Assembly (NCBI GenBank): GCA_019359035.1
Contig: JAHHIC010000037.1
Span: 62,001 to 126,000 of the forward strand
Direction of reading: 5' to 3'
Source of the DNA: Scytonematopsis contorta HA4267-MV1
Lineage (GTDB): Bacteria; Cyanobacteriota; Cyanobacteriia; Cyanobacteriales; Nostocaceae
DNA: 64,000 nt
The notes under the pieces were generated by a model. That model saw nothing but the letters and a program-made list of their open reading frames with translations. It ran no database searches and was not told where the DNA came from. Below, in pieces: positions 1 to 64,000 of the stretch (positions are counted from its first letter, which is position 1; every line of letters begins with the position of its first letter). Both the position numbers and the translations under genes were made by a program.

Positions 1-1
1 A

Positions 2-616
2 TTATTAGAGGAATATATACCCTTTGAGCGAGAACTAGCTGTAATTGCCGCTCGTTCCATCAATGGCGAAGTTGTCATCTATCCAGTGGTAGAAACTCAA
101 CAAGAACAGCAAGTTTGTCGGCGAGTAATTGTTCCTGCTGATATTAGCCCAGCTGTAGCAAAAAATGTAGAGGAGATTGCTCGCACTATATTAAATAGTT
201 TGCAAGTTGTTGGAGTATTTGGAATAGAATTATTCCTTACGGCAGATGACAAAGTGTTGGTAAACGAAATTTCTCCCCGCACTCATAATTCTGGGCATTT
301 TACCTTAGACGCTTGCGAAACCTCCCAATTTGAAATGCAGTTGCGCTGTGTATGTGGCTTACCGTTGGGTAATCCCGCATTAATTTGTCCTAGTGCTGTC
401 ATGGTTAACTTATTGGGATATGAAAATTCCAGCAGTGATTACGACCAAAAACGTTCCGAAATTTCCCAAATAAAAAACGCGCATCTTCACTGGTACGGAA
501 AAAAAGAATCCCGTCCCGGACGCAAACTCGGACACGTAACCGTCCTACTTGAAGATGTTAACTCCGAAAATGCTAGTGCGATCGCCCGCAAAATAGAATC
601 AATTTGGTACGCTTAA
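2..616 (+). CDS. purK: PurK, N5-carboxyaminoimidazole ribonucleotide synthase (C-terminal part)
   Basis: This is the 3' part of a gene that begins before the window; reading is open from base 2 to the stop at 614-616. PurK carboxylates aminoimidazole ribonucleotide using ATP and bicarbonate in cytoplasmic purine synthesis. The visible part has ATP-grasp features typical of PurK: EEYIPFERELAVIAARS near the start, then VYPVVET-like sequence, VGVFGIELFLTADDKVLVNEISPRTHNSG, and the C-terminal LHWYGKKESRPGRKLGHVTV segment. In cyanobacteria purK often lies directly upstream of the 6Sa RNA gene, as here. The N-terminal domain cannot be judged. Confidence 0.95.
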   Translation, partial: LLEEYIPFERELAVIAARSINGEVVIYPVVETQQEQQVCRRVIVPADISPAVAKNVEEIARTILNSLQVVGVFGIELFLTADDKVLVNEISPRTHNSGHFTLDACETSQFEMQLRCVCGLPLGNPALICPSAVMVNLLGYENSSSDYDQKRSEISQIKNAHLHWYGKKESRPGRKLGHVTVLLEDVNSENASAIARKIESIWYA

Positions 617-629
617 CACTCCCCACTGG

Positions 630-702
630 CAATTCGCAGTTCGCAATTCGCAATTCCCCACTCCCCACTCCCCACTCCCCCCACTCCCCACTCCCCACTC
701 CC
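630..702. repeat. Heptamer repeats downstream of purK
   Basis: Short tandem units of the AATTCGC type are followed by CCCCACT-type heptamers. This is the same repeat vocabulary found in many spacers of this window. No gene is seen in it. Confidence 0.8.
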
Positions 703-743
703 AAAAATTTTGACTGACAGATACACAACTAAATTTTCGAGGC

Positions 744-749
744 TATAAT
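744..749 (+). promoter_or_regulatory. -10 box of the 6Sa RNA gene
   Basis: A perfect TATAAT lies six bases before the first base of the predicted closing stem of 6Sa RNA. No convincing -35 box sits at the right distance; the TTGACT at 710-715 is too far upstream. Confidence 0.55.
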
Positions 750-754
750 GAGGG

Positions 755-945
755 AGTTGCACTACGACGTTGGTGACTGCCATATAAGTTTGTTGATCTA
801 TGACTTATAAGTTTAGGGTCTGAACAGTTTCGTGGCAGTATACCGAGCTTAGTACTCGGAAACTTTAAACGGAAAAATTTGGTACCCACCTGGATAATTC
901 CAGGTCACAAAACTTAGGTAAAACGGCGTCGCGGTGAACTCAAAA
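755..945 (+). ncRNA. ssaA: 6Sa RNA (6S RNA)
   Basis: 6S RNA binds housekeeping RNA polymerase and mimics an open promoter. The call rests on three observations. The locus directly follows purK, as in other cyanobacteria. The length of about 185-190 nt matches the family. The ends pair into a long closing stem: 755-769 (AGTTGCACTACGACG) with 927-940 (CGTCGCGGTGAACT), apart from one bulge, one wobble and one mismatch. A TATAAT box precedes the 5' end and a strong terminator follows. Exact ends are estimated from the stem. Confidence 0.8.
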
Positions 946-949
946 TTTG

Positions 950-992
950 AAAAAGCTCCCTATTTTCTTTACAAAGTCGGGAGCTTTTACTT
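950..992 (+). terminator. Intrinsic terminator of the 6Sa RNA gene
   Basis: AAAAGCTCCC at 951-960 pairs perfectly with GGGAGCTTTT at 979-988, and is followed by a T-rich run. From here to 1229 I see no gene. Confidence 0.8.
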
Positions 993-1229
993 TTTGGTAA
1001 TAAAATTTGTAAAAAGGTAAAAGGCTAATGGTAAGTTATAAATACCTAGTCCAAAGTTTGTAGTAGCGCTTCAGCGCCTCTTCAACAGCGAGCGAAGACA
1101 GCGCGACTATGAACCTGTGCTATTTTCTACATGTAAAACATTTAAACTGTATAAATTGATTCCAAGTAGTTGGTAAATAGAAGATAAAATTCCCAAAGAA
1201 TAAAAAAGTAACTATATAAAATAAACACC

Positions 1230-2471
1230 GTGTTCTCAGCCTCGGTTTTGAAACTAGACAACGGTTTAACGCTAATTCATCAACATATTCCAACCACACC
1301 TGTAGTAGTGGCAGACGTGTGGGTACGTGCTGGTGCAATTATAGAGCCACAATCATGGGATGGAATGGCTCATTTTTTGGAACACATGATATTCAAAGGG
1401 ACACCAAACTTACCTCCGGGGATGTTCGACACTAGCATAGAAAAGCGGGGAGGTGTGAGCAACGCAGTTACAAGCTACGACTATGCTCATTATTCTCTAA
1501 CAGCAGCAAGCTCTTATTTAAAAGATACTCTACCGTATTTGGCAGAGCTACTCTTGAATGCGACAATACCAGAAGAAGAATTTTTTAGAGAAAGGGACGT
1601 AGTTTTAGAAGAAATTCGCTTATGTCACGACGACCCGGACTGGATGGGATATCAGACACTAATTAAGTCAGTATACCCAGACCACCCATACGGACGTTCC
1701 ATACTGGGTAGCCAACAACAACTAATGCAGCACTCACCGGATGCAATGCGACGTTTTCACAGTAAACATTATCAACCGGAAAACATGACATTAGTAATTG
1801 TTGGGGGGATAAAAGAAAAAGAAGCATGGGAACTAGCAAATAAATCATTTGTGAATTTTCGCCCTGGAGTAAGTTGCCCTCAGCCTCAAAAAATCGCACA
1901 ATCCCCAATAAAAGGTATCTATCGTCAAGAATTGTCTTTACCAAGATTGGAACAAGCACGATTATTAATGGCTTGGAAAGCACCAGGAGTAGAAGAACTG
2001 CGAAGCGGGTACGGTTTAGACTTGCTATCAGTAGTACTTGCAGACGGGAGAATATCGCGCTTAGTAAGAGATTTGCGGGAAGAACAGCAACTAGTGCAAG
2101 CCATTTGTAGCAGTTTTACCCTACAACAGGAATCTAGTTTATTTACCATTACCGCGTGGTTGGAAGCAGAAGACTTAGAGAAAGTAGAGGATTTGATACA
2201 TTTACATCTCGAAAAATTACAGACAAATGGTATCAGCGAAAGCGAACTAAAACGCGCTCAAAGGCAACTGTGCAATGACTACGCCTTTTCTACCGAAACA
2301 CCAAATCAACTAACAGGGCTATATGGATATTACAGCACCATAGCCCAAGTAGAGCTAGCAACCGCATACCCTTACCAAATCCAGTCATTTACTACCCAAG
2401 AATTACAAAAACTAGCTCAAAAATATCTCTCACCCAGCGATTACGCAATAACAACATTAAAACCAAACTAA
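1230..2471 (+). CDS. M16 family zinc peptidase, catalytic subunit
   Basis: This is a 413-residue protein of the insulinase/mitochondrial processing peptidase (M16B) family. It carries the inverted zinc motif HFLEH at residues 48-52 and a downstream acidic helix (ERDVVLEEI, about residues 123-131) that supplies the third zinc ligand. The start chosen is GTG at 1230, which gives the usual M16 opening (VLKLDNGLTLI). The C-terminal half has SRLVRDLREEQQLVQAICSSF, where the tyrosine of the family's Arg/Tyr substrate-binding pair appears replaced. It is followed by a second M16 gene lacking the zinc motif, so the two probably form one heterodimer. No signal peptide is evident. Confidence 0.9.
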   Translation: MFSASVLKLDNGLTLIHQHIPTTPVVVADVWVRAGAIIEPQSWDGMAHFLEHMIFKGTPNLPPGMFDTSIEKRGGVSNAVTSYDYAHYSLTAASSYLKDTLPYLAELLLNATIPEEEFFRERDVVLEEIRLCHDDPDWMGYQTLIKSVYPDHPYGRSILGSQQQLMQHSPDAMRRFHSKHYQPENMTLVIVGGIKEKEAWELANKSFVNFRPGVSCPQPQKIAQSPIKGIYRQELSLPRLEQARLLMAWKAPGVEELRSGYGLDLLSVVLADGRISRLVRDLREEQQLVQAICSSFTLQQESSLFTITAWLEAEDLEKVEDLIHLHLEKLQTNGISESELKRAQRQLCNDYAFSTETPNQLTGLYGYYSTIAQVELATAYPYQIQSFTTQELQKLAQKYLSPSDYAITTLKPN

Positions 2472-2570
2472 TCAAAACAATTCAAAATTAATTATCTCAA
2501 TTTAAAATTTTTGAATTTTGTACGCGAAGGAAGCGTTATCGAAAGATATTTTGAATATTGAATTGTTTCG

Positions 2571-2618
2571 GTCAACAGTCAACAGTCAACAGTCAACAGT
2601 CAACCGTCAACAGTCAGC
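2571..2618. repeat. GTCAACA heptamer array before the second M16 gene
   Basis: About six tandem GTCAACA-type heptamers end just before the ATG at 2626. The reading frame stays open upstream through this array to about 2518, but that part is repeat and is not used as coding sequence here. Confidence 0.8.
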
Positions 2619-2625
2619 AAATATA

Positions 2626-3903
2626 ATGACAACCTCCCAACAAAAAACTCAAATTCATCGTAACGTATTCAAAAATGGCATCGTAGTGTTAGTAACAGAA
2701 AACCCAGCAGCAGATATTATCGCAACGCGAATATTTGTACGTGCAGGCAGTTGTTATGAAAAGCGAGAAAAAGCCGGACTAGCGCATTTACTATCAACTG
2801 TGATGACAAAAGGATGCGAAGGACTTTCCAGCTTAGAAATAGCCGAACGTGTAGAATCTATCGGAGCGTCTTTAAGTACAGATACAGCAACCGATTATTT
2901 TTTGCTGTCCTTAAAAACAGTAACATCTGATTTTGCCGAAATTTTAGAAGTAGCAGCACGGATATTGCGTTTTCCGACCTTTCCGCAAGTTGAGATAGAA
3001 CTGGAAAAACGTATAGCTCTGCAAGATATTCGTTCGCAACAAGAACAGCCTTTCGCTCTTGCCTTTGACCAACTGCGACGAGCAATGTACAAAGAGCATC
3101 CTTACTCTCTGTCTGCTTTAGGGGACGAAAGCACTATGAGTAGTATAACTCGCGAGGACTTAGTAGAGTATCATCAGACTTATTTTCGACCAGACAATAT
3201 AGTTATAAGCATTGCCGGAAGAATAACACCATCCGATGCGATTGCTCAACTAGAAGAAGTTTTTGGAGATTGGCAAACATCCGCCGAAGCCTTACCGAAA
3301 TTATATATTCCATCACCATCGGTAGAACCACAAAAACTACTTAAACCCCAACAAACACAACAATCAATTGTAATGTTGGGTTATTTAGCAACAGAAGTTA
3401 ATTCCCCTGATTACGCTGCTCTAAAATTATTATCTACTTATTTAGGAAATGGACTTTCCAGTCGATTATTCGTGGAATTACGAGAAAAACGCGGCTTAGC
3501 TTACGAAGTTTCAGCATTTTACCCTACACGCTTGTATTCTGCTTCATTCATCGTATATATGGGAACCGCACCCGAAAATACTAGTATTGCCCTTTCGGGA
3601 TTACGAAACGAAGTAGATTTACTCCATAACATACCTCTTTCGGAAGATGCGCTACAAACCGCGAAAAATAAGATACTAGGACAGTATGCTTTGGGCAAAC
3701 AAACTAATGCTCAAATCGCTCAAATTTACGGCTGGTACGAAATTCTGGGCTTAGGAATTGAATTTGACATAGACTTCCAAGAACAAATAGCGGCTGTAAC
3801 TGCGACAGACGCCATGTCCGCAGCTTACCAATATTTACGGGAACCTTATGTGTCATTAGTAGGTCAAGAAGAAGCGATTAACAGTGCAATTGCAGTATCA
3901 TAA
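2626..3903 (+). CDS. M16 family peptidase-like protein, non-catalytic partner
   Basis: This is a 425-residue M16B protein. The position of the HxxEH motif reads AHLLSTVM, so the zinc ligands are missing and the chain cannot be a metalloprotease alone. It keeps SRLFVELREKRGLAYEVSAFY, the Arg/Tyr segment that binds substrate in active M16 enzymes and that looks incomplete in the upstream neighbour. Established bacterial M16B heterodimers split the zinc site and the Arg/Tyr pair between two chains, and this pair fits that plan. The start is ATG 2626, because upstream frame is heptamer repeat. Confidence 0.9.
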   Translation: MTTSQQKTQIHRNVFKNGIVVLVTENPAADIIATRIFVRAGSCYEKREKAGLAHLLSTVMTKGCEGLSSLEIAERVESIGASLSTDTATDYFLLSLKTVTSDFAEILEVAARILRFPTFPQVEIELEKRIALQDIRSQQEQPFALAFDQLRRAMYKEHPYSLSALGDESTMSSITREDLVEYHQTYFRPDNIVISIAGRITPSDAIAQLEEVFGDWQTSAEALPKLYIPSPSVEPQKLLKPQQTQQSIVMLGYLATEVNSPDYAALKLLSTYLGNGLSSRLFVELREKRGLAYEVSAFYPTRLYSASFIVYMGTAPENTSIALSGLRNEVDLLHNIPLSEDALQTAKNKILGQYALGKQTNAQIAQIYGWYEILGLGIEFDIDFQEQIAAVTATDAMSAAYQYLREPYVSLVGQEEAINSAIAVS

Positions 3904-3930
3904 ATAACAAAACAATCCGGGGGCAAATTT

Positions 3931-5106
3931 ATGCAAGGCAGCCTAACAGCAAGTACTTTTGCTCGCTTACGCTCGTTTATACCATTTCGTTTATTTCCAA
4001 CTTACAAGTTTTCTTTTTTAATACTTTGCTCTTCTGCACCGTTGTTTCTTTTTTCATCTCCTTTAATATCAGTTGCAAGAGCGCAAGAGACTGTGCAAGT
4101 GATTAATGCTGGTTCTATCAACCGTCCGACTCTAAGAGCAGGAAGCCAAGGTGATTCTGTATCGGAATTGCAGGGAGCATTGAAACTCTTAGGGTATTAC
4201 ACTGGTGAGGTAGATGGAAATTACAACGAACAAACAGTAGCGGCAGTTTCCCAGTTTCAGAAATCAGCTGGGCTTCCAGCAGATGGTATAGTAGCTGCTA
4301 GCACTTGGCAAAAACTTTTCCCCGGTCTAACAACTGCCAGCGCATCTTCGGGAAATTCTTCTAATTCGGCTACAACCAGAAATGAAACAGAGGGATTCTC
4401 AGTTCCGACCCAAAGAACGGACAATAACAGAACTACAAATTCTCGCTCTGAGACAAAACCACTAACACGGACAACAACAGCATCAAATACAGAGCCAAAA
4501 CCAACTCCACGAGCAACAACAGCATCAAACACAGAGCCAAAACCAACTCCACGAGCAACAACAGCATCAAATACAGAGCCAAAACCAACTCCACGAGCAA
4601 CAACAGCATCATCGAGTCCAGAACCAAGACCAGCTACACGTAATCGAAATACAAGTTCGCAAAGAGAGAACACCACAACTTCACAAGGTGGACGCAGAAC
4701 CCAAACAACTCAAGAAAGTACCCGTACATCTTCTGCTACACGTAGAAACCAAACAAGCAGTAGTAATCAAGAAACACGCAGCAATCAAACAACACGTGCA
4801 AATCAAGGTACTCGTACCCAACAAACAACACCAAGCTCCAGAACAACTCAACAAAACCCAGGTATTCAATATACTTCAGCGGGAATGCCGATTTTGCGTT
4901 TAGGGATGCAAGGTGAAGAAGTTATACAGCTGCAAAGACGACTGAGAAGACTTGGTTTCTTTGATGGGCCTGTTAACGGAAATTTTGGAACTGCAACCGA
5001 AACTGCTGTTAAAGCCTTTCAGCAAAAGAATGGAATAGAAGCAGATGGTGTAGTGGGGGGAGGTACTTGGGTATATCTTATGCCGAGAAGACAACAGCAA
5101 CGTTAG
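3931..5106 (+). CDS. Secreted protein with two peptidoglycan-binding domains
   Basis: This 391-residue protein has an N-terminal hydrophobic segment (about residues 25-50) ending in VARAQ, a likely signal peptide. A first PG_binding_1 domain follows at about residues 60-110 (LRAGSQGDSVSELQGALKLL...VAAVSQFQK). A long low-complexity linker rich in Thr, Ser, Arg and Gln contains three exact-length 14-residue repeats. A second PG_binding_1 domain lies at about residues 323-388 (LRLGMQGEEVIQLQRRLRRL). The layout suggests a cell-wall-bound protein with a flexible spacer; no catalytic domain is visible. A purine-rich GGGGGC element precedes ATG 3931. Confidence 0.85.
   Translation: MQGSLTASTFARLRSFIPFRLFPTYKFSFLILCSSAPLFLFSSPLISVARAQETVQVINAGSINRPTLRAGSQGDSVSELQGALKLLGYYTGEVDGNYNEQTVAAVSQFQKSAGLPADGIVAASTWQKLFPGLTTASASSGNSSNSATTRNETEGFSVPTQRTDNNRTTNSRSETKPLTRTTTASNTEPKPTPRATTASNTEPKPTPRATTASNTEPKPTPRATTASSSPEPRPATRNRNTSSQRENTTTSQGGRRTQTTQESTRTSSATRRNQTSSSNQETRSNQTTRANQGTRTQQTTPSSRTTQQNPGIQYTSAGMPILRLGMQGEEVIQLQRRLRRLGFFDGPVNGNFGTATETAVKAFQQKNGIEADGVVGGGTWVYLMPRRQQQR
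4474..4604 (+). repeat. 42-bp tandem repeat inside the linker of the peptidoglycan-binding protein
   Basis: Three 42-bp units begin at 4474, 4516 and 4558, and a degenerate fourth begins at 4600. Each encodes 14 residues of the TTASNTEPKPTPRA type. The near identity at DNA level suggests recent expansion or copy-number change. Confidence 0.9.
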
Positions 5107-5132
5107 TGGAATCATACATAAACCACCAAAAT

Positions 5133-5160
5133 GTAGAGACTAAACATGTTTAGTCTCTAC
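5133..5160. repeat. 28-bp perfect palindrome (GTAGAGAC-N12-GTCTCTAC)
   Basis: This perfect inverted repeat lies between two plus-strand genes. Its 8-bp ends match the palindromes at 36781 and 56222, but the core differs (TAAACATGTTTA). It could act as a bidirectional terminator. Confidence 0.85.
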
Positions 5161-5258
5161 GTTATTTGTAGGTATGTATACTCATATAAAAATTTTAGAT
5201 GAAAAATTCCAGATAATGAGATAATTCAATTTTCCTATTATTTTTCTGCCTTAATATT

Positions 5259-5624
5259 ATGAAACATTTTTTATTAACCTGGTTAGGAACTGCGGTAGCA
5301 TTGCTAATCACAGCCAATCTTCTGCAAGCTATCGAGGTTGGCTTTGAAGTGAAAAATTTTACCACAGCAATTATTGCTGCTGCTGCAATTGGTTTGGTAA
5401 ATGCCATTATTCGACCTGTCTTAAGGGTTTTAGCTTTCCCTGTGACGTTACTAACTTTTGGTTTGTTTACATTTGTCATCAACGGCTTCAGTCTTTGGAT
5501 AGCAAGTACTCTCACTCCTGGTTCGGGTTTTGATATAAAAGGGCCTATTGCTGCACTATTAGGTTCTATTGTACTATCAATCGTTTCCAGCACAATAAAT
5601 TATTTTCTTCGGGTTGTTGAATGA
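5259..5624 (+). CDS. YvlD/DUF360-type small membrane protein (phage holin family 4)
   Basis: This is a 121-residue protein with four hydrophobic segments (about residues 3-25, 33-50, 57-82 and 92-114). It matches the YvlD/DUF360 family, which has GLVNAIIRPVLRVLAFPVTLLTFGLFTFVINGFSLWIA-like sequence. Database names call this holin superfamily 4, but nothing phage-like surrounds it and a general membrane role is more likely. The reaction or partner is unknown. The 5625-5841 spacer is AT-rich and shows no feature. Confidence 0.8.
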   Translation: MKHFLLTWLGTAVALLITANLLQAIEVGFEVKNFTTAIIAAAAIGLVNAIIRPVLRVLAFPVTLLTFGLFTFVINGFSLWIASTLTPGSGFDIKGPIAALLGSIVLSIVSSTINYFLRVVE

Positions 5625-5841
5625 AATCTTTAACTTATATTACAAGCTATGAAATAAATTAAAAGTAAAATCGGTTTTTGAAATTTTATTTTATTTTCAC
5701 TAAAAAGATAGCTGATTATAAAATTATTTTTTTAAATAAGATTGATGCTTTGTTCAACTTTATTAACTGCACTGATGATGACTCTATTTATTTTTATCTG
5801 CGGTTATGATTTTTTAATTGCGAGAGTATATCAAGGGTCAG

Positions 5842-6705
5842 ATGGCAAAAACAGCAGATGTTAGTACCAAAAAGTTAATTAGTGTCGCACCAGATAATTG
5901 GGTACAATGGGTCACACAAATGACTGGTATTACCGTAGGGGAAATAGTCAACTCAGAATTTCAATGGGTTAGCCGAGAAAGTGATGTTTTGATTAAGGCA
6001 AAAACTCAGCAAAATCAAGAATTTATTCTGCTTAACGAAATACAATTGCGTTATAAAAATACTATGCCCAGACGCATGAGAGCATACGTAGGACTTGCAG
6101 AAGAAAAATTTGCTTTACCTGTTTTTCCGGTTTTAATAAATATTTTAAATGACGGATATGAACCAATACCTGACCACTATGAGTCAAACTTCCAAGGAGT
6201 GTACGCACGTCAAGATTATCGGGTAATAAATTTGTGGGAAGTTGATGTGCAAGTTGTATTTCAACAGCCGATAAAATCATTGCTCCCCTTTGTGCCTGTT
6301 TTGAAAGACGGTGGAGAAGAATCTAAAATTCGAGAAGCCTTGAGGTTATTGCGTCAAGACGAGAAGCTGAACCAGTTTGAAACAGTTTTGGGATTTTTTG
6401 CTAGCTTTATATTAGATAAAGCTCTAGTTCAACGTATTTTGGGATGGGATATGGCGATATTACAAGAGTCTCCTTGGTATAAGCAAATTGTTACAGAAAG
6501 CGAGCAACGTGGTGAGCAACGTGGTCAGTTACTTGGTGAGTTACGGGCAATTCAAACTACCTTAGAAGTTAAGTTTGGCAGTCCTGGGTTAGAGTTAATG
6601 CCACAAATCTCTAAAATCTCTGATTTAGAGCGATTATCGGAGATTTTGCGGAGTATCCTCACTTTTAATACTTTAGAGGAAGTGCAAAGCTTGCTACAAG
6701 AGTAG
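5842..6705 (+). CDS. Rpn-like PD-(D/E)XK nuclease family protein
   Basis: This 287-residue protein resembles the recombination-promoting nuclease/DUF4351 group widespread in cyanobacteria. A nuclease core is visible: ESDVLIKAK, then LLNEIQLRYKNTMPRRMRAYVGL with the ExQ of the motif, then PVFPVLINIL. The tail SEQRGEQRGQLLGELRAIQTTLEVKFG and the terminal helices are typical of this group. The start is ATG 5842 behind AAGGG; a TTG at 5818 is the alternative. Rpn proteins promote RecA-independent recombination in E. coli, but what this one does here is unknown. Confidence 0.75.
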   Translation: MAKTADVSTKKLISVAPDNWVQWVTQMTGITVGEIVNSEFQWVSRESDVLIKAKTQQNQEFILLNEIQLRYKNTMPRRMRAYVGLAEEKFALPVFPVLINILNDGYEPIPDHYESNFQGVYARQDYRVINLWEVDVQVVFQQPIKSLLPFVPVLKDGGEESKIREALRLLRQDEKLNQFETVLGFFASFILDKALVQRILGWDMAILQESPWYKQIVTESEQRGEQRGQLLGELRAIQTTLEVKFGSPGLELMPQISKISDLERLSEILRSILTFNTLEEVQSLLQE

Positions 6706-6801
6706 TCCACCCAAATAATGTCGCAGTTGCTGCTGAGTACGTGAAGGTGAAGAATAAGAAAAAGAACTACACTACTCAAAAGCAGCATTTAACAACAACC
6801 T

Positions 6802-8310
6802 ATGAGCTTCCGCGACGAATTTAAATTACTACTCCGTGCTCGCTACCCATTAATCTACATTCCCACTTACGAAGAAGAAAGGGTAGAAGCTTCTATCCGA
6901 GACGAAGCAGCACAACAGGGAAACCGTCCAATATATACTTGGGATTTTGTCGATGGTTATCAAGGTAACCCCAATGATGCGGGTTTTGGTAAACGAAATC
7001 CCCTGCAAGCTTTGGAACTTGTGGAAAAATTACCAGCTTCTGCACCTGCTGTATTTATCCTACGGGACTACCATCGGTTTTTAGAAGATGTCGCTATTGC
7101 TCGGAAACTTCGCAACCTAGCTCGTCTTTTAAAGTCACAACCAAAAAATATCGTTATTCTTTCTCCCCGTGTTGCTATCCCTGACGATTTAACCGAAGTA
7201 TTAACAGTTGTTGAGTTTCCTTTACCCAATGGTACAGAAATTAAATTTGAGGTGGAGCGTTTACTTCAAGCAACGGGTAATTCTTTGAGTGGAAAATTTT
7301 TAGATGACTTGGTACGCTCCTGTCAAGGCTTAAGTATGGAACGCATTCGTCGCGTTTTAGCAAAGGCAATTGCTCAAAAAGGAGAGTTGCAACCAGAAGA
7401 TGTGGACTTGGTATTAGAGGAAAAACGACAGACAATTCGTCAAACTCAAATTCTCGATTTTATACCAGCAACAGAACAAATTACCGATATTGGTGGTTTA
7501 GATAATCTCAAAGATTGGTTATTGCGTCGTGGTGGTTCTTTTACTGAACGCGCTCGACAGTATGGTTTACCTCACCCACGGGGTTTATTATTAATAGGAA
7601 TTCAAGGAACAGGTAAATCATTAACAGCAAAAGCCATTGCTCACCACTGGCACTTACCTTTACTTCGTTTAGATGTAGGAAGATTATTTGCAGGTTTAGT
7701 AGGTGAATCAGAATCGCGTACCAGACAAATGATACAAGTCGCAGAAGCCCTCGCACCTTGTATTTTGTGGATAGATGAAATAGATAAAGCCTTTTCGGGA
7801 GTTAGTAGCAAGGGTGATGCTGGGACTACTAGCCGGGTATTTGGTACATTTATAACTTGGCTCTCCGAAAAAACCTCACCAGTATTTGTGGTAGCTACCG
7901 CTAATGATATTCAAACACTACCACCAGAAATTTTACGCAAAGGACGATTTGATGAAATATTCTTTGTTGGGTTACCGACTCAAGAAGAACGTAAAGCTAT
8001 CTTCAACGTACATTTATCGCGTTTGCGTCCCCATAACTTAAAAAGTTACGACATAGATAGATTAGCTTATGAAACACCAGATTTTTCCGGTGCGGAAATA
8101 GAGCAAACATTAATAGAAGCAATGCATATTGGCTTTAGCCAAAATCGCGACTTTAATACCGACGATACCTTAGAAGCAGCTAGTCAAATAATCCCTCTAG
8201 CTCGTACAGCACAAGAACAAATCCAAAAATTACAAGATTGGGCTTCCTCAGGGAGAGCTAGGTTAGCTTCTAAACATAGTCCTTTGAGTGACCGGATTCA
8301 AAAATTGTAA
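6802..8310 (+). CDS. ycf46: Ycf46-type AAA ATPase
   Basis: This is a 502-residue AAA protein. The N-terminal half ([20 protein letters not shown]) is characteristic of the Ycf46 group found in cyanobacteria and some plastids. The C-terminal AAA module has Walker A GIQGTGKS (about residue 265), Walker [10 protein letters not shown], a sensor segment VFVVATAND and arginine-rich GRFDE. It shares the AAA core with FtsH but has no membrane segments or protease domain. Work in Synechocystis links Ycf46 to inorganic-carbon and photosynthesis regulation; a precise role is not established. It stands alone between a nuclease gene and repeats. Confidence 0.85.
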
Positions 8311-8366
8311 TTGTTGACGGTTGACTGTTGACGGTTGACTGTTGACGGTTGACGGTTGACGGTTAG
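8311..8366. repeat. TTGACGG/TTGACTG heptamer array
   Basis: About seven tandem heptamers follow the stop codon of the AAA gene. Confidence 0.85.
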
Positions 8367-8433
8367 CTAAGAATCACAATAAAATATTCTTAAATTCTTT
8401 GAATCCCTATTCCCCACTCCCCACAATAGCTCA

Positions 8434-9082
8434 TTACCGGACAGGAATCATAATTACAAACTCTGTTCCTTTACCTAGAGTAGAAGAACAAGTTAATTTT
8501 CCACCATGTTTTTCCACAATTTTGTAGCTAATAGACATTCCCAGACCCGTACCAGAACCAACCTCTTTAGTAGTAAAAAATGGGTCAAATATTTTTTAAT
8601 AACAATTAAATCTTTAGTATAGTCTTCTACTGGAGCAATATTGCCATAAATAAAATTCACAGGGTTATTAATTTCGTGGGCAATACCTGCAACTAATTGT
8701 CCTAAAGAGTGATTTTACCAGCTAAATTCTTAATATATATACACTGTGGTGCAGCGTCTAATAAAGATTGATAATGTGCTTCTAATTGCTGCCGATAATT
8801 ATTCTCTTGCTTTAATAAGTGAATTTTATTTTGCAATTCAATAGTACGCTCTGCAACTTTATTCTCTAGGTTTTCGTTAACTTCTCGTAAAGCATTTTTT
8901 GTACTCAATACTTCTTTATCGATAGTATTATTAAACTTGTGGAAAAGGTTTATCCATGTGACAGCTATAGCGTAACAGGTAATTACAATTACATACCATG
9001 ACAAATGTGAGTCACAAAAATTGTAACTATCAACCTGTATAAGTAATGCTTTTCTTAGTAAAGGCTGCCAATGTATAAACAT
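8434..9082 (-). pseudogene. Decayed PAS sensor histidine kinase with two internal deletions
   Basis: The 5' part (8702-9082) encodes a membrane segment, a coiled coil and the start of a PAS domain, ending at AGKITL then stop. Straight after this junction, in another frame, comes [23 protein letters not shown], the histidine box. Soon after that the sequence jumps to [20 protein letters not shown], the G-box end of the ATPase domain, and runs to a stop at 8434. The PAS body and most of the ATPase domain are therefore deleted, both out of frame. It is clearly paralogous to the intact kinase at 9557-11143. Confidence 0.85.
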
Positions 9083-9323
9083 TTTTTATCGAAAGTAATC
9101 GTTGTAGATAACCGAAAAATTTTACTTTTTTAATATGATGTATTTTGATTTTCAGTTATCCATTAGTAATGATAGATACTATTTAGTAATCTTACATACT
9201 ATTGTGTAGCGATAGTGTAGGGATAGCGCAACAGTAAATTCCCCAGTAAAAATAAAATCAAACTAATATTAACTCAGTGTTAATACTTAAAGCAAAAAAT
9301 TCTACTAATATGGCTCGTATATA

Positions 9324-9508
9324 CACATGAAACCCCACCCCCAACCCCCTCCCCGTTTACGGGGAGGGGGCTACGATTATTACCTCATTTTCGTTTCCTC
9401 CCAATCAGAGACACTCTAAGTACGTTTCCGAGAACCACCAAATAAAGTAAATAAATCGTAGCCCCCTCCCCGCAAGCGGGGAGGGGGTTGGGGGTGGGGT
9501 TTCATGTG
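9324..9508. mobile_element. MITE-like inverted-repeat element (type A)
   Basis: About 55-bp arms (9324-9379 and 9453-9508) are near-perfect inverted copies that begin CACATGAAACCCCACCCCC. Each arm also contains an inner CCCCTCCCCG/CGGGGAGGGG palindrome. The 70-bp core has no open frame. A related, interrupted copy lies at 53877-54320. The rest of the 9083-9556 spacer holds nothing recognisable. Confidence 0.75.
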
Positions 9509-9556
9509 CGGGGAGGGGACTTCTAATGCGGATTTTGCTAATGCTAGCTGGTAAGG

Positions 9557-11143
9557 TCATTGTTTACAGGGTATGCACACAATAAACTCCGTCCCCTCAC
9601 CAGGTGTAGAAAAGCATTGCAATTTACCACCATGTTTTTCGACAATTTTGTAGCTGACTGACATTCCTAAACCTGTACCGGAACCGGGTGGTTTGGTTGT
9701 AAAGAAAGGGTCATAAATTTTGTATTTAACTTCTTCATTTATACCAATGCCATTATCAGCAAAACTAATATATATTTGATTGTTTTTCATACTAGTTTTA
9801 ATTAAAATTTTTCCTTTCGTGGTCAATTTACCAATCGTAAATGACTCTTCTATGGCATCAATAGCATTATCCAAGATATTGACAAAGACTTGATTTAGTT
9901 GTCCTGGATAACATTGTACTAAAGGCAACTCACTATAATTTTTCATTACATCGATAGATATTTCATTATATTTTCCATTCAAAAGATTTTTTAATATCAA
10001 AACTGTGTTATCAATTCCCTGGTGAATATCTACAGTTTTCATTTCTGCTTCATCTAACCGGGAAAAATTACGTAATGATAAAACTGTTTGACGAATACGT
10101 TCGGCTCCTTGAAACATTGATGAAAATATTTTGGGTATGTCTTCTTCTATAAAATCTAAATCAATCATTTTAGTAGCTGCTTGAATTTCTTCTCCTGCGT
10201 GAGGATAATATTTTTGGTAAAGTTTTATTAAATAGAGCAAATCTCTCGCATAATCTTGAGTCGGGTCAATATTTCCATATATAAAGTTGATTGAATTATT
10301 GATTTCATGAGCAATACCACCAACTAATTGTCCTAAAGATGACATTTTTTCAGTTTGAATTAGTTGTCCTTGGGTGCTTGCTAATTCCTCTAAAGCTACT
10401 TCTAATTTCGTTGCTTGTTCTTGGGCTATTGCAGCCAGTTCTCGATATTTTGCCTCAGATTCTACTAGTTGTTTTTGTACTAACTTACGAGCGCTAATAT
10501 CTTCTACAACTTTAATGAGTTCTGAAGGCTTTCCATCATCCGCATATATTGGTGAGACTGTCAAGTTAATCCAAACCTCGCATCCATCTTTATGGATATA
10601 ACGCTTTTCCATTGTATAGTTTGGTATCTCACCTCGCAGCATTTTTCCCTGCAATATCAATTCTTTCTGCAAATCTTCTGGATGAGTAATTTCCTGGAAT
10701 TTTAACCCCAATAATTCTTTTTCTGTATAGCCAATAATATCGAAATATTTGCGATTACTCCTTAAAATACGTCCAGAGATATCAGTATGAGAAATTCCCA
10801 CAGCGGCTTCTGAAAAAATTGCCCTGAACCTTTTTTCATTGGAACGTAATGCAGCTTCTGTTACATTGCGTTCTTGTATTTGAAGTTGTAATTTTTCAAT
10901 TGTCTTTTTCAGTTCGGCTGTTCCTAACTCAACTTGGTATCCCAATATCTCGTTCTCTTGTTTTAAAGCTACCTCTACTTTTCTGCTTTGACGAATATAT
11001 CGCAGGTACAATGGGCTAACACCAATTACTGCCCAACCAAAAAGAGTCATTAAAAACCACAGCAAATTTTCAGACCACAGCATCTCATTCCTTTCAGAAA
11101 TTAATAATTCTGAAGTCAATAAGCTTTGCAATAGCTGCAACAT
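9557..11143 (-). CDS. PAS-domain sensor histidine kinase
   Basis: This is a 528-residue kinase. Residues 27-50 form one membrane segment. A coiled coil follows (about 52-100), then a PAS domain with PAC motif (about 103-222). The histidine box is [13 protein letters not shown] with His279, and the ATPase domain has N-box NQVFVNILDNAIDAIEE, DNGIGI and [20 protein letters not shown]. It should autophosphorylate at His279 in response to a signal sensed by the PAS domain; the signal is unknown. No response regulator is adjacent. A decayed relative lies on each side, so this seems to be the survivor of a small tandem family. ATG 11143 is used; ATG 11083 is possible. Confidence 0.9.
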   Translation of the reverse strand: MLQLLQSLLTSELLISERNEMLWSENLLWFLMTLFGWAVIGVSPLYLRYIRQSRKVEVALKQENEILGYQVELGTAELKKTIEKLQLQIQERNVTEAALRSNEKRFRAIFSEAAVGISHTDISGRILRSNRKYFDIIGYTEKELLGLKFQEITHPEDLQKELILQGKMLRGEIPNYTMEKRYIHKDGCEVWINLTVSPIYADDGKPSELIKVVEDISARKLVQKQLVESEAKYRELAAIAQEQATKLEVALEELASTQGQLIQTEKMSSLGQLVGGIAHEINNSINFIYGNIDPTQDYARDLLYLIKLYQKYYPHAGEEIQAATKMIDLDFIEEDIPKIFSSMFQGAERIRQTVLSLRNFSRLDEAEMKTVDIHQGIDNTVLILKNLLNGKYNEISIDVMKNYSELPLVQCYPGQLNQVFVNILDNAIDAIEESFTIGKLTTKGKILIKTSMKNNQIYISFADNGIGINEEVKYKIYDPFFTTKPPGSGTGLGMSVSYKIVEKHGGKLQCFSTPGEGTEFIVCIPCKQ

Positions 11144-11473
11144 ATTATCTCCTAGGTGCTGTATATCCAGCAGCCGTAAATAATTGCGAATTGCGAATTG
11201 TTAAATTACTGCACCCCGGAAAATTATCGCTGATATTATGAGCGCTTCAGCTAGAAGGAAGAAGCTTCCCCAGAGTAAGTTATGCTTGACCAGCATACTT
11301 GTCTTTAATTTTACTGACTTTAGTTTTATTTTATTTAATTTTTACAAAACTATGCATTTGCGAATTATATTGTAATAATAACCGTTTAATACGATTACAA
11401 GTTTGATGGCTTATTTACAGATACTAAGTAAGTACTAATACTCACCACCACAATAATTAAGCATCGCTTGCTT
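11144..11473. other. Spacer without a gene
   Basis: It contains a few AATTGCG-type units near 11185 and a short hairpin near 11155 (GCTG-GTATATC-CAGC). Nothing else was recognised. Confidence 0.5.
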
Positions 11474-11643
11474 TCATATACAATTAGCTTGGCTGATAGG
11501 AATTTCAATTAAAAATTCTGTTCCTTGTCCCAACTGTGATGTATAGTTCAACATACCTTTATGGTTTTCTACAACTATTTGATAGCTGACAGTTAATCCT
11601 AAGCCAGTTCCACTTCCAACGGGTTTGGTGGTAAAGAAAGGGT
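11474..11643 (-). pseudogene. C-terminal fragment of a third histidine kinase
   Basis: The minus strand reads [37 protein letters not shown] and ends [10 protein letters not shown] then stop at 11474. This is only the G-box end of a histidine kinase ATPase domain and has no start. Upstream sequence is the tail of sbcC. It closely resembles the last 55 residues of the kinase at 9557-11143. Confidence 0.85.
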
Positions 11644-11670
11644 CACGCTTTCTTAAAAATACTTATTTAC

Positions 11671-14600
11671 TTAAATTGACATACGCAGTTGCGAACCACC
11701 AGTAGTTTTATGTACTTCTATGCGAGCTTGAAAAGCTTCTTTGAGGTGAGGCATGTGAGTCACAGTCAAAATACAGGCAAAATCTGGTGAAATAGCATTA
11801 ATCGAGGCAATCAATCGGTCGCAGCCTTCAGCATCCTGGGTACCAAAACCTTCATCAATAATCAGTAATTGCAAAGCAGCACCCGCTCGCTGTGCTAATA
11901 ATTTGGCTAAGGCTAAGCGAATCGCGAAGTTAATTCTAAAAGCTTCTCCCCCAGAGTAAGTTTCATAAGCTCGCGTTCCCTGTGCATCAGCAATCAAAAT
12001 ATCCAAAGTGTCTATCAACTTGGTATTTTTCTTGCTTGGTTTACCATTCCTACCCATCTTTTGGGTAACAAACTGCACATGCAATTGATTTGCGCTTAAA
12101 CGGGAGAGTAGTTGATTAGTCTCAGCTTCCAACTGTGGTAACACATTTTCTATCATCAGTGTTTGGATGCCATTTTTACCAAAAGCTTTTGCCAACTCGT
12201 CGTGAACGCGAAATTGTCGTCGTGACTCAATAAGTTGTTGCTGCTGTTGCTCACCCAAAGCTTGTAAAGTTTCTAAATGCTGTGCGACCTGTTGCAAACG
12301 TCCCAACTTACCTAATTTATCGTCCATTTCTCGACGACGGAGATTCATTTGCATTTCTATTGCTTGAATTTGGGCTGTTGGGTTTCCAGTTGTCTGTAAC
12401 TGTACAACAATACCTTCAATTTGTTGACTCTGTTTTTCTCGCTCAGCCAATCTACCTTGCAACGACTGTTCAATTTGTTGCAATCGGCTAACCAATTGAG
12501 GATAATGCTCCTGCGCTCCTTCTAATTGCTGATAGCGTAATTGCCAAGGAGAAAATTGTCGTACAGCCATGCGGAGTTGGTTGTGCTGGTCGGAATCATA
12601 ATTAATTTCCTGAATTTTTCGCTCCAAAGTAGCAATTTCCTGAGCGCAAACCGAGTCTGTTTGCTCTAATTTTAATCTAGTTTCTAATTGCTCCATTTGT
12701 CTTTCAATTTCTGGCTTTCTTGCAGCCAAAAGTGCTTGACGTTTCAGAGCATCTTTAATCTGTCCTTGACGAATTTCTGCCCAACGCCAACGCTCGACCT
12801 CGCTACGAGCTAAAGCATGATTTTTTTCGTTGTAATCTAATTGTTGCAAATATGCTTCTAGTTGTTGCAATTCACCTTGCACATCAGGAGCATACTCACC
12901 AAATTCTAGTAATTGTTCAAGTTCCTGCTTTTCTTTAGCAACTTGTTGTATTTGTTCTTGAGCATCGCTTGTTGCTTGCAACTGGGCTGCTAATTGCCCC
13001 CTTTGTTCCCGTAAAGTGTCATAAGGTGTTAAACGCTGAGAAATATCGCGATATTCCTGCCGTAAAACCTGAATTTCTCTATCAGAAACAGCCATTTGCT
13101 CTCTAACAACCCAAAGCTGTCCTTGAGTATCCTTACTTTCCACCTCAGTTTTATTCACCACACGGTCCCAGTGATGCTCATCCAAAGGACGCTCACACAA
13201 AGGACAAACAGCATTAGGAATCCGCAGCATTTGCAATTTTTGTTCCAATTCCCCAAGTTGTCGCTCAAACTCTCGCTGCTGTTCTTGCAAACGTTCAATA
13301 AAATGACGCCTTTCCTGTCCTTTTTCCTGTACTCGTTGCAAATAAACCCGTTTTTTCTCTAATTCTTCAATTTGTGTTGCAACATCTGCAACAGCTTGAT
13401 GCAATTGTCCTTGACGTTGAAAAGAACGTTGTAATTGGTTTTCGGTTGATTCCAACTGTTCAAGTCGCGCAACCAAACCGGCTTGTACCTTATCAACCTG
13501 CGACTGTAGCCTAGAGCGTTGTTGCATCATGGGAGAAACTCGCATTTGCAACTCATCAAAATGAGCAAGACGCTGACGAGCTGAACCTAATTGTACCAAA
13601 GCTCCTTCAACTTCCGCTTTTTTACCCAAAGTCTGCTGAATTTCTCGCTCTTGTTGCTGCAAAGCTTCCAGTTGTGCTTCGCCTTGCTGTAATTGTCGTT
13701 CAATTTCGTAAATCTGTTTTGCTAATTTTTGCTGAAGATGTTGACGTTGTGAACAAGCTCGCGTGTATTCTTGAAATTTCGCGCTCATCACTTCTTCTTG
13801 TTCAGTCAAGTTTTGGTACTGAGCAACACCAGCTTTAATTTCTTCTGATTTACTTAACAACCCTTCCAATTGTAACTTTTGATTCTTGATAGCACCTTGT
13901 TCTTGTTGTAAACGTTGACAATCCTCGCTCAAATTCTGGAACTGCTGTCTAACAAAACTCAGTTGGTCTTCCCAATTTTTTCGTTGGTGTTGGACAATCT
14001 GTAAACTTTGTAATTGAATATTGTCAGTTGATTGTAATTCTTGTAACGTCTTAAGTTCTGCTTCTAACTGAGTTTGTTGTACAGTAGTTGCCTCTTGTTG
14101 CATGAGTTGAGCTTTTGTATCAGACAAAGAACGTTCCAACTCATCAGCGCGTCCCTTAAACTGACGAGACAAATCCTTTGCTTTTTCAGACAATCCATCA
14201 TACTGATTTAGCTTTAACAATTCGGCCAAAATCTCTTTACGTTCGCTAGAACGCTTGAGCATAAACTCGTCCGCACGACCTTGACGTAGATAAGCCGAGT
14301 TAATAAACGTATCATAATCCAGCAATATATGTTCTAAAATCAAATCCTGAGTAGCCCTTACCCCTTTGCAAGTAAGAGCGCGGAACCCCGATGGTGTTTC
14401 AACTTGAAATTCTAAAACACTACTACCACCACGCACACGAGTTCTAATAATTCGATAAGTTTGTCCCCTGGTTTCAAAAATAAAATCAACCCGAACTTCT
14501 TTCGACCCAGTATGGATAACATCATCTTCGGCAGCAGCACGACTTTCACCCCAAACAGCCCAGGTGATAGCCTCTAAAAGCGAAGATTTTCCAGCGCCAT

Positions 14601-14697
14601 TTGCACCACAAACACAAGCTGTGTGTAAACCGCGAAAGTCTAAAGTAGCCTCTTGGTAACTGAGGAAATGTTTTAAAGTAAGCTGTACAGGAATCAT
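11671..14697 (-). CDS. sbcC: SbcC, SMC-like nuclease ATPase subunit
   Basis: This is a 1008-residue Rad50/SbcC-type protein. The Walker A is GANGAGKSS at residues 31-39. Two long coiled-coil arms flank a zinc hook CPLC near residue 497. The ABC signature is YSGGEAF near residue 909, and the Walker B LLIIDEGFGTQD follows. With SbcD it would open and trim hairpins and DNA ends, which is relevant in a genome this rich in palindromes. No sbcD is adjacent. Length and architecture are complete. The start at 14697 fits the N-terminal motif MIPVQLTLKHFLSYQ. Confidence 0.93.
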   Translation of the reverse strand: MIPVQLTLKHFLSYQEATLDFRGLHTACVCGANGAGKSSLLEAITWAVWGESRAAAEDDVIHTGSKEVRVDFIFETRGQTYRIIRTRVRGGSSVLEFQVETPSGFRALTCKGVRATQDLILEHILLDYDTFINSAYLRQGRADEFMLKRSSERKEILAELLKLNQYDGLSEKAKDLSRQFKGRADELERSLSDTKAQLMQQEATTVQQTQLEAELKTLQELQSTDNIQLQSLQIVQHQRKNWEDQLSFVRQQFQNLSEDCQRLQQEQGAIKNQKLQLEGLLSKSEEIKAGVAQYQNLTEQEEVMSAKFQEYTRACSQRQHLQQKLAKQIYEIERQLQQGEAQLEALQQQEREIQQTLGKKAEVEGALVQLGSARQRLAHFDELQMRVSPMMQQRSRLQSQVDKVQAGLVARLEQLESTENQLQRSFQRQGQLHQAVADVATQIEELEKKRVYLQRVQEKGQERRHFIERLQEQQREFERQLGELEQKLQMLRIPNAVCPLCERPLDEHHWDRVVNKTEVESKDTQGQLWVVREQMAVSDREIQVLRQEYRDISQRLTPYDTLREQRGQLAAQLQATSDAQEQIQQVAKEKQELEQLLEFGEYAPDVQGELQQLEAYLQQLDYNEKNHALARSEVERWRWAEIRQGQIKDALKRQALLAARKPEIERQMEQLETRLKLEQTDSVCAQEIATLERKIQEINYDSDQHNQLRMAVRQFSPWQLRYQQLEGAQEHYPQLVSRLQQIEQSLQGRLAEREKQSQQIEGIVVQLQTTGNPTAQIQAIEMQMNLRRREMDDKLGKLGRLQQVAQHLETLQALGEQQQQQLIESRRQFRVHDELAKAFGKNGIQTLMIENVLPQLEAETNQLLSRLSANQLHVQFVTQKMGRNGKPSKKNTKLIDTLDILIADAQGTRAYETYSGGEAFRINFAIRLALAKLLAQRAGAALQLLIIDEGFGTQDAEGCDRLIASINAISPDFACILTVTHMPHLKEAFQARIEVHKTTGGSQLRMSI

Positions 14698-14976
14698 TTA
14701 GATATATATTGCACGCCAGATTTTATGAACTAAATAGCTATGAGTACAGATGCACTTTTAGTTAGTTTAGCTATCAAAGATTAATGTTTCTAGTACTTAA
14801 GACTCTAACTTTACAAAAATTAACATTCGATGAAATTATTTTTTAATATTAGAGGGGTCAATTTAAGTTGGTGGGAAAAAAAGAATATGGAATAAAAAGT
14901 AGCATGATACAAGCCGACGTGGCACCATAAAGCGAAGATATTACCCACGGCTACCCACCAGCAAGCTAATGCACCG
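14698..14976. other. Upstream spacer of sbcC
   Basis: The sequence is AT-rich and shows no gene or clear structure before the heptamer array at 14977. Confidence 0.4.
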
Positions 14977-15119
14977 CACTCCCCATTCCCCATTCCCCAT
15001 TCCCAATTCCCAATTCCCAATTCCCCACTCCCCATTCCCAATTCCCAATTCCCCATTCCCAATTCCCAATTCCCCACTCCCAATTCCCAATTCCCCACTC
15101 CCAACTCCCCACTCCCCAA
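14977..15119. repeat. Long CCCCATT/CCCAATT/CCCCACT heptamer array
   Basis: About 20 tandem seven-base units with alternating variants fill this stretch. Its open frames are an artefact of the repeat. Confidence 0.9.
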
Positions 15120-15341
15120 CAGAAGGAACAAATCTAAAAACTTTGCGTCAACTCAGAGTCTTACCTACCATAATTAATTATAGTTAAGAGTAGAAATAGC
15201 CCTAAGAATAATTACAAAAGTGCCATTTTATGCTTATTTATAAGCATCGGGATATAACTATAAGAAGGTTGAAAAATTTCAGAAACAATCTCAGTGGAAC
15301 CACGTCACTGTGGATATAAGAATAAAAAGAGGAAACCTACT

Positions 15342-16019
15342 ATGACTAGCTTTTACCGCTTAAAAACTGGGACTGCAGCCTTAATGGCTATGGCAATTAC
15401 AACTACTGCTACAATACCACTTTTGACCTTAGCACCAGCTTCCGCGCAACGTGTATTTGGGCAATCTAACCGAGTTTCTATTCCCTCTGGTGTAACAATT
15501 CCCTTAACTCATGATAAAGATAAAATAGTAGTTACACCAACCGAAACAGTATCCTTAACATTAAAAGTTGCAACCAATATTATCGACAATAATCGAAACG
15601 TATTAATCCCTCGCGGTTCCGAAGTTATTGGACAATTACGACCAGCAACTAGAAATGGTCAAAAAGGTACTCAATTCTTTGCTAGCGAAATAATTTTCCC
15701 AAACGGAAATCGCCAATCTATCAATGCAAATTCCCGCATAGTTACAAAAACAGAAACCATCTCAAGAGGAGCTGATACTGGTCAAATTTTGACAGACGCG
15801 GCAATAGGTGCAGGTGCGGCTAGCGTAATTGCACTGCTGACAGGTAACCGCAGTATTGAAGTTTTGGAACCAGTGGCTGGAGGAGCCGCCGGTGCAGCAG
15901 CAAGTGTGTTGTTGCGGAAGAAACAACAACAAGTAATTTCCATTGACCCTCAACAAGACTTAAACATTACACTACGCTCTAACTTATTAGTATCTCGCTC
16001 ATCCGGCTTCGAGTACTAA
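15342..16019 (+). CDS. Secreted protein with a domain shared with the SLH protein at 17450
   Basis: This is a 225-residue protein. The start is ATG 15342 behind AAAAGAGGAAA; an in-frame ATG at 15294 has no good ribosome site. A signal peptide ends at APASAQ. The rest (RVSIPSGVTIPLTHDKDKIVV...) matches the C-terminal domain of the S-layer-homology protein at 17450-18697 along its length, including the IP.G..V.G.L.P segment, the Gly/Ala-rich hydrophobic stretch and the ISIDP.QDL.I end. It resembles TrbI/VirB10-like beta domains in pattern, but no conjugation genes are present. The function is unknown. Confidence 0.75.
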   Translation: MTSFYRLKTGTAALMAMAITTTATIPLLTLAPASAQRVFGQSNRVSIPSGVTIPLTHDKDKIVVTPTETVSLTLKVATNIIDNNRNVLIPRGSEVIGQLRPATRNGQKGTQFFASEIIFPNGNRQSINANSRIVTKTETISRGADTGQILTDAAIGAGAASVIALLTGNRSIEVLEPVAGGAAGAAASVLLRKKQQQVISIDPQQDLNITLRSNLLVSRSSGFEY

Positions 16020-16110
16020 AAGCCCTGACTCAATTCCGGTTGTGACTTTAATACATCCCAAAATAACGACTGCCACATCTCGTCAATGTACAGTCGTTAA
16101 TTTTTTTATT

Positions 16111-16165
16111 GTCATCAGTCAATAGTCAACACTCAACACTCAACACTCAACACTCAACACTCAAC
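16111..16165. repeat. CAACACT heptamer array
   Basis: Six or seven tandem CAACACT units lie between the secreted protein and the cNMP-binding gene. Confidence 0.85.
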
Positions 16166-16224
16166 AAAACTCAAAACTCCGATTATCCTAAAAAAGCACT
16201 ACTGAAATTTAAGGGGCACAATTA

Positions 16225-16740
16225 ATGCAAAACGTACTCTACATTTTGGAGGAACTCAACGACGACGATATCGATTGGATGGTAGCTTGCGGCTGTACAG
16301 AAGAAATTCCTACTGGTGCTTTACTTATCCAACAGGGAGAAGAAGTTGATGCGTTGTACTTTGTATTAAGTGGCACATTTACTGTATCTGTATCCACAGG
16401 AGAAGGGCAAGATAAAGAGATAGCGAAGTTATCCACCGGAGATGTAGTGGGAGAAATGTCTTTTGTCGATGCTCGTCCACCTTCTGCAACTGTAACGGCT
16501 ACCAGCAATTCCCTAGTTTTATCAATCTCCCGACAGGAACTAACTGCAAAATTACAATTAGATGTAGGCTTCTCATCAAGGTTTCATCGCGCACTGGTAT
16601 TACTGCTATCTAGTAGGTTGCGCTTAATGATGGGTCAACTTGGAGACGACTCTCCTCGGTTTGAGACAGCTATAAGAGATGACTTGAGTATTGCCAAAGT
16701 TAGATTTGACTGGTTACTAAGACGCCTACGTGGTGGTTAA
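16225..16740 (+). CDS. Cyclic nucleotide-binding domain protein
   Basis: This 171-residue protein is one CAP-type cNMP-binding domain: PTGALLIQQGEEVDALYFVLSGTFTVSV, then GDVVGEMSFVDARPPSATVTA, the phosphate-binding cassette. It is followed by C-terminal helices and has no helix-turn-helix, so it is not a CRP-type regulator. The cassette has Pro where cAMP binders have the invariant Arg before Ser/Thr-Ala, so ordinary cAMP binding is doubtful. It may be a small regulatory or oligomerising protein. The start is ATG 16225 behind AAGGGGC. Confidence 0.8.
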   Translation: MQNVLYILEELNDDDIDWMVACGCTEEIPTGALLIQQGEEVDALYFVLSGTFTVSVSTGEGQDKEIAKLSTGDVVGEMSFVDARPPSATVTATSNSLVLSISRQELTAKLQLDVGFSSRFHRALVLLLSSRLRLMMGQLGDDSPRFETAIRDDLSIAKVRFDWLLRRLRGG

Positions 16741-16897
16741 ATAGAACTGACGCAAATGTGGTAAAAATTTTTTCATCTTTAAGCAACTATTTTATTGGTG
16801 CTGCGTCTTGCTTCATATCAGGTTAATTAGATACTTCTATTATCGCTATTTTTAGTGATAGAGAACAACCAAAAAGGGAGTTAAGAAGTCATTTATA

Positions 16898-16975
16898 AAC
16901 GTAGGATGGGTTAGGCGCATTTGTAATAATTGGTTGGAGGCTCTTTAAGCTACATGAAGCGCCGTAACCCATCAT
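16898..16975. mobile_element. Small inverted-repeat element
   Basis: AGGATGGGTTAGGCGC near the left end is an imperfect inverted copy of GCGCCGTAACCCATC near the right end. There is no coding content. It is probably a palindromic interspersed repeat. Confidence 0.6.
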
Positions 16976-17100
16976 TTACTATGGTCTAAAACTTACTTTA
17001 TAAATCATTTATAAAAAGTGCAAAATAGTAATTCCATTATCTTCACTTTTAATTTCTAACTTCTAGTACCAGAAATCTACCATATTAAAAATATTAAGAC

Positions 17101-17213
17101 GTGACTGTTGACTGTTGGCTGTTGACTGTTGACTGTTGACTGTTGACTGTTGACTGTTGACTGTTGACTGTTGACTGTTGACTGTTGGCTGTTGACTGTT
17201 GATGTTGGCTGTT
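17101..17213. repeat. TTGACTG heptamer array
   Basis: About 15 tandem seven-base units, nearly all TGTTGAC in phase with a few TGTTGGC variants. Confidence 0.92.
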
Positions 17214-17285
17214 GGGTTATCCGAAGCGGACGCTACGCGTTCGCGCAGCGTGCCGCTTCGGCATACGTTCCTCAACCCAACCTAC
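17211..17285. mobile_element. Palindromic element D carrying repeat E
   Basis: The outer ends GTTGGGTTA and CAACCCAAC bracket a long internal palindrome (17221-17261) built from CCGAAGCGGACGCTACGCG and its inverse. A second copy of this element, with only half of the inner palindrome, sits in the nested cluster at 54156-54252. Confidence 0.75.
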
Positions 17286-17449
17286 GAATTTTATAGGAAT
17301 TTTCAAAAGGGTCTAATAGGGATTATTTAATTTTGGTAAAGAAGTGAATAATTGCTACCAATATCTTAAGTGATTGGAAACATTTACATCAACCAATAGT
17401 CTGAATAAATAACAACAATAACTAGACAACTCGAAGAGGATTGGATTCT

Positions 17450-18697
17450 ATGTTTAATAATAATCGTTGGAAATCTGGATGTGCTGCAGCTATGGCTTTG
17501 GGCGTAACTGCAACTACTGCTGGACAACTTTTTTTAGCAGCACCAAGTTACGCTCAAACAGCTAACTTTTATGACGTTTCATCTAACTATTGGGCATCAC
17601 AATTTATTAGAGAACTTGCACGTAGAGATGTGATTGCAGGTTTTCCTGATGGTAGTTTCCGTCCAGAAGAAGCGGTGACTCGCGCTCAATTTGCAGCGAT
17701 GTTAAACAAAGCTTTTCAAACCTCTCCACGACGCAATCCAATTCAGTTTTCAGACGTATCTAATAAATTTTGGGCTTCTCGTGCCATTCAACAAGCCTAT
17801 ATCACTGGCTTTATGTCGGGATATCCCGGCAATCGTTTTGAACCAAGTCAGGCAATTCCTCGTGAGCAAGTTTTAGTTTCTCTTTCCAGTGGTCTAGGAT
17901 ATCGTGCTAGCAGCGATGTAGAAAGCACTTTGGGATTCTATAACGATGCAACTAATATCTCTGGATATGCTCGTACACCTATTGCTGCGGCAACCGAAAA
18001 ACAGATTGTTGTTAACTATCCTAATGTAAATTTCCTCGCACCAAATCGTGTTGCAACACGCGCACAAGTAGCAGCTTTTATTTATCAAGCTTTGGTTAGT
18101 TCTGGTCAAGCTTCTGCTATTAGTTCACCCTATATTGTCGCGATAAAAGATAATAATCCTACTAAACCACTAACTGTTAGAATCCCTACTGGAACTAATA
18201 TTCCTGTTAAATATGACAAAGCAGAAAAAATTCTGGTAACCAAAAACGAAACTGCACCTTTAACTTTAACAGTTGCCCAAAACGTAGTTACGGACAGAGG
18301 GGATATTGTAATTCCTGCTGGAAGTCAAGTTATGGGTAAACTCAAACCAGCTCAAGGTGGCTCCCAATTTGTTGCCGAAAAATTAATTTTAACTAACGGT
18401 CAAGAATACCAAATTGACGCTAAATCTGAAGTTATCTCCAAAACTCAAACAGTCAAAAAAGGTACTAATCTTGGCACAATCGTTAAAAATACAGTCTTAG
18501 GTGCAAGTGCTGCTGCTGCTGTTTCCGCAGTTACCGGTGACCGCGCTATTGCAACTGAAGAAGTTTTAGGTGGTGCTGCAATCGGTGGTTTAATTGGTCT
18601 GTTCTTTGGTAAAAACAGCGTTGACCTAATCGCTATTGACCCAGATACCGATTTACAAATGACCATTGGTCAAGAGTTTGTTGTTTCTTTTAAATAA
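17450..18697 (+). CDS. S-layer homology (SLH) domain protein
   Basis: This is a 415-residue secreted protein. The start is ATG 17450 behind GAAGAGGA; a TTG nine bases upstream is less likely. The signal peptide ends at APSYAQ. Three SLH domains follow at about residues 38-95, 98-155 and 160-215 (FYDVSSNYWASQFIREL, GFPDGSFRPEEAVTRAQFAAM). SLH domains anchor proteins to cell-wall polymers or bridge the outer membrane to the wall. The C-terminal 170 residues are the same domain as in the protein at 15342. No porin barrel is present, so this is not a typical SLH-OprB porin. Confidence 0.85.
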   Translation: MFNNNRWKSGCAAAMALGVTATTAGQLFLAAPSYAQTANFYDVSSNYWASQFIRELARRDVIAGFPDGSFRPEEAVTRAQFAAMLNKAFQTSPRRNPIQFSDVSNKFWASRAIQQAYITGFMSGYPGNRFEPSQAIPREQVLVSLSSGLGYRASSDVESTLGFYNDATNISGYARTPIAAATEKQIVVNYPNVNFLAPNRVATRAQVAAFIYQALVSSGQASAISSPYIVAIKDNNPTKPLTVRIPTGTNIPVKYDKAEKILVTKNETAPLTLTVAQNVVTDRGDIVIPAGSQVMGKLKPAQGGSQFVAEKLILTNGQEYQIDAKSEVISKTQTVKKGTNLGTIVKNTVLGASAAAAVSAVTGDRAIATEEVLGGAAIGGLIGLFFGKNSVDLIAIDPDTDLQMTIGQEFVVSFK

Positions 18698-18706
18698 CCA
18701 ACGAAT

Positions 18707-18885
18707 GACCTAACCCCCCTACCCCCCTTCCCTAATAGGGAAGAGGGGAATTTTTTCTTTTGTTGCCAGTTGGAGAACTCTTAATAGGTTTTTAGGGGGT
18801 TGTAACGAAGTAACGAGCTAAAAAAGCTAAACAAGCTATTTCTTTCCCCCTTCCCTCGTAGGGAAGGGGGTAGGGGGGTTAGGTC
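18707..18885. mobile_element. Inverted-repeat element between convergent genes
   Basis: The ends GACCTAACCCCCCTACCCCC (left) and its inverse (right) form arms of about 43 bp, each with its own TTCCCT-AGGGAA hairpin. The element lies exactly between the SLH gene and the convergent histidine kinase gene and may end transcription from both sides. There is no coding content. Confidence 0.75.
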
Positions 18886-18889
18886 AGTT

Positions 18890-20236
18890 TTATTGACTTA
18901 TTACCAACCAAACAATAAATGTAGTTCCTGGTAAATTTGGTAATTTAATTGCATCTGATATTGCAGGACTTATAACTTCAAGTAAGCCCTGCATTTGTTC
19001 GATTAATTGTTTTGCTATTGATATTCCCAAACCAGAACCAGGTATTTCTGTTTGTGCTTGCACTCCTCGATAATATCTTTCTCCAAGATGTTCTAAATCT
19101 TGCGATGGAATACCTGGTCCGGTGTCACTAATTGCAATTCCTTGAAAACCTGGTTTTTCTTTTCCTGCTTCAATAAAAATTTTTCCACCACTAGGAGTAT
19201 ATTTTAGTGCATTATCTAAAATATTACTTAATACTTCTGTTAATGCTTTGACATTGGCACGAACTGCTGGCAAATTATCTGGGATTTTGATTGTTAAATG
19301 CAAATCTCGCTCTTGAGCTATCGCGTCATAGGATATCAATAGAGGTTTTAATACAGATTCAACTGTGCAGCTTGTCAGTTGCTCTCCTGACCCTGGTAAC
19401 AGTAATGATGCGTCTTTTTCTGTTTTAACGCTTGCTTCTACTACAACTTCTTTTTGTGGCAATTTCTTGGCTGCAAAGTCTCCTGGTGTTAGGTCTAGAA
19501 TTTTATCAAACTGTAGTAGCAATTCTTGTAGTCGGTCACTTTCACGCACAATGCTCTTTGCTACTTCGCTGTTGGGGTCTCCTGGTAATAATCGCTTCAC
19601 AAGCAATTTACCAAAAGTCCGTAATGCTGTTAAAGGATTACGTAACTGGTGTAATAAGTTATCTAACAAATCCTGTTGCTTTTCTTGAAAAATTTGTTGC
19701 TCTTGTAACTGCACCTCTAACCAAGCTTTTCGTTGCTCCAATATACAAGCAATGGCAATTGTTTGGGCTATACGTTCAATTTGGTTTCGTTCCTGTTCGT
19801 TCCAAACCCTGTCTTCCCGGTTTGTAACCAATAACCCCATCATTAAATTTTCGTATATTAGGGGTAAAACAATTTGGTCGCCACTAAGCAAATACTCGCC
19901 TTGCTCTTGACTTTCTGTCTGTTTCGCTGTATTACCATCTAGTGATGCATCTCGTAAATCTTGCCCTGCTGTCAATAAACGCTGTCCCATCAGTAAGGAA
20001 GACGCATTCCTCAAATACTGTATGCGTCCGGTTGCTGCCTCATCGCTGTCCGATTGCCATAGAACCCCAGTTTCTGGATAAACAATTACAGGAACTAATT
20101 TTGCTTCGTTTGCAGGAGGCTCTACCAGTTCTTGCGTTAAATAAACAACGCTTAAGGACGCTCCCAGTTGGAGGGTTAACAGCGCCATTTGCTGTCGGCA
20201 TAAAGCTTCAAACTCAGAACTGGTAGAGATTAACAT
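18890..20236 (-). CDS. GAF-domain sensor histidine kinase, Hik2/CSK-like
   Basis: This is a 448-residue soluble kinase counted from ATG 20236; the frame continues 26 codons upstream without a better site. The N-terminal GAF-like domain (about residues 5-185) has Cys13 in SEFEALCRQQMALL. The histidine box is LLHQLRNPLTALRTFGKLL, followed by SNILDNALKYTPSGG, DTGPGIP and GSGLGISIAKQLIEQM. Hik2 and its plastid relative CSK have this layout and use a conserved N-terminal Cys region for redox sensing. The match to Hik2 is from memory and is moderate. Confidence 0.8.
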   Translation of the reverse strand: MLISTSSEFEALCRQQMALLTLQLGASLSVVYLTQELVEPPANEAKLVPVIVYPETGVLWQSDSDEAATGRIQYLRNASSLLMGQRLLTAGQDLRDASLDGNTAKQTESQEQGEYLLSGDQIVLPLIYENLMMGLLVTNREDRVWNEQERNQIERIAQTIAIACILEQRKAWLEVQLQEQQIFQEKQQDLLDNLLHQLRNPLTALRTFGKLLVKRLLPGDPNSEVAKSIVRESDRLQELLLQFDKILDLTPGDFAAKKLPQKEVVVEASVKTEKDASLLLPGSGEQLTSCTVESVLKPLLISYDAIAQERDLHLTIKIPDNLPAVRANVKALTEVLSNILDNALKYTPSGGKIFIEAGKEKPGFQGIAISDTGPGIPSQDLEHLGERYYRGVQAQTEIPGSGLGISIAKQLIEQMQGLLEVISPAISDAIKLPNLPGTTFIVWLVISQ

Positions 20237-20517
20237 TTCTTCTTTTTCGACCTTGGATTCGGATTCAATAACTATTACCAGGATAACGTTCTTGATAAAT
20301 TCAGGACTTGACAAAGCTAATCCCTAAATTTCGTAAGTTCTATAGTAGTATTTAGTAATTAGATTTTGGTGATTATAATTTTCCTTTTTTTATAAATATT
20401 ATGAATCTTGTATCAAAAGATTAAAAACAGTTGAATTTTTGAACTAGAACTTATATAATGACGACGGATTTTGTAGCTATAACTACAATCTATCGCTTGA
20501 AAGAGGAGGATAATAGG

Positions 20518-20835
20518 TTGGCAAGGAGACGCAAGCGGAAAAGTCGTCGTCGTCAAGAAGGACGACGTATTTTAGAGAATGTGCCTCAATATAGCATTGA
20601 GAGCGGTGATGAAAAACCGGTCACGGCAGCAAGAAAATTTATTCAGTCCGCAGGTATTTTGCCACCTGCTCTGCTGCTTGTAAAGCGTAACGAGCACACC
20701 ACCGACCGTTATTTTTGGGCAGAAAAGGGTTTATTTGGTGCTCAATACGTAGAAGAGAACCATTTTCTTTTTCCCAGTCTGAAAACCTTAGAGGCTCCTT
20801 CAGGACAGGAACAACTTGCTCTGGCTGGCAGGTAA
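20518..20835 (+). CDS. DUF3155 family protein
   Basis: This is a basic protein of about 105 residues starting (M)ARRRKRKSRRRQEGRRILE, typical of the cyanobacterial DUF3155 family. The start TTG 20518 is chosen because AGGAGG lies about nine bases upstream and homologues begin with this basic run. An ATG at 20458 would add 20 residues without a ribosome site. The middle contains GDEKPVTAARKFI and the end HTTDRYFWAEKGLFGAQYVEENHFLFPS. The function is unknown; the very basic N-terminus suggests nucleic acid binding. It is divergent from the Hik2-like kinase. Confidence 0.7.
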   Translation: MARRRKRKSRRRQEGRRILENVPQYSIESGDEKPVTAARKFIQSAGILPPALLLVKRNEHTTDRYFWAEKGLFGAQYVEENHFLFPSLKTLEAPSGQEQLALAGR

Positions 20836-21585
20836 TCCGAAATTGGTTATCTATCTTACGAATCGAGTTGGGCATTTGACAATAATTAACTGGCAAAAGT
20901 GCAAAATTTATTCAAACTTTCATTTTTTCTTAATCTTTGGGCTATTTTGCCAGTAGGGGCAACAGTTGACAAGGTGGACAATCGACTTATATTAAACCAA
21001 TTCTGGTTTTAACGGTTGATTTAAATCGCGAGGATGTATAAGGTAACAGCGAAGAAGACTGCCCCCCTATCTTCAAAAAAACTCGGATTGTTTCCGGCTT
21101 ACGCATTTCAAAAATCTTTGTTGGATAAAAAGGCAATCTTTTTCAACAAGGGGAACTTTTCCCAAGACTAGCCTGGGTCAAGATGAAAGCGATAATGCCG
21201 GAGCCATCCTCACTCCCAACTCAATTTGAGATTTCGTTTGATTGTATCAATCAATTGTCAATTTTTCGTGACCTACAGTTAGGTCAAACAATTTAGCCTA
21301 GTAATTATGGCTTTTAGATGACTTGATTTTGAATTCGGTAAAAAATTACCAATTTGAAAATTCTAGTCTAGAATGATGTTGAATAGTTTTTATTCACTTC
21401 CACGAACATGAATATTGAGTATTGGGAATTATTTATTTAATAATGCCCAATGTTACATTTTGTTATATTCAAACTACCAATATGGCTGGGTTTGAGATTT
21501 CGGATGTAAAAAACCTCAAACCAAACCATTTAATAATTTAGAAAAGCACCTTCATAAACGTCGTAAGTCTTTTCAGACATTTACT
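20836..21585. other. 750-bp spacer without a recognised gene
   Basis: No open frame with protein-like character was found. The middle (about 20990-21240) is less AT-rich and could hold a small RNA, but I recognise no family and see no clear terminator. Confidence 0.4.
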
Positions 21586-22125
21586 TTAGACTGGTTCCCA
21601 AGTTTTTAACTGTAACGCTTTTTGCAACTCGGCTAATTCGTCACGATGAGCTGTTACAGTAATTTTGGTGTTTAGTTTTTGCTCTGTAAAAGTGGTTGCT
21701 TCGACAGTCAGCGAAACCTTTTCAGTCCTTCCGGCTTTTTTCCAGTAGAATGCCCCACTTAAAGGCGAGAGTAATACAATCCCTATAAATAATTGATTTA
21801 AGCTAGGAAACAGTAAAGATAAAACCAGTGAAAGGCAAACACATCCCGCAGCAGCTAAAAGTGTGAGGAAGAAAGCTAAAAATACGCTGGGTCTGACAAA
21901 GCCTTCAAAAGTCACTTGATTTTTATCTTGGTCTACCGCGACCACTCGGTAAGACCGTCCTCGAAAATACTCCTGTAAAGAAGGCATGAAAGTGGCTTCA
22001 TTTTGTTCCGACACCAGCTGTGCTGTTTGCGTGCGGTCTTTCGTCGAGGCTCGAATAAAAAAAAGCAACCCGATGAACATCAACGCAGTCAGCAGCAGCG
22101 TGGATGGCAGAATAGTAGTTTCCAT
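21586..22125 (-). CDS. Cofactor assembly of complex C subunit B (CCB2/CCB4-like)
   Basis: This is a 179-residue membrane protein. An N-terminal membrane segment (about residues 5-24) is followed by FIRASTKDRTQ, a motif of the cyanobacterial CCB family. A soluble stretch and a helical pair follow (about 80-103 and 108-128), then a soluble C-terminal domain. CCB proteins attach heme c(i) to cytochrome b6 of the b6f complex at the thylakoid membrane. CCB2 and CCB4 share this domain and I cannot separate them. The PadR-type gene next door is on the same strand with a 64-bp gap. Confidence 0.75.
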   Translation of the reverse strand: METTILPSTLLLTALMFIGLLFFIRASTKDRTQTAQLVSEQNEATFMPSLQEYFRGRSYRVVAVDQDKNQVTFEGFVRPSVFLAFFLTLLAAAGCVCLSLVLSLLFPSLNQLFIGIVLLSPLSGAFYWKKAGRTEKVSLTVEATTFTEQKLNTKITVTAHRDELAELQKALQLKTWEPV

Positions 22126-22189
22126 AACTAGTCGTCAATATTTTACTGGAGGAGACTTATTCATTATCAGTTATTGGTTAATTATTCGT

Positions 22190-22537
22190 TCAATTTGCCT
22201 TAAGGCTAATAAAATCTCGCCAAAGAGTAGCCAAAGACTGAGCTTGCTCCTGCCATTCTTGGGAAACTTGGTACATCCGTCTAGGACGTCCGCGTCCTTC
22301 GAGTTTCTTCCAATAGCCAGTAATAGCCCTTTGGTCTTCTAGAAACTTGATAGCGCTGTACAGCACAGTATCAGAAAGCCGATAGTTAGGATGCTCGGCC
22401 TCCAGTTTCTGAATTAGCTCCGTACCGTAGGACTCACCTTGTAATAGAACAAACAGAATATAACAAACAGCTTGTTCTTGGCAGAGGTAAGTTGGCGGAG
22501 GATTCTGGAAGTATTGGTATATATCCTCAAGTTTCAT
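22190..22537 (-). CDS. PadR family transcriptional regulator
   Basis: This is a 115-residue protein with a winged helix: CYILFVLLQGESYGTELIQKLEAEHPNYRLSDTVLYSAIKFLEDQRAITGYWKKLEGRGRPRRMYQVS, the classic PadR recognition helix and wing. The C-terminus is short, as in subfamily 2. Pex, which alters circadian period in Synechococcus, is a PadR relative of similar size, but I cannot assign this copy to it. Two direct repeats lie 54-97 bp upstream of the start and could be its own operator. Confidence 0.85.
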   Translation of the reverse strand: MKLEDIYQYFQNPPPTYLCQEQAVCYILFVLLQGESYGTELIQKLEAEHPNYRLSDTVLYSAIKFLEDQRAITGYWKKLEGRGRPRRMYQVSQEWQEQAQSLATLWRDFISLKAN

Positions 22538-22590
22538 GGTTAATTAATGGCTAAAAATGCCCTAGGATTATGCCTACAAGTGTTGTAGCC

Positions 22591-22634
22591 AGTATATAGC
22601 GCTACTCCCAGATTGGTAAGTATATAGCGTTACT
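22591..22634 (-). promoter_or_regulatory. Direct repeats upstream of the PadR gene, possible operator
   Basis: AGTATATAGCGCTACT (22591-22606) and AGTATATAGCGTTACT (22619-22634) are 15/16 identical and spaced 28 bp apart. They lie 54-97 bp in front of the PadR start, where an autoregulatory site would be expected. Confidence 0.5.
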
Positions 22635-22639
22635 TAGGC

Positions 22640-22990
22640 TAGTTTGCCCAAGTTAATATACCAATCTATACCCACGCTAGTAAGGCGTGGGAAAAGCGTT
22701 ACGGTGTGTGAGACGCTACAGTTGAATGTTTTACCCTGACTCGTGATGTGTGTGGTGAGGAGCGATTACACAGAAACGTTTCCGTTTTCCGTGTGTTAAG
22801 TGATGCTGAGTTGGTAAAACATGCTTAAGCGTAAAGTGTCATCTATGAAATTGTAAAGGTAAAATGACACTTTGTCCGTAAAACTTAATAAACACTTTGT
22901 TTTACAGTGATTATGCCAGTACGTAACTTTAAAAACATGCAAAAAAGGTATGTATTTGTAACGAGGTATGCTTGATGTCACATACAATTA
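22640..22990. other. Cluster of hairpins, no gene
   Basis: CCCACGC-TAGTAAG-GCGTGGG (22671-22691) is followed by a GTTTTACC/GGTAAAAC pair, an ACACAGAAACG/CGTTTTCCGTGTGT hairpin and an AAAGTGTCA/TGACACTTT pair. No protein-like frame was found. It could be the remains of a mobile element end or a structured RNA. Confidence 0.45.
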
Positions 22991-23100
22991 GGCATATATT
23001 ACTGAACTTTTTGTATTGAAAAGACTCCCACATGTGCTGTTAATTGTGATAGTAAATTTATCAAGCACCATCCACAGCCAAAAATCATCCAAAAATCACT

Positions 23101-23685
23101 ATGCAAGACAAATCCGATGCTCAATATTCCTCTTCGCCACTGCGGGTAATAGCCAAATCATTTCGCCTTGCTGGTTGGATTAGTTTTTGGATTCAGGTAG
23201 TAGTGGGTATTGTGGCTGGCGGTATTTTAACGTTCGCCATCATTAGCCAAAGAAATGCAACATCAAATAATCCGGGAACAGGTCTTGGCATTTTCTTAGC
23301 ATTTTCAGGTCTAGCTGCTTTAACCGCGAGTATTTATTTGTCTTTTCGTTACACCAGACTTGGCAGAAGATTAGATTCTTCCAACTCCAATAACCGTCCG
23401 CGCAAAATAGAAACAGTAAACGTTTTGCAGTTGGGAGTAATTGTGAATTTAGCGGGGATGCTATTGACAATTTTGGGAGCACAGGCAATTGTTGGTGCTT
23501 TGTTAACAAAATCCTTGACTTTGCCACAAACCACTGGTGGTGTAATTACTCAGCTCGACCCCAGCAAGATTATTCAGCCTTTAGACATTTTTGTCGTCCA
23601 GGCAAATACAAATACCCTTTTAGGTCATTATGCTGGACTTGTGGCTTCCATGTGGCTGCTAAACCGTGTCAACCGTCCCCAGTAG
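23101..23685 (+). CDS. DUF3611 family membrane protein
   Basis: This is a 194-residue membrane protein of the DUF3611 family, found in cyanobacteria and plastids. Four hydrophobic segments are visible at about residues 27-48, 60-80, 105-130 and 168-188. Family features include SFRLAGWISFWIQ near the N-terminus, LSFRYTRLGRRL in the middle and IQPLDIFVVQANTNTLLGHYAGL near the end. The function is unknown. The stop codon TAG is part of the left end of the palindrome-derived repeat that follows. Confidence 0.82.
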   Translation: MQDKSDAQYSSSPLRVIAKSFRLAGWISFWIQVVVGIVAGGILTFAIISQRNATSNNPGTGLGIFLAFSGLAALTASIYLSFRYTRLGRRLDSSNSNNRPRKIETVNVLQLGVIVNLAGMLLTILGAQAIVGALLTKSLTLPQTTGGVITQLDPSKIIQPLDIFVVQANTNTLLGHYAGLVASMWLLNRVNRPQ

Positions 23686-23917
23686 AGACGCGATAAATCG
23701 CGTCTTGACATCGCGTTTTTACATCGCGTTTTTACATCGCGTTTTTACATCGCGTTTTTACATCGCGTTTTTACATCGCGTCTTGACATCGCGTCTTGAC
23801 ATCGCGTCTTGACATCGCGTCTTGACATCGCGTCTTGACATCGCGTCTTGACATCGCGTTTTTACATCGCGTTTTTACATCGCGTCTTGACATCGCGTTT
23901 TTACATCGCGTTTCTAC
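23682..23917. repeat. 17-copy 13-bp tandem array derived from a 28-bp palindrome
   Basis: TCGCG recurs every 13 bp exactly from 23698 to 23906, with two unit types, ACATCGCGTTTTT and ACATCGCGTCTTG. The left edge is GTAGAGACGCGAT and the right edge is TCGCGTTTCTAC, the two ends of the 28-bp palindrome seen at 36781. The array lies in the leader of serS. Confidence 0.95.
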
Positions 23918-23975
23918 AACGATGCTATTATTGCGGCATCATGAAACTAAACCAGGTGAAACTAGAGATAAATCA

Positions 23976-25256
23976 GTGCTAGATATCAAGTTAATACGCG
24001 AAAACCCACAATTAGTTGCACAAAAGTTGAAAGGTCGTGGTGACAAATACGATATTCAACCAATATTAGATTTAGATAAACAACAACGGGAATTGGAAGT
24101 TACTCGCAGCCAACTACAAGCCCGAGGGAACGAAATTGGTAAACTGGTTGGGCAAAAGATAAAATCTGGTGTTGACGTTCAAGACCCAGAAATTAAGACC
24201 TTCAAGGACGAGGGAAACTCAATTAAGGTTCAATTGAGCGAGTTGGAACCTCAAGAAAAAGATATTAAAGCCAAAATTCAAGAAATTGTACTGGCGCTTC
24301 CCAATTTACCCGATGATTCAACACCCATAGGCAAAAGTGAAGAAGATAACCCAGAAATACGTCGCTGGGGTGATGAGTACATTCCGCAAAGAACCAGTAT
24401 TCTCCCTCATTGGGAAATAGGGGAAAAATTAGGTATTCTCAACTTTGAAAGAGCGGTAAAAGTTGCTCAAAGTCGCTTTGTAGCATTAGTAGGGGCTGGT
24501 GCTGCATTAGAAAGAGCATTGATTCAATTTATGCTCGATACCCAAATTGCTGCTGGGTATGTAGAAGTTTTGCCACCTGTTTTAATTAATAGCGAGTCTA
24601 TGACAGCAACAGGTCAACTACCAAAATTTGCTGAAGACGGCTTTAAATGTGCCGACGATGACCTTTGGCTAGCTCCAACAGCAGAAGTTCCTATCACAAA
24701 TCTTTACCGTGGGGAAATTATTTCATCAGAAGAATTACCGATTTATCATTGTGCTTATACTCCCTGTTTTAGAAGAGAAGCGGGAAGTTATGGACGAGAT
24801 ATGCGGGGGTTAATTCGCCTACACCAGTTCAACAAAATAGAATTAGTGAAATTTGTCCATCCCAGCACTTCTTTTGAAGAACTGGAAAAATTAGTTAACA
24901 ATGCTGAAGCAATCTTGCAGGCTCTAAAATTGCCTTACCGAGTAGTCCAATTATGTACAGGTGATTTAGGATTTTCTTCGACTAAAACCTACGATATCGA
25001 AGTTTGGCTACCATCATCGGGTAAGTACCGAGAAATTTCTAGCTGCTCTAATTTTGTAGACTTCCAAGCACGACGAGGTGATATTCGCTTTAAAGAAGCG
25101 GGTAAAAAAGGGACTCAATATGTACATACTCTCAATGGTTCAGGTTTAGCCGTAGGCAGAACAATGGCAGCTATTCTAGAAAATTATCAACAAGATGATG
25201 GAACAATAATTATTCCAGAAGCATTACAACCTTACTTGAAGCGAGAACGGTTGTAA
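23976..25256 (+). CDS. serS: Seryl-tRNA synthetase
   Basis: This is a 426-residue class II synthetase that charges tRNA-Ser. The N-terminal tRNA-binding coiled coil spans about residues 30-105. The class II motifs are visible: [10 protein letters not shown]-like [52 protein letters not shown] (motif 2) and [19 protein letters not shown] (motif 3). The GTG start at 23976 gives (M)[13 protein letters not shown], the normal SerS start. The frame remains open upstream through the 13-bp repeat array, which should not be counted as protein. Confidence 0.95.
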
Positions 25257-25261
25257 TTTTT

Positions 25262-25301
25262 TGGGAGTAGGGAGTGGGGAGTAGGGAGTGGGGAGTGGGG
25301 T
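25262..25301. repeat. GGGAGTA/GGGAGTG heptamer array
   Basis: About five seven-base units follow serS. Confidence 0.8.
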
Positions 25302-25418
25302 CCCATTTCCTTGATTTTTCAGGCAAAAATAAAATATCCTGTTTTTATACAGGTTGTAATTTGTAACGCACCTTAAGATAAAGATAGATATAGCTATACA
25401 AATTCACAAATTTTTTCT

Positions 25419-26513
25419 ATGTCAGTTTTAGCGGCAATAGCAGTCTTAGCTGTTTTGATTTTGGTACACGAACTAGGGCATTTTATAGCAGCAAGGTCAC
25501 AAGGAATTTATGTTAATCGTTTTTCATTAGGTTTTGGCCCAGTAATTTGGAAGTACCAAGGCCCAGAAACGGAATATGCTGTTCGTGCGTTTCCTTTAGG
25601 CGGTTATGTTGGGTTTCCAGACGATGACCCAGATAGCAATATACCCCCTAATGACCCGAACTTGCTGCGTAACCGTCCAATTTTAGATAGAGCAATAGTC
25701 ATCAGCGCAGGCGTAATTGCTAATTTAATTTTTGCTTATTTTTTGCTGGTAGCACAAGTCGGCTTTGTTGGTATACCGCAAATTAGTAAACCACAACCAG
25801 GTATTTTAATTCAACAGTTAGCACCAGAAGTAAGTTCTGTAGCATCTAATGCCGGAATTAAGCCAGGAGACGTAATTCTAGCGGCTAATGACCGACAATT
25901 TGGAGCAGCCAAAGAAGAAATAGAGGTTTTAAGGGGAATAATTAAAAACAGTGCAACCAAGCCAGTAAAATTAGAGATTGCCCGTGAAGCTGAAAAACTG
26001 ACTGTAACAGTTACTCCTGAGGCAAAAACGGAAGGTAACGGTAGTATAGGTGTCGGACTTGGTTCTAATGTCAAAGTAGAACGTCATCCCGCTAAAAGTT
26101 TGACCGAAGCATTGAATGTTGGTTCTACCCAATTCCAAAGAATTATATCCATGACCTTTCAAGGCTTTGGACAATTAGTTACCAAACCCCAAGAAACAGC
26201 AGGTCAAGTAGCTGGTCCAATCAATATTGTGAAAATGGGTGCGAAAATTGCCCAAGACGATACAGCCAGTTTATTATTTTTTGGGGCACTCATCAGTATA
26301 AACTTAGCAGTTATAAACATCTTACCCTTACCAGCATTAGACGGTGGACAATTAGCATTTTTGTTGATAGAAGCTTTACGTGGTGAACCCTTACCCAACC
26401 GTATTCAAGATGGTGTAATGCAAACTGGCTTAATGCTACTTTTAGGGCTAGGAATTTTTCTAATTGTTAAAGAAACTTCTCAGTTAGGGTTTATACAAAG
26501 GTTATTTCAATAA
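25419..26513 (+). CDS. rseP: RseP-like site-2 protease (M50)
   Basis: This is a 364-residue intramembrane metalloprotease. HELGH is at residues 17-21 in the first membrane segment. A PDZ domain lies at about residues 130-200 (PEVSSVASNAGIKPGDVILAANDRQF), and the second zinc motif is in NILPLPALDGGQL near residue 305, followed by the last membrane segment. Family members release membrane-bound regulators such as anti-sigma factors. No sigma or anti-sigma gene is adjacent. The length is normal. Confidence 0.93.
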   Translation: MSVLAAIAVLAVLILVHELGHFIAARSQGIYVNRFSLGFGPVIWKYQGPETEYAVRAFPLGGYVGFPDDDPDSNIPPNDPNLLRNRPILDRAIVISAGVIANLIFAYFLLVAQVGFVGIPQISKPQPGILIQQLAPEVSSVASNAGIKPGDVILAANDRQFGAAKEEIEVLRGIIKNSATKPVKLEIAREAEKLTVTVTPEAKTEGNGSIGVGLGSNVKVERHPAKSLTEALNVGSTQFQRIISMTFQGFGQLVTKPQETAGQVAGPINIVKMGAKIAQDDTASLLFFGALISINLAVINILPLPALDGGQLAFLLIEALRGEPLPNRIQDGVMQTGLMLLLGLGIFLIVKETSQLGFIQRLFQ

Positions 26514-26537
26514 ACCTGAAAGTTGCTCCTAATTCTC

Positions 26538-26557
26538 CTACCCTATATATTGGGTAG
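26538..26557 (+). terminator. Possible hairpin terminator after rseP
   Basis: CTACCC and GGGTAG pair around TATATATT. The following sequence is only weakly T-rich, so termination is uncertain. Confidence 0.4.
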
Positions 26558-26644
26558 GTTTCACATCTGAATTTTTGTTGAAATTTTGTATATTATTTTC
26601 CAGTAGGAATTAAAATATTTAGTAATAAATATCAGCTATCTACT

Positions 26645-27313
26645 TTGATAACGACTTCAACAAACAGTGCCCGTAAACGCACATCCAAAAAACAAAAGGC
26701 ATCAGAAATATTAGAACGCCTTAAGCACTTCTATCCAGATGCAACCTGCTCGTTAAATTATTCAACCCCCGTACAACTTTTAGTAGCAACAATTCTTTCT
26801 GCTCAATGTACTGACGAAAGAGTAAATAAAGTAACACCAAATCTATTTAGCAAATTTCCAGACGCAGAAAGTATGGCAACTGCGGAATTAACGGAACTAG
26901 AAGAACTTGTGCGCTCTACAGGTTTTTATCGTAACAAAGCCAAAAACATTCAAGCAGCTTGCAGAATGATAGTGTCCGAGTTTGCAGGACAAGTGCCAAA
27001 TCGGATGGAAGACTTATTAAAACTACCTGGAGTTGCGCGTAAAACAGCAAACGTCGTCTTGGCTCATGCTTTCGGAATTAATGCCGGAGTGACCGTTGAT
27101 ACACATGTAACACGCCTTACTTTTCGTTTAGGGCTTACAAAACATACAGACCCAATTCGCATCGAACAAGATTTAATAAAATTATTACCTCAACCCGATT
27201 GGGAAAATTGGTCAATCAGACTCATCTACCACGGACGTGCAGTTTGTAAAGCCCGTTCTCCTGCTTGTGGAGTTTGCCAGCTAGCGGATTTGTGTCCAAG
27301 TAGCGGGGAGTAG
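26645..27313 (+). CDS. nth: Endonuclease III
   Basis: This is a 222-residue DNA glycosylase/AP lyase that removes oxidised pyrimidines. The helix-hairpin-helix LPGVARKTANVVL contains the catalytic Lys, and VDTHVTR contains the catalytic Asp. The iron-sulfur loop C-X6-C-X2-C-X5-C is complete near the C-terminus (CKARSPACGVCQLADLC). The start is TTG 26645; there is no better ATG before the conserved region. Confidence 0.95.
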   Translation: MITTSTNSARKRTSKKQKASEILERLKHFYPDATCSLNYSTPVQLLVATILSAQCTDERVNKVTPNLFSKFPDAESMATAELTELEELVRSTGFYRNKAKNIQAACRMIVSEFAGQVPNRMEDLLKLPGVARKTANVVLAHAFGINAGVTVDTHVTRLTFRLGLTKHTDPIRIEQDLIKLLPQPDWENWSIRLIYHGRAVCKARSPACGVCQLADLCPSSGE

Positions 27314-27319
27314 GGAAAG

Positions 27320-27376
27320 CAGTTCGCAATTCGCAGTTCGCAATTCCCAATTCCCACTCCCGACTCCCGACTCCCG
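27320..27376. repeat. Mixed heptamers after nth
   Basis: GCAATTC-type units change into CCCGACT-type units. Confidence 0.75.
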
Positions 27377-27437
27377 TCAATTTGCGGTAACATCTTATAT
27401 GATAGGGAATGCTGTCTGAAAAAAAATTAGAGATTGT

Positions 27438-27740
27438 ATGGCGAAAAAGAGCATGATTGAGCGCGAGAAAAAACGCGCCAGATTGGTGGATAAGTATTCT
27501 GATAAGCGCGAAGCTTTGCTAGACGAGTTCAGAACTACTGAAGACCCCTTAGATAAGTTAGAAATCCACCGGAAAATTCAACAGTTACCCCGCAATAGTG
27601 CTCGTAACCGTCGCCGTAACCGTTGTTGGGTAACTGGTCGTCCCAGAGGTTTTTACCGCGATTTTGGTCTTTCCCGCAACGTACTTCGAGAATGGGCACA
27701 CGAAGGTCTTTTGCCCGGTGTGGTTAAATCTAGTTGGTAG
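27438..27740 (+). CDS. rpsN: 30S ribosomal protein S14
   Basis: This is a 100-residue zinc-free S14 ([20 protein letters not shown] ... [35 protein letters not shown]), the long form without CxxC motifs. It belongs to the small-subunit head. As in many cyanobacteria it stands alone and not in the main ribosomal operon. Confidence 0.97.
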
Positions 27741-27855
27741 ACTGTTGACTGTTGACTGATGACTGTTGACTGATGATTGATAACTGATGGGTGTTGACTG
27801 TTGAGTGATAGCTGTCGTAATTTTTCCGTCAACCGTCAACCGTCAACCGTCAACC
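27741..27855. repeat. Opposed heptamer arrays after rpsN
   Basis: GACTGTT-type units (27741-27810) are followed by inverted CAACCGT-type units (27825-27855). A transcript through here could fold into a hairpin. Confidence 0.8.
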
Positions 27856-27865
27856 AATGGCAAAT

Positions 27866-28198
27866 TCATTGCCCACAACAGCGATTGTCAACCCCTAAGC
27901 TTTCTAGGAGTAAATCGCTGACTGCATTGGCAATGGTAAATTCTCCAAAAAAACTTTTGGAAAAATCAAACGACTGCATCTCTGTGACAATAGCAATTAC
28001 CAAAGAGCCTAGGTCGTTTTCTCCTTCCATACGTTGCCGTACAAAAATCTGTGCGGCACGTTCTGCTATTGTTTGATTTATCTCTTCTGGAATAAATTGC
28101 TCGTTTAACCAATTATGCAATCGCATCTTCAACCATTCTCCCTCTTGTTCAGGGTTTTTTGATGGTAGTAAAGTAATGGGTGGAATCGGCTCAGCCAT
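27866..28198 (-). CDS. Conserved hypothetical protein
   Basis: This is an acidic protein of about 110 residues starting MAEPIPPITLLPSK from ATG 28198; an ATG two codons upstream is also possible. It contains a predicted helical middle (WLKMRLHNWLNEQFIPEEINQTIAERAAQIFVRQRM) and ENDLGSLVIAIVTEMQSFDF. I do not recognise the family, but composition and codon pattern look like a real gene. It is divergent from aat with a 24-bp gap. Confidence 0.65.
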   Translation of the reverse strand: MAEPIPPITLLPSKNPEQEGEWLKMRLHNWLNEQFIPEEINQTIAERAAQIFVRQRMEGENDLGSLVIAIVTEMQSFDFSKSFFGEFTIANAVSDLLLESLGVDNRCCGQ

Positions 28199-28222
28199 TA
28201 GCATTTTTTATGTTTAAGTACT

Positions 28223-28798
28223 ATGCAATATGATATACCCGCTATTATACAAGGCTATGCTCAAGGGTATTTTCTCATGGCTGATGATGATAATCACCTC
28301 AGTTGGTATAGCAGTCGTGACCGTACTTTAATTCCTCTGGATAAAAGATTTCATTACCCTAAGTCTTTGCGACGTGTTCTTAATCAAGAACGTTTTTCTG
28401 TGGCTATAAACCATGATTTTCAAGCTGTTGTCGAAGGTTGTGCTGACCGAGACGAAACTTGGATATCTTCTCAACTAAAAGAAATTTATTGGCAACTTTA
28501 TAAAACAGGCTGGGCTTATAGTTTTGAAACGTGGCAAGGTTCAGAACTTGCTGGAGGTATTTTAGGAATTGTTATCGGTGGTGCTTTTATCGGGGAATCT
28601 ATGTTTTATCGAATACCCGAAGGCTCTAAGGTGGCAATGGTGAAATTAGTCGAAAGACTCCGTGAAAAGCAATTTGTTTTGTTTGACGCTCAAATGATGA
28701 ATCCTCACCTAGAAAGGTTTGGTGCTTACCAAATTCAAGATGTAGAGTATCAAGGGTTACTTTCCCAAGCTTTAAAACAAAAATGTTCTTTGAGTTAG
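28223..28798 (+). CDS. aat: Leucyl/phenylalanyl-tRNA-protein transferase
   Basis: This is a 191-residue Aat. It transfers Leu or Phe from tRNA to N-terminal Lys or Arg of proteins and so marks them for ClpS/ClpAP degradation. Family motifs include [75 protein letters not shown] and [16 protein letters not shown]. The form is short, as is usual in cyanobacteria. Confidence 0.92.
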
Positions 28799-28935
28799 TG
28801 ATACTGAAATATCTGAGCAAATAGCATTTATTTTTAATGATAAATATTAAAAAAACCTTAACACTGACCGTGTAAGGTTAACTTTAAGATTAAATACTTA
28901 AATACCAAAAAATACAAACTAACAGGACAAACTGT

Positions 28936-28966
28936 ACTGCCTTATTGACTGAGGCAGTTTTTTTTG
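28936..28966 (+). terminator. Intrinsic terminator downstream of aat
   Basis: ACTGCC pairs with GGCAGT across an 11-base loop, followed by eight T residues. The 138 nt between the aat stop and this site hold no gene that I can recognise, and neither does 28967-29229. Confidence 0.7.
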
Positions 28967-29229
28967 TTTTTGTTATTTTCCTTACTTAATTTTATAACGC
29001 GATAGCAAATAATTACTATTCTTAAGATTTTTTTTGGCAAGTAAACGGAGTTACAAATCTTTAAAGTATTTTATACTTCTCCTCAGTTCATTACCATACA
29101 TGTCTTTTGGAATACTTCTAAGGATGGAGAATTGTACTGTTATTTACAAAAACTGATATTCTATAGACAATAGCAAATAAAAAATTGTCTGAAATCTATT
29201 GTAGTTGTCCTTAAATCTCGTAATAGAAA

Positions 29230-30603
29230 ATGGCTCAAGACTACCGCCGTGCAAAGCTTAGAGGTAAATCCTTTAAAGGGCAAGATTTGAAGGATGCGGA
29301 TTTTTCATATGCGGATATTCGAGGAGCAGATTTTACTGGTGCTAACCTTAGAAATGCTAATTTCAGAAATGCACAAGCTGGTTTAAAACGCCGTTGGGCG
29401 ATAAGTCTGGTTATTTTTCCGTTTATACTGTCGGCTCTATTTGGCTTTTTATCAGCGACAGGTGGTTCTCTGTTGGGATTTCTCTTACTGGAGAGCAAGC
29501 CTGAAAATCTTTATGCTGGCATAGTTAGCTTAGTAATATTGTTAATATTTTTTCTTATAACCCTCTTTCGGGGAGCAGCTTCCGCCTGTGGATTTTTAGT
29601 AATGTCAATTATAGTCACAGGATTGGCTGGCATTCTTTGGGCTGGTTTAATTGCCCTTTCCTGGGTTGGAATCACAACAATTACAGGAACTATGTCTTTA
29701 GCTGCTGGAGTGACTCTCATTGTAACAGGTGCTGTTTCAGTAATAATCGCAGCCATTGGCACTGTTTTTATCGCAGGGGTCGCAGCACTTGCTGGTGCTG
29801 TTGCTGGTTTTCCTGCAGTGATGATAACAATCTTGCTGGCAGGTGTCTCTGCTGGAGCCGTTGCTGTGTTCGCTTTTAAAGTCGCTGTTATCGCTGGTGT
29901 TGTTTCGGTAACTGTTGCGGTTTTAGTAGTACTTTTGTCTGCTTATGTTGCTTGTGCTGCATTATTTGGAGATGGGAATCAAGAGTGGGTAAGAAATATT
30001 GTGATTTCTACAGCCACTGCTAAGGCAACTAATTTTCAAAACGCTGATTTAACAGATGCTGATTTCACAAAGGCTAGATTGAAAAATACTAATTTGAATC
30101 AAGCAATTTTGAAACGTACTTGTTGGTTTGATGTGACAGAATTAAATATGGCTGCTCTCAGCAAAACATATTTAGCGAACGAGAACATTAGAGATTTATT
30201 GATAACAAAAGATTTAGCCAATAAAAACTTTGATGGTTGGAATTTACAAGGTTTGAATTTACAAGAAGCAAATCTGAAAGATGCTAGCCTTTGCGGTGCT
30301 AAATTGAATGAATCTAACTTAAGAGATGCTGATATTTCTAGAGCAAAATTAGTTAAAACACAGTTAAATCAAACCGATTTTAGAGGAGCAAACCTGACGG
30401 GGGCTTACATCGAAGATTGGTTAATTACTATGGAAACGAAGTTAGATGGGGTTAAGTGTGATTACATTTTTTTACGTATCCCCACTAAGGAAAATCCTAA
30501 TCCTTGTCGTCAACCTGCTAATTGGGAAGATTTCTTTCAACCTGGTCAATTCTCTCAATTTGTTAGTCCATTCTCACAACGTGTAACCAAAATCAAAGTG
30601 TAA
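29230..30603 (+). CDS. Pentapeptide-repeat membrane protein
   Basis: This is a 457-residue protein. A short pentapeptide block (about residues 8-50, pattern A(D/N)LXX) is followed by a long hydrophobic region (about 55-250) with six or more membrane segments rich in Gly, Ala, Val and Ile. A second, longer pentapeptide block fills about residues 268-400. The repeats form right-handed beta-helices that probably lie on one side of the membrane. The function is unknown; splitting the repeat domain by a membrane domain is the notable part. Confidence 0.85.
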   Translation: MAQDYRRAKLRGKSFKGQDLKDADFSYADIRGADFTGANLRNANFRNAQAGLKRRWAISLVIFPFILSALFGFLSATGGSLLGFLLLESKPENLYAGIVSLVILLIFFLITLFRGAASACGFLVMSIIVTGLAGILWAGLIALSWVGITTITGTMSLAAGVTLIVTGAVSVIIAAIGTVFIAGVAALAGAVAGFPAVMITILLAGVSAGAVAVFAFKVAVIAGVVSVTVAVLVVLLSAYVACAALFGDGNQEWVRNIVISTATAKATNFQNADLTDADFTKARLKNTNLNQAILKRTCWFDVTELNMAALSKTYLANENIRDLLITKDLANKNFDGWNLQGLNLQEANLKDASLCGAKLNESNLRDADISRAKLVKTQLNQTDFRGANLTGAYIEDWLITMETKLDGVKCDYIFLRIPTKENPNPCRQPANWEDFFQPGQFSQFVSPFSQRVTKIKV

Positions 30604-30663
30604 TGGTGGGGAATGGGGAATGGGGCTAGGTATTAATAATTATTTCATAAACACTATCTTGGA

Positions 30664-30918
30664 GGATGTTTATAGATAAAATATTAAGCGCCATTTATAT
30701 TACAAGCCAGTGACTAAAGTCACTGTCTAAAAGCTAAAGTCCTCTAAAGAGGACTAATAAAAAACGAAATTGTTAGGAATATCTTAAATTTTGTAAAAAT
30801 CTGTTTTCGATACATTATTTAGTCCTCTAAAGAGGACTTCAGCTTTTAGACAGTGACTTTAGTCACTGGCTGGTTTGTGGTAAGAATGATGCTTAATGTT
30901 CTTTTCATAAACACCATT
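30664..30918. mobile_element. Large inverted-repeat element next to the DUF3598 gene
   Basis: The core arms, 30706-30755 and 30821-30870, carry CCAGTGACTAAAGTCACTGT and its inverse, plus AGTCCTCTAAAGAGGACT palindromes. Weaker inverted similarity (GGTGTTTATGAAAA-type, ATTAAGC) extends outward to both ends. The right end meets the stop codon of the minus-strand gene. No protein is encoded. Confidence 0.7.
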
Positions 30919-31731
30919 TTAGACCACTTTATGTTCTGTTACTAAAGAAAGACTCACCCATTCGCCTTTTTCGTTATAATTGCGAATCATTCTTTGACGC
31001 AGATAGGGATTTATCAACCAACCAGCTTCTAAAAATAGCGCTTGACGCAATTGCTGATTAATAGGAGATGTTGCAGAAGCTCCATTCGGCAACAATAATA
31101 CTTGCACCTGTTTTTCTAAATTTTCGTCAAAAAGTAAAATATTATTATTGATACTGGCACTGGAAGTAATTACTTGGTTGCCAAAGGATAAACTTTGAAC
31201 TAATCTTCCAGAATCATCAATTTTTATTTGCAATTTGGTCGAATAAGTGTCTGGAGAACGAAAGTCTGGATACATAGTTACTACTTCTCCATGCCATTCT
31301 CCTATTAAAGCATCAACAGTCAAAGATGGGCGTTCTATTTTTGCTGTTTCTGCGAGATTTTCGGCAATTAAAACTAATTTCTCTAATTTTCGATTTATAT
31401 CAAACAATTGCACTAAACGGAGACGGCTATTTTCATAAATAAAACCAAATTCCGCACCCATCTCAGTAAATTGACTTAACTGAATTGAGCCTTGACAAAA
31501 TGCACCATCTTCAAAGAATAAAATACTTTTTGACAAAGAAGTATATTCCAAGACTAAATCATCTTGCCCTTGACGACGCACGACCTGATGAACTGTTTGA
31601 TTATTATTTAATCCTTCAAGGGAAACTATACTTGGGATATCCTCTATCACTTCACCTTGAGGAGATAAGCGACTAAAGGAACCTTCCCAAACACCTAAGT
31701 TTTTTAACAAACATTCCCATTGAGATTTCAT
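30919..31731 (-). CDS. DUF3598 family protein
   Basis: This is a 270-residue soluble protein, MKSQWECLLKNLGVWEGSFSRLSPQGEVIEDIPS at its start, typical of DUF3598 proteins in cyanobacteria. It has two repeated calycin-like halves; the second begins near LIGEWHGEVVTMYPDF. Some relatives of this fold bind hydrophobic ligands. No signal peptide is present. The function is unknown. Confidence 0.8.
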   Translation of the reverse strand: MKSQWECLLKNLGVWEGSFSRLSPQGEVIEDIPSIVSLEGLNNNQTVHQVVRRQGQDDLVLEYTSLSKSILFFEDGAFCQGSIQLSQFTEMGAEFGFIYENSRLRLVQLFDINRKLEKLVLIAENLAETAKIERPSLTVDALIGEWHGEVVTMYPDFRSPDTYSTKLQIKIDDSGRLVQSLSFGNQVITSSASINNNILLFDENLEKQVQVLLLPNGASATSPINQQLRQALFLEAGWLINPYLRQRMIRNYNEKGEWVSLSLVTEHKVV

Positions 31732-31738
31732 GATTTTC

Positions 31739-31846
31739 TATGGTAATTGGTAATTGGTAATTGGTAACTGGTAATTGGTAATTGGTAATTGGTGACTGTT
31801 GACGGTTGACTGGTGACGGTTGACTGGTGACGGTTGACGGTTGAGC
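31739..31846. repeat. GGTAATT and TTGACGG heptamer arrays between DUF3598 and ftsX
   Basis: GGTAATT units (31741-31791) give way to GACGGTT/GACTGGT units up to the end of ftsX. Confidence 0.85.
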
Positions 31847-31847
31847 G

Positions 31848-32750
31848 TTAATTCTTTGCGAACTTTTGTACTGCAAATAAGCTCCCCATCACTCCTACCA
31901 CGGAACCGAAACTTATGAGAATCATGGGTAGAAGTATTGTTTGTGTACTACTCAACTGCAAACCATTTGTGAGAAATTGGATAAATTCTGGTTGGTTAGC
32001 TAATAATTTACCAATAAATTTGTCGCTTAGAGTAATTAAACTCCAAGACACTAGTCCACCAGTTAAACCAAAGGCTATTCCTTGTAATATGAACGGTAGG
32101 TAAATCCAAGCTTTTGTTGCTCCCACTAACTGCATAATTTCTATTTCTTGACGTCGAGCCATGACAATTAGGCGGATAGTAGTTGTGGTTACAGCTATCG
32201 AGGTTACAGTAAGAATGACTGTGATACTTAAACTAATCCAATTTAAACCTTGATGTAATTGGGTGACGCGCTTTACTGCTTCATCTACGTATTGCACGAT
32301 ATCCACCCCTCTTATCCGAGCTATTTGCATCGCTAGATTGGGTACTACATCTGAATTGCTTGCTTTAACTCTTAATTCGTCTACCAAAGGATTATTGCCT
32401 AACTGCGCTGTTGCTCCTTCGATGTCAGAAATTCCCAACTCTTGAACTAATTTCTCCCAAGCTTGTTCTTTGGTGACACTTTTGACATCCACGACGTCCG
32501 ATATTTTTGTTACCTGTTGTGCTATTACTTGGGCTGTTACTCCTGGTTTCAGGTAAACTGACAGTTCTAATTGACTACCGAATTGATTAAGTAGCTTTTC
32601 TAACTGCCACGAACTTTGCAGACTCATGCCAAATAAAAACAATAATACCGTGACAGTACTTACTGCTGCCCAGTTCATCCAGCCACCACGTCGCAAACCA
32701 ACAAAGGTTTCCTTAAGTAAGTAGTCCAGTTTTGTCAGAAATTTAAACAT
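31848..32750 (-). CDS. ftsX: FtsX-like cell division ABC transporter permease
   Basis: This is a 300-residue protein from ATG 32750 (MFKFLTKLDYLLKETFVGLRRGGWMNWAAVSTVTV). The frame continues upstream only through repeat sequence. It has an N-terminal membrane segment (about 25-45), an extracytoplasmic loop (about 55-155) and three C-terminal membrane segments with the FtsX core WISLSITVILTVTSIAVTTTTIRLIVMARRQEIEIMQLVGAT. FtsEX couples ATP use to wall hydrolases at division. FtsE is not adjacent. Confidence 0.88.
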   Translation of the reverse strand: MFKFLTKLDYLLKETFVGLRRGGWMNWAAVSTVTVLLFLFGMSLQSSWQLEKLLNQFGSQLELSVYLKPGVTAQVIAQQVTKISDVVDVKSVTKEQAWEKLVQELGISDIEGATAQLGNNPLVDELRVKASNSDVVPNLAMQIARIRGVDIVQYVDEAVKRVTQLHQGLNWISLSITVILTVTSIAVTTTTIRLIVMARRQEIEIMQLVGATKAWIYLPFILQGIAFGLTGGLVSWSLITLSDKFIGKLLANQPEFIQFLTNGLQLSSTQTILLPMILISFGSVVGVMGSLFAVQKFAKN

Positions 32751-32753
32751 AGT

Positions 32754-32932
32754 GTTGACTGTTGACGGTTGACTGTTGACTGTTGACTGGGGGAAGAGGT
32801 AGGAAGACCTCTTCTGTCTTCCTAGCACTATTTATACTCGCCTCCTGAGAAAACCACCACTCTTATACGTCTTCCCTCTGCCTTATTCTGGTCACCAGTC
32901 AACAGTCAACAGTCAACAGCCAACAGTCAACA
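32754..32932. repeat. Opposed heptamer arrays upstream of ftsX
   Basis: GACTGTT/GACGGTT units at 32756-32790 face CAACAGT units at 32897-32932, about 100 bp apart, and could pair. The sequence between contains GGAAGACCTCTTC-type palindromes. Confidence 0.75.
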
Positions 32933-33017
32933 CTTCCTTCTTTCTTCGTTCAAGGAATTGTTAAGATTAGAAAAGTTGCATCGTATAAAACCTAGCTGGA
33001 AACACGAGTAAGGGAAA

Positions 33018-33581
33018 ATGCCTTCTGAAATTGCTGTTGAAAAGAAAAAGTTAAAAAATCCACCATTGAAACTTCATTATCTGGGCGATCGCGTTTTACG
33101 ACAACCAGCGAAGCGGGTAGCGAAAGTGGATGATGAAGTCCGCAAAATAGCGCGAGAAATGCTGCAAACCATGTACAGCAATGATGGCATTGGACTAGCA
33201 GCACCGCAAGTGGGAATTCATAAGCAAATTATTGTCATCGATTTGGAACCAGATAAGCCAGAAAATCAGCCATTAATCTTGATTAACCCAATGATTAAAA
33301 AAGTTAGCCAAGAAACTTGTGTTGACCAAGAAGGCTGTTTGAGTATTCCTGGGGTATATATGGATGTGAAACGTCCCGTAACTGTGGAAGTTGCTTATAA
33401 AGATGAATACGGTCGTCCTCAAACACTAAAGGCTACTGATTTACTCGGACGTTGTATTCTACATGAAATAGACCACCTCAACGGGGTGGTATTTGTAGAC
33501 CGTGTGGAAAATACTTTCAGTTTGCCGCAGGAGCTATCTAAAAATGGCTTCTCGTATCAAGCTGTTAAACCAGTAGCATAA
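33018..33581 (+). CDS. def: Peptide deformylase
   Basis: This is a 187-residue metalloenzyme that removes formyl groups from nascent proteins. All three motifs are present: GIGLAAPQVG (residues 57-66), EGCLSIPG (near 110) and HEIDHLNG (near 152). It is a complete type 1B-like enzyme. A HIP1 octamer lies in the coding region near 33085. Confidence 0.96.
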   Translation: MPSEIAVEKKKLKNPPLKLHYLGDRVLRQPAKRVAKVDDEVRKIAREMLQTMYSNDGIGLAAPQVGIHKQIIVIDLEPDKPENQPLILINPMIKKVSQETCVDQEGCLSIPGVYMDVKRPVTVEVAYKDEYGRPQTLKATDLLGRCILHEIDHLNGVVFVDRVENTFSLPQELSKNGFSYQAVKPVA

Positions 33582-33596
33582 CAAAGGTGTATTTAT

Positions 33597-33800
33597 ATGT
33601 ACATGACCCCAAAAAGTGGTTTGTTCCTTGCCGGCTCTTGTATCACTGCAATTGCTGCGGTCGGTTCAGTGTTTGAACTTTCCTCTGGTCAACCAGAATA
33701 TGGAACCCAAATCACTTCCATTATCTTAGCTTTGAGTATTCCTTTGACTGGGTTATTTTTTGTTGCCGCAGTTAGGGATGCTAGGGCTAATATAAAGTAA
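33597..33800 (+). CDS. Small membrane protein
   Basis: This is a 67-residue protein with two hydrophobic segments (about residues 9-27 and 37-57). It starts 16 bp after def behind AAAGGTG and probably shares its transcript. The end RDARANIK is charged. I do not recognise it; small two-helix proteins of this kind are common in cyanobacteria. Confidence 0.65.
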   Translation: MYMTPKSGLFLAGSCITAIAAVGSVFELSSGQPEYGTQITSIILALSIPLTGLFFVAAVRDARANIK

Positions 33801-33890
33801 GCATCAGGTGAAAAGAAGGAAAAGGTAAGAGAGAGAAAGAAATGATATGCTTTTTGTCTTTTTCCTTTTTCCTTTTATTTATTTGTTCTA

Positions 33891-33918
33891 GGCGGGCAAG
33901 GATGCCCACCCCACAAAA
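33891..33918. repeat. GGCGGGCAAGGATGCCCACC repeat, copy 1
   Basis: A 26-bp sequence is shared exactly with 62079-62104. It contains a GGGC-AAGGAT-GCCC hairpin. Confidence 0.85.
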
Positions 33919-33969
33919 TTTTTATAATACTAATATGCTACAGCTTATAATCCTTGCTAATCTAAAAGA

Positions 33970-34809
33970 ATGCAGGATTCACAAGTTCCCATATTGCGAC
34001 TTTCCCAAGGACACCTAAACTTATTAGAACTCTGTCCCCGAAAGTTCCAACATACCTTTTTAGAAAAACTCAGTTCCCCCCTAAATCCTGAATATGAGGA
34101 GAAGCAAAAATTAGGTAGTCGCTTTCACTTGTTGATGCAACAGCAAGAAATGGGCTTACCAATTAGCACTTTTTTACAAGAAGACGAAAAGCTGGGACAG
34201 TTAATGACAGCTTTTGCAAAAGCTGCACCAGAAATTTTAGCTCCAAATATAACTCCAAATAATAGTGAAGCTTTTCGGGAAAGCGAACATTACCGTACTC
34301 TCCAAATCAAAAATAATTTGCTGACAGTTATTTACGACTTATTGATAGCAGATGAACAGCAAGCACAAATACTCGACTGGAAAACATATGCTAACCCTCC
34401 AAGCAGACGCCATTTAGAACAAAACTGGCAAACTCTTCTTTATATATTTGTACTAGCCGAGACTAGCGATTATCTACCAGAAAATATATCTATGACTTAC
34501 TGGTTTGTACAATCTAAAGACAAACCACAGAGTATGAAATTTACTTATAGTACTAGCCAACATGAAAAAATTAGAAAAAAGCTGACTCAACTCTTGACTC
34601 GATTAAGTAATTATTTGGAAAATTATTACCAGAGCCAGGAATTTGAATTTCCGCAAATACCAGAGAGTAGCAAAACCTGTAAAAACTGTAACTATTTTAC
34701 TAGATGTTATGGGGACTACACAGAAGCTAACCTCGACGGTAGTGATTCCATTAATAGAATAGACGCAAATCTACTGAATGTAGCTAATATTCAAGAGGTA
34801 TCTCTTTAA
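33970..34809 (+). CDS. RecB-like PD-(D/E)XK nuclease with iron-sulfur cysteines
   Basis: This is a 279-residue stand-alone nuclease domain. ILDWKTY near residue 138 is the D-x-K core motif. The layout is that of AddB/RecB-type Fe-S nucleases: one Cys in LLELCPRKFQ near residue 22 and a distant C-x2-C-x5-C cluster (CKNCNYFTRC) near residue 237. QNWQTLLYIFVL supplies the Q-x3-Y motif. Such proteins trim DNA ends; some resemble Cas4 in cysteine pattern, but there is no CRISPR locus here. The reaction is inferred from the family. Confidence 0.82.
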   Translation: MQDSQVPILRLSQGHLNLLELCPRKFQHTFLEKLSSPLNPEYEEKQKLGSRFHLLMQQQEMGLPISTFLQEDEKLGQLMTAFAKAAPEILAPNITPNNSEAFRESEHYRTLQIKNNLLTVIYDLLIADEQQAQILDWKTYANPPSRRHLEQNWQTLLYIFVLAETSDYLPENISMTYWFVQSKDKPQSMKFTYSTSQHEKIRKKLTQLLTRLSNYLENYYQSQEFEFPQIPESSKTCKNCNYFTRCYGDYTEANLDGSDSINRIDANLLNVANIQEVSL

Positions 34810-34890
34810 TTGTTAACGGTTAACGGTTGACGGTTCACTGTTAACCGAGAAAACAGTCATCAGTCATCAGTCAACAGTCAGCAGTCAACA
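34810..34890. repeat. Opposed heptamer arrays between nuclease and GNAT genes
   Basis: GGTTAAC/GGTTGAC units are followed by inverted GTCATCA/GTCAACA units, forming a potential hairpin. Confidence 0.8.
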
Positions 34891-34901
34891 ATCAACAATT
34901 T

Positions 34902-35528
34902 ATGCATTCAGAAGAATTTGATGCGGTTTATGTACGCGAATTAAATATTGATGATATCGCTGCTATTTATCATTTAGGCGAAGATTTATTCACCAGCGAA
35001 TTGTACCCATATTTATATCGTACTTGGGATGAATGGGAGGTAATCGGACTTTACAATACTGACCCAGAATATTGTTTAGTTGCCGAAATAGAAGGGGAAC
35101 TCGCAGGATTTATTTTAGGAACTATTATTACTAAAGCCTCTTGGACTTATGGATATATTCTCTGGCTAGGGGTTAGTCCAAACTTTCAGCGTCGGGGTGT
35201 TGCCGACAGGCTCGTTGATAAAGTCATTGCGCGTATGATTGAAGATGGCGCACGTTTGATGCTTGTAGACACAGACCCAGAAAATATTCCCGCAGTCAAA
35301 TTTTTTAACCGTAAAGGTTTTGGTAATAGTCGCGAGCATATTTTTCTATCAATGAATTTAAGTAAACATGAATTTTATGGCAGACTAATTGATTACGAGC
35401 GCCAAAAAGCAGAACGTGCAGGCTATAGAAAAGTCCGACCGACAATTCGTCCTCGCAAATCTGATGGAATTGCATCAGAAGTCGTATTAAATACATTAAT
35501 ACCAGAACCCGAACCTGGGGATGAGTAA
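34902..35528 (+). CDS. GNAT family N-acetyltransferase
   Basis: This is a 208-residue protein. The acetyl-CoA site is visible as LGVSPNFQRRGVADRLVDKVI (motif A, residues about 92-112) followed by VDTDPENIPAVKFFNRKGF (motif B). It resembles RimI-like protein acetyltransferases. A basic tail (KAERAGYRKVRPTIRPRKSDG) is unusual for the fold. The substrate is unknown. It lies 45 bp before recJ and may be co-transcribed. Confidence 0.88.
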   Translation: MHSEEFDAVYVRELNIDDIAAIYHLGEDLFTSELYPYLYRTWDEWEVIGLYNTDPEYCLVAEIEGELAGFILGTIITKASWTYGYILWLGVSPNFQRRGVADRLVDKVIARMIEDGARLMLVDTDPENIPAVKFFNRKGFGNSREHIFLSMNLSKHEFYGRLIDYERQKAERAGYRKVRPTIRPRKSDGIASEVVLNTLIPEPEPGDE

Positions 35529-35529
35529 T

Positions 35530-35566
35530 AATCGTCAACCGTCAACTGTCAACCGTCAACCGCCAA
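35530..35566. repeat. GTCAACC heptamers before recJ
   Basis: Five units of the CGTCAAC type fill the gap between the GNAT stop and the recJ start. Confidence 0.75.
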
Positions 35567-35573
35567 CCAATAA

Positions 35574-37937
35574 ATGCAGTGGATTATTACGTCTGAAGAA
35601 CAACCCCCAGAGTGGTTCACTCAAGCAGTTAAACAATATACCCCCACCTCAAGTGGACAACATGCTGCTCAACTTTTGTGGCAACGAGGTATACGAGAAG
35701 AGCCACAACTTACAGCTTTTGTCAACCCAGATATTTATCAAGCAGCAAGTCCGTTTGAATTTGGGGAAGAAATGCATTTGGCTGTACAGAGATTAATACA
35801 AGCTCAGCAAATGAGTGAAAAAATTGCTATTTGGGGAGATTTTGACGCCGATGGTATTACTTCTACAGCAGTTCTTTGGGACGGATTAGGAGAATTTTTT
35901 ATTCAAAATGAGAAATTAATTTACTACATTCCCAATCGCTTAACGGAATCTCACGGACTCAACACCCAAGGAATCGATAGGCTTCATAATCTAGGTGTAA
36001 CGTTAATAGTCACTTGTGATACGGGTAGCACCAATATTGATGAAATAACTTACGCAAAAACACTAAATATAGACGTTATAGTTACAGACCACCATACTCT
36101 ACCAGCAGAACGCCCACCAGTCACTGCAATTATAAATCCCCGTTATTTGCCAGAGACCCATCAATTATACAATCTTTCCGGAGTTGCCGTTGCTTACAAA
36201 CTAGTGGAAGGACTTTACAAAAGTTTATCTGAAAATTTATCTTGTATACCAAAGCAACAAGTAGAAGAATTATTAGATTTGGTTGCTGTAGGTTTAATTG
36301 CCGATTTAGTACAGCTAAGTGGAGACTGTCGCTATCTAGCGCAGTTGGGAATTCAACGAATGCAAGCGGATTTTAAAATTTTTCAACAAACACCAGCCAG
36401 TGCGAGACGGCCAGGGGTTGGGAGATTATTAGAACTATGCCAAAAAAATGGTGACCGTCCAACAGATATTTCCTTCGGTCTAGGACCAAGAATAAACGCG
36501 GTTAGTCGTATACAAGGGGATGCCAGTTTTTGTGTAGAATTGCTTACTAGCCGTAATATTGAACGCTGTAAAGAACTAGCGGAAATTACTGAATTAGCAA
36601 ATAGTCGGCGAAAATCATTACAAAAAGACGTAGCCCAACAAGTAGCGCAACAAATATCTCAAATAGACCTATCAACCACCAGTGTCATAGTACTAGAAGA
36701 CGCACAATGGGCACCAGGCGTTCTAGGATTAGTCGCTGGACAAGTAGCACAGGAAACAGGAAGACCAACAATTCTCCTAAGTAGAGACGCGATTAATCGC
36801 GTCTCTACTGCTTCCCTACTTCCGCAGCTAGCAAGAGGCTCAGCTCGTTCCATAAATTCAGTAGATTTATATCAATTAGTCAAGGAACAAGCACATTTGC
36901 TACATCGATTTGGTGGACATCCCTATGCAGCAGGATTGAGTTTACCAGTAGAAAACATACCTTTATTTAGAGAAGCAATTAACCAAAAATTACGGCGCAC
37001 AATGGGTGGTATAACCCTAACAGCAACAGTTCAAGCTGACATCATAGTAACAGTAGCAGACTTAGGAAAAGAACTGTTTTTAGAATTAAAATTACTAGAA
37101 CCTTGTGGAATGGGTAATCCCGTACCAAAATTATTAATTCAAAATTGTTGGTTTGAAAACACTTGGCATCGCAATCAACAAGATTCGCAAGGCAAAAAAG
37201 TACAATATATAAAAGCTGAATTTGATATTCGTGACGACTCCACAAAAAGCCCATTTCCTGGAGTTTGGTGGGGACATTATAAAGATGAAATACCACCAGG
37301 AAGATGCGACTGCATAGCTGAAATAGACTACAACACATACAAACGACGCTATGAAATTCGCTTAATCGCCATTCGTCCTTCAGCCAACTCACAACTTAAC
37401 ACCCAAAACTCAGCATTAATTTTAGATTGGCGTAATATTAGCAATCAGCAATTCCCAACTCCCCACTCCCCACTCCCCACCCCCCCACTCTTAGTGGAAA
37501 ATTGTCCAACAAATTGGGATGAATTACGTGCATGGTTAAAGCGGTCGCTGATAAACCAGCAACCCCTAGCTTTAGCTTGGTCAAACCCAGAACAAAAATC
37601 ACCCCAAGAAATTTGGCTGACTTTAGTAGGAATTGCAAAATACCTAAGCCGAACAAATAAACCTGTAACACGGGTACAACTTTTAGAAAAACTAAATATT
37701 TCTCACCAAAGTTTACTTTTGGGTTTAAGAGCATTAAAACATTTGGGATTTATATTCACCCGAATCGAAAACGAATTAAAAATGAGTTGGTATTCTGTTC
37801 CTATAGACGAAAATGCAGCAGACACTTCTTTAGAACAATTTTTAGCAGTCATCAGAGAAGAACAATTTCAGCGTCAGTATTTCGCTGAGGTTCCCTTATA
37901 CACAATTAAAGCAATTGCGACTCAAAATATAAATTAG
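35574..37937 (+). CDS. recJ: RecJ single-strand DNA exonuclease with repeat-encoded insertions
   Basis: This is a 787-residue DHH-family 5'-3' exonuclease. Core motifs are WGDFDADGITST (near residue 90) and VTDHHT (near 171), and the DHHA1 part has LARGSARSINSVDLYQLV and FGGHPYAAG. Two stretches come from repeats. The nine residues RDAINRVST (near residue 405) are a 28-bp palindrome just before the DHHA1 motif. The stretch [13 protein letters not shown] (near 626) is a CCCCACT heptamer array. Both keep the frame. A C-terminal extension beyond the usual RecJ core looks like a helical DNA-binding domain. Confidence 0.93.
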   Translation: MQWIITSEEQPPEWFTQAVKQYTPTSSGQHAAQLLWQRGIREEPQLTAFVNPDIYQAASPFEFGEEMHLAVQRLIQAQQMSEKIAIWGDFDADGITSTAVLWDGLGEFFIQNEKLIYYIPNRLTESHGLNTQGIDRLHNLGVTLIVTCDTGSTNIDEITYAKTLNIDVIVTDHHTLPAERPPVTAIINPRYLPETHQLYNLSGVAVAYKLVEGLYKSLSENLSCIPKQQVEELLDLVAVGLIADLVQLSGDCRYLAQLGIQRMQADFKIFQQTPASARRPGVGRLLELCQKNGDRPTDISFGLGPRINAVSRIQGDASFCVELLTSRNIERCKELAEITELANSRRKSLQKDVAQQVAQQISQIDLSTTSVIVLEDAQWAPGVLGLVAGQVAQETGRPTILLSRDAINRVSTASLLPQLARGSARSINSVDLYQLVKEQAHLLHRFGGHPYAAGLSLPVENIPLFREAINQKLRRTMGGITLTATVQADIIVTVADLGKELFLELKLLEPCGMGNPVPKLLIQNCWFENTWHRNQQDSQGKKVQYIKAEFDIRDDSTKSPFPGVWWGHYKDEIPPGRCDCIAEIDYNTYKRRYEIRLIAIRPSANSQLNTQNSALILDWRNISNQQFPTPHSPLPTPPLLVENCPTNWDELRAWLKRSLINQQPLALAWSNPEQKSPQEIWLTLVGIAKYLSRTNKPVTRVQLLEKLNISHQSLLLGLRALKHLGFIFTRIENELKMSWYSVPIDENAADTSLEQFLAVIREEQFQRQYFAEVPLYTIKAIATQNIN
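36781..36808. repeat. 28-bp palindrome inserted in frame in recJ
   Basis: This is a perfect inverted repeat, GTAGAGAC-GCGATTAATCGC-GTCTCTAC. It encodes RDAINRVST, and the same sequence occurs in narB at 56222-56249. Confidence 0.93.
37449..37491. repeat. Heptamer array inside recJ
   Basis: CCCCACT units are read as [11 protein letters not shown] in the RecJ frame. The same units fill spacers elsewhere. Confidence 0.9.
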
Positions 37938-37942
37938 CAAAG

Positions 37943-38110
37943 TAGTGTGAGCATCTTGCTCGCTTCTGCTTTACAAATAGCGAGCTTTTTCAAATAGCGA
38001 GCAAGATGCTCGCACTACGTTTTTTTTCAAATAGCGAGCAAGATGCTCGCACTACGTTTTTTTTCAAATAGCGAGCAAGATGCTCGCACTACGTTTTTTT
38101 TTTCAAATAG
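37943..38110. repeat. 37-bp tandem hairpin array after recJ
   Basis: Units begin at 37991, 38028 and 38065 (37 bp apart), and a truncated unit begins at 38104. Each has GCGAGCA-AGA-TGCTCGC followed by ACTACG and eight or more T, which resembles an intrinsic terminator. An inverted half copy at 37943-37965 faces the array. There are no unique spacers, so this is not CRISPR. Confidence 0.9.
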
Positions 38111-38124
38111 CGAGTTACGACTTC

Positions 38125-38817
38125 CTAATTGCCTGTATAAAATTGCCGCTCACACTTAAAACCTTTTTCTTGCCACATAGCCATATCCACATCTATAAGT
38201 TTTGTCACTTTGTCACATTGTGGCTGAATAATTTGACTGATTATTGCCCAAAGCAAACTACGGATAATATCAAAACAAGTTTTGAAAAAATTCTCACGAT
38301 TGCCGGGAACTCCTTTCTCGGTAACTGTGTCTATATCTACCCAGATACCATGTGCGCCAAAAAGAATTTTACCTATCCACTCAGCCCGTGGTGTATGTGT
38401 TCGTGAAGTAATAATTTTTACCTTGTGCGTTCCTAACTTCTTCAGTAAAGGAATACCGTAGTAAAAATTACCAAAAGTTGAATCAGCACATTTTTCCAAC
38501 CAAACATTTTCTAATTTCGCTGCTTGTTTTTGAAAAATTAATAAAATACAGGGGTCAACTGAACCTGTAGAGATTATAATAGGAATCTGTGGGTATTTTT
38601 TTGACAGTTCAGCTACATAGATTTCCCGACGAATGCTACCCCCAAGAACAAAAAAAGCATCTGTAGGTTTAGAGGATGCAGCGGTAATTGTAATAGCGTT
38701 CACAACCAGCCAAAAAGTAAGTAATAAGCACAGCCCACCTAAACTTTTTCTTAACAATTGTCGTTGTCTTTGAAGGAATCTGGGAAAAAAATTTCTTCTG
38801 TTAACATTTCTTTGCAT
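38125..38817 (-). CDS. YdcF/DUF218 family membrane-anchored protein
   Basis: This is a 230-residue protein. A basic N-terminus precedes one membrane anchor (about residues 28-48). The DUF218 fold follows: AFFVLGGSIRREIYVAELSKKYPQIPIIISTGS, then LEKCADSTFGNFYYGIPLLKKLG and KIITSRTHTPRAEWIGKILFG. Relatives (SanA, ElyC) act in envelope biogenesis. The catalytic role is unknown. It is convergent with recJ, with the terminator-like array between. Confidence 0.8.
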   Translation of the reverse strand: MQRNVNRRNFFPRFLQRQRQLLRKSLGGLCLLLTFWLVVNAITITAASSKPTDAFFVLGGSIRREIYVAELSKKYPQIPIIISTGSVDPCILLIFQKQAAKLENVWLEKCADSTFGNFYYGIPLLKKLGTHKVKIITSRTHTPRAEWIGKILFGAHGIWVDIDTVTEKGVPGNRENFFKTCFDIIRSLLWAIISQIIQPQCDKVTKLIDVDMAMWQEKGFKCERQFYTGN

Positions 38818-39071
38818 AAACCACAGATATTACTTTCATTTTGCTAAATTTAGATAGTGCCTAATAAAGCTAGGCAATGTTATCTTATGGAAATAATCTG
38901 GGGTGTAACCAGGGCATCAAAAAAAAGTGTCATATAATTACCTTAATCTTTTAAAGTCAGTTTACTTGGGTGACCGGATGCATAAAGGATAGCTGAGTAT
39001 AGAAACTTAAGTAGGTCTTAGAAATCTGATTGTTAAACTGTCAAACACAATAATTATTCCCGCTGATATAC
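38818..39071. other. Divergent spacer
   Basis: This spacer separates the divergent YdcF-like and Ctp genes. No repeat or structured element was recognised in it. Confidence 0.35.
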
Positions 39072-40412
39072 ATGAACCAATCTGCAAAAAGTTCGTCACC
39101 GCTGCAAGTGCTATTGATTGGTGGAGCAATTGCCACAACGGCAGCATTGTCTGTTTTCGGTCCGGTTTGGACACGCTCTGTTCGCGCTGCTCTGCAAGAT
39201 AGCCCAAAAGCGATAGTTGACCAAGTATGGCAACTGGTAAATCGAGAGTATGTAGACCCTAGTTTTAATAAAAAGGATTGGCAGACAATCAGGCAAAGCC
39301 TTTTAAATAGAGAATATACGAATCGCGACCAAGCCTATGAAGCAGTTCGTGCAGCTTTAAAGCAGTTGGGAGACCCCTACACTCGGTTTATGGACCCCAA
39401 GCAATACGAAACTTTGACAAGTCAAACTTCTGGTGAGGTTTCTGGTATTGGCATCCGGATGGAACTGAACGAGAAAACCAAGCGTTTAACAGTAATTGAA
39501 GCTCTTGAGAATTCTCCTGCGATACGAGCTGGTGTTAAATCAGGTGACCAAATTTTGGCAATTGATGGTAAATCCACTCAAAACATGAAAGTGGAAGACG
39601 CTTCAAAGCTAATTCGTGGTAAAGCTGGAGTTCCATTGAGTTTACGTTTAGGGCGGGAACAAAAAGAGTTTGAACTCAAGCTCACAAGGGCAACAATTGA
39701 AGTTCCTACCGTACGTTATGCCCTTAAGCAAGAAGGTGGTAAGCGTATTGGCTATATTCGCTTGCGAGAGTTTAGTGCTCATGCTGCCGACCAAATGCGA
39801 CGAGCAATTCGCGATTTGAACGGCAAGCAAGTTGATGGTTATGTATTAGATTTGCGCGATAACCCTGGTGGTTTGCTACAAGCGAGTATTGAAATTGCTC
39901 GTATGTGGATAGATGATGGTCCAATCGTAAAAACAGTAGACCGTGATGGTGGTGGTGAGCAACCCAGAGCAAATCGTTCTGCAATGACAAAACGTCCTTT
40001 GGCAGTTTTGGTTAATGGTAATTCTGCCAGTGCTAGCGAAATCCTCACCGGAGCTTTACAAGACAACAAACGGGCTGTAGTAATTGGTGGTCAAACTTTT
40101 GGTAAAGCTTTAGTCCAGTCGGTACATGAGCTAGGAGATGGTTCCGGTGTAGCTATTACAATTGCTCACTACTACACACCAAAAGGAACTGACATTAACC
40201 ACAAAGGAATCACCCCTGATGTCAAGATTGACCTAACAGACGCCCAAGAACGTCAGTTAGCAAGCAATCCTAATTTAGTGGCTACTCCAAATGACCCTCA
40301 GTACGCACGAGCGCTAACGGCCCTGTCTAACCCGAATATTGCCCAGCCTCGACCAGCTAATACCCAGACTTCTCAAGCAGAAAAACCTGGAGCCATTGAT
40401 TTGAAATTTTAA
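39072..40412 (+). CDS. Carboxyl-terminal processing protease (S41)
   Basis: This is a 446-residue S41 protease. An N-terminal signal/anchor (about residues 10-40) directs it to the lumen or periplasm. A PDZ domain spans about residues 115-200 (SGIGIRMELNEKTKRLTVIEALENSPAIRAGVKSGD). The catalytic core includes NPGGLLQASIEIA, the Ser in NSASASEIL and the Lys in FGKALVQ. It resembles the CtpB/CtpC branch of cyanobacteria more than the D1-processing CtpA, but I cannot fix the type. A Pro/Gln-rich tail ends the protein. Confidence 0.9.
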   Translation: MNQSAKSSSPLQVLLIGGAIATTAALSVFGPVWTRSVRAALQDSPKAIVDQVWQLVNREYVDPSFNKKDWQTIRQSLLNREYTNRDQAYEAVRAALKQLGDPYTRFMDPKQYETLTSQTSGEVSGIGIRMELNEKTKRLTVIEALENSPAIRAGVKSGDQILAIDGKSTQNMKVEDASKLIRGKAGVPLSLRLGREQKEFELKLTRATIEVPTVRYALKQEGGKRIGYIRLREFSAHAADQMRRAIRDLNGKQVDGYVLDLRDNPGGLLQASIEIARMWIDDGPIVKTVDRDGGGEQPRANRSAMTKRPLAVLVNGNSASASEILTGALQDNKRAVVIGGQTFGKALVQSVHELGDGSGVAITIAHYYTPKGTDINHKGITPDVKIDLTDAQERQLASNPNLVATPNDPQYARALTALSNPNIAQPRPANTQTSQAEKPGAIDLKF

Positions 40413-40479
40413 TTTGAAATTTTAATTTGAAATTTTCAAGTTACTATTTGGGATTGGGAATACTGGAAATTAGGTTAAT

Positions 40480-40604
40480 GGGTAATGGGTAATGGGTAAT
40501 GGGTAATGGGTAATGGGTAATGGGAATATTGTTACCATTTCCTACTCTCGTATTCCTAACACCCAATTACCAATTACCAATTACCAATTACCAATTACCA
40601 ATTA
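40480..40604. repeat. GGGTAAT and CCAATTA heptamer arrays
   Basis: Seven GGGTAAT units (about 40480-40527) are followed by six inverted-like CCAATTA units (40562-40604) up to the glycosyltransferase start. A transcript could form a hairpin. Confidence 0.88.
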
Positions 40605-40607
40605 TTT

Positions 40608-41576
40608 ATGATTTCTAATACAGATGAAACAACCACCCCTAACGCCTTTTTCCCAAAGGTGTCGGTGGTTATTCCTATTTATAACGGTGAGTCAGATTTA
40701 CCAGAGTTAATTTCTTGTCTTCAGAGTTTAACTTACCCAGCACAGCAAGTTGAATATTTATTGGTTGACAATAATAGTAGTGATAATACTTTAAGCATCC
40801 TACAAGGAACTGCTAAAAATTCCTCTATCACTATTATCCCCAAAAGTGAAAATAATATTCAAAGTTCCTACGCTGCTCGTAACACTGGTATTCGCGCTGC
40901 AACAAGTGAAATTATTGCTTTTACTGATGCTGACTGTCGTCCTCAATCAGGGTGGCTAGAATCATTGATTGCACCTTTTGTCAAGCCAGAAGTTGTTATC
41001 GTCGCTGGAGAAATTGCAGCATTAGATGGCACAACAATATTAGAAAAATTTGCTGACCGTCAAGAGACATTATCCCAAAAGCACACCCTCGCTCACAAAT
41101 TTTGTCCCTACGGTCAAACTGCGAACTTAGCAATTCGACGAGAAGCTTTTGCAAAAGTGGGTTTATTTCGTCCGTATCTAACTACTGGTGGCGATGCTGA
41201 CATCTGTTGGAGAATTTTGCGTGAAAATATTGGATGTATAGAATTTGCCCCAAATGCTTTAGTAAAGCACCGTCATCGCACAACCCTTGAGGAATTAGAA
41301 AGTCAATGGCGAAGATATGGACGTTCTAATCGCTACTTACATGAATTACATGGTGTGGATTTGATGCCAGATATTAAAATTAATGAATATGGCTACCGTA
41401 TAGCACGTTGGTTATTAAAGGAATTACCAACAGACAGCTTAAGAACTTTCATAGGTAAAGCTACTTTGGTAGACTTATTAAATACGCCCATAGGTCTTTT
41501 TACCGCTAGAGCTCGCGGATTAGGACAAAAGAGTGCGAAGTTGCCAGAAAATGCCAAAACAATAGAATGGCTGTAG
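40608..41576 (+). CDS. Family 2 glycosyltransferase
   Basis: This is a 322-residue GT-A enzyme: VSVVIPIYNGESDLPELISCLQSL (nucleotide-binding start), YLLVDNNSSDNT, AARNTGIRAATSEIIAFTDADCRP (DxD-type metal motif near residue 107) and FRPYLTTGGDADICWRI in the acceptor region. It would add a sugar to an unknown acceptor. There is no membrane segment or polysaccharide cluster around it. Confidence 0.88.
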   Translation: MISNTDETTTPNAFFPKVSVVIPIYNGESDLPELISCLQSLTYPAQQVEYLLVDNNSSDNTLSILQGTAKNSSITIIPKSENNIQSSYAARNTGIRAATSEIIAFTDADCRPQSGWLESLIAPFVKPEVVIVAGEIAALDGTTILEKFADRQETLSQKHTLAHKFCPYGQTANLAIRREAFAKVGLFRPYLTTGGDADICWRILRENIGCIEFAPNALVKHRHRTTLEELESQWRRYGRSNRYLHELHGVDLMPDIKINEYGYRIARWLLKELPTDSLRTFIGKATLVDLLNTPIGLFTARARGLGQKSAKLPENAKTIEWL

Positions 41577-41755
<179 letters not shown>

Positions 41756-41823
41756 AATTAAAAGTAGCTTTTAGTCACCAAATTTCGTTAAATTGGAGAA
41801 AAGAAGGTTCGGGGTAAGTTTAG

Positions 41824-42519
41824 ATGTCAGCACAACTTTTACTGGTTGATGATGAACCGGGATTACGCGAAGCAGTAAAAGATTATTTACAAGAAAGTGG
41901 CTTCAGCATTCAAGTTGCCAGTAACGCTCGTGAGGGCTGGGAATTGATGCAACAGAATACACCCGACTTGGTAATCTCCGATATTATGATGCCTCAGGTG
42001 GATGGCTATCAGTTTCTTAAGCAATTGCGAGATGACCCTCGATTTCAGTCATTACCAGTGATATTTTTGACTGCTAAAGGGATGACTACTGACCGTATTC
42101 AGGGTTATCAAGCAGGGGTCGATGCTTATTTACCCAAACCTTTTGACCCTGATGAGTTGGTAGCAATAGTCGAAAATTTACTTGCAAAACGCAACACAAA
42201 TATACAAGGAGTTACTCTGGAAGGTGAAACTCCTAATATTGCTGAACTCGCTAATCAAATTGCTCAGATTAAGGTTTTGTTAACCCAAAAAAATGCGATC
42301 GCCCAATCTCCACCACCGTTTAAAATCGATTTAACTCCAAGAGAACAAAGTGTTTTAAACTTAGTAGCCCAAGGGTTAATGAATAAAGAAATAGCTCGTC
42401 GCTTAGAAACCAGTGTCCGCAATGTGGAAAAGTATGTTAGCCGTTTGTTCAGCAAAACCGGAACTAACAGCCGCACTGAGCTAGTTCGTTTTGCTCTAGA
42501 ACACGGTCTAGCAAAATAA
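41824..42519 (+). CDS. NarL/LuxR-type response regulator
   Basis: This is a 231-residue two-domain regulator. The receiver has Asp53 as phosphoacceptor (DLVISDIMMPQVDGY), Thr/Lys switch residues in FLTAKG and KPFDPDEL. The output is a LuxR-type helix-turn-helix, LTPREQSVLNLVAQGLMNKEIARRLETSVRNVEKYVSRLFSK (about residues 170-212). It recalls the Ycf29 group but is not assigned to it. No kinase is adjacent; the partner is unknown. Confidence 0.9.
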   Translation: MSAQLLLVDDEPGLREAVKDYLQESGFSIQVASNAREGWELMQQNTPDLVISDIMMPQVDGYQFLKQLRDDPRFQSLPVIFLTAKGMTTDRIQGYQAGVDAYLPKPFDPDELVAIVENLLAKRNTNIQGVTLEGETPNIAELANQIAQIKVLLTQKNAIAQSPPPFKIDLTPREQSVLNLVAQGLMNKEIARRLETSVRNVEKYVSRLFSKTGTNSRTELVRFALEHGLAK

Positions 42520-42572
42520 ACACAAACACAACGAGTTAAAAAAATACTTAATTTACCGTATTTTTAAACTTC

Positions 42573-42591
42573 CCCACCCTGTCTGGGTGGG
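42573..42591 (+). terminator. Hairpin terminator after the response regulator
   Basis: CCCACCC pairs perfectly with GGGTGGG around a five-base loop. The tail is only mildly T-rich. Confidence 0.55.
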
Positions 42592-43019
42592 TATTATTCG
42601 TTAAAAATTGTAGCGATTATAAAGTTTGGGGCTTGATGCGTAGCCTCGAACTTAACTTGGTATGAATTTTGATTGGGGACAAAGGTGGTAGAGTATTACC
42701 CCGGCAAATTTTAAGAGGGACTGAAGTTGAATAATAACCCTGAAACACATATTCTCAACAACTGCAACCCCCCTTAAATAAGGCAAGACTGCATAAGTAG
42801 GCGTCCAATTAATTTATCCGTAGTGCAAAAAATAAGGACTACTGTAGATGCTCCTGGTGCTTTTTTCTGGTGAGCCTGTACTTACAGCTTTAAGGTTAGA
42901 TTACATTGGCAATACCCGAAGTTGGAAAAACAAAAAATGAATAGATACACTCCAAACGATTCACCAACTTACGAAATTCAACTAGCTATTTTTGGATAGA
43001 TGCAAATGACACATTTAAA
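42592..43019. other. Spacer without a recognised gene
   Basis: No protein-like frame, repeat array or clear RNA structure was recognised. Confidence 0.4.
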
Positions 43020-43307
43020 TTAAATATTGTCTGGAGAATTGCGTAAGCGCATCAATTGGCGTCGCATTTGTGGAGACGCTTTTATCTCATCAACTTTGTA
43101 GGCTTTTACTTGCTCTACTTGAGTTTCCAGAAAATCGTCGTTACCAGCGATAAAAGACTCTAGCAAAAATTGTATCAACTGCTCTTTATCACTCATGTCT
43201 CTTAAAAGACCAGCTTCCTCAATAATACGGAACTTGAGACTTATTTCGCACTCGAAAACACTGACTTCAACAGAATTTTTTTGAAGCGGTAATGGTTTAG
43301 AGTTCAT
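43020..43307 (-). CDS. Conserved hypothetical protein
   Basis: This is a 95-residue acidic protein: MNSKPLPLQKNSVEVSVFECEISLKFRIIEEAGLLRDMSDKEQLIQFLLESFI and so on. It has a beta-rich first half and helical second half, with MRRQLMRLRNSPDN at the end. Composition looks like a real cytoplasmic protein, but the family is not recognised. It stands alone in a gene-poor stretch. Confidence 0.6.
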   Translation of the reverse strand: MNSKPLPLQKNSVEVSVFECEISLKFRIIEEAGLLRDMSDKEQLIQFLLESFIAGNDDFLETQVEQVKAYKVDEIKASPQMRRQLMRLRNSPDNI

Positions 43308-44456
43308 AATTTTGACAGTTTCCTCTTTTAGTGCTAATCAGTGTCAGGAACTTTGCTTAAAGCAAAAATCTTTATATTTTTCTATTGCCACGAATGTAAA
43401 ATATCCATCTTCAGTCAATTTAGTCCATTCTGTATTCCACCTCACTCTCCTATGTTGTTCCTGGCGTTAGACTTCTTTTATCTGGCTTTTTGTATGATAA
43501 ACGCCAGTATGAAATTCAACTAGACCATAACTATTATTAAGTTTTTCAGATTCCATACTATGAAGTTTCTGTAAGAAGTCATCGCAGCATTTTAAAGCTT
43601 TTTACATCCTTTTTTTGTTTACGTCAACAACAGTCTGAGATGTTACTTTGTATGCGGTATTTTTACGTACGTAAAAACCCTGGTTTTTTCAATCAAACTC
43701 AAGCTGGGAGTCGTTATGAGTCAATTCAGTAGAATTACTAGATGTTCAATTCCTTCATGGGAAAATTTTTGTTGGTTTTGTGGATAAAATTATCCGATAA
43801 GCAGCGATTCGGTGATGAATAACAATATAGACACAAAGCCAACTAATAAGCGCCTAGTAAGAATAATGAATTTTTACCAAGTTTAAGGTATAGATATAGC
43901 TTGGTAGTCGTATTTCGGCGTTTACTAATAGACTGCTGTGACTTGTTTGTAGTTCCCAAATAAATTAGAACAGTCTAACCTATTATCGTCGCAGAGTAAA
44001 ATTATGCAATTGCCAATGAAAGATAATTAGGGATAAAAAATTGAAACCTGGGCATTGTGGAGCGTATTCTAGTCTGTAAAGTTTTCCTAAGTAGGTACTA
44101 ATAGCCTTTATTTGAAGCCAATGCTCATTTTCAACTTTGATTTTTTTATGATTTTGCCGTCTAAATTGGCGAGGCTCCACTGTTAAATTTTGCCTGAACA
44201 ATAAACATTTTAGTTCTTTCCTCCATATTAAGGCAAGCCTATGGGTTTGATTAGAAATACTTATCAGACCCCTTCAACTATTTTGCACGACGAGGGGATG
44301 GTGAAGTCCTGACTTCATAAGCGTCGCACTTGCTTATGGCTAGGATAGAAACTTCCGTCTTTTGGTTTGTGGTGAGGAAGCATTTAAAAAATTAAATCGA
44401 GTCTACAATATTTTCAGTCTCGTAACCCATAATTCACCCAAATCTGACACTTTTGT
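43308..44456. other. 1.15-kb stretch without a recognised gene
   Basis: Frames here are short and have no familiar motif. A 72-codon minus-strand frame at 43983-44201 lacks convincing features. The only clear structure is the 18-bp palindrome at 43660. The last 100 bp probably hold the ndhM promoter. Confidence 0.45.
43660..43677. promoter_or_regulatory. 18-bp perfect palindrome, possible operator
   Basis: TTTTTACGTACGTAAAAA is a perfect inverted repeat with no loop, in a long region without genes. It could be a protein-binding site, but no adjacent start codon is close enough to name a target. Confidence 0.35.
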
Positions 44457-44804
44457 ATGGATAATCCGACGCTGCTGAAGTCTACAACTCGCCACATACG
44501 TATTTTTGCGGCCGAAATGGATAGTGATGGCGAACTCGTGCCGAGTAACCAGGTTTTAACGTTGGATATCGACCCAGACAACGAATTTGTTTGGAATGAA
44601 GATGTCTTGCTTCTTGTTTATCGTAAATTCGATGAACTTGTAGAAGCTTCCAGTGGTCAGGATTTGACTGACTACAATTTACGTCGTGTTGGTTCTGACT
44701 TGGAACATTTTGTGCGTTCACTCCTGCAAAAAGGTGAAATCAGCTACAACCTCAACGCTCGTGTTGCCAACTATAGTATGGGATTACCACGAGTTGAAGG
44801 CTAA
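44457..44804 (+). CDS. ndhM: NAD(P)H-quinone oxidoreductase subunit M
   Basis: This is a 115-residue subunit of the cyanobacterial NDH-1 complex, which carries cyclic and respiratory electron flow in the thylakoid membrane. The family is clear from [76 protein letters not shown] and the end [10 protein letters not shown]. It is complete. Confidence 0.96.
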
Positions 44805-44807
44805 TGG

Positions 44808-44905
44808 TTAACGGTTGACGGTTGACGGTTGATGGTTGACGGTTATTAGTCAGCAGTCAGCAGCCAGCAGTCAACAGTTATCAGTCAACAGTCAACATTC
44901 ATCAG
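44808..44905. repeat. Opposed heptamer arrays after ndhM
   Basis: GGTTGAC units are followed by inverted GTCAGCA/GTCAACA units, forming a potential hairpin. Confidence 0.82.
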
Positions 44906-44908
44906 TTA

Positions 44909-46225
44909 ATGATTAAGCTCATATTTTTGCTTGTTATTGCTTTTCCTTTCCTGTACTCCAATTGTCTCGGTGCTGAATTGGTAGGACGTGCCGTTTTAAA
45001 TGCTGATACTTTTTCTCCCGGTTCAACTACAGCCCAGTTTAAAACAACTTCTCGCAAAACACCTTTTTTTTACGCGCAACCAGTGCAGGGTTTTTCTGCT
45101 GTAGTCTCTGGACCAAAATCAGGGACTTATTTTGTATTATCGGATAACGGTTTTGGTAGCAAAGTAAACTCTCCTGATTACGCACTGAGAATTTATGCTT
45201 TAGAACCTGATTTTGCTACCGGAAAAGTTTTTCCTGTTAATTTTAAAACTGGAGAAAGGCTCAATAATTTTAATCGTCAAAGCTTTTTGGAACTTAATGA
45301 TATAAATCGTAAAGTTAACTTCCCAATTGTTGCGGATGAAACAGTTTACCCTGGGAGTAATATCTCAGTAAGCCAAGTTATAAAAGAAAAACGCTTGCTA
45401 ACAGGTGGTGATTTTGATACCGAATCTTTTCTTCGGGTTAGCGATGGTACTTTTTGGTTAGGTGATGAGTTTGGTCCATTTTTGCTACATGTGGGAACCA
45501 ATGGAGAACTATTATCAGCTCCGATTCCAACACCTAACTTTCAAAAAATAGGAAATTTAAATTTTGTCCAATCTGTTGATAACCCCGAATTCGCGAATTT
45601 ACCACAATCCGACAAGCTCAACCGTGCCAACCTAGGAGGCTCCAAAGGTTTTGAAGGGATGGCTCTCAATGCTAGTGGCACTAAACTCTATCCTATATTG
45701 GAAGGGGCAATAGTCGGTGACAATCAGCAAAATCGTTTGTCAATTTATGAGTTTGACTTACAAAATAATAGTTATACAGGTAAATTATTTTACTACAAAT
45801 TAGAGAACCCGAAACATGCGATTGGTGAGTTAACTGCCATAAACGATAACGAATTTATAGTGATTGAACGAGACGCTAATCAAGGAGACCCCCGAAATTC
45901 AGCCTTTAAAAACCCTGCTCAGTTCAAACGTCTTTACAAAATTAATCTCCAGAAAGTAGATAATGAAGGTTTTGTAGAGAAAAAATTACTAGTAGATTTA
46001 CTTAATATATTTGACTTCAAAAGTATTGGTGGTAACGCAACTAAAAATGGTATTTTTTCATTTCCTTTCGTTACAATCGAAAGCGTGCTGCCTTTAGATG
46101 AAAGAACACTGCTTATAATTAACGACAATAATTATGCCGACAGTATAGGTCGAACTCCTGGACAAGTTGATAACACAGAATTTATAAAAATCCGTCTTGA
46201 CAAGCCGTTAGCAATTCGCAATTAG
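44909..46225 (+). CDS. Phytase-esterase-like secreted protein
   Basis: This is a 438-residue protein of the family called esterase-like activity of phytase. A short hydrophobic N-terminus ends near CLGA and may be a signal peptide. Family segments include GFSAVVSGPKSGTYFVLSDNGFGSKVNSPDY, GDFDTESFLRVSDGTFWLGDEFGPFLLHV, GFEGMALNASGTKLYPILEGAI, ELTAINDNEFIVIERD and LLIINDNNYADSIGR. It is a beta-propeller that may hydrolyse phosphate esters outside the cytoplasm. The last residues (LAIRN) are encoded by AATTCGC heptamers. Confidence 0.82.
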   Translation: MIKLIFLLVIAFPFLYSNCLGAELVGRAVLNADTFSPGSTTAQFKTTSRKTPFFYAQPVQGFSAVVSGPKSGTYFVLSDNGFGSKVNSPDYALRIYALEPDFATGKVFPVNFKTGERLNNFNRQSFLELNDINRKVNFPIVADETVYPGSNISVSQVIKEKRLLTGGDFDTESFLRVSDGTFWLGDEFGPFLLHVGTNGELLSAPIPTPNFQKIGNLNFVQSVDNPEFANLPQSDKLNRANLGGSKGFEGMALNASGTKLYPILEGAIVGDNQQNRLSIYEFDLQNNSYTGKLFYYKLENPKHAIGELTAINDNEFIVIERDANQGDPRNSAFKNPAQFKRLYKINLQKVDNEGFVEKKLLVDLLNIFDFKSIGGNATKNGIFSFPFVTIESVLPLDERTLLIINDNNYADSIGRTPGQVDNTEFIKIRLDKPLAIRN

Positions 46226-46400
46226 CAATCCGCAATTCGCAATATGCCTTTATGGGCACGCTACGCGTATCCGAAGCGGACGCTACGCGAACACGCAGTG
46301 GAGCGGAGCGCTTACGCAATTTCCAACTCCCCACTCCCCACTCTCCCCACTCCCAATTAATTGCGAACTGCGAACTGCGAATTGCGAATTGTTTCTCCAC
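46204..46400. repeat. Repeat mosaic after the phytase-like gene
   Basis: AATTCGC-type units (46209-46241) are followed by a repeat E copy (CCGAAGCGGACGCTACGCGA, 46271-46290). Then come CCCCACT units and inverted GCGAACT units (46365-46400). The 46401-46706 stretch holds nothing recognised. Confidence 0.8.
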
Positions 46401-46706
46401 TCTCCCCTGATTGATTCTTGGCAAGTTAAATATAAACTATAAAAAGAGGGCAAGCATCTATAATTTGTTTTTGCGAGGTCGTACGCCAAAAATAAATACA
46501 CAGTTAAAATCAAGCTTGCATTTCGCTTGCTATTTAAAGTTTAGTAAGTATAACTAGAATTGCTGTGAAACCATCTCAATCTAAATTTTAGCCGTAAATT
46601 GCATGTGCAAAGCCCAAATCACGATCCAAAATTGGATATATATAGTCTATTTAAAGTCAGCGGTGTGAAAGTACCGCCATTTAAGTAATTAAGCCCACCC
46701 TCGGAA

Positions 46707-49187
46707 ATGACAATTGCTGATCGGTTAAAAACTATGGAAAATGACGCGGCAACGCTCTACTGTCCAAACGAATTTTGTCAGGCTCCTAATCCTCTCGACC
46801 ACAATTTTTGCCAACGATGCTCGACGCCTTTGCCAAAGCGTTTTCTTTGGGCTGTGGGTGATGGCTTGGACTTGGGAAAATCCGGGGATATTTTAGCTGA
46901 TCGCTATTTGGTTATTGAAAAAAATGTAGTTTTAGATACAAGACCGGGTTTAGTCCCACATACGCCAGAGATAGAGAGATTGCAGGAAATTAAACCTTAT
47001 TTGCGGCTATTTCCCTATCGTTTAAATGTGCCGCAGGTGTATGGGGTTTTGCCAACAAGCGACGGAGAAGGTCAGAACGATATTTTACTTTTGGAAAAAC
47101 CACCAATTACTGTGGGAGATATATTTCCCTACAAAGTGGAACTTTTAAGCGATTTAAGAACTGCTTGGAGTGATGCAACATCAATGCGTCAACTCAATTG
47201 GCTATGGCAAATAGCTCATTTGTGGCAACCTTTAGCGAGTGAAGGTGTCGCTTTAAGTTTACTCGACCCAGATTTACTGAGGGTAGAAGGCTCTCTGGTG
47301 CGATTGTTAGAACTGCGCTCGGACGGGGAAATGAAACCCCAGCTATCAGATTTAGGAGCTTTCTGGCAAGAAATATTAACAAAATCTAAACCTGCTGTAT
47401 CAGAGTTTATTGGCAACATTTGCCGTTCTCTGATTGATGGGAAAATACATTCTGCCGAGCAATTAATTATCGCTTTAGACCAAGGACTGGTTTACTTGGG
47501 AAGTAAGCAGTCACCAAACATTGTAGTTGCTACCACTACTGACACAGGGCCTAGTCGCGCACGTAACGAAGATGCTTGTTATCCTGCAAGTGATAGTCTC
47601 ATTAACAAACCACCACAGCAATCAGCGTTAGCAATTGTTTGTGATGGAATTGGGGGACACGAAGGAGGAAATGTAGCTTCTAATTTAGCAATTCAAACTA
47701 TTCAGCAGCAGTTACAGCAGTTAACAACTGTTAAGCGTGAAAACATTGACCCAGCGTATTTACTTGCTGATTTAGAACGAGTAACCGCAGCAGCTAACGA
47801 TAAAATTAGTCAGGTTAACGATAACGAAAACCGTCAAGGAAGACAACGCATGGGGACAACTGTGGTAATGGCTCTACCCATTGCCCATGAAATGTATATT
47901 ACTCATGTGGGGGATAGTCGCGCTTACTGGATTACTCGTCATGGCTGTTATCAAGTGACCCTTGATGATGATGTCGCTTCTCGTGAGGTACGTTTGGGTT
48001 ATGCTGTCTACCGCGAAGCATTGCTTGCAGGTGCGTCTGGCTCCTTAGTACAAGCATTAGGAATGGGTCAAAGTATGTCTTTACACCCAACATCTACTCG
48101 CTTTGTTCTTGATGAAGATAGTGTTTTTCTACTTTGTTCTGATGGTTTGAGCGACTATGACCGCGTTGAGCAGAACTGGGAAACAGAGATACTACCAATT
48201 CTGGATAATAAAACTGATGCAAAAAGTGTCATAGCAAAATTAGTGGAAATAGCTAATGAGCAAAATGGACATGATAACGTCACTATTGCCCTCACCCATT
48301 ACCAGTTGAAATATTTTGAACCAGAAACTCCTATCAAGGCAGAACTTCCCGATTTTTCTTCTTTGCCTCAACCAGAGAATAATGCTTTTACGGGAATAAT
48401 AGAAGCACAATCAGTCAATAGCCCTAACGCCAAAACTAAAGTACTAGCAGAATCAGCTTCGAGTAAAAACAATAATTTTAAACTTCCCTTGCAATTAATA
48501 ATACCCTCAATCCTGGCTGTCATAGCTGGTTCTGTAGGATTGTGGGCAATGAATATGCGAACTACTTCTGATGGTTTATCCTCACCTAAACCTGGTTCTG
48601 TGGGGACTTCTGGAAGTAATGCATCAGAGAACACATCAGGAAATGCATCACAAACTCCAACTTCAGAGCTTGGAGAGCCGAAACAATGGTCATTGCTGAC
48701 AACAAACCGAGATGTAATCTTTCAAAAACCTAACTCAGCAACACAAGAGTTTACAGCTCCCAAAGGTAGTGTTCTGCAAGTTACTAAAGTTAAATTAATA
48801 GGTAATATTATCAACCAAGACTACGACTTGACGCTGCAAATCTGTCCCACAACACCAAAACCAGAACCTACTCTAGGCAAGCGAGGAAACTCATCCAAGG
48901 ATATCCAGTTGCTGCCTCCAAAGGAAGAAGTTTCGATTTTATTCTCCAAAATTAAACCTGGTATCGCTTCCATTCAACCCGGAGACCTCAAAAAATGTTC
49001 GACAACTCCAAGCGATAGTTCCACTCCACCGATTGAAACTTCTCCATCACCGTCCAAGTCACCACCGGAAAAACCGGAACCAAGTCTACGCTCACAAAGT
49101 AAACAGATATCATTTCACGAAGGAAAAAGAAAAAATTTAGTAGGGATAAGCTCAAAAACTCGCTCAATTGCTAAAAAACTTGAATAA
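46707..49187 (+). CDS. PP2C-type phosphatase with N-terminal zinc ribbon and pseudokinase-like domain
   Basis: This is an 826-residue protein. A zinc ribbon (CPNEFCQAPNPLDHNFCQRC) occupies residues 19-38. Residues about 60-270 resemble a degenerate Ser/Thr kinase (GDILADRYLVIEKN at the start, LLDPDLLRVEGSLVRLLEL later) without HRD or DFG catalytic motifs. The PP2C domain follows (about 275-535): GPSRARNEDA, VCDGIGGHEGG, HVGDSRAYW, LLCSDGLSDY and GHDNVTIAL give the metal-binding Asp residues. One membrane segment lies near 595-615. A Ser/Pro-rich C-terminal part follows. It would remove phosphate from Ser/Thr. The next gene, CHAT-FHA, starts 104 bp downstream on the same strand. Confidence 0.88.
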   Translation: MTIADRLKTMENDAATLYCPNEFCQAPNPLDHNFCQRCSTPLPKRFLWAVGDGLDLGKSGDILADRYLVIEKNVVLDTRPGLVPHTPEIERLQEIKPYLRLFPYRLNVPQVYGVLPTSDGEGQNDILLLEKPPITVGDIFPYKVELLSDLRTAWSDATSMRQLNWLWQIAHLWQPLASEGVALSLLDPDLLRVEGSLVRLLELRSDGEMKPQLSDLGAFWQEILTKSKPAVSEFIGNICRSLIDGKIHSAEQLIIALDQGLVYLGSKQSPNIVVATTTDTGPSRARNEDACYPASDSLINKPPQQSALAIVCDGIGGHEGGNVASNLAIQTIQQQLQQLTTVKRENIDPAYLLADLERVTAAANDKISQVNDNENRQGRQRMGTTVVMALPIAHEMYITHVGDSRAYWITRHGCYQVTLDDDVASREVRLGYAVYREALLAGASGSLVQALGMGQSMSLHPTSTRFVLDEDSVFLLCSDGLSDYDRVEQNWETEILPILDNKTDAKSVIAKLVEIANEQNGHDNVTIALTHYQLKYFEPETPIKAELPDFSSLPQPENNAFTGIIEAQSVNSPNAKTKVLAESASSKNNNFKLPLQLIIPSILAVIAGSVGLWAMNMRTTSDGLSSPKPGSVGTSGSNASENTSGNASQTPTSELGEPKQWSLLTTNRDVIFQKPNSATQEFTAPKGSVLQVTKVKLIGNIINQDYDLTLQICPTTPKPEPTLGKRGNSSKDIQLLPPKEEVSILFSKIKPGIASIQPGDLKKCSTTPSDSSTPPIETSPSPSKSPPEKPEPSLRSQSKQISFHEGKRKNLVGISSKTRSIAKKLE

Positions 49188-49291
49188 TATAGCTGATATT
49201 CCTTATAAAATACTCAGGGGTGTAACCTGTTTACCTCTGGATAACTATTATTAATTAAATGTTTCATTTATATTTGTTAGATTAAAAATCC

Positions 49292-50887
49292 ATGCCATCC
49301 CTAAACCTGGCGATTGACCGTCTCACAAACACAGGTAATCATCAACACTTCGCCATCTGGGTGGTAAATGCTCCTGACCCTGGTGGACATACTTTGCGTG
49401 ACTGTTTCTGGCCTGAAAATTTAACTGGGCTGTGGCAACAATGGCACGAGATGTTTTCCACAGATAATCCTTTAGAGCTGTTTCCAGAAGAAACACCATC
49501 AACAGCAAATCCCAATAGCAACAATATACCGCTAGCTGTTTTACCCCCCGGTAACGGTAAAGGTGTATTCTTAATGCAATCCTTGGCAATTGGCTTATGG
49601 CGCTGGGTATTTGAAGGGAAAATTCTTAACAGTATGTCGTATGCTCAAGGTAGCGCAAACGCTAGTCAAACACCTTTACGACTTCGCTTAGAAATTCGTG
49701 ACCCGCGTTTAATTTACCTACCTTGGGAAATTATGCAGCCTGAAGTTGGTCAAGCTGCTATATCCCTATATCCAAATTTATTGTTCAGTCGAACTTCCAG
49801 CAAAGTTGACCCATTGCCAACCTTAAAAGGCGACCAAGCTTTAAATATCTTGTTAGTTTTGGGGGAAGACGCTCGTGAATTACAACTACAAGAAGAAGCT
49901 GATTTGATTACGCAGAGCCTTTCGGATAGTGCTTCAATAGGTAGTAATCCTTTGGGCTACGCTCCATGTATGGTGAAAACATTGTTGCAACCAACCCCGC
50001 AAGAATTAATAGCTGAAGTTTCTAAAGGGATATATAATGCCTTCTTTTACTCCGGACATGGTGAAACTGGGCCAGACGGAGGTTTTTTACTTGTGCGACC
50101 AGGTATGGCTCAAAACGGTGTGGAATTGGCACAGGTATTAAGTCGTAGCGGGGTGAAATTAGCAGTCTTTAATGCTTGTTGGTTAGCAAAACCGGGCTTA
50201 GTAAATGATAAAGCTGTACCTTACAGTAGTTTAGCGGAAGTACTAATTAGTCAAGGAGTACCAGCGGTTCTGGGGATGCGGGATGTGATTACTATCCCAG
50301 AAAGCAAAAGCTTTATTAAAGTTTTAGCGACTGCACTCAGAAAACGCGAACCTATTGACCAAGCTGTGACAGAAGCAAGACGAAGATTATTAACAGAAAA
50401 TGGTTTTAATAATTCAGCTTGGACTTTACCAATACTCTATTTACATCCCCAATTTAACGGCGAAATTTTACAAAATTTTGATGACGGAATAACAATATTA
50501 CCTACATTAGATACAAATATTCCCGATGATATAATTTTGCAATCAAAGGCTAGTTTACGCTCTCTGTCTGGAGGTCTGAGCTATAATCTCCAAAATGGAG
50601 TTACCTATATTGGAAGAGGTGGAAATAATAATATTGTAATACCAGAATTATCCGTTTCCAAACGCCATGCAGAAATTTGTTTCCGTATAACCCAAACAGG
50701 AAATACTCCCCCCACTAGGACTTATTTCCTCAAAGATGTCTCTACCTACGGGACAACTTGGATTGTAGATTCTAATAGTTCCTTACAACAAATTCCCGGT
50801 AAGGAAATCTCCCTACAGTCAGGAATGCAAATAAAATTTGGCAGCACAAGAAGCCAGAGTTGGGTATTTAACATCGAAGATTCCTAG
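49292..50887 (+). CDS. CHAT protease domain fused to a C-terminal FHA domain
   Basis: This is a 531-residue soluble protein. The CHAT (caspase-like) domain covers about residues 120-395: LRLRLEIRDPRLIYLPWEIMQP, catalytic His256 in FFYSGHGE and catalytic Cys296 in AVFNACW, then SLAEVLISQGVPAVLGMRD. Residues about 420-525 are an FHA domain (YIGRGGNNNIVIPELSVSKRHAEI, with GR, S and RH in place), which binds phosphothreonine. The combination predicts a protease targeted to, or switched by, phosphoproteins. The upstream PP2C gene may reverse that signal. No TPR region is present, unlike most CHAT proteins. Confidence 0.9.
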   Translation: MPSLNLAIDRLTNTGNHQHFAIWVVNAPDPGGHTLRDCFWPENLTGLWQQWHEMFSTDNPLELFPEETPSTANPNSNNIPLAVLPPGNGKGVFLMQSLAIGLWRWVFEGKILNSMSYAQGSANASQTPLRLRLEIRDPRLIYLPWEIMQPEVGQAAISLYPNLLFSRTSSKVDPLPTLKGDQALNILLVLGEDARELQLQEEADLITQSLSDSASIGSNPLGYAPCMVKTLLQPTPQELIAEVSKGIYNAFFYSGHGETGPDGGFLLVRPGMAQNGVELAQVLSRSGVKLAVFNACWLAKPGLVNDKAVPYSSLAEVLISQGVPAVLGMRDVITIPESKSFIKVLATALRKREPIDQAVTEARRRLLTENGFNNSAWTLPILYLHPQFNGEILQNFDDGITILPTLDTNIPDDIILQSKASLRSLSGGLSYNLQNGVTYIGRGGNNNIVIPELSVSKRHAEICFRITQTGNTPPTRTYFLKDVSTYGTTWIVDSNSSLQQIPGKEISLQSGMQIKFGSTRSQSWVFNIEDS

Positions 50888-50908
50888 TTATAATAGTTAC
50901 CTGAATAA

Positions 50909-50945
50909 TGGGGAGTGGGGAGTAGGGAGTGGGGAGTGGGAAGTT
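50909..50945. repeat. GGGGAGT heptamers after the CHAT-FHA gene
   Basis: About five units. The rest of 50946-51145 holds T/C-rich sequence and no gene. Confidence 0.75.
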
Positions 50946-51145
50946 GGGAATTTATATTCTTAGTAATCTTCCTCATCTCCCTCATCCTCACCCTCCCTTA
51001 TTTTTCTAATCACCCCAATTTACCCACTCCCATCACGGATCACTCTCCGTTCCCGAACCAAAAGCAAAATCAATTTTTTGCGGAAATGAGACTTTAAACG
51101 CTGTAGCTGTCAGTACACCCAATTGAATTACCAGGAGTAAACAAA

Positions 51146-51733
51146 ATGACTCGCAAATCACAAAAACAAGTAAAGCCTTCTAACGTCGATTTACAACTTT
51201 TAGACGCACTTCTCGGTCCAGAAGATGGAGCATATCCCTGGGATGTTACTTCTGCTGAGTCGGAAGCTTACTTTCTTGACTTAGAAGAAAATTTTCCGAT
51301 GCAAGATGTACTAGACGAAGAACTGCAAGAACGTTCCGATGCTTTCTACAATAACCTCGATAATCTTTGGGTCAAACACTACAATGATGATACAAATATT
51401 GTAGTACGAATTCAAGAAAGTTTGCAGCAGCATTTTGCAGGACGAGGTGTACCACAAAATTGGTTAAAGTCTATAGCTCAGAAAGCGGTAGAAGTTTTTG
51501 AAAGCAAGCAACAAGCAGCAGGTGAGCAATTAGTGTTGTGTGTTAGCTCATTACTACCTAGTTGGGGAACAGAAGATTTGATAAATTTAGCACGTCCTTA
51601 TGCGTATGCGACTAAAAGTAAAAGCGAAGGGCAAACTAATAATCGTCAGTGGACAGCCTTATCAGAGACAGAACAAGCAAAAATAAGTTTAGCGATTGCC
51701 CATCATGCGTTAGAAGAATTAAAGAAATCTTAA
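51146..51733 (+). CDS. Conserved-looking acidic hypothetical protein in the phosphosignalling block
   Basis: This is a 195-residue soluble, acidic protein, well started (ATG 51146 behind CAGGAGTAA). The first half is strongly acidic (LLGPEDGAYPWDVTSAESEAYFLDLEE). The second half is helical with LPSWGTEDLINLARPYAYATK. It has no known motif, signal peptide or membrane segment. It lies between the CHAT-FHA gene and the convergent FHA-PrsW gene and could be a substrate or adaptor of either; that is inference from position only. Confidence 0.7.
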   Translation: MTRKSQKQVKPSNVDLQLLDALLGPEDGAYPWDVTSAESEAYFLDLEENFPMQDVLDEELQERSDAFYNNLDNLWVKHYNDDTNIVVRIQESLQQHFAGRGVPQNWLKSIAQKAVEVFESKQQAAGEQLVLCVSSLLPSWGTEDLINLARPYAYATKSKSEGQTNNRQWTALSETEQAKISLAIAHHALEELKKS

Positions 51734-51759
51734 ATATAATTAAAATATTGTGCTTTAAA

Positions 51760-51806
51760 AGTATTGTGTCTGAAGAATATTGTGTCTGGAAATATTGTGT
51801 CTGACT
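51760..51806. repeat. Three TATTGTGTCTG direct repeats
   Basis: TATTGTGTCTG occurs three times, at about 20-bp intervals, just after the acidic hypothetical gene. It might be a protein-binding array or a simple duplication. Confidence 0.6.
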
Positions 51807-52016
51807 AATTTTTCATATTGTATAGTTTGCCCGTACAGCCTTAAGATGACCAACAACAGCCTATAAGTGGCTAGAAAGTTGTGCTGTTCAAAAACTTCAA
51901 ATCTTTACCTTATTTCTTAAGGTATAAGTAATCCGGCATACATCAAAATTAATCACTATCCGGTTTTACTATCATCTACCCAAAGAGATATAAACAAAAT
52001 GAAATGTGCTCCCTAC

Positions 52017-52150
52017 TATCCAACTCCCAACTCTCCACTCCCAACTCCCCACTCCCAACTCCCCACTCCCAACTCCCCACTCCCAACTCCCCACTCCCAA
52101 CTCCCCATTCCCAACTCCCCACTCCCCACTCCCCATTCCCAACTCCCCAC
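52017..52150. repeat. CCCAACT/CCCCACT heptamer array
   Basis: About 18 seven-base units end at the stop codon of the FHA-PrsW gene. The array separates this convergent gene from the block upstream. Confidence 0.92.
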
Positions 52151-53527
52151 TCAATTACGACCGATAAAGCGGGTTGCAAAATTTTGCTCACGTGTGGGTG
52201 AAAGCGCTCGTGCTTTAAGAATCGCAGCCATTAAAAAGGCATAAGCCACTACCCCAACAATTACTAACAGTAGGTTGTTAATTACTCCGGTAGCATTCCA
52301 CAAAGCATGAAGTGCTGATGAGGTAATGTAACCGACTAATAAAATTTGAACACTCCGACGAGGTTTGAGTACAGCCAAGCCAATAAAATAGCCAAAATAA
52401 CCGCTGTAAGCCATATGACCCGCAACAGAACCCAAGATTCTAGGTATTAGAAGTTGCAATCCAACTAAGTCACCAGCCGCAGCAGATGAGCCTGCTTGTT
52501 GTTTTACAGCTAAAGATATCTCTGGCACATACTGTCCAAGTGTTTCTACTAAAGTAAATCCTAAAGCCGAAGCCGCTCCTAATAGAATGCCATCAAGAGG
52601 TTCAGAAACTCCAATACGTTCGCGTAAAGGAGATGGAAGTCCTTTTCCAAACAAATAAGCACCCAGTATAGGTAATGCTTTAAGTAATTCTTCCATCAAG
52701 CCTGCACCAAAAAACATTTTTAAGAATAGTTCAGTGAAAGTTATTGCCTCTCCTTCTTGAGGTATGCGACCAGGTAAAATGTCACGAAATACGTGTATAA
52801 ATAAATCTAATATAGGACTTAATAAAATTAACGTTGTACTACAAGCTGCAGCCATTAATACCCACCAAGGTTTTTGCTTTCCACATAGTTGGTAAATAAA
52901 ATAGTAGGCAGCAGAGGCAATATAGGTGGCAACGATAAATTTGTTTGTATTTGGCTCACCAACCGTAGCAAACATTAATACAACAAACACGACAGTAATA
53001 ATACCTGGTAAAAGATAGGCTTTACGAGTTAAATCTTTACCTGTTGAGGCAATAGGAAAAAGTTGGGTAAAGCTGACAGAATCGTTTCTTGATGGTTTTT
53101 CGTAGCTATTATTTGTTGATATTTGTGTTCTGGAGTTCAAACTCATCACGGTTGCTGGGTAATGAGCTTCTTCGTATTCAAAAATAAATTCTGGGCCGTC
53201 CTGACCCAAGGCAATACGGTCACCAGGGTGTAATTCCTGACTGCCATGCAATCGTTGTCCGTTTAAATAAGTACCATTGGCACTCGTCAAATCATAAATT
53301 ACCCAGCTATTTCCATCAGGAGAACTCCCTAAAGGGCGAATTACGGCATGACGACGAGATACCATACGATATTTGATGGCATCTAATACAATTTCGCAAC
53401 TGGGGTCGCGTCCGATTACCATCTCTTGACTGACCAATAGAGAGTAACGAGATAATGCCCCATATGTTGTTAAGTTAGCAGACGCTAGCCGCAGATATGC
53501 ATTTTTTCTTGCGTATTTGCCTGTCAT
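52151..53527 (-). CDS. FHA domain fused to a PrsW-type membrane protease
   Basis: This is a 458-residue protein. An FHA domain (about residues 28-110) has G39-R40, S57 with H60 in VSRRHAV, and NGTYLNGQ. A linker leads to at least eight membrane segments (from about 170). These carry PrsW motifs: MEELLKALPILGAY (EE-x2-K type, near 279), ETLGQY, HMAYSGYFGYFIG and HALWNATG. PrsW in Bacillus cleaves the anti-sigma factor RsiW. Here the cytoplasmic FHA domain suggests that phosphothreonine proteins recruit or gate the protease. It faces the CHAT-FHA/PP2C genes. Confidence 0.9.
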   Translation of the reverse strand: MTGKYARKNAYLRLASANLTTYGALSRYSLLVSQEMVIGRDPSCEIVLDAIKYRMVSRRHAVIRPLGSSPDGNSWVIYDLTSANGTYLNGQRLHGSQELHPGDRIALGQDGPEFIFEYEEAHYPATVMSLNSRTQISTNNSYEKPSRNDSVSFTQLFPIASTGKDLTRKAYLLPGIITVVFVVLMFATVGEPNTNKFIVATYIASAAYYFIYQLCGKQKPWWVLMAAACSTTLILLSPILDLFIHVFRDILPGRIPQEGEAITFTELFLKMFFGAGLMEELLKALPILGAYLFGKGLPSPLRERIGVSEPLDGILLGAASALGFTLVETLGQYVPEISLAVKQQAGSSAAAGDLVGLQLLIPRILGSVAGHMAYSGYFGYFIGLAVLKPRRSVQILLVGYITSSALHALWNATGVINNLLLVIVGVVAYAFLMAAILKARALSPTREQNFATRFIGRN

Positions 53528-53876
53528 TGAGTTATTGTTTTTTTTAACTAGTTAAAAATAAAAGTTTTTGGCAGTAGAATTCAATTACAGCCAAGTTTGC
53601 TTGGCTCAATTAATAGATACACTATAGCTTTAGCTTTTCTTAAGAATAATACAAGAAAAAATTAAAGCAAAGGTTATTGTTTACCCATTGTAATTGCATG
53701 GAGTAATTTAAGCGGTTTTCGTTTGGGTTTTTATTAGATTAAGGATTTTACTCCAAAATCGCCTCAGTAGGGTCCACTATAGTTTATTGGTACTATAAAA
53801 TTATAATTATTTTTCCTTAAATATGTTTGTTAAGTATCAATATTAACTAAAAATTTAAGTTATAATCCCTCCCCAA
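53528..53876. other. Upstream spacer of the FHA-PrsW gene
   Basis: The sequence is AT-rich and shows no gene or repeat. Confidence 0.4.
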
Positions 53877-53903
53877 TATAAGAAACCCCACCTCCACGGA
53901 CGC

Positions 53904-54001
53904 CTACCGTGTACACATAAGTCTTGAAATAATTCAAAATCTCTCTGAAATACCCCTGAACTTTAGTTCAGGGGTTTATTGGACTTGTGTATACACGGTA
54001 G
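53904..54001. mobile_element. Inserted element B
   Basis: The ends CTACCGTGTACACATAAGTC and GACTTGTGTATACACGGTAG are near-perfect inverted repeats, flanked by CGGACGC on both sides (53897-53903 and 54005-54011), a possible target duplication. The centre holds CCCCTGAAC-TTTA-GTTCAGGGG. Confidence 0.75.
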
Positions 54002-54129
54002 CCCCGGACGCGGAGAGGGGGGCTACGATTTATGGTAAGTATTCTCAAAAATCAAAAATGAACAATATTTCTGTCTATTTTTATCTTTTTTCGTAGCCCC
54101 CTCCCCGCTTGCACGGGTTGGGGTTGGGG

Positions 54130-54290
54130 CAATACTGCGTAGGTTTTGGATTTTTGTAGGTTGGGTTAAGGAATAACGGAAACCCAACTTCTCGGTCACT
54201 TGTTGGGTTATCCGAAGCGGACGCTACGCGAACGTTCCTCAACCCAACCTACGAGTTTTCGTATTTTCGAGCAAAACCTCCGCAGTATTG
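54130..54290. mobile_element. Inserted element C
   Basis: CAATACTGCGTAGGTTTTG and CAAAACCTCCGCAGTATTG are inverted ends. GGGGTTGGGG-like sequence on both sides suggests insertion into the right arm of element A. Confidence 0.75.
54156..54252. mobile_element. Element D inside C, with repeat E inside D
   Basis: GTAGGTTGGGTTAAGGAA and TTCCTCAACCCAACCTAC are inverted ends. Inside, 54211-54233 is repeat E (CCGAAGCGGACGCTACGCGA). The same D arrangement occurs at 17211-17285. Confidence 0.75.
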
Positions 54291-54448
54291 GGGGTTGGGG
54301 GTGGGGTTTTCAAGTACAGGGGGGAGCATATTTTAGCTAATATTTATTTGTCACGCTAGGGCACTTAGAAGTTTAAGGAATTCTGCTAACCAATGGGGAT
54401 AAGCTGGCTATCATAATTTTTATCCTTTTTTTACAGTATGTTAATTCT

Positions 54449-54901
54449 TTAAAATAGATGAAATTCTTTCATAGCTTTAGGAAAATTATTATTTTCGTGA
54501 CTGGGACGACTAAGTTTAATTAAGGCAAAGCGTTGTAATGGTGTTAATTTAGACCAATTTTCTACTGTTAACGAAACGCCCATTTCTTGAGCTTTTTCTT
54601 GAACCGTTGCGGGTACAGTCGAAATTTCCATCCAGGGAGGATGAGGTTCAATCGGTAATTCACCAGGTGGTTTACCAGTTTTTCTTATAATTAAATTTTG
54701 TAAGTATTCGCGATATATTTGAATTTCGTTTTCAGTAGAGCAAGCATGGGACACTAAAGCCTCACGTTCATCAATACTCATATGATTCCAATCCGCTAGC
54801 TTTAGTTTGATTCCACAGGTATCAAGTTTGCAGCGCACTTGCATCGGAATACAACGTAGCGAATCTACAAAATCTGTCTCGAAGTTGAAAAAATCTGCCA
54901 T
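54449..54901 (-). CDS. narM: Nitrate reductase-associated protein NarM
   Basis: This is a 150-residue soluble protein of the nitrate reductase-associated family (MADFFNFETDFVDSLRCIPMQVRCKLDTCGIKLKLADW and so on). In Synechococcus elongatus, NarM is needed for NarB activity, probably in maturation. Its location downstream of narB on the same strand supports the assignment. A psiE-like gene and an inverted-repeat element separate it from narB. Confidence 0.88.
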   Translation of the reverse strand: MADFFNFETDFVDSLRCIPMQVRCKLDTCGIKLKLADWNHMSIDEREALVSHACSTENEIQIYREYLQNLIIRKTGKPPGELPIEPHPPWMEISTVPATVQEKAQEMGVSLTVENWSKLTPLQRFALIKLSRPSHENNNFPKAMKEFHLF

Positions 54902-54962
54902 ACTTTGAACCCAAATTCAATCATTAAAAATTCAAATTTAAAACATCTCAAATTTAAAACAT

Positions 54963-55427
54963 CTATTGTCTGGAATTACTCGCACGAATAATTAAATAAC
55001 TAGTTGATAGAGCTAATACTGCTATTCCTAATCCAATAATGTCCATTCCCCTAACTTTTTCTAAGTCTAAAATAATAATTTTACGTGCAACTGCGATTAA
55101 AGAGGTTACAATTACTAGTTCGACTTGTAAGACATGTTTTTTCAAGTAACCAGTAATATTCTCTAAAATTTCCATCGCAATTAAAATATTTAAAAATAGC
55201 CCAAAAACTTTAAATAATGTTCTGTTAATCTCCCCATAAGGTGTTGTAAACAATTCTTTAATCAGAAATATACCTAAATCTACAATCGCGACTATAATAA
55301 CTACCACCATCAGAATAGATAGAACTTTAGAAACCAGTACCTCAAAGTTTTCTACGTTGTGGCTAAAGTTCTCATCCGTAAAAATAGATGTTACCCTTCT
55401 AATAAATTTCCTCATTTGTCCCCTCAA
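54963..55427 (-). CDS. PsiE family membrane protein
   Basis: This is a 154-residue membrane protein of the phosphate-starvation-inducible E family. Four hydrophobic segments are visible, at about residues 33-55, 68-86, 98-115 and 128-147. The segment FGLFLNILIAMEILENITGYLKKHVLQVELVIVTSLIAVARKIIILDLEK is the family core. The function is unknown. It lies 61 bp upstream of narM. Confidence 0.85.
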   Translation of the reverse strand: MRGQMRKFIRRVTSIFTDENFSHNVENFEVLVSKVLSILMVVVIIVAIVDLGIFLIKELFTTPYGEINRTLFKVFGLFLNILIAMEILENITGYLKKHVLQVELVIVTSLIAVARKIIILDLEKVRGMDIIGLGIAVLALSTSYLIIRASNSRQ

Positions 55428-55549
55428 GACCTCTTTAAACTATCCCTGTGGTCTGATTTCGCTCTTTTACAAGCACACGATAAATTCGGATAATTTTATT
55501 AATAGCATCAAAAGGGGTAAAACTTTTACAAAAAATGTAGAGGCAAAAT

Positions 55550-55723
55550 AACCCCTGAACTAAAGTATCCGAAGCGGACGCTGCGCGAACGGGCTAAAAG
55601 CTAAAACCCGTTAAAAACGGGTTGAAACCTTAGATAAAAGTGCGAATTCAAACCCGTTTCAACGGGTTTCAGCTTTTAGCCCGTTCGCGCAGCGTCCGCT
55701 TCGGATACTTTAGTTCAGGGGTT
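55550..55723. mobile_element. Inverted-repeat element that forms the 3' end of narB
   Basis: The ends AACCCCTGAACTAAAG and CTTTAGTTCAGGGGTT are perfect inverted repeats. Each arm also carries repeat E (CCGAAGCGGACGCTGCGCGA) and GGGCTAAAAGCT, with ACCCGTT/AACGGGT hairpins at the centre. The right arm encodes the last 17 residues and the stop codon of narB. Confidence 0.9.
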
Positions 55724-57936
55724 TCTTCTATGTGTACTGGTATCAAATATACCGCACAAGCTTTTAATTCTGGTTGCAGCGAATCAGGACAAGCCTCGGG
55801 ATGGGTTAGAGTGTTTACTTCCGAGTCTTCTGCCCAAAGTGCGCCCCAGTGTATTGGAGCGAACACCGTACCAGGAGAAATTGCCTTTGTGACTTTTGCC
55901 AAAAATCTAGCTTTACCCCGGCTGGAATGGACTTCCACCCAAGATTTGTCAGCTATCCCTAAATTTGCTGCGTCGCGAGGATGAATTTCGATAAATGGGT
56001 CGGGATACATTTTTTGAATTTTTTCGATTCGACCAGTACGGGTTTGAGTATGCCAGTGTCCGTAAACTCTTCCCGTTGTCAGCACTAATGGGTACTCATC
56101 ATTTGGAGGTTCTGCCAGTCCCCGTGAATGTTTGGGAACAAAATTAGCACGTCCATTGGATGTAGGAAAACGAAAATCACTGTATAAACGTTTACTGTTT
56201 GTAGAGACGCGATTAATTGTTGTAGAGACGCGATTAATCGCGTCTCTACCTAGCGGGAAAGGCCACTGTATGGGTGTATTTTTGAGGTTTTCGTGACTAA
56301 TGCCGGTCATATCACAAATACGACCGTTTGTTAGTTGAACAAATTCAGCGTAGACCTCGCTCGATGTGGTAAAAGGAAATTTATCGGCGAAACCTAGACG
56401 ATTTGCTACTTCTACAAAAATCTCCCAGTCGGCTTTGGCTTCTCCGGGTGGTTGACGAAAGGCTTGACATAGGGTGACCACTCTTTCTGAGTTGGTCATT
56501 GTGCCAGTCTTTTCTCCCCATTGGGCAGCAGGAAGTAAAATATGGGCGTAGTCAGCTGTTTCTAGAGGATAGTAAGCGTCTTGACAGATGGTAAAGGGAG
56601 AACTTTTTAGGGCTGCTTTTGTTCTTTCTAAATCTGGTAGGCTAACTGCTGGATTTGTGGCGACAATCCATAAAAATTGAACTTCCCCGCGTTCTAAAGC
56701 TGTAATTATTTCACACGCACTTAAACCTTCGTTCGAGGAAATTTGACCCTTGGGAATTTGCCAAAATTCTTCTAATTCAGCCCGGTGTTGGGGATTTTTT
56801 ACAAGCCGATAACCCGGTAGCAAGCTCGACAATCCCCCAGTTTCTCGTCCCCCCATTGCGTTAGGTTGACCTGTCAGAGAAAATGGGCCTGAGCCTGGTT
56901 TACCTATTTGACCAGAAAGCAAATGCAAATTAATTATGCTACTTACTTTTGCAGTACCTTCACGAGATTGATTAATGCCCATTGACCATAATGAAAGCAC
57001 GCGCTTAGACTCTGCCCAGTATGAAGCGGCTAATTTTAATTCCCCGACAGAAATTCCACAACGTTTTGCTACAACCGTAGGAGAGTAATGCTGTAAAATT
57101 TCGGTGTAGGAAGCAAAGTTATTAGTACATTCATCGATAAATTCTGCATCTATTTCACCCCAACTTAGTAACAGATGAGCTATACCATTGAGCAAGTCAA
57201 TATCTGTACCAGGACGAATTGCTAAGTGTAAATCTGCTGCTTCGGCTGTGGGGGTGCAGCGAGGGTCAACTACTATTAATTTGGTTTGATTATTTTTCTT
57301 TTTGTGCTTGATAAAGCGGTTAAAAGCAATTGGGTGACATTCGGCTGCGTTTGAACCGATAATAAACGCACAATCGGTTAGTTCAAGGTCTTCGTAGCAA
57401 CAGGGTGGTCCATCAGAACCAAAACTTTGTAGATAACCCTTAACTGCGCTTGACATACATAAACGGGAGTTGGAATCGAAGTTATTAGTTCCCAGACAAC
57501 CTTTGAGAAGTTTTTGGGCAATATAATAATCTTCTGTCTGCATTTGACCAGAAGCGTACATGCACAGTGCATCGCTTGTGAAATTTGTGCAAACTGTTTG
57601 AATGCGTTGAACTATTATATGTAAAACTTCTTCCCAGCTAGCACGACGAAATGGTTCATCGAGGGAATTTCGTACCATTGGGTAGAGCAACCTATCTTTA
57701 TCTAACGCTTCTGCGACTGTCGCACCCTTTACACATACCATTCCCTGACTCGACGGGTGAGTGCGATCGCCTCTGACTTTCCAGTTACCAGCAGGGTTTG
57801 CTTTAGTGTAACTGGCTTGATTTTCATTGTTTAATACTTCTAGTCCGCATCCAACACCACAATATGGGCAGAGAGTCTTAACGATATCGATATCAGTCAC
57901 TTTATGCAACCCTTTCACAAAAAAGTCGTTGCTCAT
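55669..57936 (-). CDS. narB: Ferredoxin-nitrate reductase NarB
   Basis: This is a 755-residue cytoplasmic molybdenum enzyme that reduces nitrate to nitrite with ferredoxin. The 4Fe-4S cysteines lie in CPYCGVGCG (23, 26, 30) and MVCVKG. Molybdopterin motifs include [65 protein letters not shown] and [18 protein letters not shown]. Two oddities occur. About 18 residues ([18 protein letters not shown], near 565-582) come from a 28-bp palindrome repeat. The C-terminus [17 protein letters not shown] comes from an inverted-repeat element. Both keep the frame and all cofactor motifs. Confidence 0.95.
56201..56249. repeat. 28-bp palindrome plus partial copy inside narB
   Basis: A full palindrome (56222-56249) and a 17-bp left part (56201-56217) are separated by TGTT. 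Both are read in the NarB frame as INRVST-type peptides. Confidence 0.92.
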
Positions 57937-58114
57937 TGGTTAATACTTAAGATTACTGCTAAATCAATGGCTCAAAAGAGCTTCACGTTTAATACGCTGT
58001 TACTATTTATTATTAGCAGTACTTATACTGTAATTACCAATGAGATATGCATAAATTACATAATATTAATGCAACAAATGCATAATTACTCAGTAAGATG
58101 GCAATTACGAATTG
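57937..58114. other. narB-nrtD spacer
   Basis: This 178-bp AT-rich spacer lacks the heptamer arrays found at other nrt junctions. No GTA-N8-TAC site was found on reading it. Confidence 0.45.
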
Positions 58115-58948
58115 TTATTGCGCGTCATCATGAGCGAATTTGTTGTATAAGTAATCGAGAACATAGTTACGAAGTTCGTAATATTTCGCATCTTCCATCA
58201 TGCGAGCGCGATTGCGAGGACGGGGGAAAGGAATATCTAAAACCTCACCAATTTTAGCTGCTGGACCATTAGTCATCATGACAAGTCGGTCTGCCATAAA
58301 TAGTGCCTCATCGATATCATGAGTAATCATGAGCACAGTAACTCGATGTTCGCGCCAGATTTTAAGAAGTTCTTCCTGGAGTTCTTCCTTAGTGATAGCA
58401 TCTAAAGCACCAAAAGGTTCATCTAAAATCAAAACTTGAGGACGAATAGATAAAGCTCTAGCAATAGCAACCCTTTGTTTCATCCCACCAGAGATTTGAC
58501 CAGGTTTTTTCTGTGCAGCGTCCAGAAGTCCCACCATTGCCAAATGTTCTTTAACAATAGCTCGTTTCTCAGCTTCTTTTTTATTAGGAAAGACTGCATC
58601 AACAGCAGTATAAACATTCTCAAAAACAGTCATCCAAGGAAGAAGACAATAATTTTGGAACACCATCATCCGGTCGGGACCAGGTTCAGTAATCGCTTGA
58701 TTGAGTAAGCGAACTTCACCATCTGTGGGAGTATTAAACCCAGAAACCATATTCAACAGAGTGGATTTACCACAGCCAGAGTGACCAATAACACAGACAA
58801 ATTCACCTTCCTTAACCGTGAGGTCAACACCATCAAGCACAGTATAAGGACCATTAGCTGTGGGATAAATTTTGCTTACACCATTAATGGTGAGAAAATC
58901 TTCAGAATTTCGTAATGACTGTTTATCGACTAAGGTATTCACTTGCAT
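58115..58948 (-). CDS. nrtD: Nitrate ABC transporter ATPase NrtD
   Basis: This is a 277-residue ATP-binding subunit. Walker A is GHSGCGKST, the signature is ISGGMKQRVAIARAL and Walker B is VLILDEPFGALDA. It pairs with NrtC to power import of nitrate and nitrite through NrtB. The gene order nrtA-B-C-D-narB on the minus strand supports the assignment. It is complete. Confidence 0.95.
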   Translation of the reverse strand: MQVNTLVDKQSLRNSEDFLTINGVSKIYPTANGPYTVLDGVDLTVKEGEFVCVIGHSGCGKSTLLNMVSGFNTPTDGEVRLLNQAITEPGPDRMMVFQNYCLLPWMTVFENVYTAVDAVFPNKKEAEKRAIVKEHLAMVGLLDAAQKKPGQISGGMKQRVAIARALSIRPQVLILDEPFGALDAITKEELQEELLKIWREHRVTVLMITHDIDEALFMADRLVMMTNGPAAKIGEVLDIPFPRPRNRARMMEDAKYYELRNYVLDYLYNKFAHDDAQ

Positions 58949-58968
58949 GATTTTTTTGTTTGTTGTTA

Positions 58969-59040
58969 ATGGTTGACAGTTGACAGTTGACAGTTGACAG
59001 TTGACGGTTGACGGTCATCAGTCATCAGTCAACAGTCATC
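58969..59040. repeat. Opposed heptamer arrays between nrtC and nrtD
   Basis: TTGACAG units (58972-59010) are followed by inverted CAGTCAT units (59012-59040), so the operon mRNA could form a hairpin here. Confidence 0.88.
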
Positions 59041-59043
59041 AAT

Positions 59044-61029
59044 TTAAACAGCCATTTCTTCAATACGAGGCTGATGTTTAATTTTTTGTTTGCTCAAGTA
59101 TACTATTGGTTCGGACGAGTCAAATACTTTACCATCAAACAGCTTGATGGGAGCGTCTCTACCGATATCGAGAAAACCAAGTTCGCGAGCAGCTGCACCA
59201 TACACATCGGTACGACATACCCGGTCAACTATACTCACCCAGTTTTTAGGGAACGTAATTAAACCCCAGCGAGCTAACTGCGTCATTATCCACAGCATTT
59301 CAGTACGTTCTGGGTAGTTAGCTTTGTTGACATGAAACTGATTGTATGTAGGGAGAAACTCTGCTTCTGTACCATCACCACGGTTGTAAGCACCGAGAAA
59401 ACCAGGACGTATAGATTTGCTGTCGATATTGAGATATTCTGGACGGGAGAGTATTTCGATAATTTCTGGGCGATTGCGAAGGTCGTCGCAGTACTCACAG
59501 GCTTCCAATAGGGCTTTAACAAGGGCTATATGCGTATTAGGATACTTCTCTGCCCATTCTTCCGTAACTCCTAGCACTTTTTCGGGATGTCCAGCCCAAA
59601 TATCTAGACCTGTGGCTGCAACAAAACCAATTTCATCATGAACAGCGTGAGTGTTCCAGGGACCACCAACACAGTAACCATCGATAGTACCAGATTTGAG
59701 AGCATTTATCATTTGAGGAGGGCTAATCACCTCAAGTTGAATATCCTTATCTGGGTCAATATCACCAGCTGCAAGCCAGTAGCGCAGGAGTAAATTTTGC
59801 ATCGATGCTGGATGCACAATACCTAAGGAAAAACTTGTGTTTTCTTTTTCCTGAATAAGAGCTTTCAGGTCGCTTAAGCTGCGTACACCTTGTTCATAAA
59901 GTTTTTTGCTGAGAGTAATAGCATTACCACTACGGGAAAGGGTCATAGCTGTAACTATCGGCACTGGAGCTTTGTCACCAGCACCTAAACTCATGGCTAA
60001 AGGCATTCCTGCCACCATTTGAGCAGCATCTAATCTACCTGTACCAACACCTTTAGCTATTTCTTTCCAAGTCGGTTCAGCGCTAAGAGTAACTTCTTCT
60101 AATCCATGTTTAGCAAAAAAGCCTTTTTCTTTCGCGACGATTAAAGGTGCAGCGTCTGTAACAGGAATAAAACCTATATCCAGATTCACTTTCTCTAATC
60201 CGTTACGAGAAACGATAACAGGTGTCTCAACAAGCTGATTCTTGCGTTGCTTCAGAAGTTTTTGTTGATTAAGGAAATAAATAATTTCATTTCTAAAAGC
60301 GTAGTAACTGGGGTGGTTAACCACCTGCAAACGTTGACGAGGACGAGGAATAGCCACTTCTAAAATTTGCCCGATGTGCGCTTCGGGCCCGTTGGTCAGC
60401 ATAACGATGCGGTCAGACAATAATAACGCCTCATCTACATCATGAGTTACCATTACACAAGTAAGTTTGTATTCGTTGCAGATTTTCATCAATTGTTCCT
60501 GCAAACTTCCTCGTGTGAGAGCATCCAATGCGCCGAAAGGTTCGTCTAACAATAATAGTTTAGGACGAATAGCCAGAGCACGAGCAATAGATACCCGTTG
60601 TTTCATCCCTCCAGATAACTCACCTGGACGTTTATCTGTAGCATGACGCAGTTTCACCATGTCGATATGTTCTTCAACAATGGTGTGACGTTCCTTTGCT
60701 GATTTATCTTGATAAACCTCGTCTACAGCCAAACCGATATTTTCTCTAACAGTTAACCAAGGTAGCAACGAGTAATTTTGAAAAACTACCATTCGGTCAG
60801 GGCCAGGTTCTTTTACCTCACGTCCTTCTAAAATGACACCACCATAGGTTGCTTTATCTAAGCCAGCAATGATATTTAATAAAGTTGACTTACCACAACC
60901 AGAGTGTCCAATTAAAGAAACAAATTCACCTTGACGAATTTTCAGTTCAATATTCTTGAGCGCAATATAATGACCGCCATCAGGTAAATTAAATATACGG
61001 TCAACGTGGTCAACTTCTACAAATGTCAT
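59044..61029 (-). CDS. nrtC: Nitrate ABC transporter ATPase/regulatory protein NrtC
   Basis: This is a 661-residue two-domain protein. Residues 1-260 are an ABC ATPase (GHSGCGKST, LSGGMKQRVSIARAL, LLLLDEPFGALDA). Residues about 280-650 resemble the NrtA substrate-binding protein (LDIGFIPVTDAAPLIVAKEKGFFAKHGLEEV). In studied cyanobacteria this domain senses nitrate and mediates ammonium inhibition of transport. It is complete and its fused form is normal for NrtC. Confidence 0.95.
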   Translation of the reverse strand: MTFVEVDHVDRIFNLPDGGHYIALKNIELKIRQGEFVSLIGHSGCGKSTLLNIIAGLDKATYGGVILEGREVKEPGPDRMVVFQNYSLLPWLTVRENIGLAVDEVYQDKSAKERHTIVEEHIDMVKLRHATDKRPGELSGGMKQRVSIARALAIRPKLLLLDEPFGALDALTRGSLQEQLMKICNEYKLTCVMVTHDVDEALLLSDRIVMLTNGPEAHIGQILEVAIPRPRQRLQVVNHPSYYAFRNEIIYFLNQQKLLKQRKNQLVETPVIVSRNGLEKVNLDIGFIPVTDAAPLIVAKEKGFFAKHGLEEVTLSAEPTWKEIAKGVGTGRLDAAQMVAGMPLAMSLGAGDKAPVPIVTAMTLSRSGNAITLSKKLYEQGVRSLSDLKALIQEKENTSFSLGIVHPASMQNLLLRYWLAAGDIDPDKDIQLEVISPPQMINALKSGTIDGYCVGGPWNTHAVHDEIGFVAATGLDIWAGHPEKVLGVTEEWAEKYPNTHIALVKALLEACEYCDDLRNRPEIIEILSRPEYLNIDSKSIRPGFLGAYNRGDGTEAEFLPTYNQFHVNKANYPERTEMLWIMTQLARWGLITFPKNWVSIVDRVCRTDVYGAAARELGFLDIGRDAPIKLFDGKVFDSSEPIVYLSKQKIKHQPRIEEMAV

Positions 61030-61035
61030 TTTTTT

Positions 61036-61155
61036 GTTTAGCTGTCAGTAATTGGTTATTGGTTATTAGTTATTGGTTGACGGTTGACGATTGACGGTTA
61101 ACAGAAAAACAAGTATTAGTCGTCAGTTACCAGTTAAAAGTCAACAGTTAACAAT
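61036..61155. repeat. Opposed heptamer-type arrays between nrtB and nrtC
   Basis: ATTGGTT and TTGACGG units (61050-61105) face AGTTACC/GTCAACA units (61125-61152). Confidence 0.8.
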
Positions 61156-61157
61156 CA

Positions 61158-62000
61158 TTATTTTTTATCTTCTGGAACTAATTTAGTGGCGATAAATGCT
61201 ACTATTCTGTCTAGTGCTAAACCCACAAGTCCAACATAAACTAATGCGATGATAATTTCGCTCATATTGGTTTCAGTTGTGGTGTTGTATGCGTCCCAAA
61301 TAAAAGAACCTATACCCACACCACCGACCAACATTTCTGCTGCGACTATTGCTAACCAAGAGAGACCGATACCAATTCTTAAGCCGGTAAAAATATAAGG
61401 AACTGTAGCAGGGAAGAGAATTTTAAAGAAATACTTGCCACCTTTTAACTTTAAAACCCTAGCAACGTTTCTATAGTCTTGTGGAATCTGTTGTACACCA
61501 ACTGTAGTATTTAAAATAATGGGCCAAATTGACGTAATAAAAATTACGAAAAGTGCGCTGGGATTTGCTTGTTGAAATGCAGCTAAAGAAATAGGCAACC
61601 AAGCCAAAGGAGGAACTGTTCTTAACACCTGGAAAATGGGGTCTACTGCGTTATAAATTAATTCATTTGACCCAACCAGCATCCCTAAGGCAACTCCGAC
61701 AACAACAGCAAGAGAAAACCCTATACCAACTCTTCCTAAACTATTGAGAATTTGCCAACCCAAACCTTTATCACTTTCACCATTATCAAAAAATGGATTA
61801 ATAATAAATGGGTCCCAAGTTTCGGTAACAGTTTCAATTGGTCCAGGTAACTTAAAACCAGGATTTAAACAGAGCAGTTGCCAAATTAAAAGAAAAATTC
61901 CTAATGCGACAATTGGAGGAATAACTTTTTTAGAGATAAATTTAGTGATATCTTTTTGTTTGCTCTTCTTACGGGTACGACTTCCTAAAGTGGCGGTCAT
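61158..62000 (-). CDS. nrtB: Nitrate ABC transporter permease NrtB
   Basis: This is a 280-residue permease with about six membrane segments. The EAA-type loop region is NPSALFVIFITSIWPIILNTTVGVQQIPQDYRNVARVLKLKGGKYFFKILFPATVPYI. It belongs to the SsuC/TauC/NrtB permease family and the operon context fixes nitrate as substrate. Confidence 0.94.
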   Translation of the reverse strand: MTATLGSRTRKKSKQKDITKFISKKVIPPIVALGIFLLIWQLLCLNPGFKLPGPIETVTETWDPFIINPFFDNGESDKGLGWQILNSLGRVGIGFSLAVVVGVALGMLVGSNELIYNAVDPIFQVLRTVPPLAWLPISLAAFQQANPSALFVIFITSIWPIILNTTVGVQQIPQDYRNVARVLKLKGGKYFFKILFPATVPYIFTGLRIGIGLSWLAIVAAEMLVGGVGIGSFIWDAYNTTTETNMSEIIIALVYVGLVGLALDRIVAFIATKLVPEDKK

Positions 62001-62023
62001 TTTTTAATTTCTCCAAATGTGTG

Positions 62024-62174
62024 GACGGTTAACGGATGACGGTTAACTACAGGGATTCTCGTTTTGATTAAATGCATGGGCGGGCAAGGATGCCCACCCC
62101 ACAAGAGGTTAGAGGTTAGCAGTAGTTAGTAGTTAGTAGTTACCAATTACCCATTACCAATTACCCATTACCAA
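62024..62174. repeat. Repeat mosaic between nrtA and nrtB
   Basis: GACGGTT units (62024-62047), a second copy of the GGCGGGCAAGG repeat (62079-62104), then TAGTTAG and CCATTACCAATTAC units up to the nrtA stop. Confidence 0.85.
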
Positions 62175-63497
62175 TTATTTCTTAATTTTTAAGCTGGTCA
62201 AATATTCTTGTGGCTTTTCTGGGTCGAATTTAACACCATCAAAAAATGTTTCAACACCACGACTTGTGCTAGTAGGAATTTCGGCATCTGCGACACCCAA
62301 AGCTTTAGCTGCAGCCTTCCATATATCTTCTTTGTTTACCTGGTCTACTAGTTCTTTGACTTTAGTATCTGCAGGTAGATAACCCCAGCGTATTTCTTCA
62401 GTTAGGAACCATGTATCATGGCTTTTGTAGGGATAAGAAGCGTTATCTGCCCAGAATTTCATGCGGAAAGGAGCATCGCTGACTTTACGTCCGTCGCCAT
62501 ATTCAATGTTACCTTGAGCACGGTCTAAAATATCTGCGACTGCAACGTTAAAGTATTTACGGTCAGCACAGATTTTACACATTTCTTCTTTATTTTCTGC
62601 TTTATCGCACCACTGTTGGGCTTCTTGGATTGCCATTACTAAGGCTTGGGCTGCATTGGGGTTTTTATCTACCCAATCTTTTCTCATTGTAAAGGCTTTT
62701 TCAGGGTGGTCTTTCCACAGTTCACCTGTTGCAATGGCTGTGTAACCCAATTTTTGAGTTACTAGTTGTGCATTCCAGGGTTCTCCTACACAAAAAGCAT
62801 CCACTGTTCCGACCTTCATGTTCGCTACCATTTGTGGTGGTGGTACAGCTTCCAATGCTAAATCTGAGTCAGGATTAATACCACCTGCTGCTAGCCAGTA
62901 GCGTACCCATAAATCGTGAGTACCACCAGGGAAAGTCATACCCACTTTCAAGCCTTTGTTTGCAGCTTTAGCTTTAGAAGCAACATCTTTTAAAGATTTA
63001 CTATCTGCTGTCAACTTCAATTCTTTATATTTGTCAGCTACGGAAATACCCTGTCCGTTGGTATTTAACCGTGCCAAGATATACATTGGTACTTTATCTT
63101 TAACGGTGAGTAAATAAGGCATGGGGCTAAGAATATGAGCACCATCAATACCACCACCACCGGAACCAATTTTTAAGTTGTCACGGGTAACAGCCCAAGA
63201 TTTCTGTTTCACCAGTTCAACTTCACCCATCCCATATTTAGCAAATAAGCCTTTTTCTTTGGCAATAATCAAAGGAGCCGAGTCAGTTAAGGGAATAAAG
63301 CCTAATTTAACTTTAGTAGTTTCTACTTTTGGAGCATTTGCACTAGCAGCTACATCCGCTGCTGGTTTTGCTGTAGCCCCATTGCCACCAGAAGGAGTCT
63401 CAGCACTCTTGTTATTCGAGGATGTACAAGCATTAAGAATGATACTACCTGCTGCTGCTGCGCTTGCGGTAATGATGAACTTTCTTCTAGATGTCAT
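62175..63497 (-). CDS. nrtA: Nitrate-binding lipoprotein NrtA
   Basis: This is a 440-residue periplasmic substrate-binding protein. A twin-arginine-like start (MTSRRKFIITASAAAAGS) leads to the lipobox LNAC with Cys24 as lipid anchor. A Ser/Ala/Gly-rich linker precedes the mature domain (VKLGFIPLTDSAPLIIAKEKGLFAKYGM), which resembles the C-terminal half of NrtC. It captures nitrate or nitrite for NrtBCD. Confidence 0.95.
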   Translation of the reverse strand: MTSRRKFIITASAAAAGSIILNACTSSNNKSAETPSGGNGATAKPAADVAASANAPKVETTKVKLGFIPLTDSAPLIIAKEKGLFAKYGMGEVELVKQKSWAVTRDNLKIGSGGGGIDGAHILSPMPYLLTVKDKVPMYILARLNTNGQGISVADKYKELKLTADSKSLKDVASKAKAANKGLKVGMTFPGGTHDLWVRYWLAAGGINPDSDLALEAVPPPQMVANMKVGTVDAFCVGEPWNAQLVTQKLGYTAIATGELWKDHPEKAFTMRKDWVDKNPNAAQALVMAIQEAQQWCDKAENKEEMCKICADRKYFNVAVADILDRAQGNIEYGDGRKVSDAPFRMKFWADNASYPYKSHDTWFLTEEIRWGYLPADTKVKELVDQVNKEDIWKAAAKALGVADAEIPTSTSRGVETFFDGVKFDPEKPQEYLTSLKIKK

Positions 63498-63507
63498 TTT
63501 TATTTAT

Positions 63508-63758
63508 TGTTGGTTAATTGTTGACTGTTGACTGTATAACTGTTGACGGTTGATTGTTGACTGTTGACTGTTGACTGTTGACTGTTGACTGTTGACTGTT
63601 GACGGTTGACGGTTGACGGTTGCGTTTTGTGAATTATCTAGTTGATGAGGTTACTTCGTAGTTATCCCATTTTCTTTATCACAGTCATCAGTCATCAGTC
63701 ATCAGTCAACAGTCAACAGTCAGCAGTCAGCAGTCAGCAGTCAACAGTTAACAGTTAA
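63508..63758. repeat. Long opposed heptamer arrays between nirA and nrtA
   Basis: TTGACTG/TTGACGG units (63518-63622) face CAGTCAT/CAGTCAA/CAGTTAA units (63684-63758). The second block runs into the 3' end of nirA. Confidence 0.9.
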
Positions 63759-64000
63759 CAGCTTTGCTTTTGCCCCGAAATGGTTAATGAGTAAATCTCG
63801 TAGTACTGGCTGTAAGTCTTCTGTAGGAATCCCTTTTTGGACGCAGGTTCCTAAGGAAGCTTCTTTACCAACTTTGCCACCCATATAAATGTCAACCCCT
63901 TCCACGGTTTTGCCATTTTTACGAGTTTTAGTTCCCATCAACCCTATATCTGCCACTTGGGGTTGTCCGCAAGAGTTAGGACAACCTGTCCAGTGGATGC
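63741..64000 (-). CDS. nirA: Ferredoxin-nitrite reductase NirA (C-terminal part)
   Basis: This is the 3' end of a gene that begins beyond the window. The visible protein includes TGCPNSCGQPQ, half of the siroheme/4Fe-4S cysteine set, then VADIGLMGTKTRKNGKTVEGVDIYMGGKVG, typical of NirA. It reduces nitrite to ammonium with ferredoxin. The last residues (about KLLTVNC) read into AGTTAAC heptamers, so the terminus is repeat-derived. The promoter, where NtcA sites would be expected, lies outside the window. Confidence 0.92.
   Translation of the reverse strand, partial: IHWTGCPNSCGQPQVADIGLMGTKTRKNGKTVEGVDIYMGGKVGKEASLGTCVQKGIPTEDLQPVLRDLLINHFGAKAKLLTVNC

Follow-up and report, generated by a model that had tools for sequence, protein, structure and literature searches.

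The window analysed here is a 64,000-nucleotide stretch of the genome of Scytonematopsis contorta HA4267-MV1, and it carries three co-directional genes, encoding a PP2C-type phosphatase, a protein with a CHAT and an FHA domain (CHAT-FHA) and a small acidic protein, together with a convergent gene for an FHA domain fused to a PrsW-type protease (FHA-PrsW). The original prediction had seen in them a possible phosphothreonine-controlled protease module, and all four genes are present with their catalytic residues intact (Table 1). The PF18068 gene listed with them serves as a landmark of the locus only and does not belong to the module itself. Many Nostocales also retain NarM and nitrate reductase genes close by.

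Table 1. Features of the locus, in positions of the window.
Feature	Coordinates	Strand	Remark
PF18068 protein	43020..43307	-	orthologue of Anabaena asr1734 by locus mapping
PrpJ-like PP2C-type membrane phosphatase	46707..49187	+	true start probably 46734
CHAT-FHA	49292..50887	+	caspase-like CHAT protease (His256/Cys296), C-terminal FHA
GTAN8TAC (NtcA-type) palindrome	51103..51116	+	within a conserved block ahead of the acidic gene
Small acidic partner protein	51146..51733	+	predicted all-helical
FHA-PrsW	52151..53527	-	PrsW-type intramembrane protease with an N-terminal FHA, facing the acidic gene

Domains and conserved residues of the four proteins

The phosphatase matches PP2C_2 with 46.4 bits (Pfam cut-off 24) in a domain at about residues 275-535, the metal-site residues of which (D289, D313, G314, D479, D523 and N524) are invariant, and its best fold match is PstP, 1txo (Foldseek, E 1e-16). 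The N-terminus is zinc-ribbon-like with four cysteines, the middle domain was matched to no known domain, a transmembrane helix at 597-615 is kept in 97 of 97 cases, and the C-terminal domain has two conserved cysteines, C713 and C764. By eye the middle domain looked kinase-like, the suggestive feature being its helix and strand order alone; a pseudokinase at residues 60-270 was considered and rejected, with hhalign probabilities of 0.3-0.5% against Hanks kinases.

In CHAT-FHA the CHAT domain (PF12770) scores 44.2 bits against a Pfam cut-off of 24, and the FHA domain of the same protein 41.6 bits against 20.7. The predicted catalytic pair, His256 and Cys296, is invariant across 22 and across 120 homologues; score and dyad place the protein in the CHAT protease family, with proteolysis as its probable activity. 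Among 120 proteins the phosphate-site residues of the FHA domain are almost fixed (R442 and S456 at 100%, H459 at 98%), G441 is conserved too, and the usual Asn of the N-G-T motif is replaced by Tyr or Phe in most homologues. In the library searched, no papers paired a CHAT domain with an FHA domain in cyanobacteria.

FHA-PrsW resembles the PrsW glutamic intramembrane protease in matching PF13367 well above the Pfam cut-off (126.4 against 23.5 bits) and in its EExxK motif and histidines (E279, E280, K283, H371 and H407), which are kept in 108 of 108 proteins. It differs in its N-terminal FHA domain (71.8 bits, cut-off 20.7), which carries Arg40, Ser57, His60 and N84-G-T, and in its score of 24.2 against the cut-off of 225 for the PrsW equivalog NF033739.

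The acidic protein family has no Pfam match and no significant NCBIfam match, a sequence search returned nothing better than E 0.2, and a PDB fold search with the AlphaFold model (pLDDT 79) nothing better than E 2. The mean charge of the family is -20, and its YPW-N/D and R-P motifs are near-invariant. The original prediction had named the protein as one possible protease substrate. The best column reaches 61% Thr and only Ser is conserved, which does not mark the protein out as a ligand for FHA domains, and we dropped it as a conserved phosphothreonine ligand. There is no recognisable conserved cleavage site in the family. The palindrome upstream of its gene is seen in 62 of the 80 Nostocales copies.

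Conservation and co-inheritance of the genes

Conservation of the neighbourhood in related genomes, on which the original prediction had staked itself, was found well beyond Nostocales. The genes for PP2C, CHAT-FHA and the acidic protein follow one another co-directionally across the class Cyanobacteriia, often with FHA-PrsW facing them. Gene order and strand are kept in 16-17 families, and the order is also kept in nearly all of the 80 named Nostocales loci and, as PP2C-CHAT-acidic, in five loci sampled from other families, which is far beyond chance. In 13 families PP2C lies next to CHAT on its upstream side and on the same strand, and in others the two genes overlap or almost touch; PP2C is not linked in roughly half of the genomes, a figure that contig breaks inflate. 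The three genes are an ancestral same-strand unit and a real conserved module.

Within this unit, the link between CHAT-FHA and the acidic gene is the tightest. Among 242 genomes, 114 have both genes, 125 have neither and three are discordant [114/1/2/125, phi = 0.975, counted without correction for the species tree, the small genomes having neither gene]. The two are adjacent in 93 genomes, in every one on the same strand and in the same order, while in 21 of the 114 both are present though non-adjacent, and within families f8, f30 and f21 they are present or absent jointly. Two genomes have CHAT alone: one of these holds an acidic fragment where a contig ends, and the second has a contig that stops 142 bases past CHAT. 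CHAT-FHA is thus never without the acidic gene, except at contig ends, in an incomplete genome and with one broken CHAT gene. The acidic gene occurs without CHAT in several genomes, including five genomes of one family; it can outlive CHAT, the dependence is one-sided, and the acidic protein therefore has some other role.

The phosphatase-protease module first proposed stands for PP2C, CHAT-FHA and the acidic protein, the last tied closely to CHAT, but FHA-PrsW is only loosely tied to it and is not an obligate part, as many genomes carry CHAT-FHA without FHA-PrsW or PrsW without CHAT. A kinase is likewise not consistently linked to the locus, being found in one of the 80 named loci and in none of 20 unlinked PrsW neighbourhoods. 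A kinase was also found beside one paralogue.

Correspondence with the Anabaena prpJ locus

To place the locus on the map of Anabaena PCC 7120 we used published FurA boxes. The asr1734 box, reported 388 nt upstream of its gene (PMC4005646), has a single exact match in 2.54 Mb of loci, in a relative (L089), where it sits 387 nt ahead of the PF18068 gene that flanks the module. In the same relative, a match to the alr1728 box with 3 mismatches lies 204 nt ahead of FHA-PrsW, the published distance being 205 nt. The second alr1728 box has no match at this locus, and a search with an alr1728 box for PCC 7120 itself among 218 family genomes returned none. Identity and distance of the boxes in L089 point to alr1728–asr1734 as the corresponding Anabaena locus, which would make PP2C PrpJ (All1731) and FHA-PrsW the product of alr1728, a Fox gene that FurA activates (PMC4005646). 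By the same mapping CHAT-FHA and the acidic protein would be All1730 and All1729, both apparently uncharacterised. The prpJ mutant lacks a heterocyst glycolipid and does not fix N2 under oxic conditions (PMC6161253). PrpJ, a plasma-membrane PP2C, and our phosphatase share a PP2C domain and a transmembrane helix, and are matched by position, through FurA-box geometry and the strand pattern alr1728/all1729/all1730/all1731, rather than by sequence; the protease neighbours are unmentioned in the literature found.

HetF (alr3546, Anabaena) is the nearest characterised CHAT protein found. Both proteins are cyanobacterial, with about 34% identity over 300 residues and a CHAT domain in common, and they coexist in most genomes, but CHAT-FHA has 531 residues where HetF has about 840, and in place of the transmembrane and TPR regions of HetF (PMC8406250) it has no transmembrane segment and a C-terminal FHA domain. 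Against the HetF model NF045509 (NCBIfam) it scores 115.7 bits (E 2e-33), below the cut-off of 1200.

A candidate phospho-proteolytic pathway and its alternatives

We propose, at about even chances, that the prpJ locus is an old signalling-protease module in which the FHA domain of a CHAT protease reads a phospho-signal set by PP2C, the protease acting on or through the acidic protein. PP2C would be an inner-membrane phosphatase whose outer domain, probably disulfide-bonded, may sense an envelope or external signal, and it would set the phosphorylation of a cytoplasmic protein. The FHA domain of CHAT-FHA could read this state and localise or switch the caspase-like protease, a gating suggested by the preserved residues of its FHA and CHAT domains. 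Co-inheritance that is almost perfect and one-sided, along with a fixed order of the genes, argues for a partnership in which CHAT-FHA may act on or through the obligate helical acidic protein, perhaps by cleavage, as HetF cleaves PatU3 (PMC12288457). FHA-PrsW would be a second, separable membrane output. Phosphothreonine control of the proteases is our inference. The arrangement resembles systems of Stp1/PstP-type PP2C with FHA readers in having a PP2C fold and FHA readers in one pathway, but differs in the fusion of the reader to proteases and in the lack of a linked kinase.

Rather than a substrate, the acidic protein could be an inhibitor or holdase dedicated to the CHAT protease, which it would hold in a safe state as long as the FHA domain is not engaged. 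We consider this rather unlikely: it predicts the one-sided dependence seen, and the strong negative charge and near-invariant motifs suit a binding protein, but the acidic gene is placed after CHAT and has a conserved upstream block of its own, and a pure inhibitor would be unneeded in the five genomes of one family that kept the gene after CHAT loss. The invariance of Arg442 and Ser456 and near-invariance of His459, together with the position of PP2C directly upstream of CHAT in so many families, make it unlikely that the protease is not phospho-gated, with FHA being structural or scaffolding and PP2C acting on unrelated substrates, even though the FHA Asn is replaced, no kinase is linked and PP2C is often separate (less often than contig breaks make it appear).

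It is very unlikely that the genes are merely old neighbours kept together without functional linkage. The retention of NarM and nitrate reductase genes nearby would fit such a history, but CHAT-FHA and the acidic gene are co-present across the class even when unlinked, and come and go jointly within families. CHAT proteases occur in defence systems, which would favour an anti-phage or cell-death system around a CHAT effector; this we regard as extremely improbable, since none of the four proteins has a PADLOC match, the genes are retained class-wide in a fixed neighbourhood and the locus maps to heterocyst-maturation genes. The cell-death and anti-sigma targets suggested in the original prediction are likewise unsupported, there being no PADLOC match and the literature on the mapped locus pointing to heterocyst maturation.

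Under the proposed signalling-protease module, the locus would serve envelope maturation in heterocyst formers and may have a more general role in other cyanobacteria, such as envelope or septum control. More tentatively, it could represent a class-wide phosphorylation-controlled pathway, in which PrpJ and an FHA-gated CHAT protease with a dedicated substrate or inhibitor act in parallel to HetF-PatU3 in envelope maturation. Two heterocyst-maturation genes that had been known apart from each other, prpJ and alr1728 (a Fox gene), come together in a single conserved locus, beside an unstudied HetF-like protease and the partner that constantly goes with it, and this offers a protease pathway downstream of PrpJ that is concrete and testable. 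Since the unit occurs throughout the class, well outside the heterocyst formers, it may point to a phospho-proteolytic control general to cyanobacteria.

Conservation of the module

The original prediction, made from the sequence alone, grouped a PP2C, a CHAT-FHA protein, an acidic protein and FHA-PrsW into a possible phosphothreonine-controlled protease module. The four genes lie where it had placed them, and the module is real and conserved, being wider and better supported than could be seen from the one stretch. In an order-level survey of 120 genomes, with adjacency counted only among genomes holding both genes of a pair, CHAT-FHA is adjacent to the acidic gene in 49 of 78 genomes (16 families) and to PP2C in 38 of 73 (13 families), always on the same strand, and the acidic gene and FHA-PrsW, invariably encoded on opposite strands, are neighbours in 40 of 63 (13 families). 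Nearly all of the 80 named Nostocales loci have the four genes in the order PP2C, CHAT-FHA, acidic gene, PrsW. The neighbourhood is also conserved in other families of the class, where five sampled loci carry PP2C-CHAT-acidic, with PrsW facing in one; of two further loci, one shows CHAT-acidic without PP2C (L238) and the other is cut by the contig start (L237). FHA-PrsW, included in the predicted module, is not an obligate part of it: many genomes that carry CHAT-FHA lack FHA-PrsW, and others have FHA-PrsW but no CHAT-FHA. About 3.7 kb separates the PP2C match from CHAT in Nostoc sp. T09 (L072), and Brasilonema sp. UFV-L1 (L116) has a second CHAT-FHA copy with none of the neighbours.

Presence and absence in the class were scored by profile searches covering 242 genomes. 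In 114 of them CHAT-FHA and the acidic gene are both present and in 125 both are absent, with one acidic-only and two CHAT-only cases (phi = 0.975, a statistic that ignores the species tree). In 93 pairs, from 17 families, the two genes lie no more than 2 kb apart, and in every one of these the acidic gene follows CHAT-FHA on the same strand. CHAT-FHA essentially never occurs without the acidic gene, because the CHAT-only cases reflect contig ends (an acidic fragment is cut in G196, and the contig of G287 stops 142 bases past CHAT) or, for the two in the order sample, a 61% complete genome (G030) and a broken CHAT gene (G044). The acidic gene occurs without CHAT-FHA in nine genomes of the order sample. 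Five of these belong to family f18; in four of the five, by reading of their loci (L149, L150, L231 and L232), CHAT-FHA has disappeared from its place after PP2C, and the other three genes remain in order. Within families f8, f30 and f21 CHAT-FHA and the acidic gene switch jointly. The one-sided dependence fits a protease working on, or held by, the acidic protein, with the acidic protein also having a separate role.

Features of the module and associated loci
Feature	Sequence	Position	Strand
PF18068 gene (asr1734 orthologue)	window	43020-43307	-
Phytase-like esterase gene	window	44909-46225	
PP2C	window	46707-49187	+
CHAT-FHA	window	49292-50887	+
GTAN8TAC palindrome	window	51103-51116	
Acidic gene	window	51146-51733	+
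Short tandem repeats	window	52010-52150	
FHA-PrsW	window	52151-53527	-
Second FHA-PrsW copy with the neighbouring kinase gene	L228 (G000:C69)	8180-11899	
Third FHA-PrsW copy	L229 (G000:C85)	6485-7753	

Domain content of the four proteins

Pfam finds PP2C, CHAT with FHA in one protein and FHA with PrsW in another, in a cyanobacterial genome of 10.66 Mb. The CHAT residues His256 and Cys296, already noted as intact, are invariant across 120 homologues, PrsW residues E279, E280, K283, H371 and H407 do not vary among 108, and the PP2C metal ligands are invariant in the homologue alignment. The FHA domain of the CHAT protein retains Arg442, Ser456 and His459, although Tyr or Phe mostly replaces the Asn of the N-G-T usual in FHA domains; that of FHA-PrsW is canonical. 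The PP2C protein has more parts than originally noted, with a four-Cys zinc-ribbon-like N-terminus and a middle domain ahead of the PP2C domain, a TM helix at 597-615 (all 97 homologues have one past residue 540) and at least two Cys beyond it in 93 of 97. A pseudokinase suspected within this protein was unsupported by profile comparison.

No family was assigned to the acidic protein by Pfam and NCBIfam profile searches, and structure and sequence searches gave no match of known structure. It is predicted to be all-helical (model pLDDT 79); across its homologues the motifs YPW-N/D and R-P are near-invariant and two Ser are conserved. Since the alignment contains no conserved Thr, the protein is more likely a substrate, inhibitor or adaptor than an FHA ligand. 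Upstream of its gene, an NtcA-type GTAN8TAC palindrome is present in 62 of 80 Nostocales inside a conserved block, TTTTTTGCGGAAAT...TTGTAGCTGTCAATACC, which hints at separate, possibly nitrogen-linked control. Over the window (1-64000) such sites number 28 against 13.1 in shuffles, a twofold excess reached in 0 of 100 shuffles. Dense short tandem repeats of the CCAACTCCCCACT type lie between the acidic gene and FHA-PrsW.

A kinase beside the module, as the writer of the phosphorylation, was not borne out in general by the neighbourhood survey; the genome has 84 kinase-family matches, most being Hanks-type kinases above cut-off, and a writer is therefore available. PADLOC gave no defence-system match for the four proteins. 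A second FHA-PrsW copy (57% identity) is oriented divergently to an intact Hanks-type Ser/Thr kinase gene 318 bp away, and a third (46%) adjoins an apparent chaperone-usher (spore-coat-like) cluster.

The probable corresponding locus in Anabaena and a possible mechanism

Anabaena and Trichormus belong to the same family as this genome. In Anabaena PCC 7120, one FurA box precedes asr1734 by 388 nt and another precedes alr1728 by 205 nt (PMC4005646), and all1731 is prpJ, encoding a plasma-membrane PP2C (PMC6161253). The Nostoc parmelioides locus (L089) carries the exact asr1734 box, which occurs exactly only this once in the 2.54 Mb of loci fetched; it stands 387 nt ahead of the PF18068 gene beside the module. 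A copy of the alr1728 box that has three mismatches stands 204 nt ahead of FHA-PrsW, where 19 of 3000 shuffled sites match equally well. Each distance is one base shorter than its published value, and the strand pattern of alr1728, all1729, all1730, all1731 and asr1734 is the arrangement at the module. Because box distances, strand pattern and the identity of prpJ agree, we take PP2C as All1731/PrpJ, CHAT-FHA as All1730, the acidic protein as All1729 and FHA-PrsW as Alr1728. Mutants in prpJ lack a heterocyst glycolipid and are unable to fix nitrogen when conditions are oxic (PMC6161253), the Fox genes include alr1728 (PMC4005646), and all1729 was initially in a filament-formation core set and later taken out (PMC2821919). 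The gene assigned by locus mapping as the asr1734 orthologue lies 3.4 kb upstream of the module; asr1734 itself is described as acting negatively on heterocyst differentiation. The phytase-like gene between ndhM and PP2C is found in the flanks of only 5 of the 80 named loci.

The enzyme and FHA sites are intact, the phosphatase has a TM helix, gene order is fixed and co-inheritance is one-sided. It is plausible that the phosphatase would set a phospho-signal, the FHA domain would read it, and the CHAT protease would act either on the acidic protein or through it. Among characterised CHAT proteins the nearest found was HetF (~34% identity), whose cleavage of PatU3 (PMC12288457) is the precedent for this reading. 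CHAT-FHA is not HetF itself: it scores far below the HetF cut-off and carries FHA where HetF has TM and TPR (PMC8406250). Our literature search found no paper on a CHAT domain with an FHA domain in cyanobacteria. The module places a HetF-like protease within a phosphatase locus.

Follow-up and report, generated by a model that had tools for sequence, protein, structure and literature searches.

Nested repeats in an intergenic region of Scytonematopsis contorta and a putative Tn5-like MITE family with a preference for palindromes

Layout of the locus

The sequence analysed here (the window) is a 64,000-nucleotide stretch (G000:C37:62001-126000) of Scytonematopsis contorta HA4267-MV1, whose draft assembly of 109 contigs totals 10.66 Mb. 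Between two genes on the minus strand, at 53882-54310, lies a palindromic repeat, A, that is broken by two further repeats, B and C. C contains D, and D contains E. The features of the locus and their counterparts elsewhere in the window are listed below.

52151-53527, minus: left neighbour gene, 458 aa
53882-53903: A, left fragment as far as the B insertion point (inverted match to the right arm; intact copy at 9327-9506)
53894-53903: B target duplication, left copy CCACGGACGC, 10 bp, 9/10 identical to the right copy
53904-54001, plus: B, 98-bp MITE with ends CTACCGTGTACACATAAGTC / GACTTGTGTATACACGGTAG (repeat finder; 41 paired copies in this genome)
54002-54011: B target duplication, right copy CCCCGGACGC
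54002-54129: A, middle, comprising the left hairpin remainder, the CTACGATT...CGTAG interior and the start of the right arm (compare L016, L024)
54120-54129: C target duplication, left copy GGGGTTGGGG, 10/10 identical to 54291-54300
54130-54290, plus: C, putative 161-bp MITE with ends CAATACTGCGTAGGTTTTG / CAAAACCTCCGCAGTATTG (repeat finder; 10-bp duplications across copies)
54156-54252, plus: D, two GTAG-tagged palindromes in inverted orientation (GTAGGTTGGGTT...AACCCAACCTAC) in C (repeat finder)
54210-54234, plus: E, small dispersed repeat ATCCGAAGCGGACGCTACGCGAACG in D (33 genome matches)
54291-54300: C target duplication, right copy GGGGTTGGGG
54291-54310: A, right outer arm (54290-54309 identical to intact A at 20/20 positions)
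54449-54901, minus: right neighbour gene, 150 aa
9327-9506: uninterrupted A, two GTAG-tagged GC hairpins face to face
17209-17287, plus: right half of D with E and a second E-like unit
46268-46292, plus: copy of E outside any D
55550-55727: further nested palindrome, a hairpin ACCCCTGAACT (also present in B) around two mirror-image E copies and a further element, F

The product of the left neighbour gene looks FHA-domain-like from its sequence. The original prediction described repeats nested up to four levels deep, with A interrupted by B and by C, and this is the arrangement that we recovered with a repeat finder and by reading the sequence: all five pieces are in place, A, C, D and E make four levels, and A and B make two. 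The nesting is real. Folded as single-stranded DNA, the 444 nt of the region reach -107.7 kcal/mol, compared with -54.2 (sd 4.5) for shuffled sequences (z -11.8), which is far outside chance. No RNA family matched the nested locus, the sole match in the window being a 6S RNA gene at 756-941 on the plus strand (Rfam RF00013, 89.5 bits).

The alternative raised with the prediction was a single composite element, to be recognised by the entire assembly existing as one unit elsewhere. The full 444 nt have no second match in the 10.66-Mb genome, all other matches being to pieces, and no other match covered the full span among the 40 genomes searched with the region, among which there was no sister strain of the same genus. 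A, B, C, D and E each also occur apart from the others in the genome. We rejected the single composite element because there is no second full copy in the genome and its parts occur alone. Among 19 loci with the neighbouring gene that were fetched from relatives, none carried signatures of A, B or E; one had a single C-end match (L158) and one had two D-end matches (L173).

Element A

Copy counts given here and below are for both strands of the S. contorta genome, with the reversed pattern as a control. The A hairpin has 374 genome matches (control 0). An uninterrupted A had been predicted at 9324-9508 and was found within a few bases of those limits, at 9327-9506; others occur outside the window (L016, L024). 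The interrupted A starts with GAAACCCCACC at 53882, and its middle portion is about 80% identical to the uninterrupted copies at L016 and L024.

In both A and D the tag GTAG stands beside a stem-loop, the units occur as inverted pairs, and there are many copies, so that, judged by sequence, both resemble doublets of GTAG-tagged REPs. In the available part of the paper describing them, GTAG-tagged REPs form a superfamily with the cyanobacterial families GTAG-12, -15 and -16, in which GTAG abuts the stem-loop and inverted pairs occur (PMC3733652); A and D are likened to them by this description. A REP-transposase origin of A and D is plausible.

The genome has six HUH (PF01797) matches. A shortened REP-type HUH transposase gene with the motif NHVHYL lies between two A halves at 1389-2240 of L412 (G000:C36), its ATG a few bases past the A tag. 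The gene may mark the element from which A arose, or it may have been captured. Tagged hairpins flank HUH homologues at none of 29 other loci, which makes L412 a lead only to the origin of A and weakens the candidate explanation, hinted at by L412, that A arose from a RAYT element by deletion. It is weakened further by the homologous proteins read from those other loci, which start with a different N-terminus. We found no plasmid relatives of A or B.

Element B and its target duplication

B has terminal inverted repeats of 20 nt (90% complementary) and an inner hairpin, ACCCCTGAACT/AGTTCAGGGGT, at 53952-53975. Its end has 105 genome matches (control 1). At least 41 distinct two-ended copies were found in 113 loci of the genome, B-end loci having been fetched among the 100 of the 105 matches listed. 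The ends of these copies are constant and the interiors variable: 13 of the 41 have just the small hairpin of the CCCTGAAC or CCCTTCAC type, 12 a CATTGCG-type motif, 8 a hairpin split by F, and the remaining 8 none of the listed types.

In those 8 of 41 copies (L037, L039, L041, L046, L049, L050, L096 and L103) the loop of the hairpin inside B is occupied by F (GGGCTAAAAGC...GCTTTTAGCCC), and the arms around F mirror each other, instead of being direct repeats, in all except L046. Other copies have a palindromic core, TGTCATTGCGAGGAGGAACGACGAAGCAA, that replaces the small hairpin (L031, L044, L057, L063, L066 and L085). At L019, L039 and L105 the hairpin loop is inverted or altered between the two sides of B (for example, GTAAAC on one side and GTTTAC on the other), and such inverted loops are beyond what simple insertion gives.

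The heptamer CGGACGC, present on both sides of B, had been proposed as its target duplication. The duplication is real but longer, 10 bp with one mismatch, and CGGACGC makes up its inner 7 nt. Flank identity of the 41 copies is maximal only at 10 bp, where it is 0.551 (permuted mean 0.392, maximum 0.495 in 2000 permutations); among 49 elements with B ends from other genomes, taken from 20 regions hand-picked by paired or IS-length ends, it is maximal at 10-11 bp, at 0.518 compared with about 0.35, the permutation sets including some overlapping pairs (L204, L234, L270). A duplication with at most one mismatch is kept in 10 of 41 copies in this genome and in 29 of 49 elsewhere; with so few duplications kept, many B boundaries must have decayed or recombined. 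B thus has the features of a MITE: it is gene-free, its inverted ends are those of autonomous insertion sequences, and it has a target duplication. The autonomous insertion sequences with B ends were found in other genomes, not in that of S. contorta.

A Tn5-like insertion sequence with B ends

B ends occur in at least 23 of 40 genomes, S. contorta included, and in other Nostocales the 19-bp ends flank intact insertion sequences of about 1.5 kb. Copies bounded by B ends measure 1487-1602 bp (L204, L205, L225, L227, L256-L258 and L260). Two of them, in Scytonema tolypothrichoides (L204 and L205), have an identical set of ORFs and are each 1572 bp between outer ends. Copies of 1487 bp occur in G044, Nostoc sp. 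LEGE 06077, Nostoc sp. FACHB-152, Fortiea sp. LEGE XX443 and Calothrix membranacea, and G044 has five insertion sequence copies, each with an open 483-aa frame.

The transposase of this carrier is encoded by a single ORF (480 aa in L225, 446 aa in L256). It scores 389.5 (L225) and 379.5 bits (L256) with the NCBIfam IS4 profile NF033590, for which the cut-off is 160, and 22.3 and 23.7 bits with Pfam DDE_Tnp_1, on either side of the 23-bit cut-off. The catalytic spacing in L225, D-103-D-140-E, lies within the IS4 definition D(60-110)D(100-150)E, and the Y(2)R(3)E(6)K motif is intact (Y334, R337, E341, K348). With phmmer, the carrier transposase matches the Tn5 transposase (PDB chains) over residues 42-470 with an E value of 2.2e-37. 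The outer end of Tn5 finishes in the 8 nt ACACAAGT, and the B-type ends do the same. The IS50-subgroup end consensus CW------Y---CA-A--W- is matched at 7/7 positions by the insertion sequence and by both B ends in the window; of the other groups in the table of PMC2266710, the part of that paper used here, only IS10 was fully matched, at its 2/2 conserved positions.

The ends and the transposase are thus kin to those of IS4/IS50 and Tn5. Because its ends bound an insertion sequence with a Tn5-homologous transposase and agree with the subgroup consensus at every conserved position, B is, as judged from sequence, a MITE of a Tn5-like element (IS4 family, IS50 subgroup). In G019, MITEs and the right end of the insertion sequence have a sub-terminal CGCTCTGGGT-TACTTGTGTGTACACCGTAG in common, which we read as a direct sign that these MITEs descend from the insertion sequence by internal deletion. 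The transposase query found no homologue in the S. contorta genome, and B would have been mobilised in trans by a transposase of the carrier type. A family that looks recently active is present in G009: its six MITEs (L207-L212) have B ends, are 260 bp long and nearly identical, and lie mostly in palindromes.

Insertion of B into palindromes

In the S. contorta genome, 38 of the 41 B copies are in an A context, at or beside the hairpin loop, compared with 171 of 5000 random positions in the window. The left flanks of the copies outside an A context (L043, L096 and L102) are nonetheless C-rich. Typical sites are CCCCGCAAGC[B]CCCCGCAAGCGGGG (L050) and GTTTACGGGG[B]GTTTACGGGG (L075), and unpaired B ends, read by eye, are mostly beside A-like hairpins.

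Palindromy of the empty site was measured by rejoining the flanks and comparing complementarity around the duplication with that in composition-matched shuffles, wherever a duplication could be recognised (at 10 of 41 sites in this genome and 29 of 49 elsewhere). It was 0.738 at the ten sites in S. contorta (null 0.484) and 0.777 at the 29 sites of the B family in other genomes (null 0.469), and in neither case was any of 2000 null means as high. The same method applied to 32 C sites as a control gave 0.462 against 0.461. The palindrome centre at the S. contorta B sites is about 2 bp from the centre of the duplication. In other genomes the target palindromes are GC-rich and of varied sequence (CCCCTTAGCAAGGGG, CCCGATTTCGGGG, CTCTCCTACGAGGAGAG and others), and the preference is therefore for the palindrome and not for A alone.

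The association of A with B could also have been caused by inheritance instead of targeting, if B entered A a single time and A(B) was then copied as one composite unit. Since the A hairpin is more numerous than B, some of the association could indeed come from co-amplified A(B) copies; the abundance of A, with its 374 hairpin matches, fits such copying, and so does L006, where B lies in A's left hairpin at the same spot as in the window. We consider this explanation improbable, because B occurs in either hairpin of A, with interiors and loops that differ from copy to copy and loops that match locally across B, because flank identity at 10 bp exceeds that in all 2000 permutations, and because the same family of B ends is found in unrelated palindromes in other genomes. 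The recurrence of A and B in one hairpin at L006 is explained by the target preference of B.

Elements C, D and E

C has terminal inverted repeats of 19 nt (95%) and a perfect 10-bp duplication that was absent from the original prediction. Its end has 208 genome matches (control 31). Flank identity at 10 bp, over unfiltered candidate pairs, is 0.626 in this genome (n=42; permuted 0.285) and 0.578 in other genomes (permuted 0.298). Only 3 of the 22 sites with a good duplication in this genome are in A. We rejected C as a palindrome-targeting element, its 32 sites being indistinguishable from the null, and C inserts into ordinary sequence. No parent of C was found, C itself having inverted ends and the 10-bp duplication; a 2.7-kb pair of C ends in G006 (L341), in which ORFs of at least 80 aa were read by eye, has no recognisable transposase.

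D has terminal repeats of 18 nt (94%), and its end has 227 genome matches (control 0). Among 56 D elements in the loci fetched from this genome, C ends flank 33 on both sides, 11 on a single side and 12 on neither. The 12 solo copies gave no duplication signal, and we rejected D as a MITE with target duplications; the sub-terminal likeness in the flanks of D elements within C is taken to be C's own sequence. A second D had been predicted at 17211-17285. D sequence with E is present there, at 17209-17287, and it is the right half of D only; a tandem array of the heptamer TGTTGAC adjoins it at 17110-17205.

E has no matches in the control for its 33 in the genome. The E motif is in 8 of the 33 D elements within C and in 6 of the 12 solo D elements. 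Small dispersed repeats of about 21-41 nt are dispersed through genomes and insert into other repeats, and Elhai and coworkers reportedly described, in 2008, nested very small dispersed repeats in Nostoc punctiforme. The size of E and its habit of sitting inside other repeats presumably place it with the repeats of that organism. In the nested palindrome at 55550-55727, E is present in both arms around F, at 55566-55591 on the plus strand and 55682-55707 on the minus strand, an arrangement that points to copying from arm to arm or to paired insertion.

L002 has the same nesting of E in D in C, with a duplication of its own. In another genus (G006), C(D) units without E have 10-bp duplications (L319 and L336), and in G012 C ends surround a different core (L322 and L332). 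Because 33 of 56 D elements are within C, because L002 repeats the arrangement and because C(D) occurs in G006, C(D,E) is a recurring unit in itself. D is often the core of C, and E, which joined D later, has since been carried within C.

The layers could also have accumulated one by one at this locus, A being followed by B and C, D then entering C and E entering D. Each layer is indeed found alone, as empty A, as the half D, as E outside any D and as D without E (L017, L319, L336). Such a local history is still less probable than the copying of A(B), given that most D elements are within C ends, 8 of the 33 with the E motif, that L002 repeats C(D,E) with its own duplication, and that C(D) units with 10-bp duplications exist in another genus.

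Order of events

A is older at this locus than B and C, since both break A and both carry duplications of A sequence. The order of B and C relative to each other is not readable, since the interruptions are in different arms of A. The original prediction had A first, then B and C, with D and E inside C; the precedence of A stands, and this locus need not be where D and E joined C. Many copies of C have D, often with E, at one and the same position, so that C(D,E) most probably came in already assembled, E presumably arriving together with C.

The account that we favour, with a probability of roughly 0.8, is that A settled, the Tn5-like MITE B inserted at a palindrome centre, and C arrived carrying D and very probably E. 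A, probably a REP-unit pair spread by a REP-type (HUH) transposase, would have settled between the two genes. B, a non-autonomous Tn5-like miniature, would then have gone into the left hairpin of A, close to the hairpin centre, and made a 10-bp duplication. Before or after this, C, probably a second MITE and one without a palindrome preference, would have entered A's right arm already loaded with D, a REP doublet, and very probably with E.

Growth of the palindromes by replication slippage or template switching at hairpins, with the insertions as transposase-free by-products, would agree with the mirror-image E copies at 55566-55591 and 55682-55707, with the mirrored arms around F in B (8/41 B copies contain F) and with the inverted loops at some B sites, and it is the least probable of the explanations considered, in view of the sharp 10-bp duplications of B and C and the presence of B ends on transposase-bearing insertion sequences.

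Comparison with known systems

That insertion sequences break REPs, some of them at the symmetry axis, is documented (PMC1525189, in the part available). In that part, ISRm22 of Sinorhizobium meliloti, a member of the IS4 family, is at the axis of REP palindromy in all nine copies (Tobes and Pareja 2006, PMC1525189). This is the closest precedent for the B family, with which it shares IS4-family insertion in palindromes. As described there, ISRm22 is a full insertion sequence in one genome with 6-bp direct repeats and REPs as targets, whereas the B family consists mainly of MITEs, has 10-11 bp duplications, and is found in several Nostocales in palindromes of varied sequence.

The carrier insertion sequence resembles IS50/Tn5 in transposase homology over about 430 residues, in the DDE and YREK residues and in the ends (7/7), as these are given in the available part of PMC2266710. 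The B family differs in its strong palindrome preference, in its MITE derivatives and in its duplication of 10-11 bp, which fits the IS4 family (about one helix turn) and exceeds the 8-9 bp listed for the IS50 subgroup in the table of that paper.

Anabaena sp. 90 has many MITEs with no parent insertion sequence in the genome (PMC3542288). Those MITEs are like B in belonging to Nostocales and to a genome without the parent; for B the parent family was found in other genomes, and hairpin targeting is not described in the available part of that paper. According to the accessible portion of a review of MITEs, IS1111 is inside the GTAG palindrome of a Coxiella MITE (PMC10969869). A literature search by title and abstract opening, which took in few subscription papers and is weak evidence of novelty, returned no paper on Tn5-like MITEs in cyanobacterial palindromes. 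Insertion sequences that break REPs are already known; new here is a Tn5-like family, mostly of MITEs, that inserts at palindrome centres across the Nostocales.

Implications

The B family almost always lands in mid-hairpin, and this accounts for the accumulation of repeats in the same places. We suggest tentatively, at a little less than even odds, that a Tn5-like family of insertion sequences and MITEs across the Nostocales homes to the centres of GC-rich palindromes and not to one sequence, other palindromic repeats serving it as landing pads. Several elements bring hairpins of their own, and each insertion would offer the next loop, so that the palindromes could feed themselves and grow like Russian dolls (A, then B, then F) in safe havens distant from genes, outlasting the transposase.

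With these findings an oddity of nested repeats becomes a rule for forecasting where small elements accumulate between cyanobacterial genes. A set of orphan MITEs is tied to a Tn5-like parent with a well-studied DDE transposase, and hairpin targeting is thus testable by existing Tn5 biochemistry. Nested repeats are also not to be read as a simple stack of local events, since pre-assembled units travel together.
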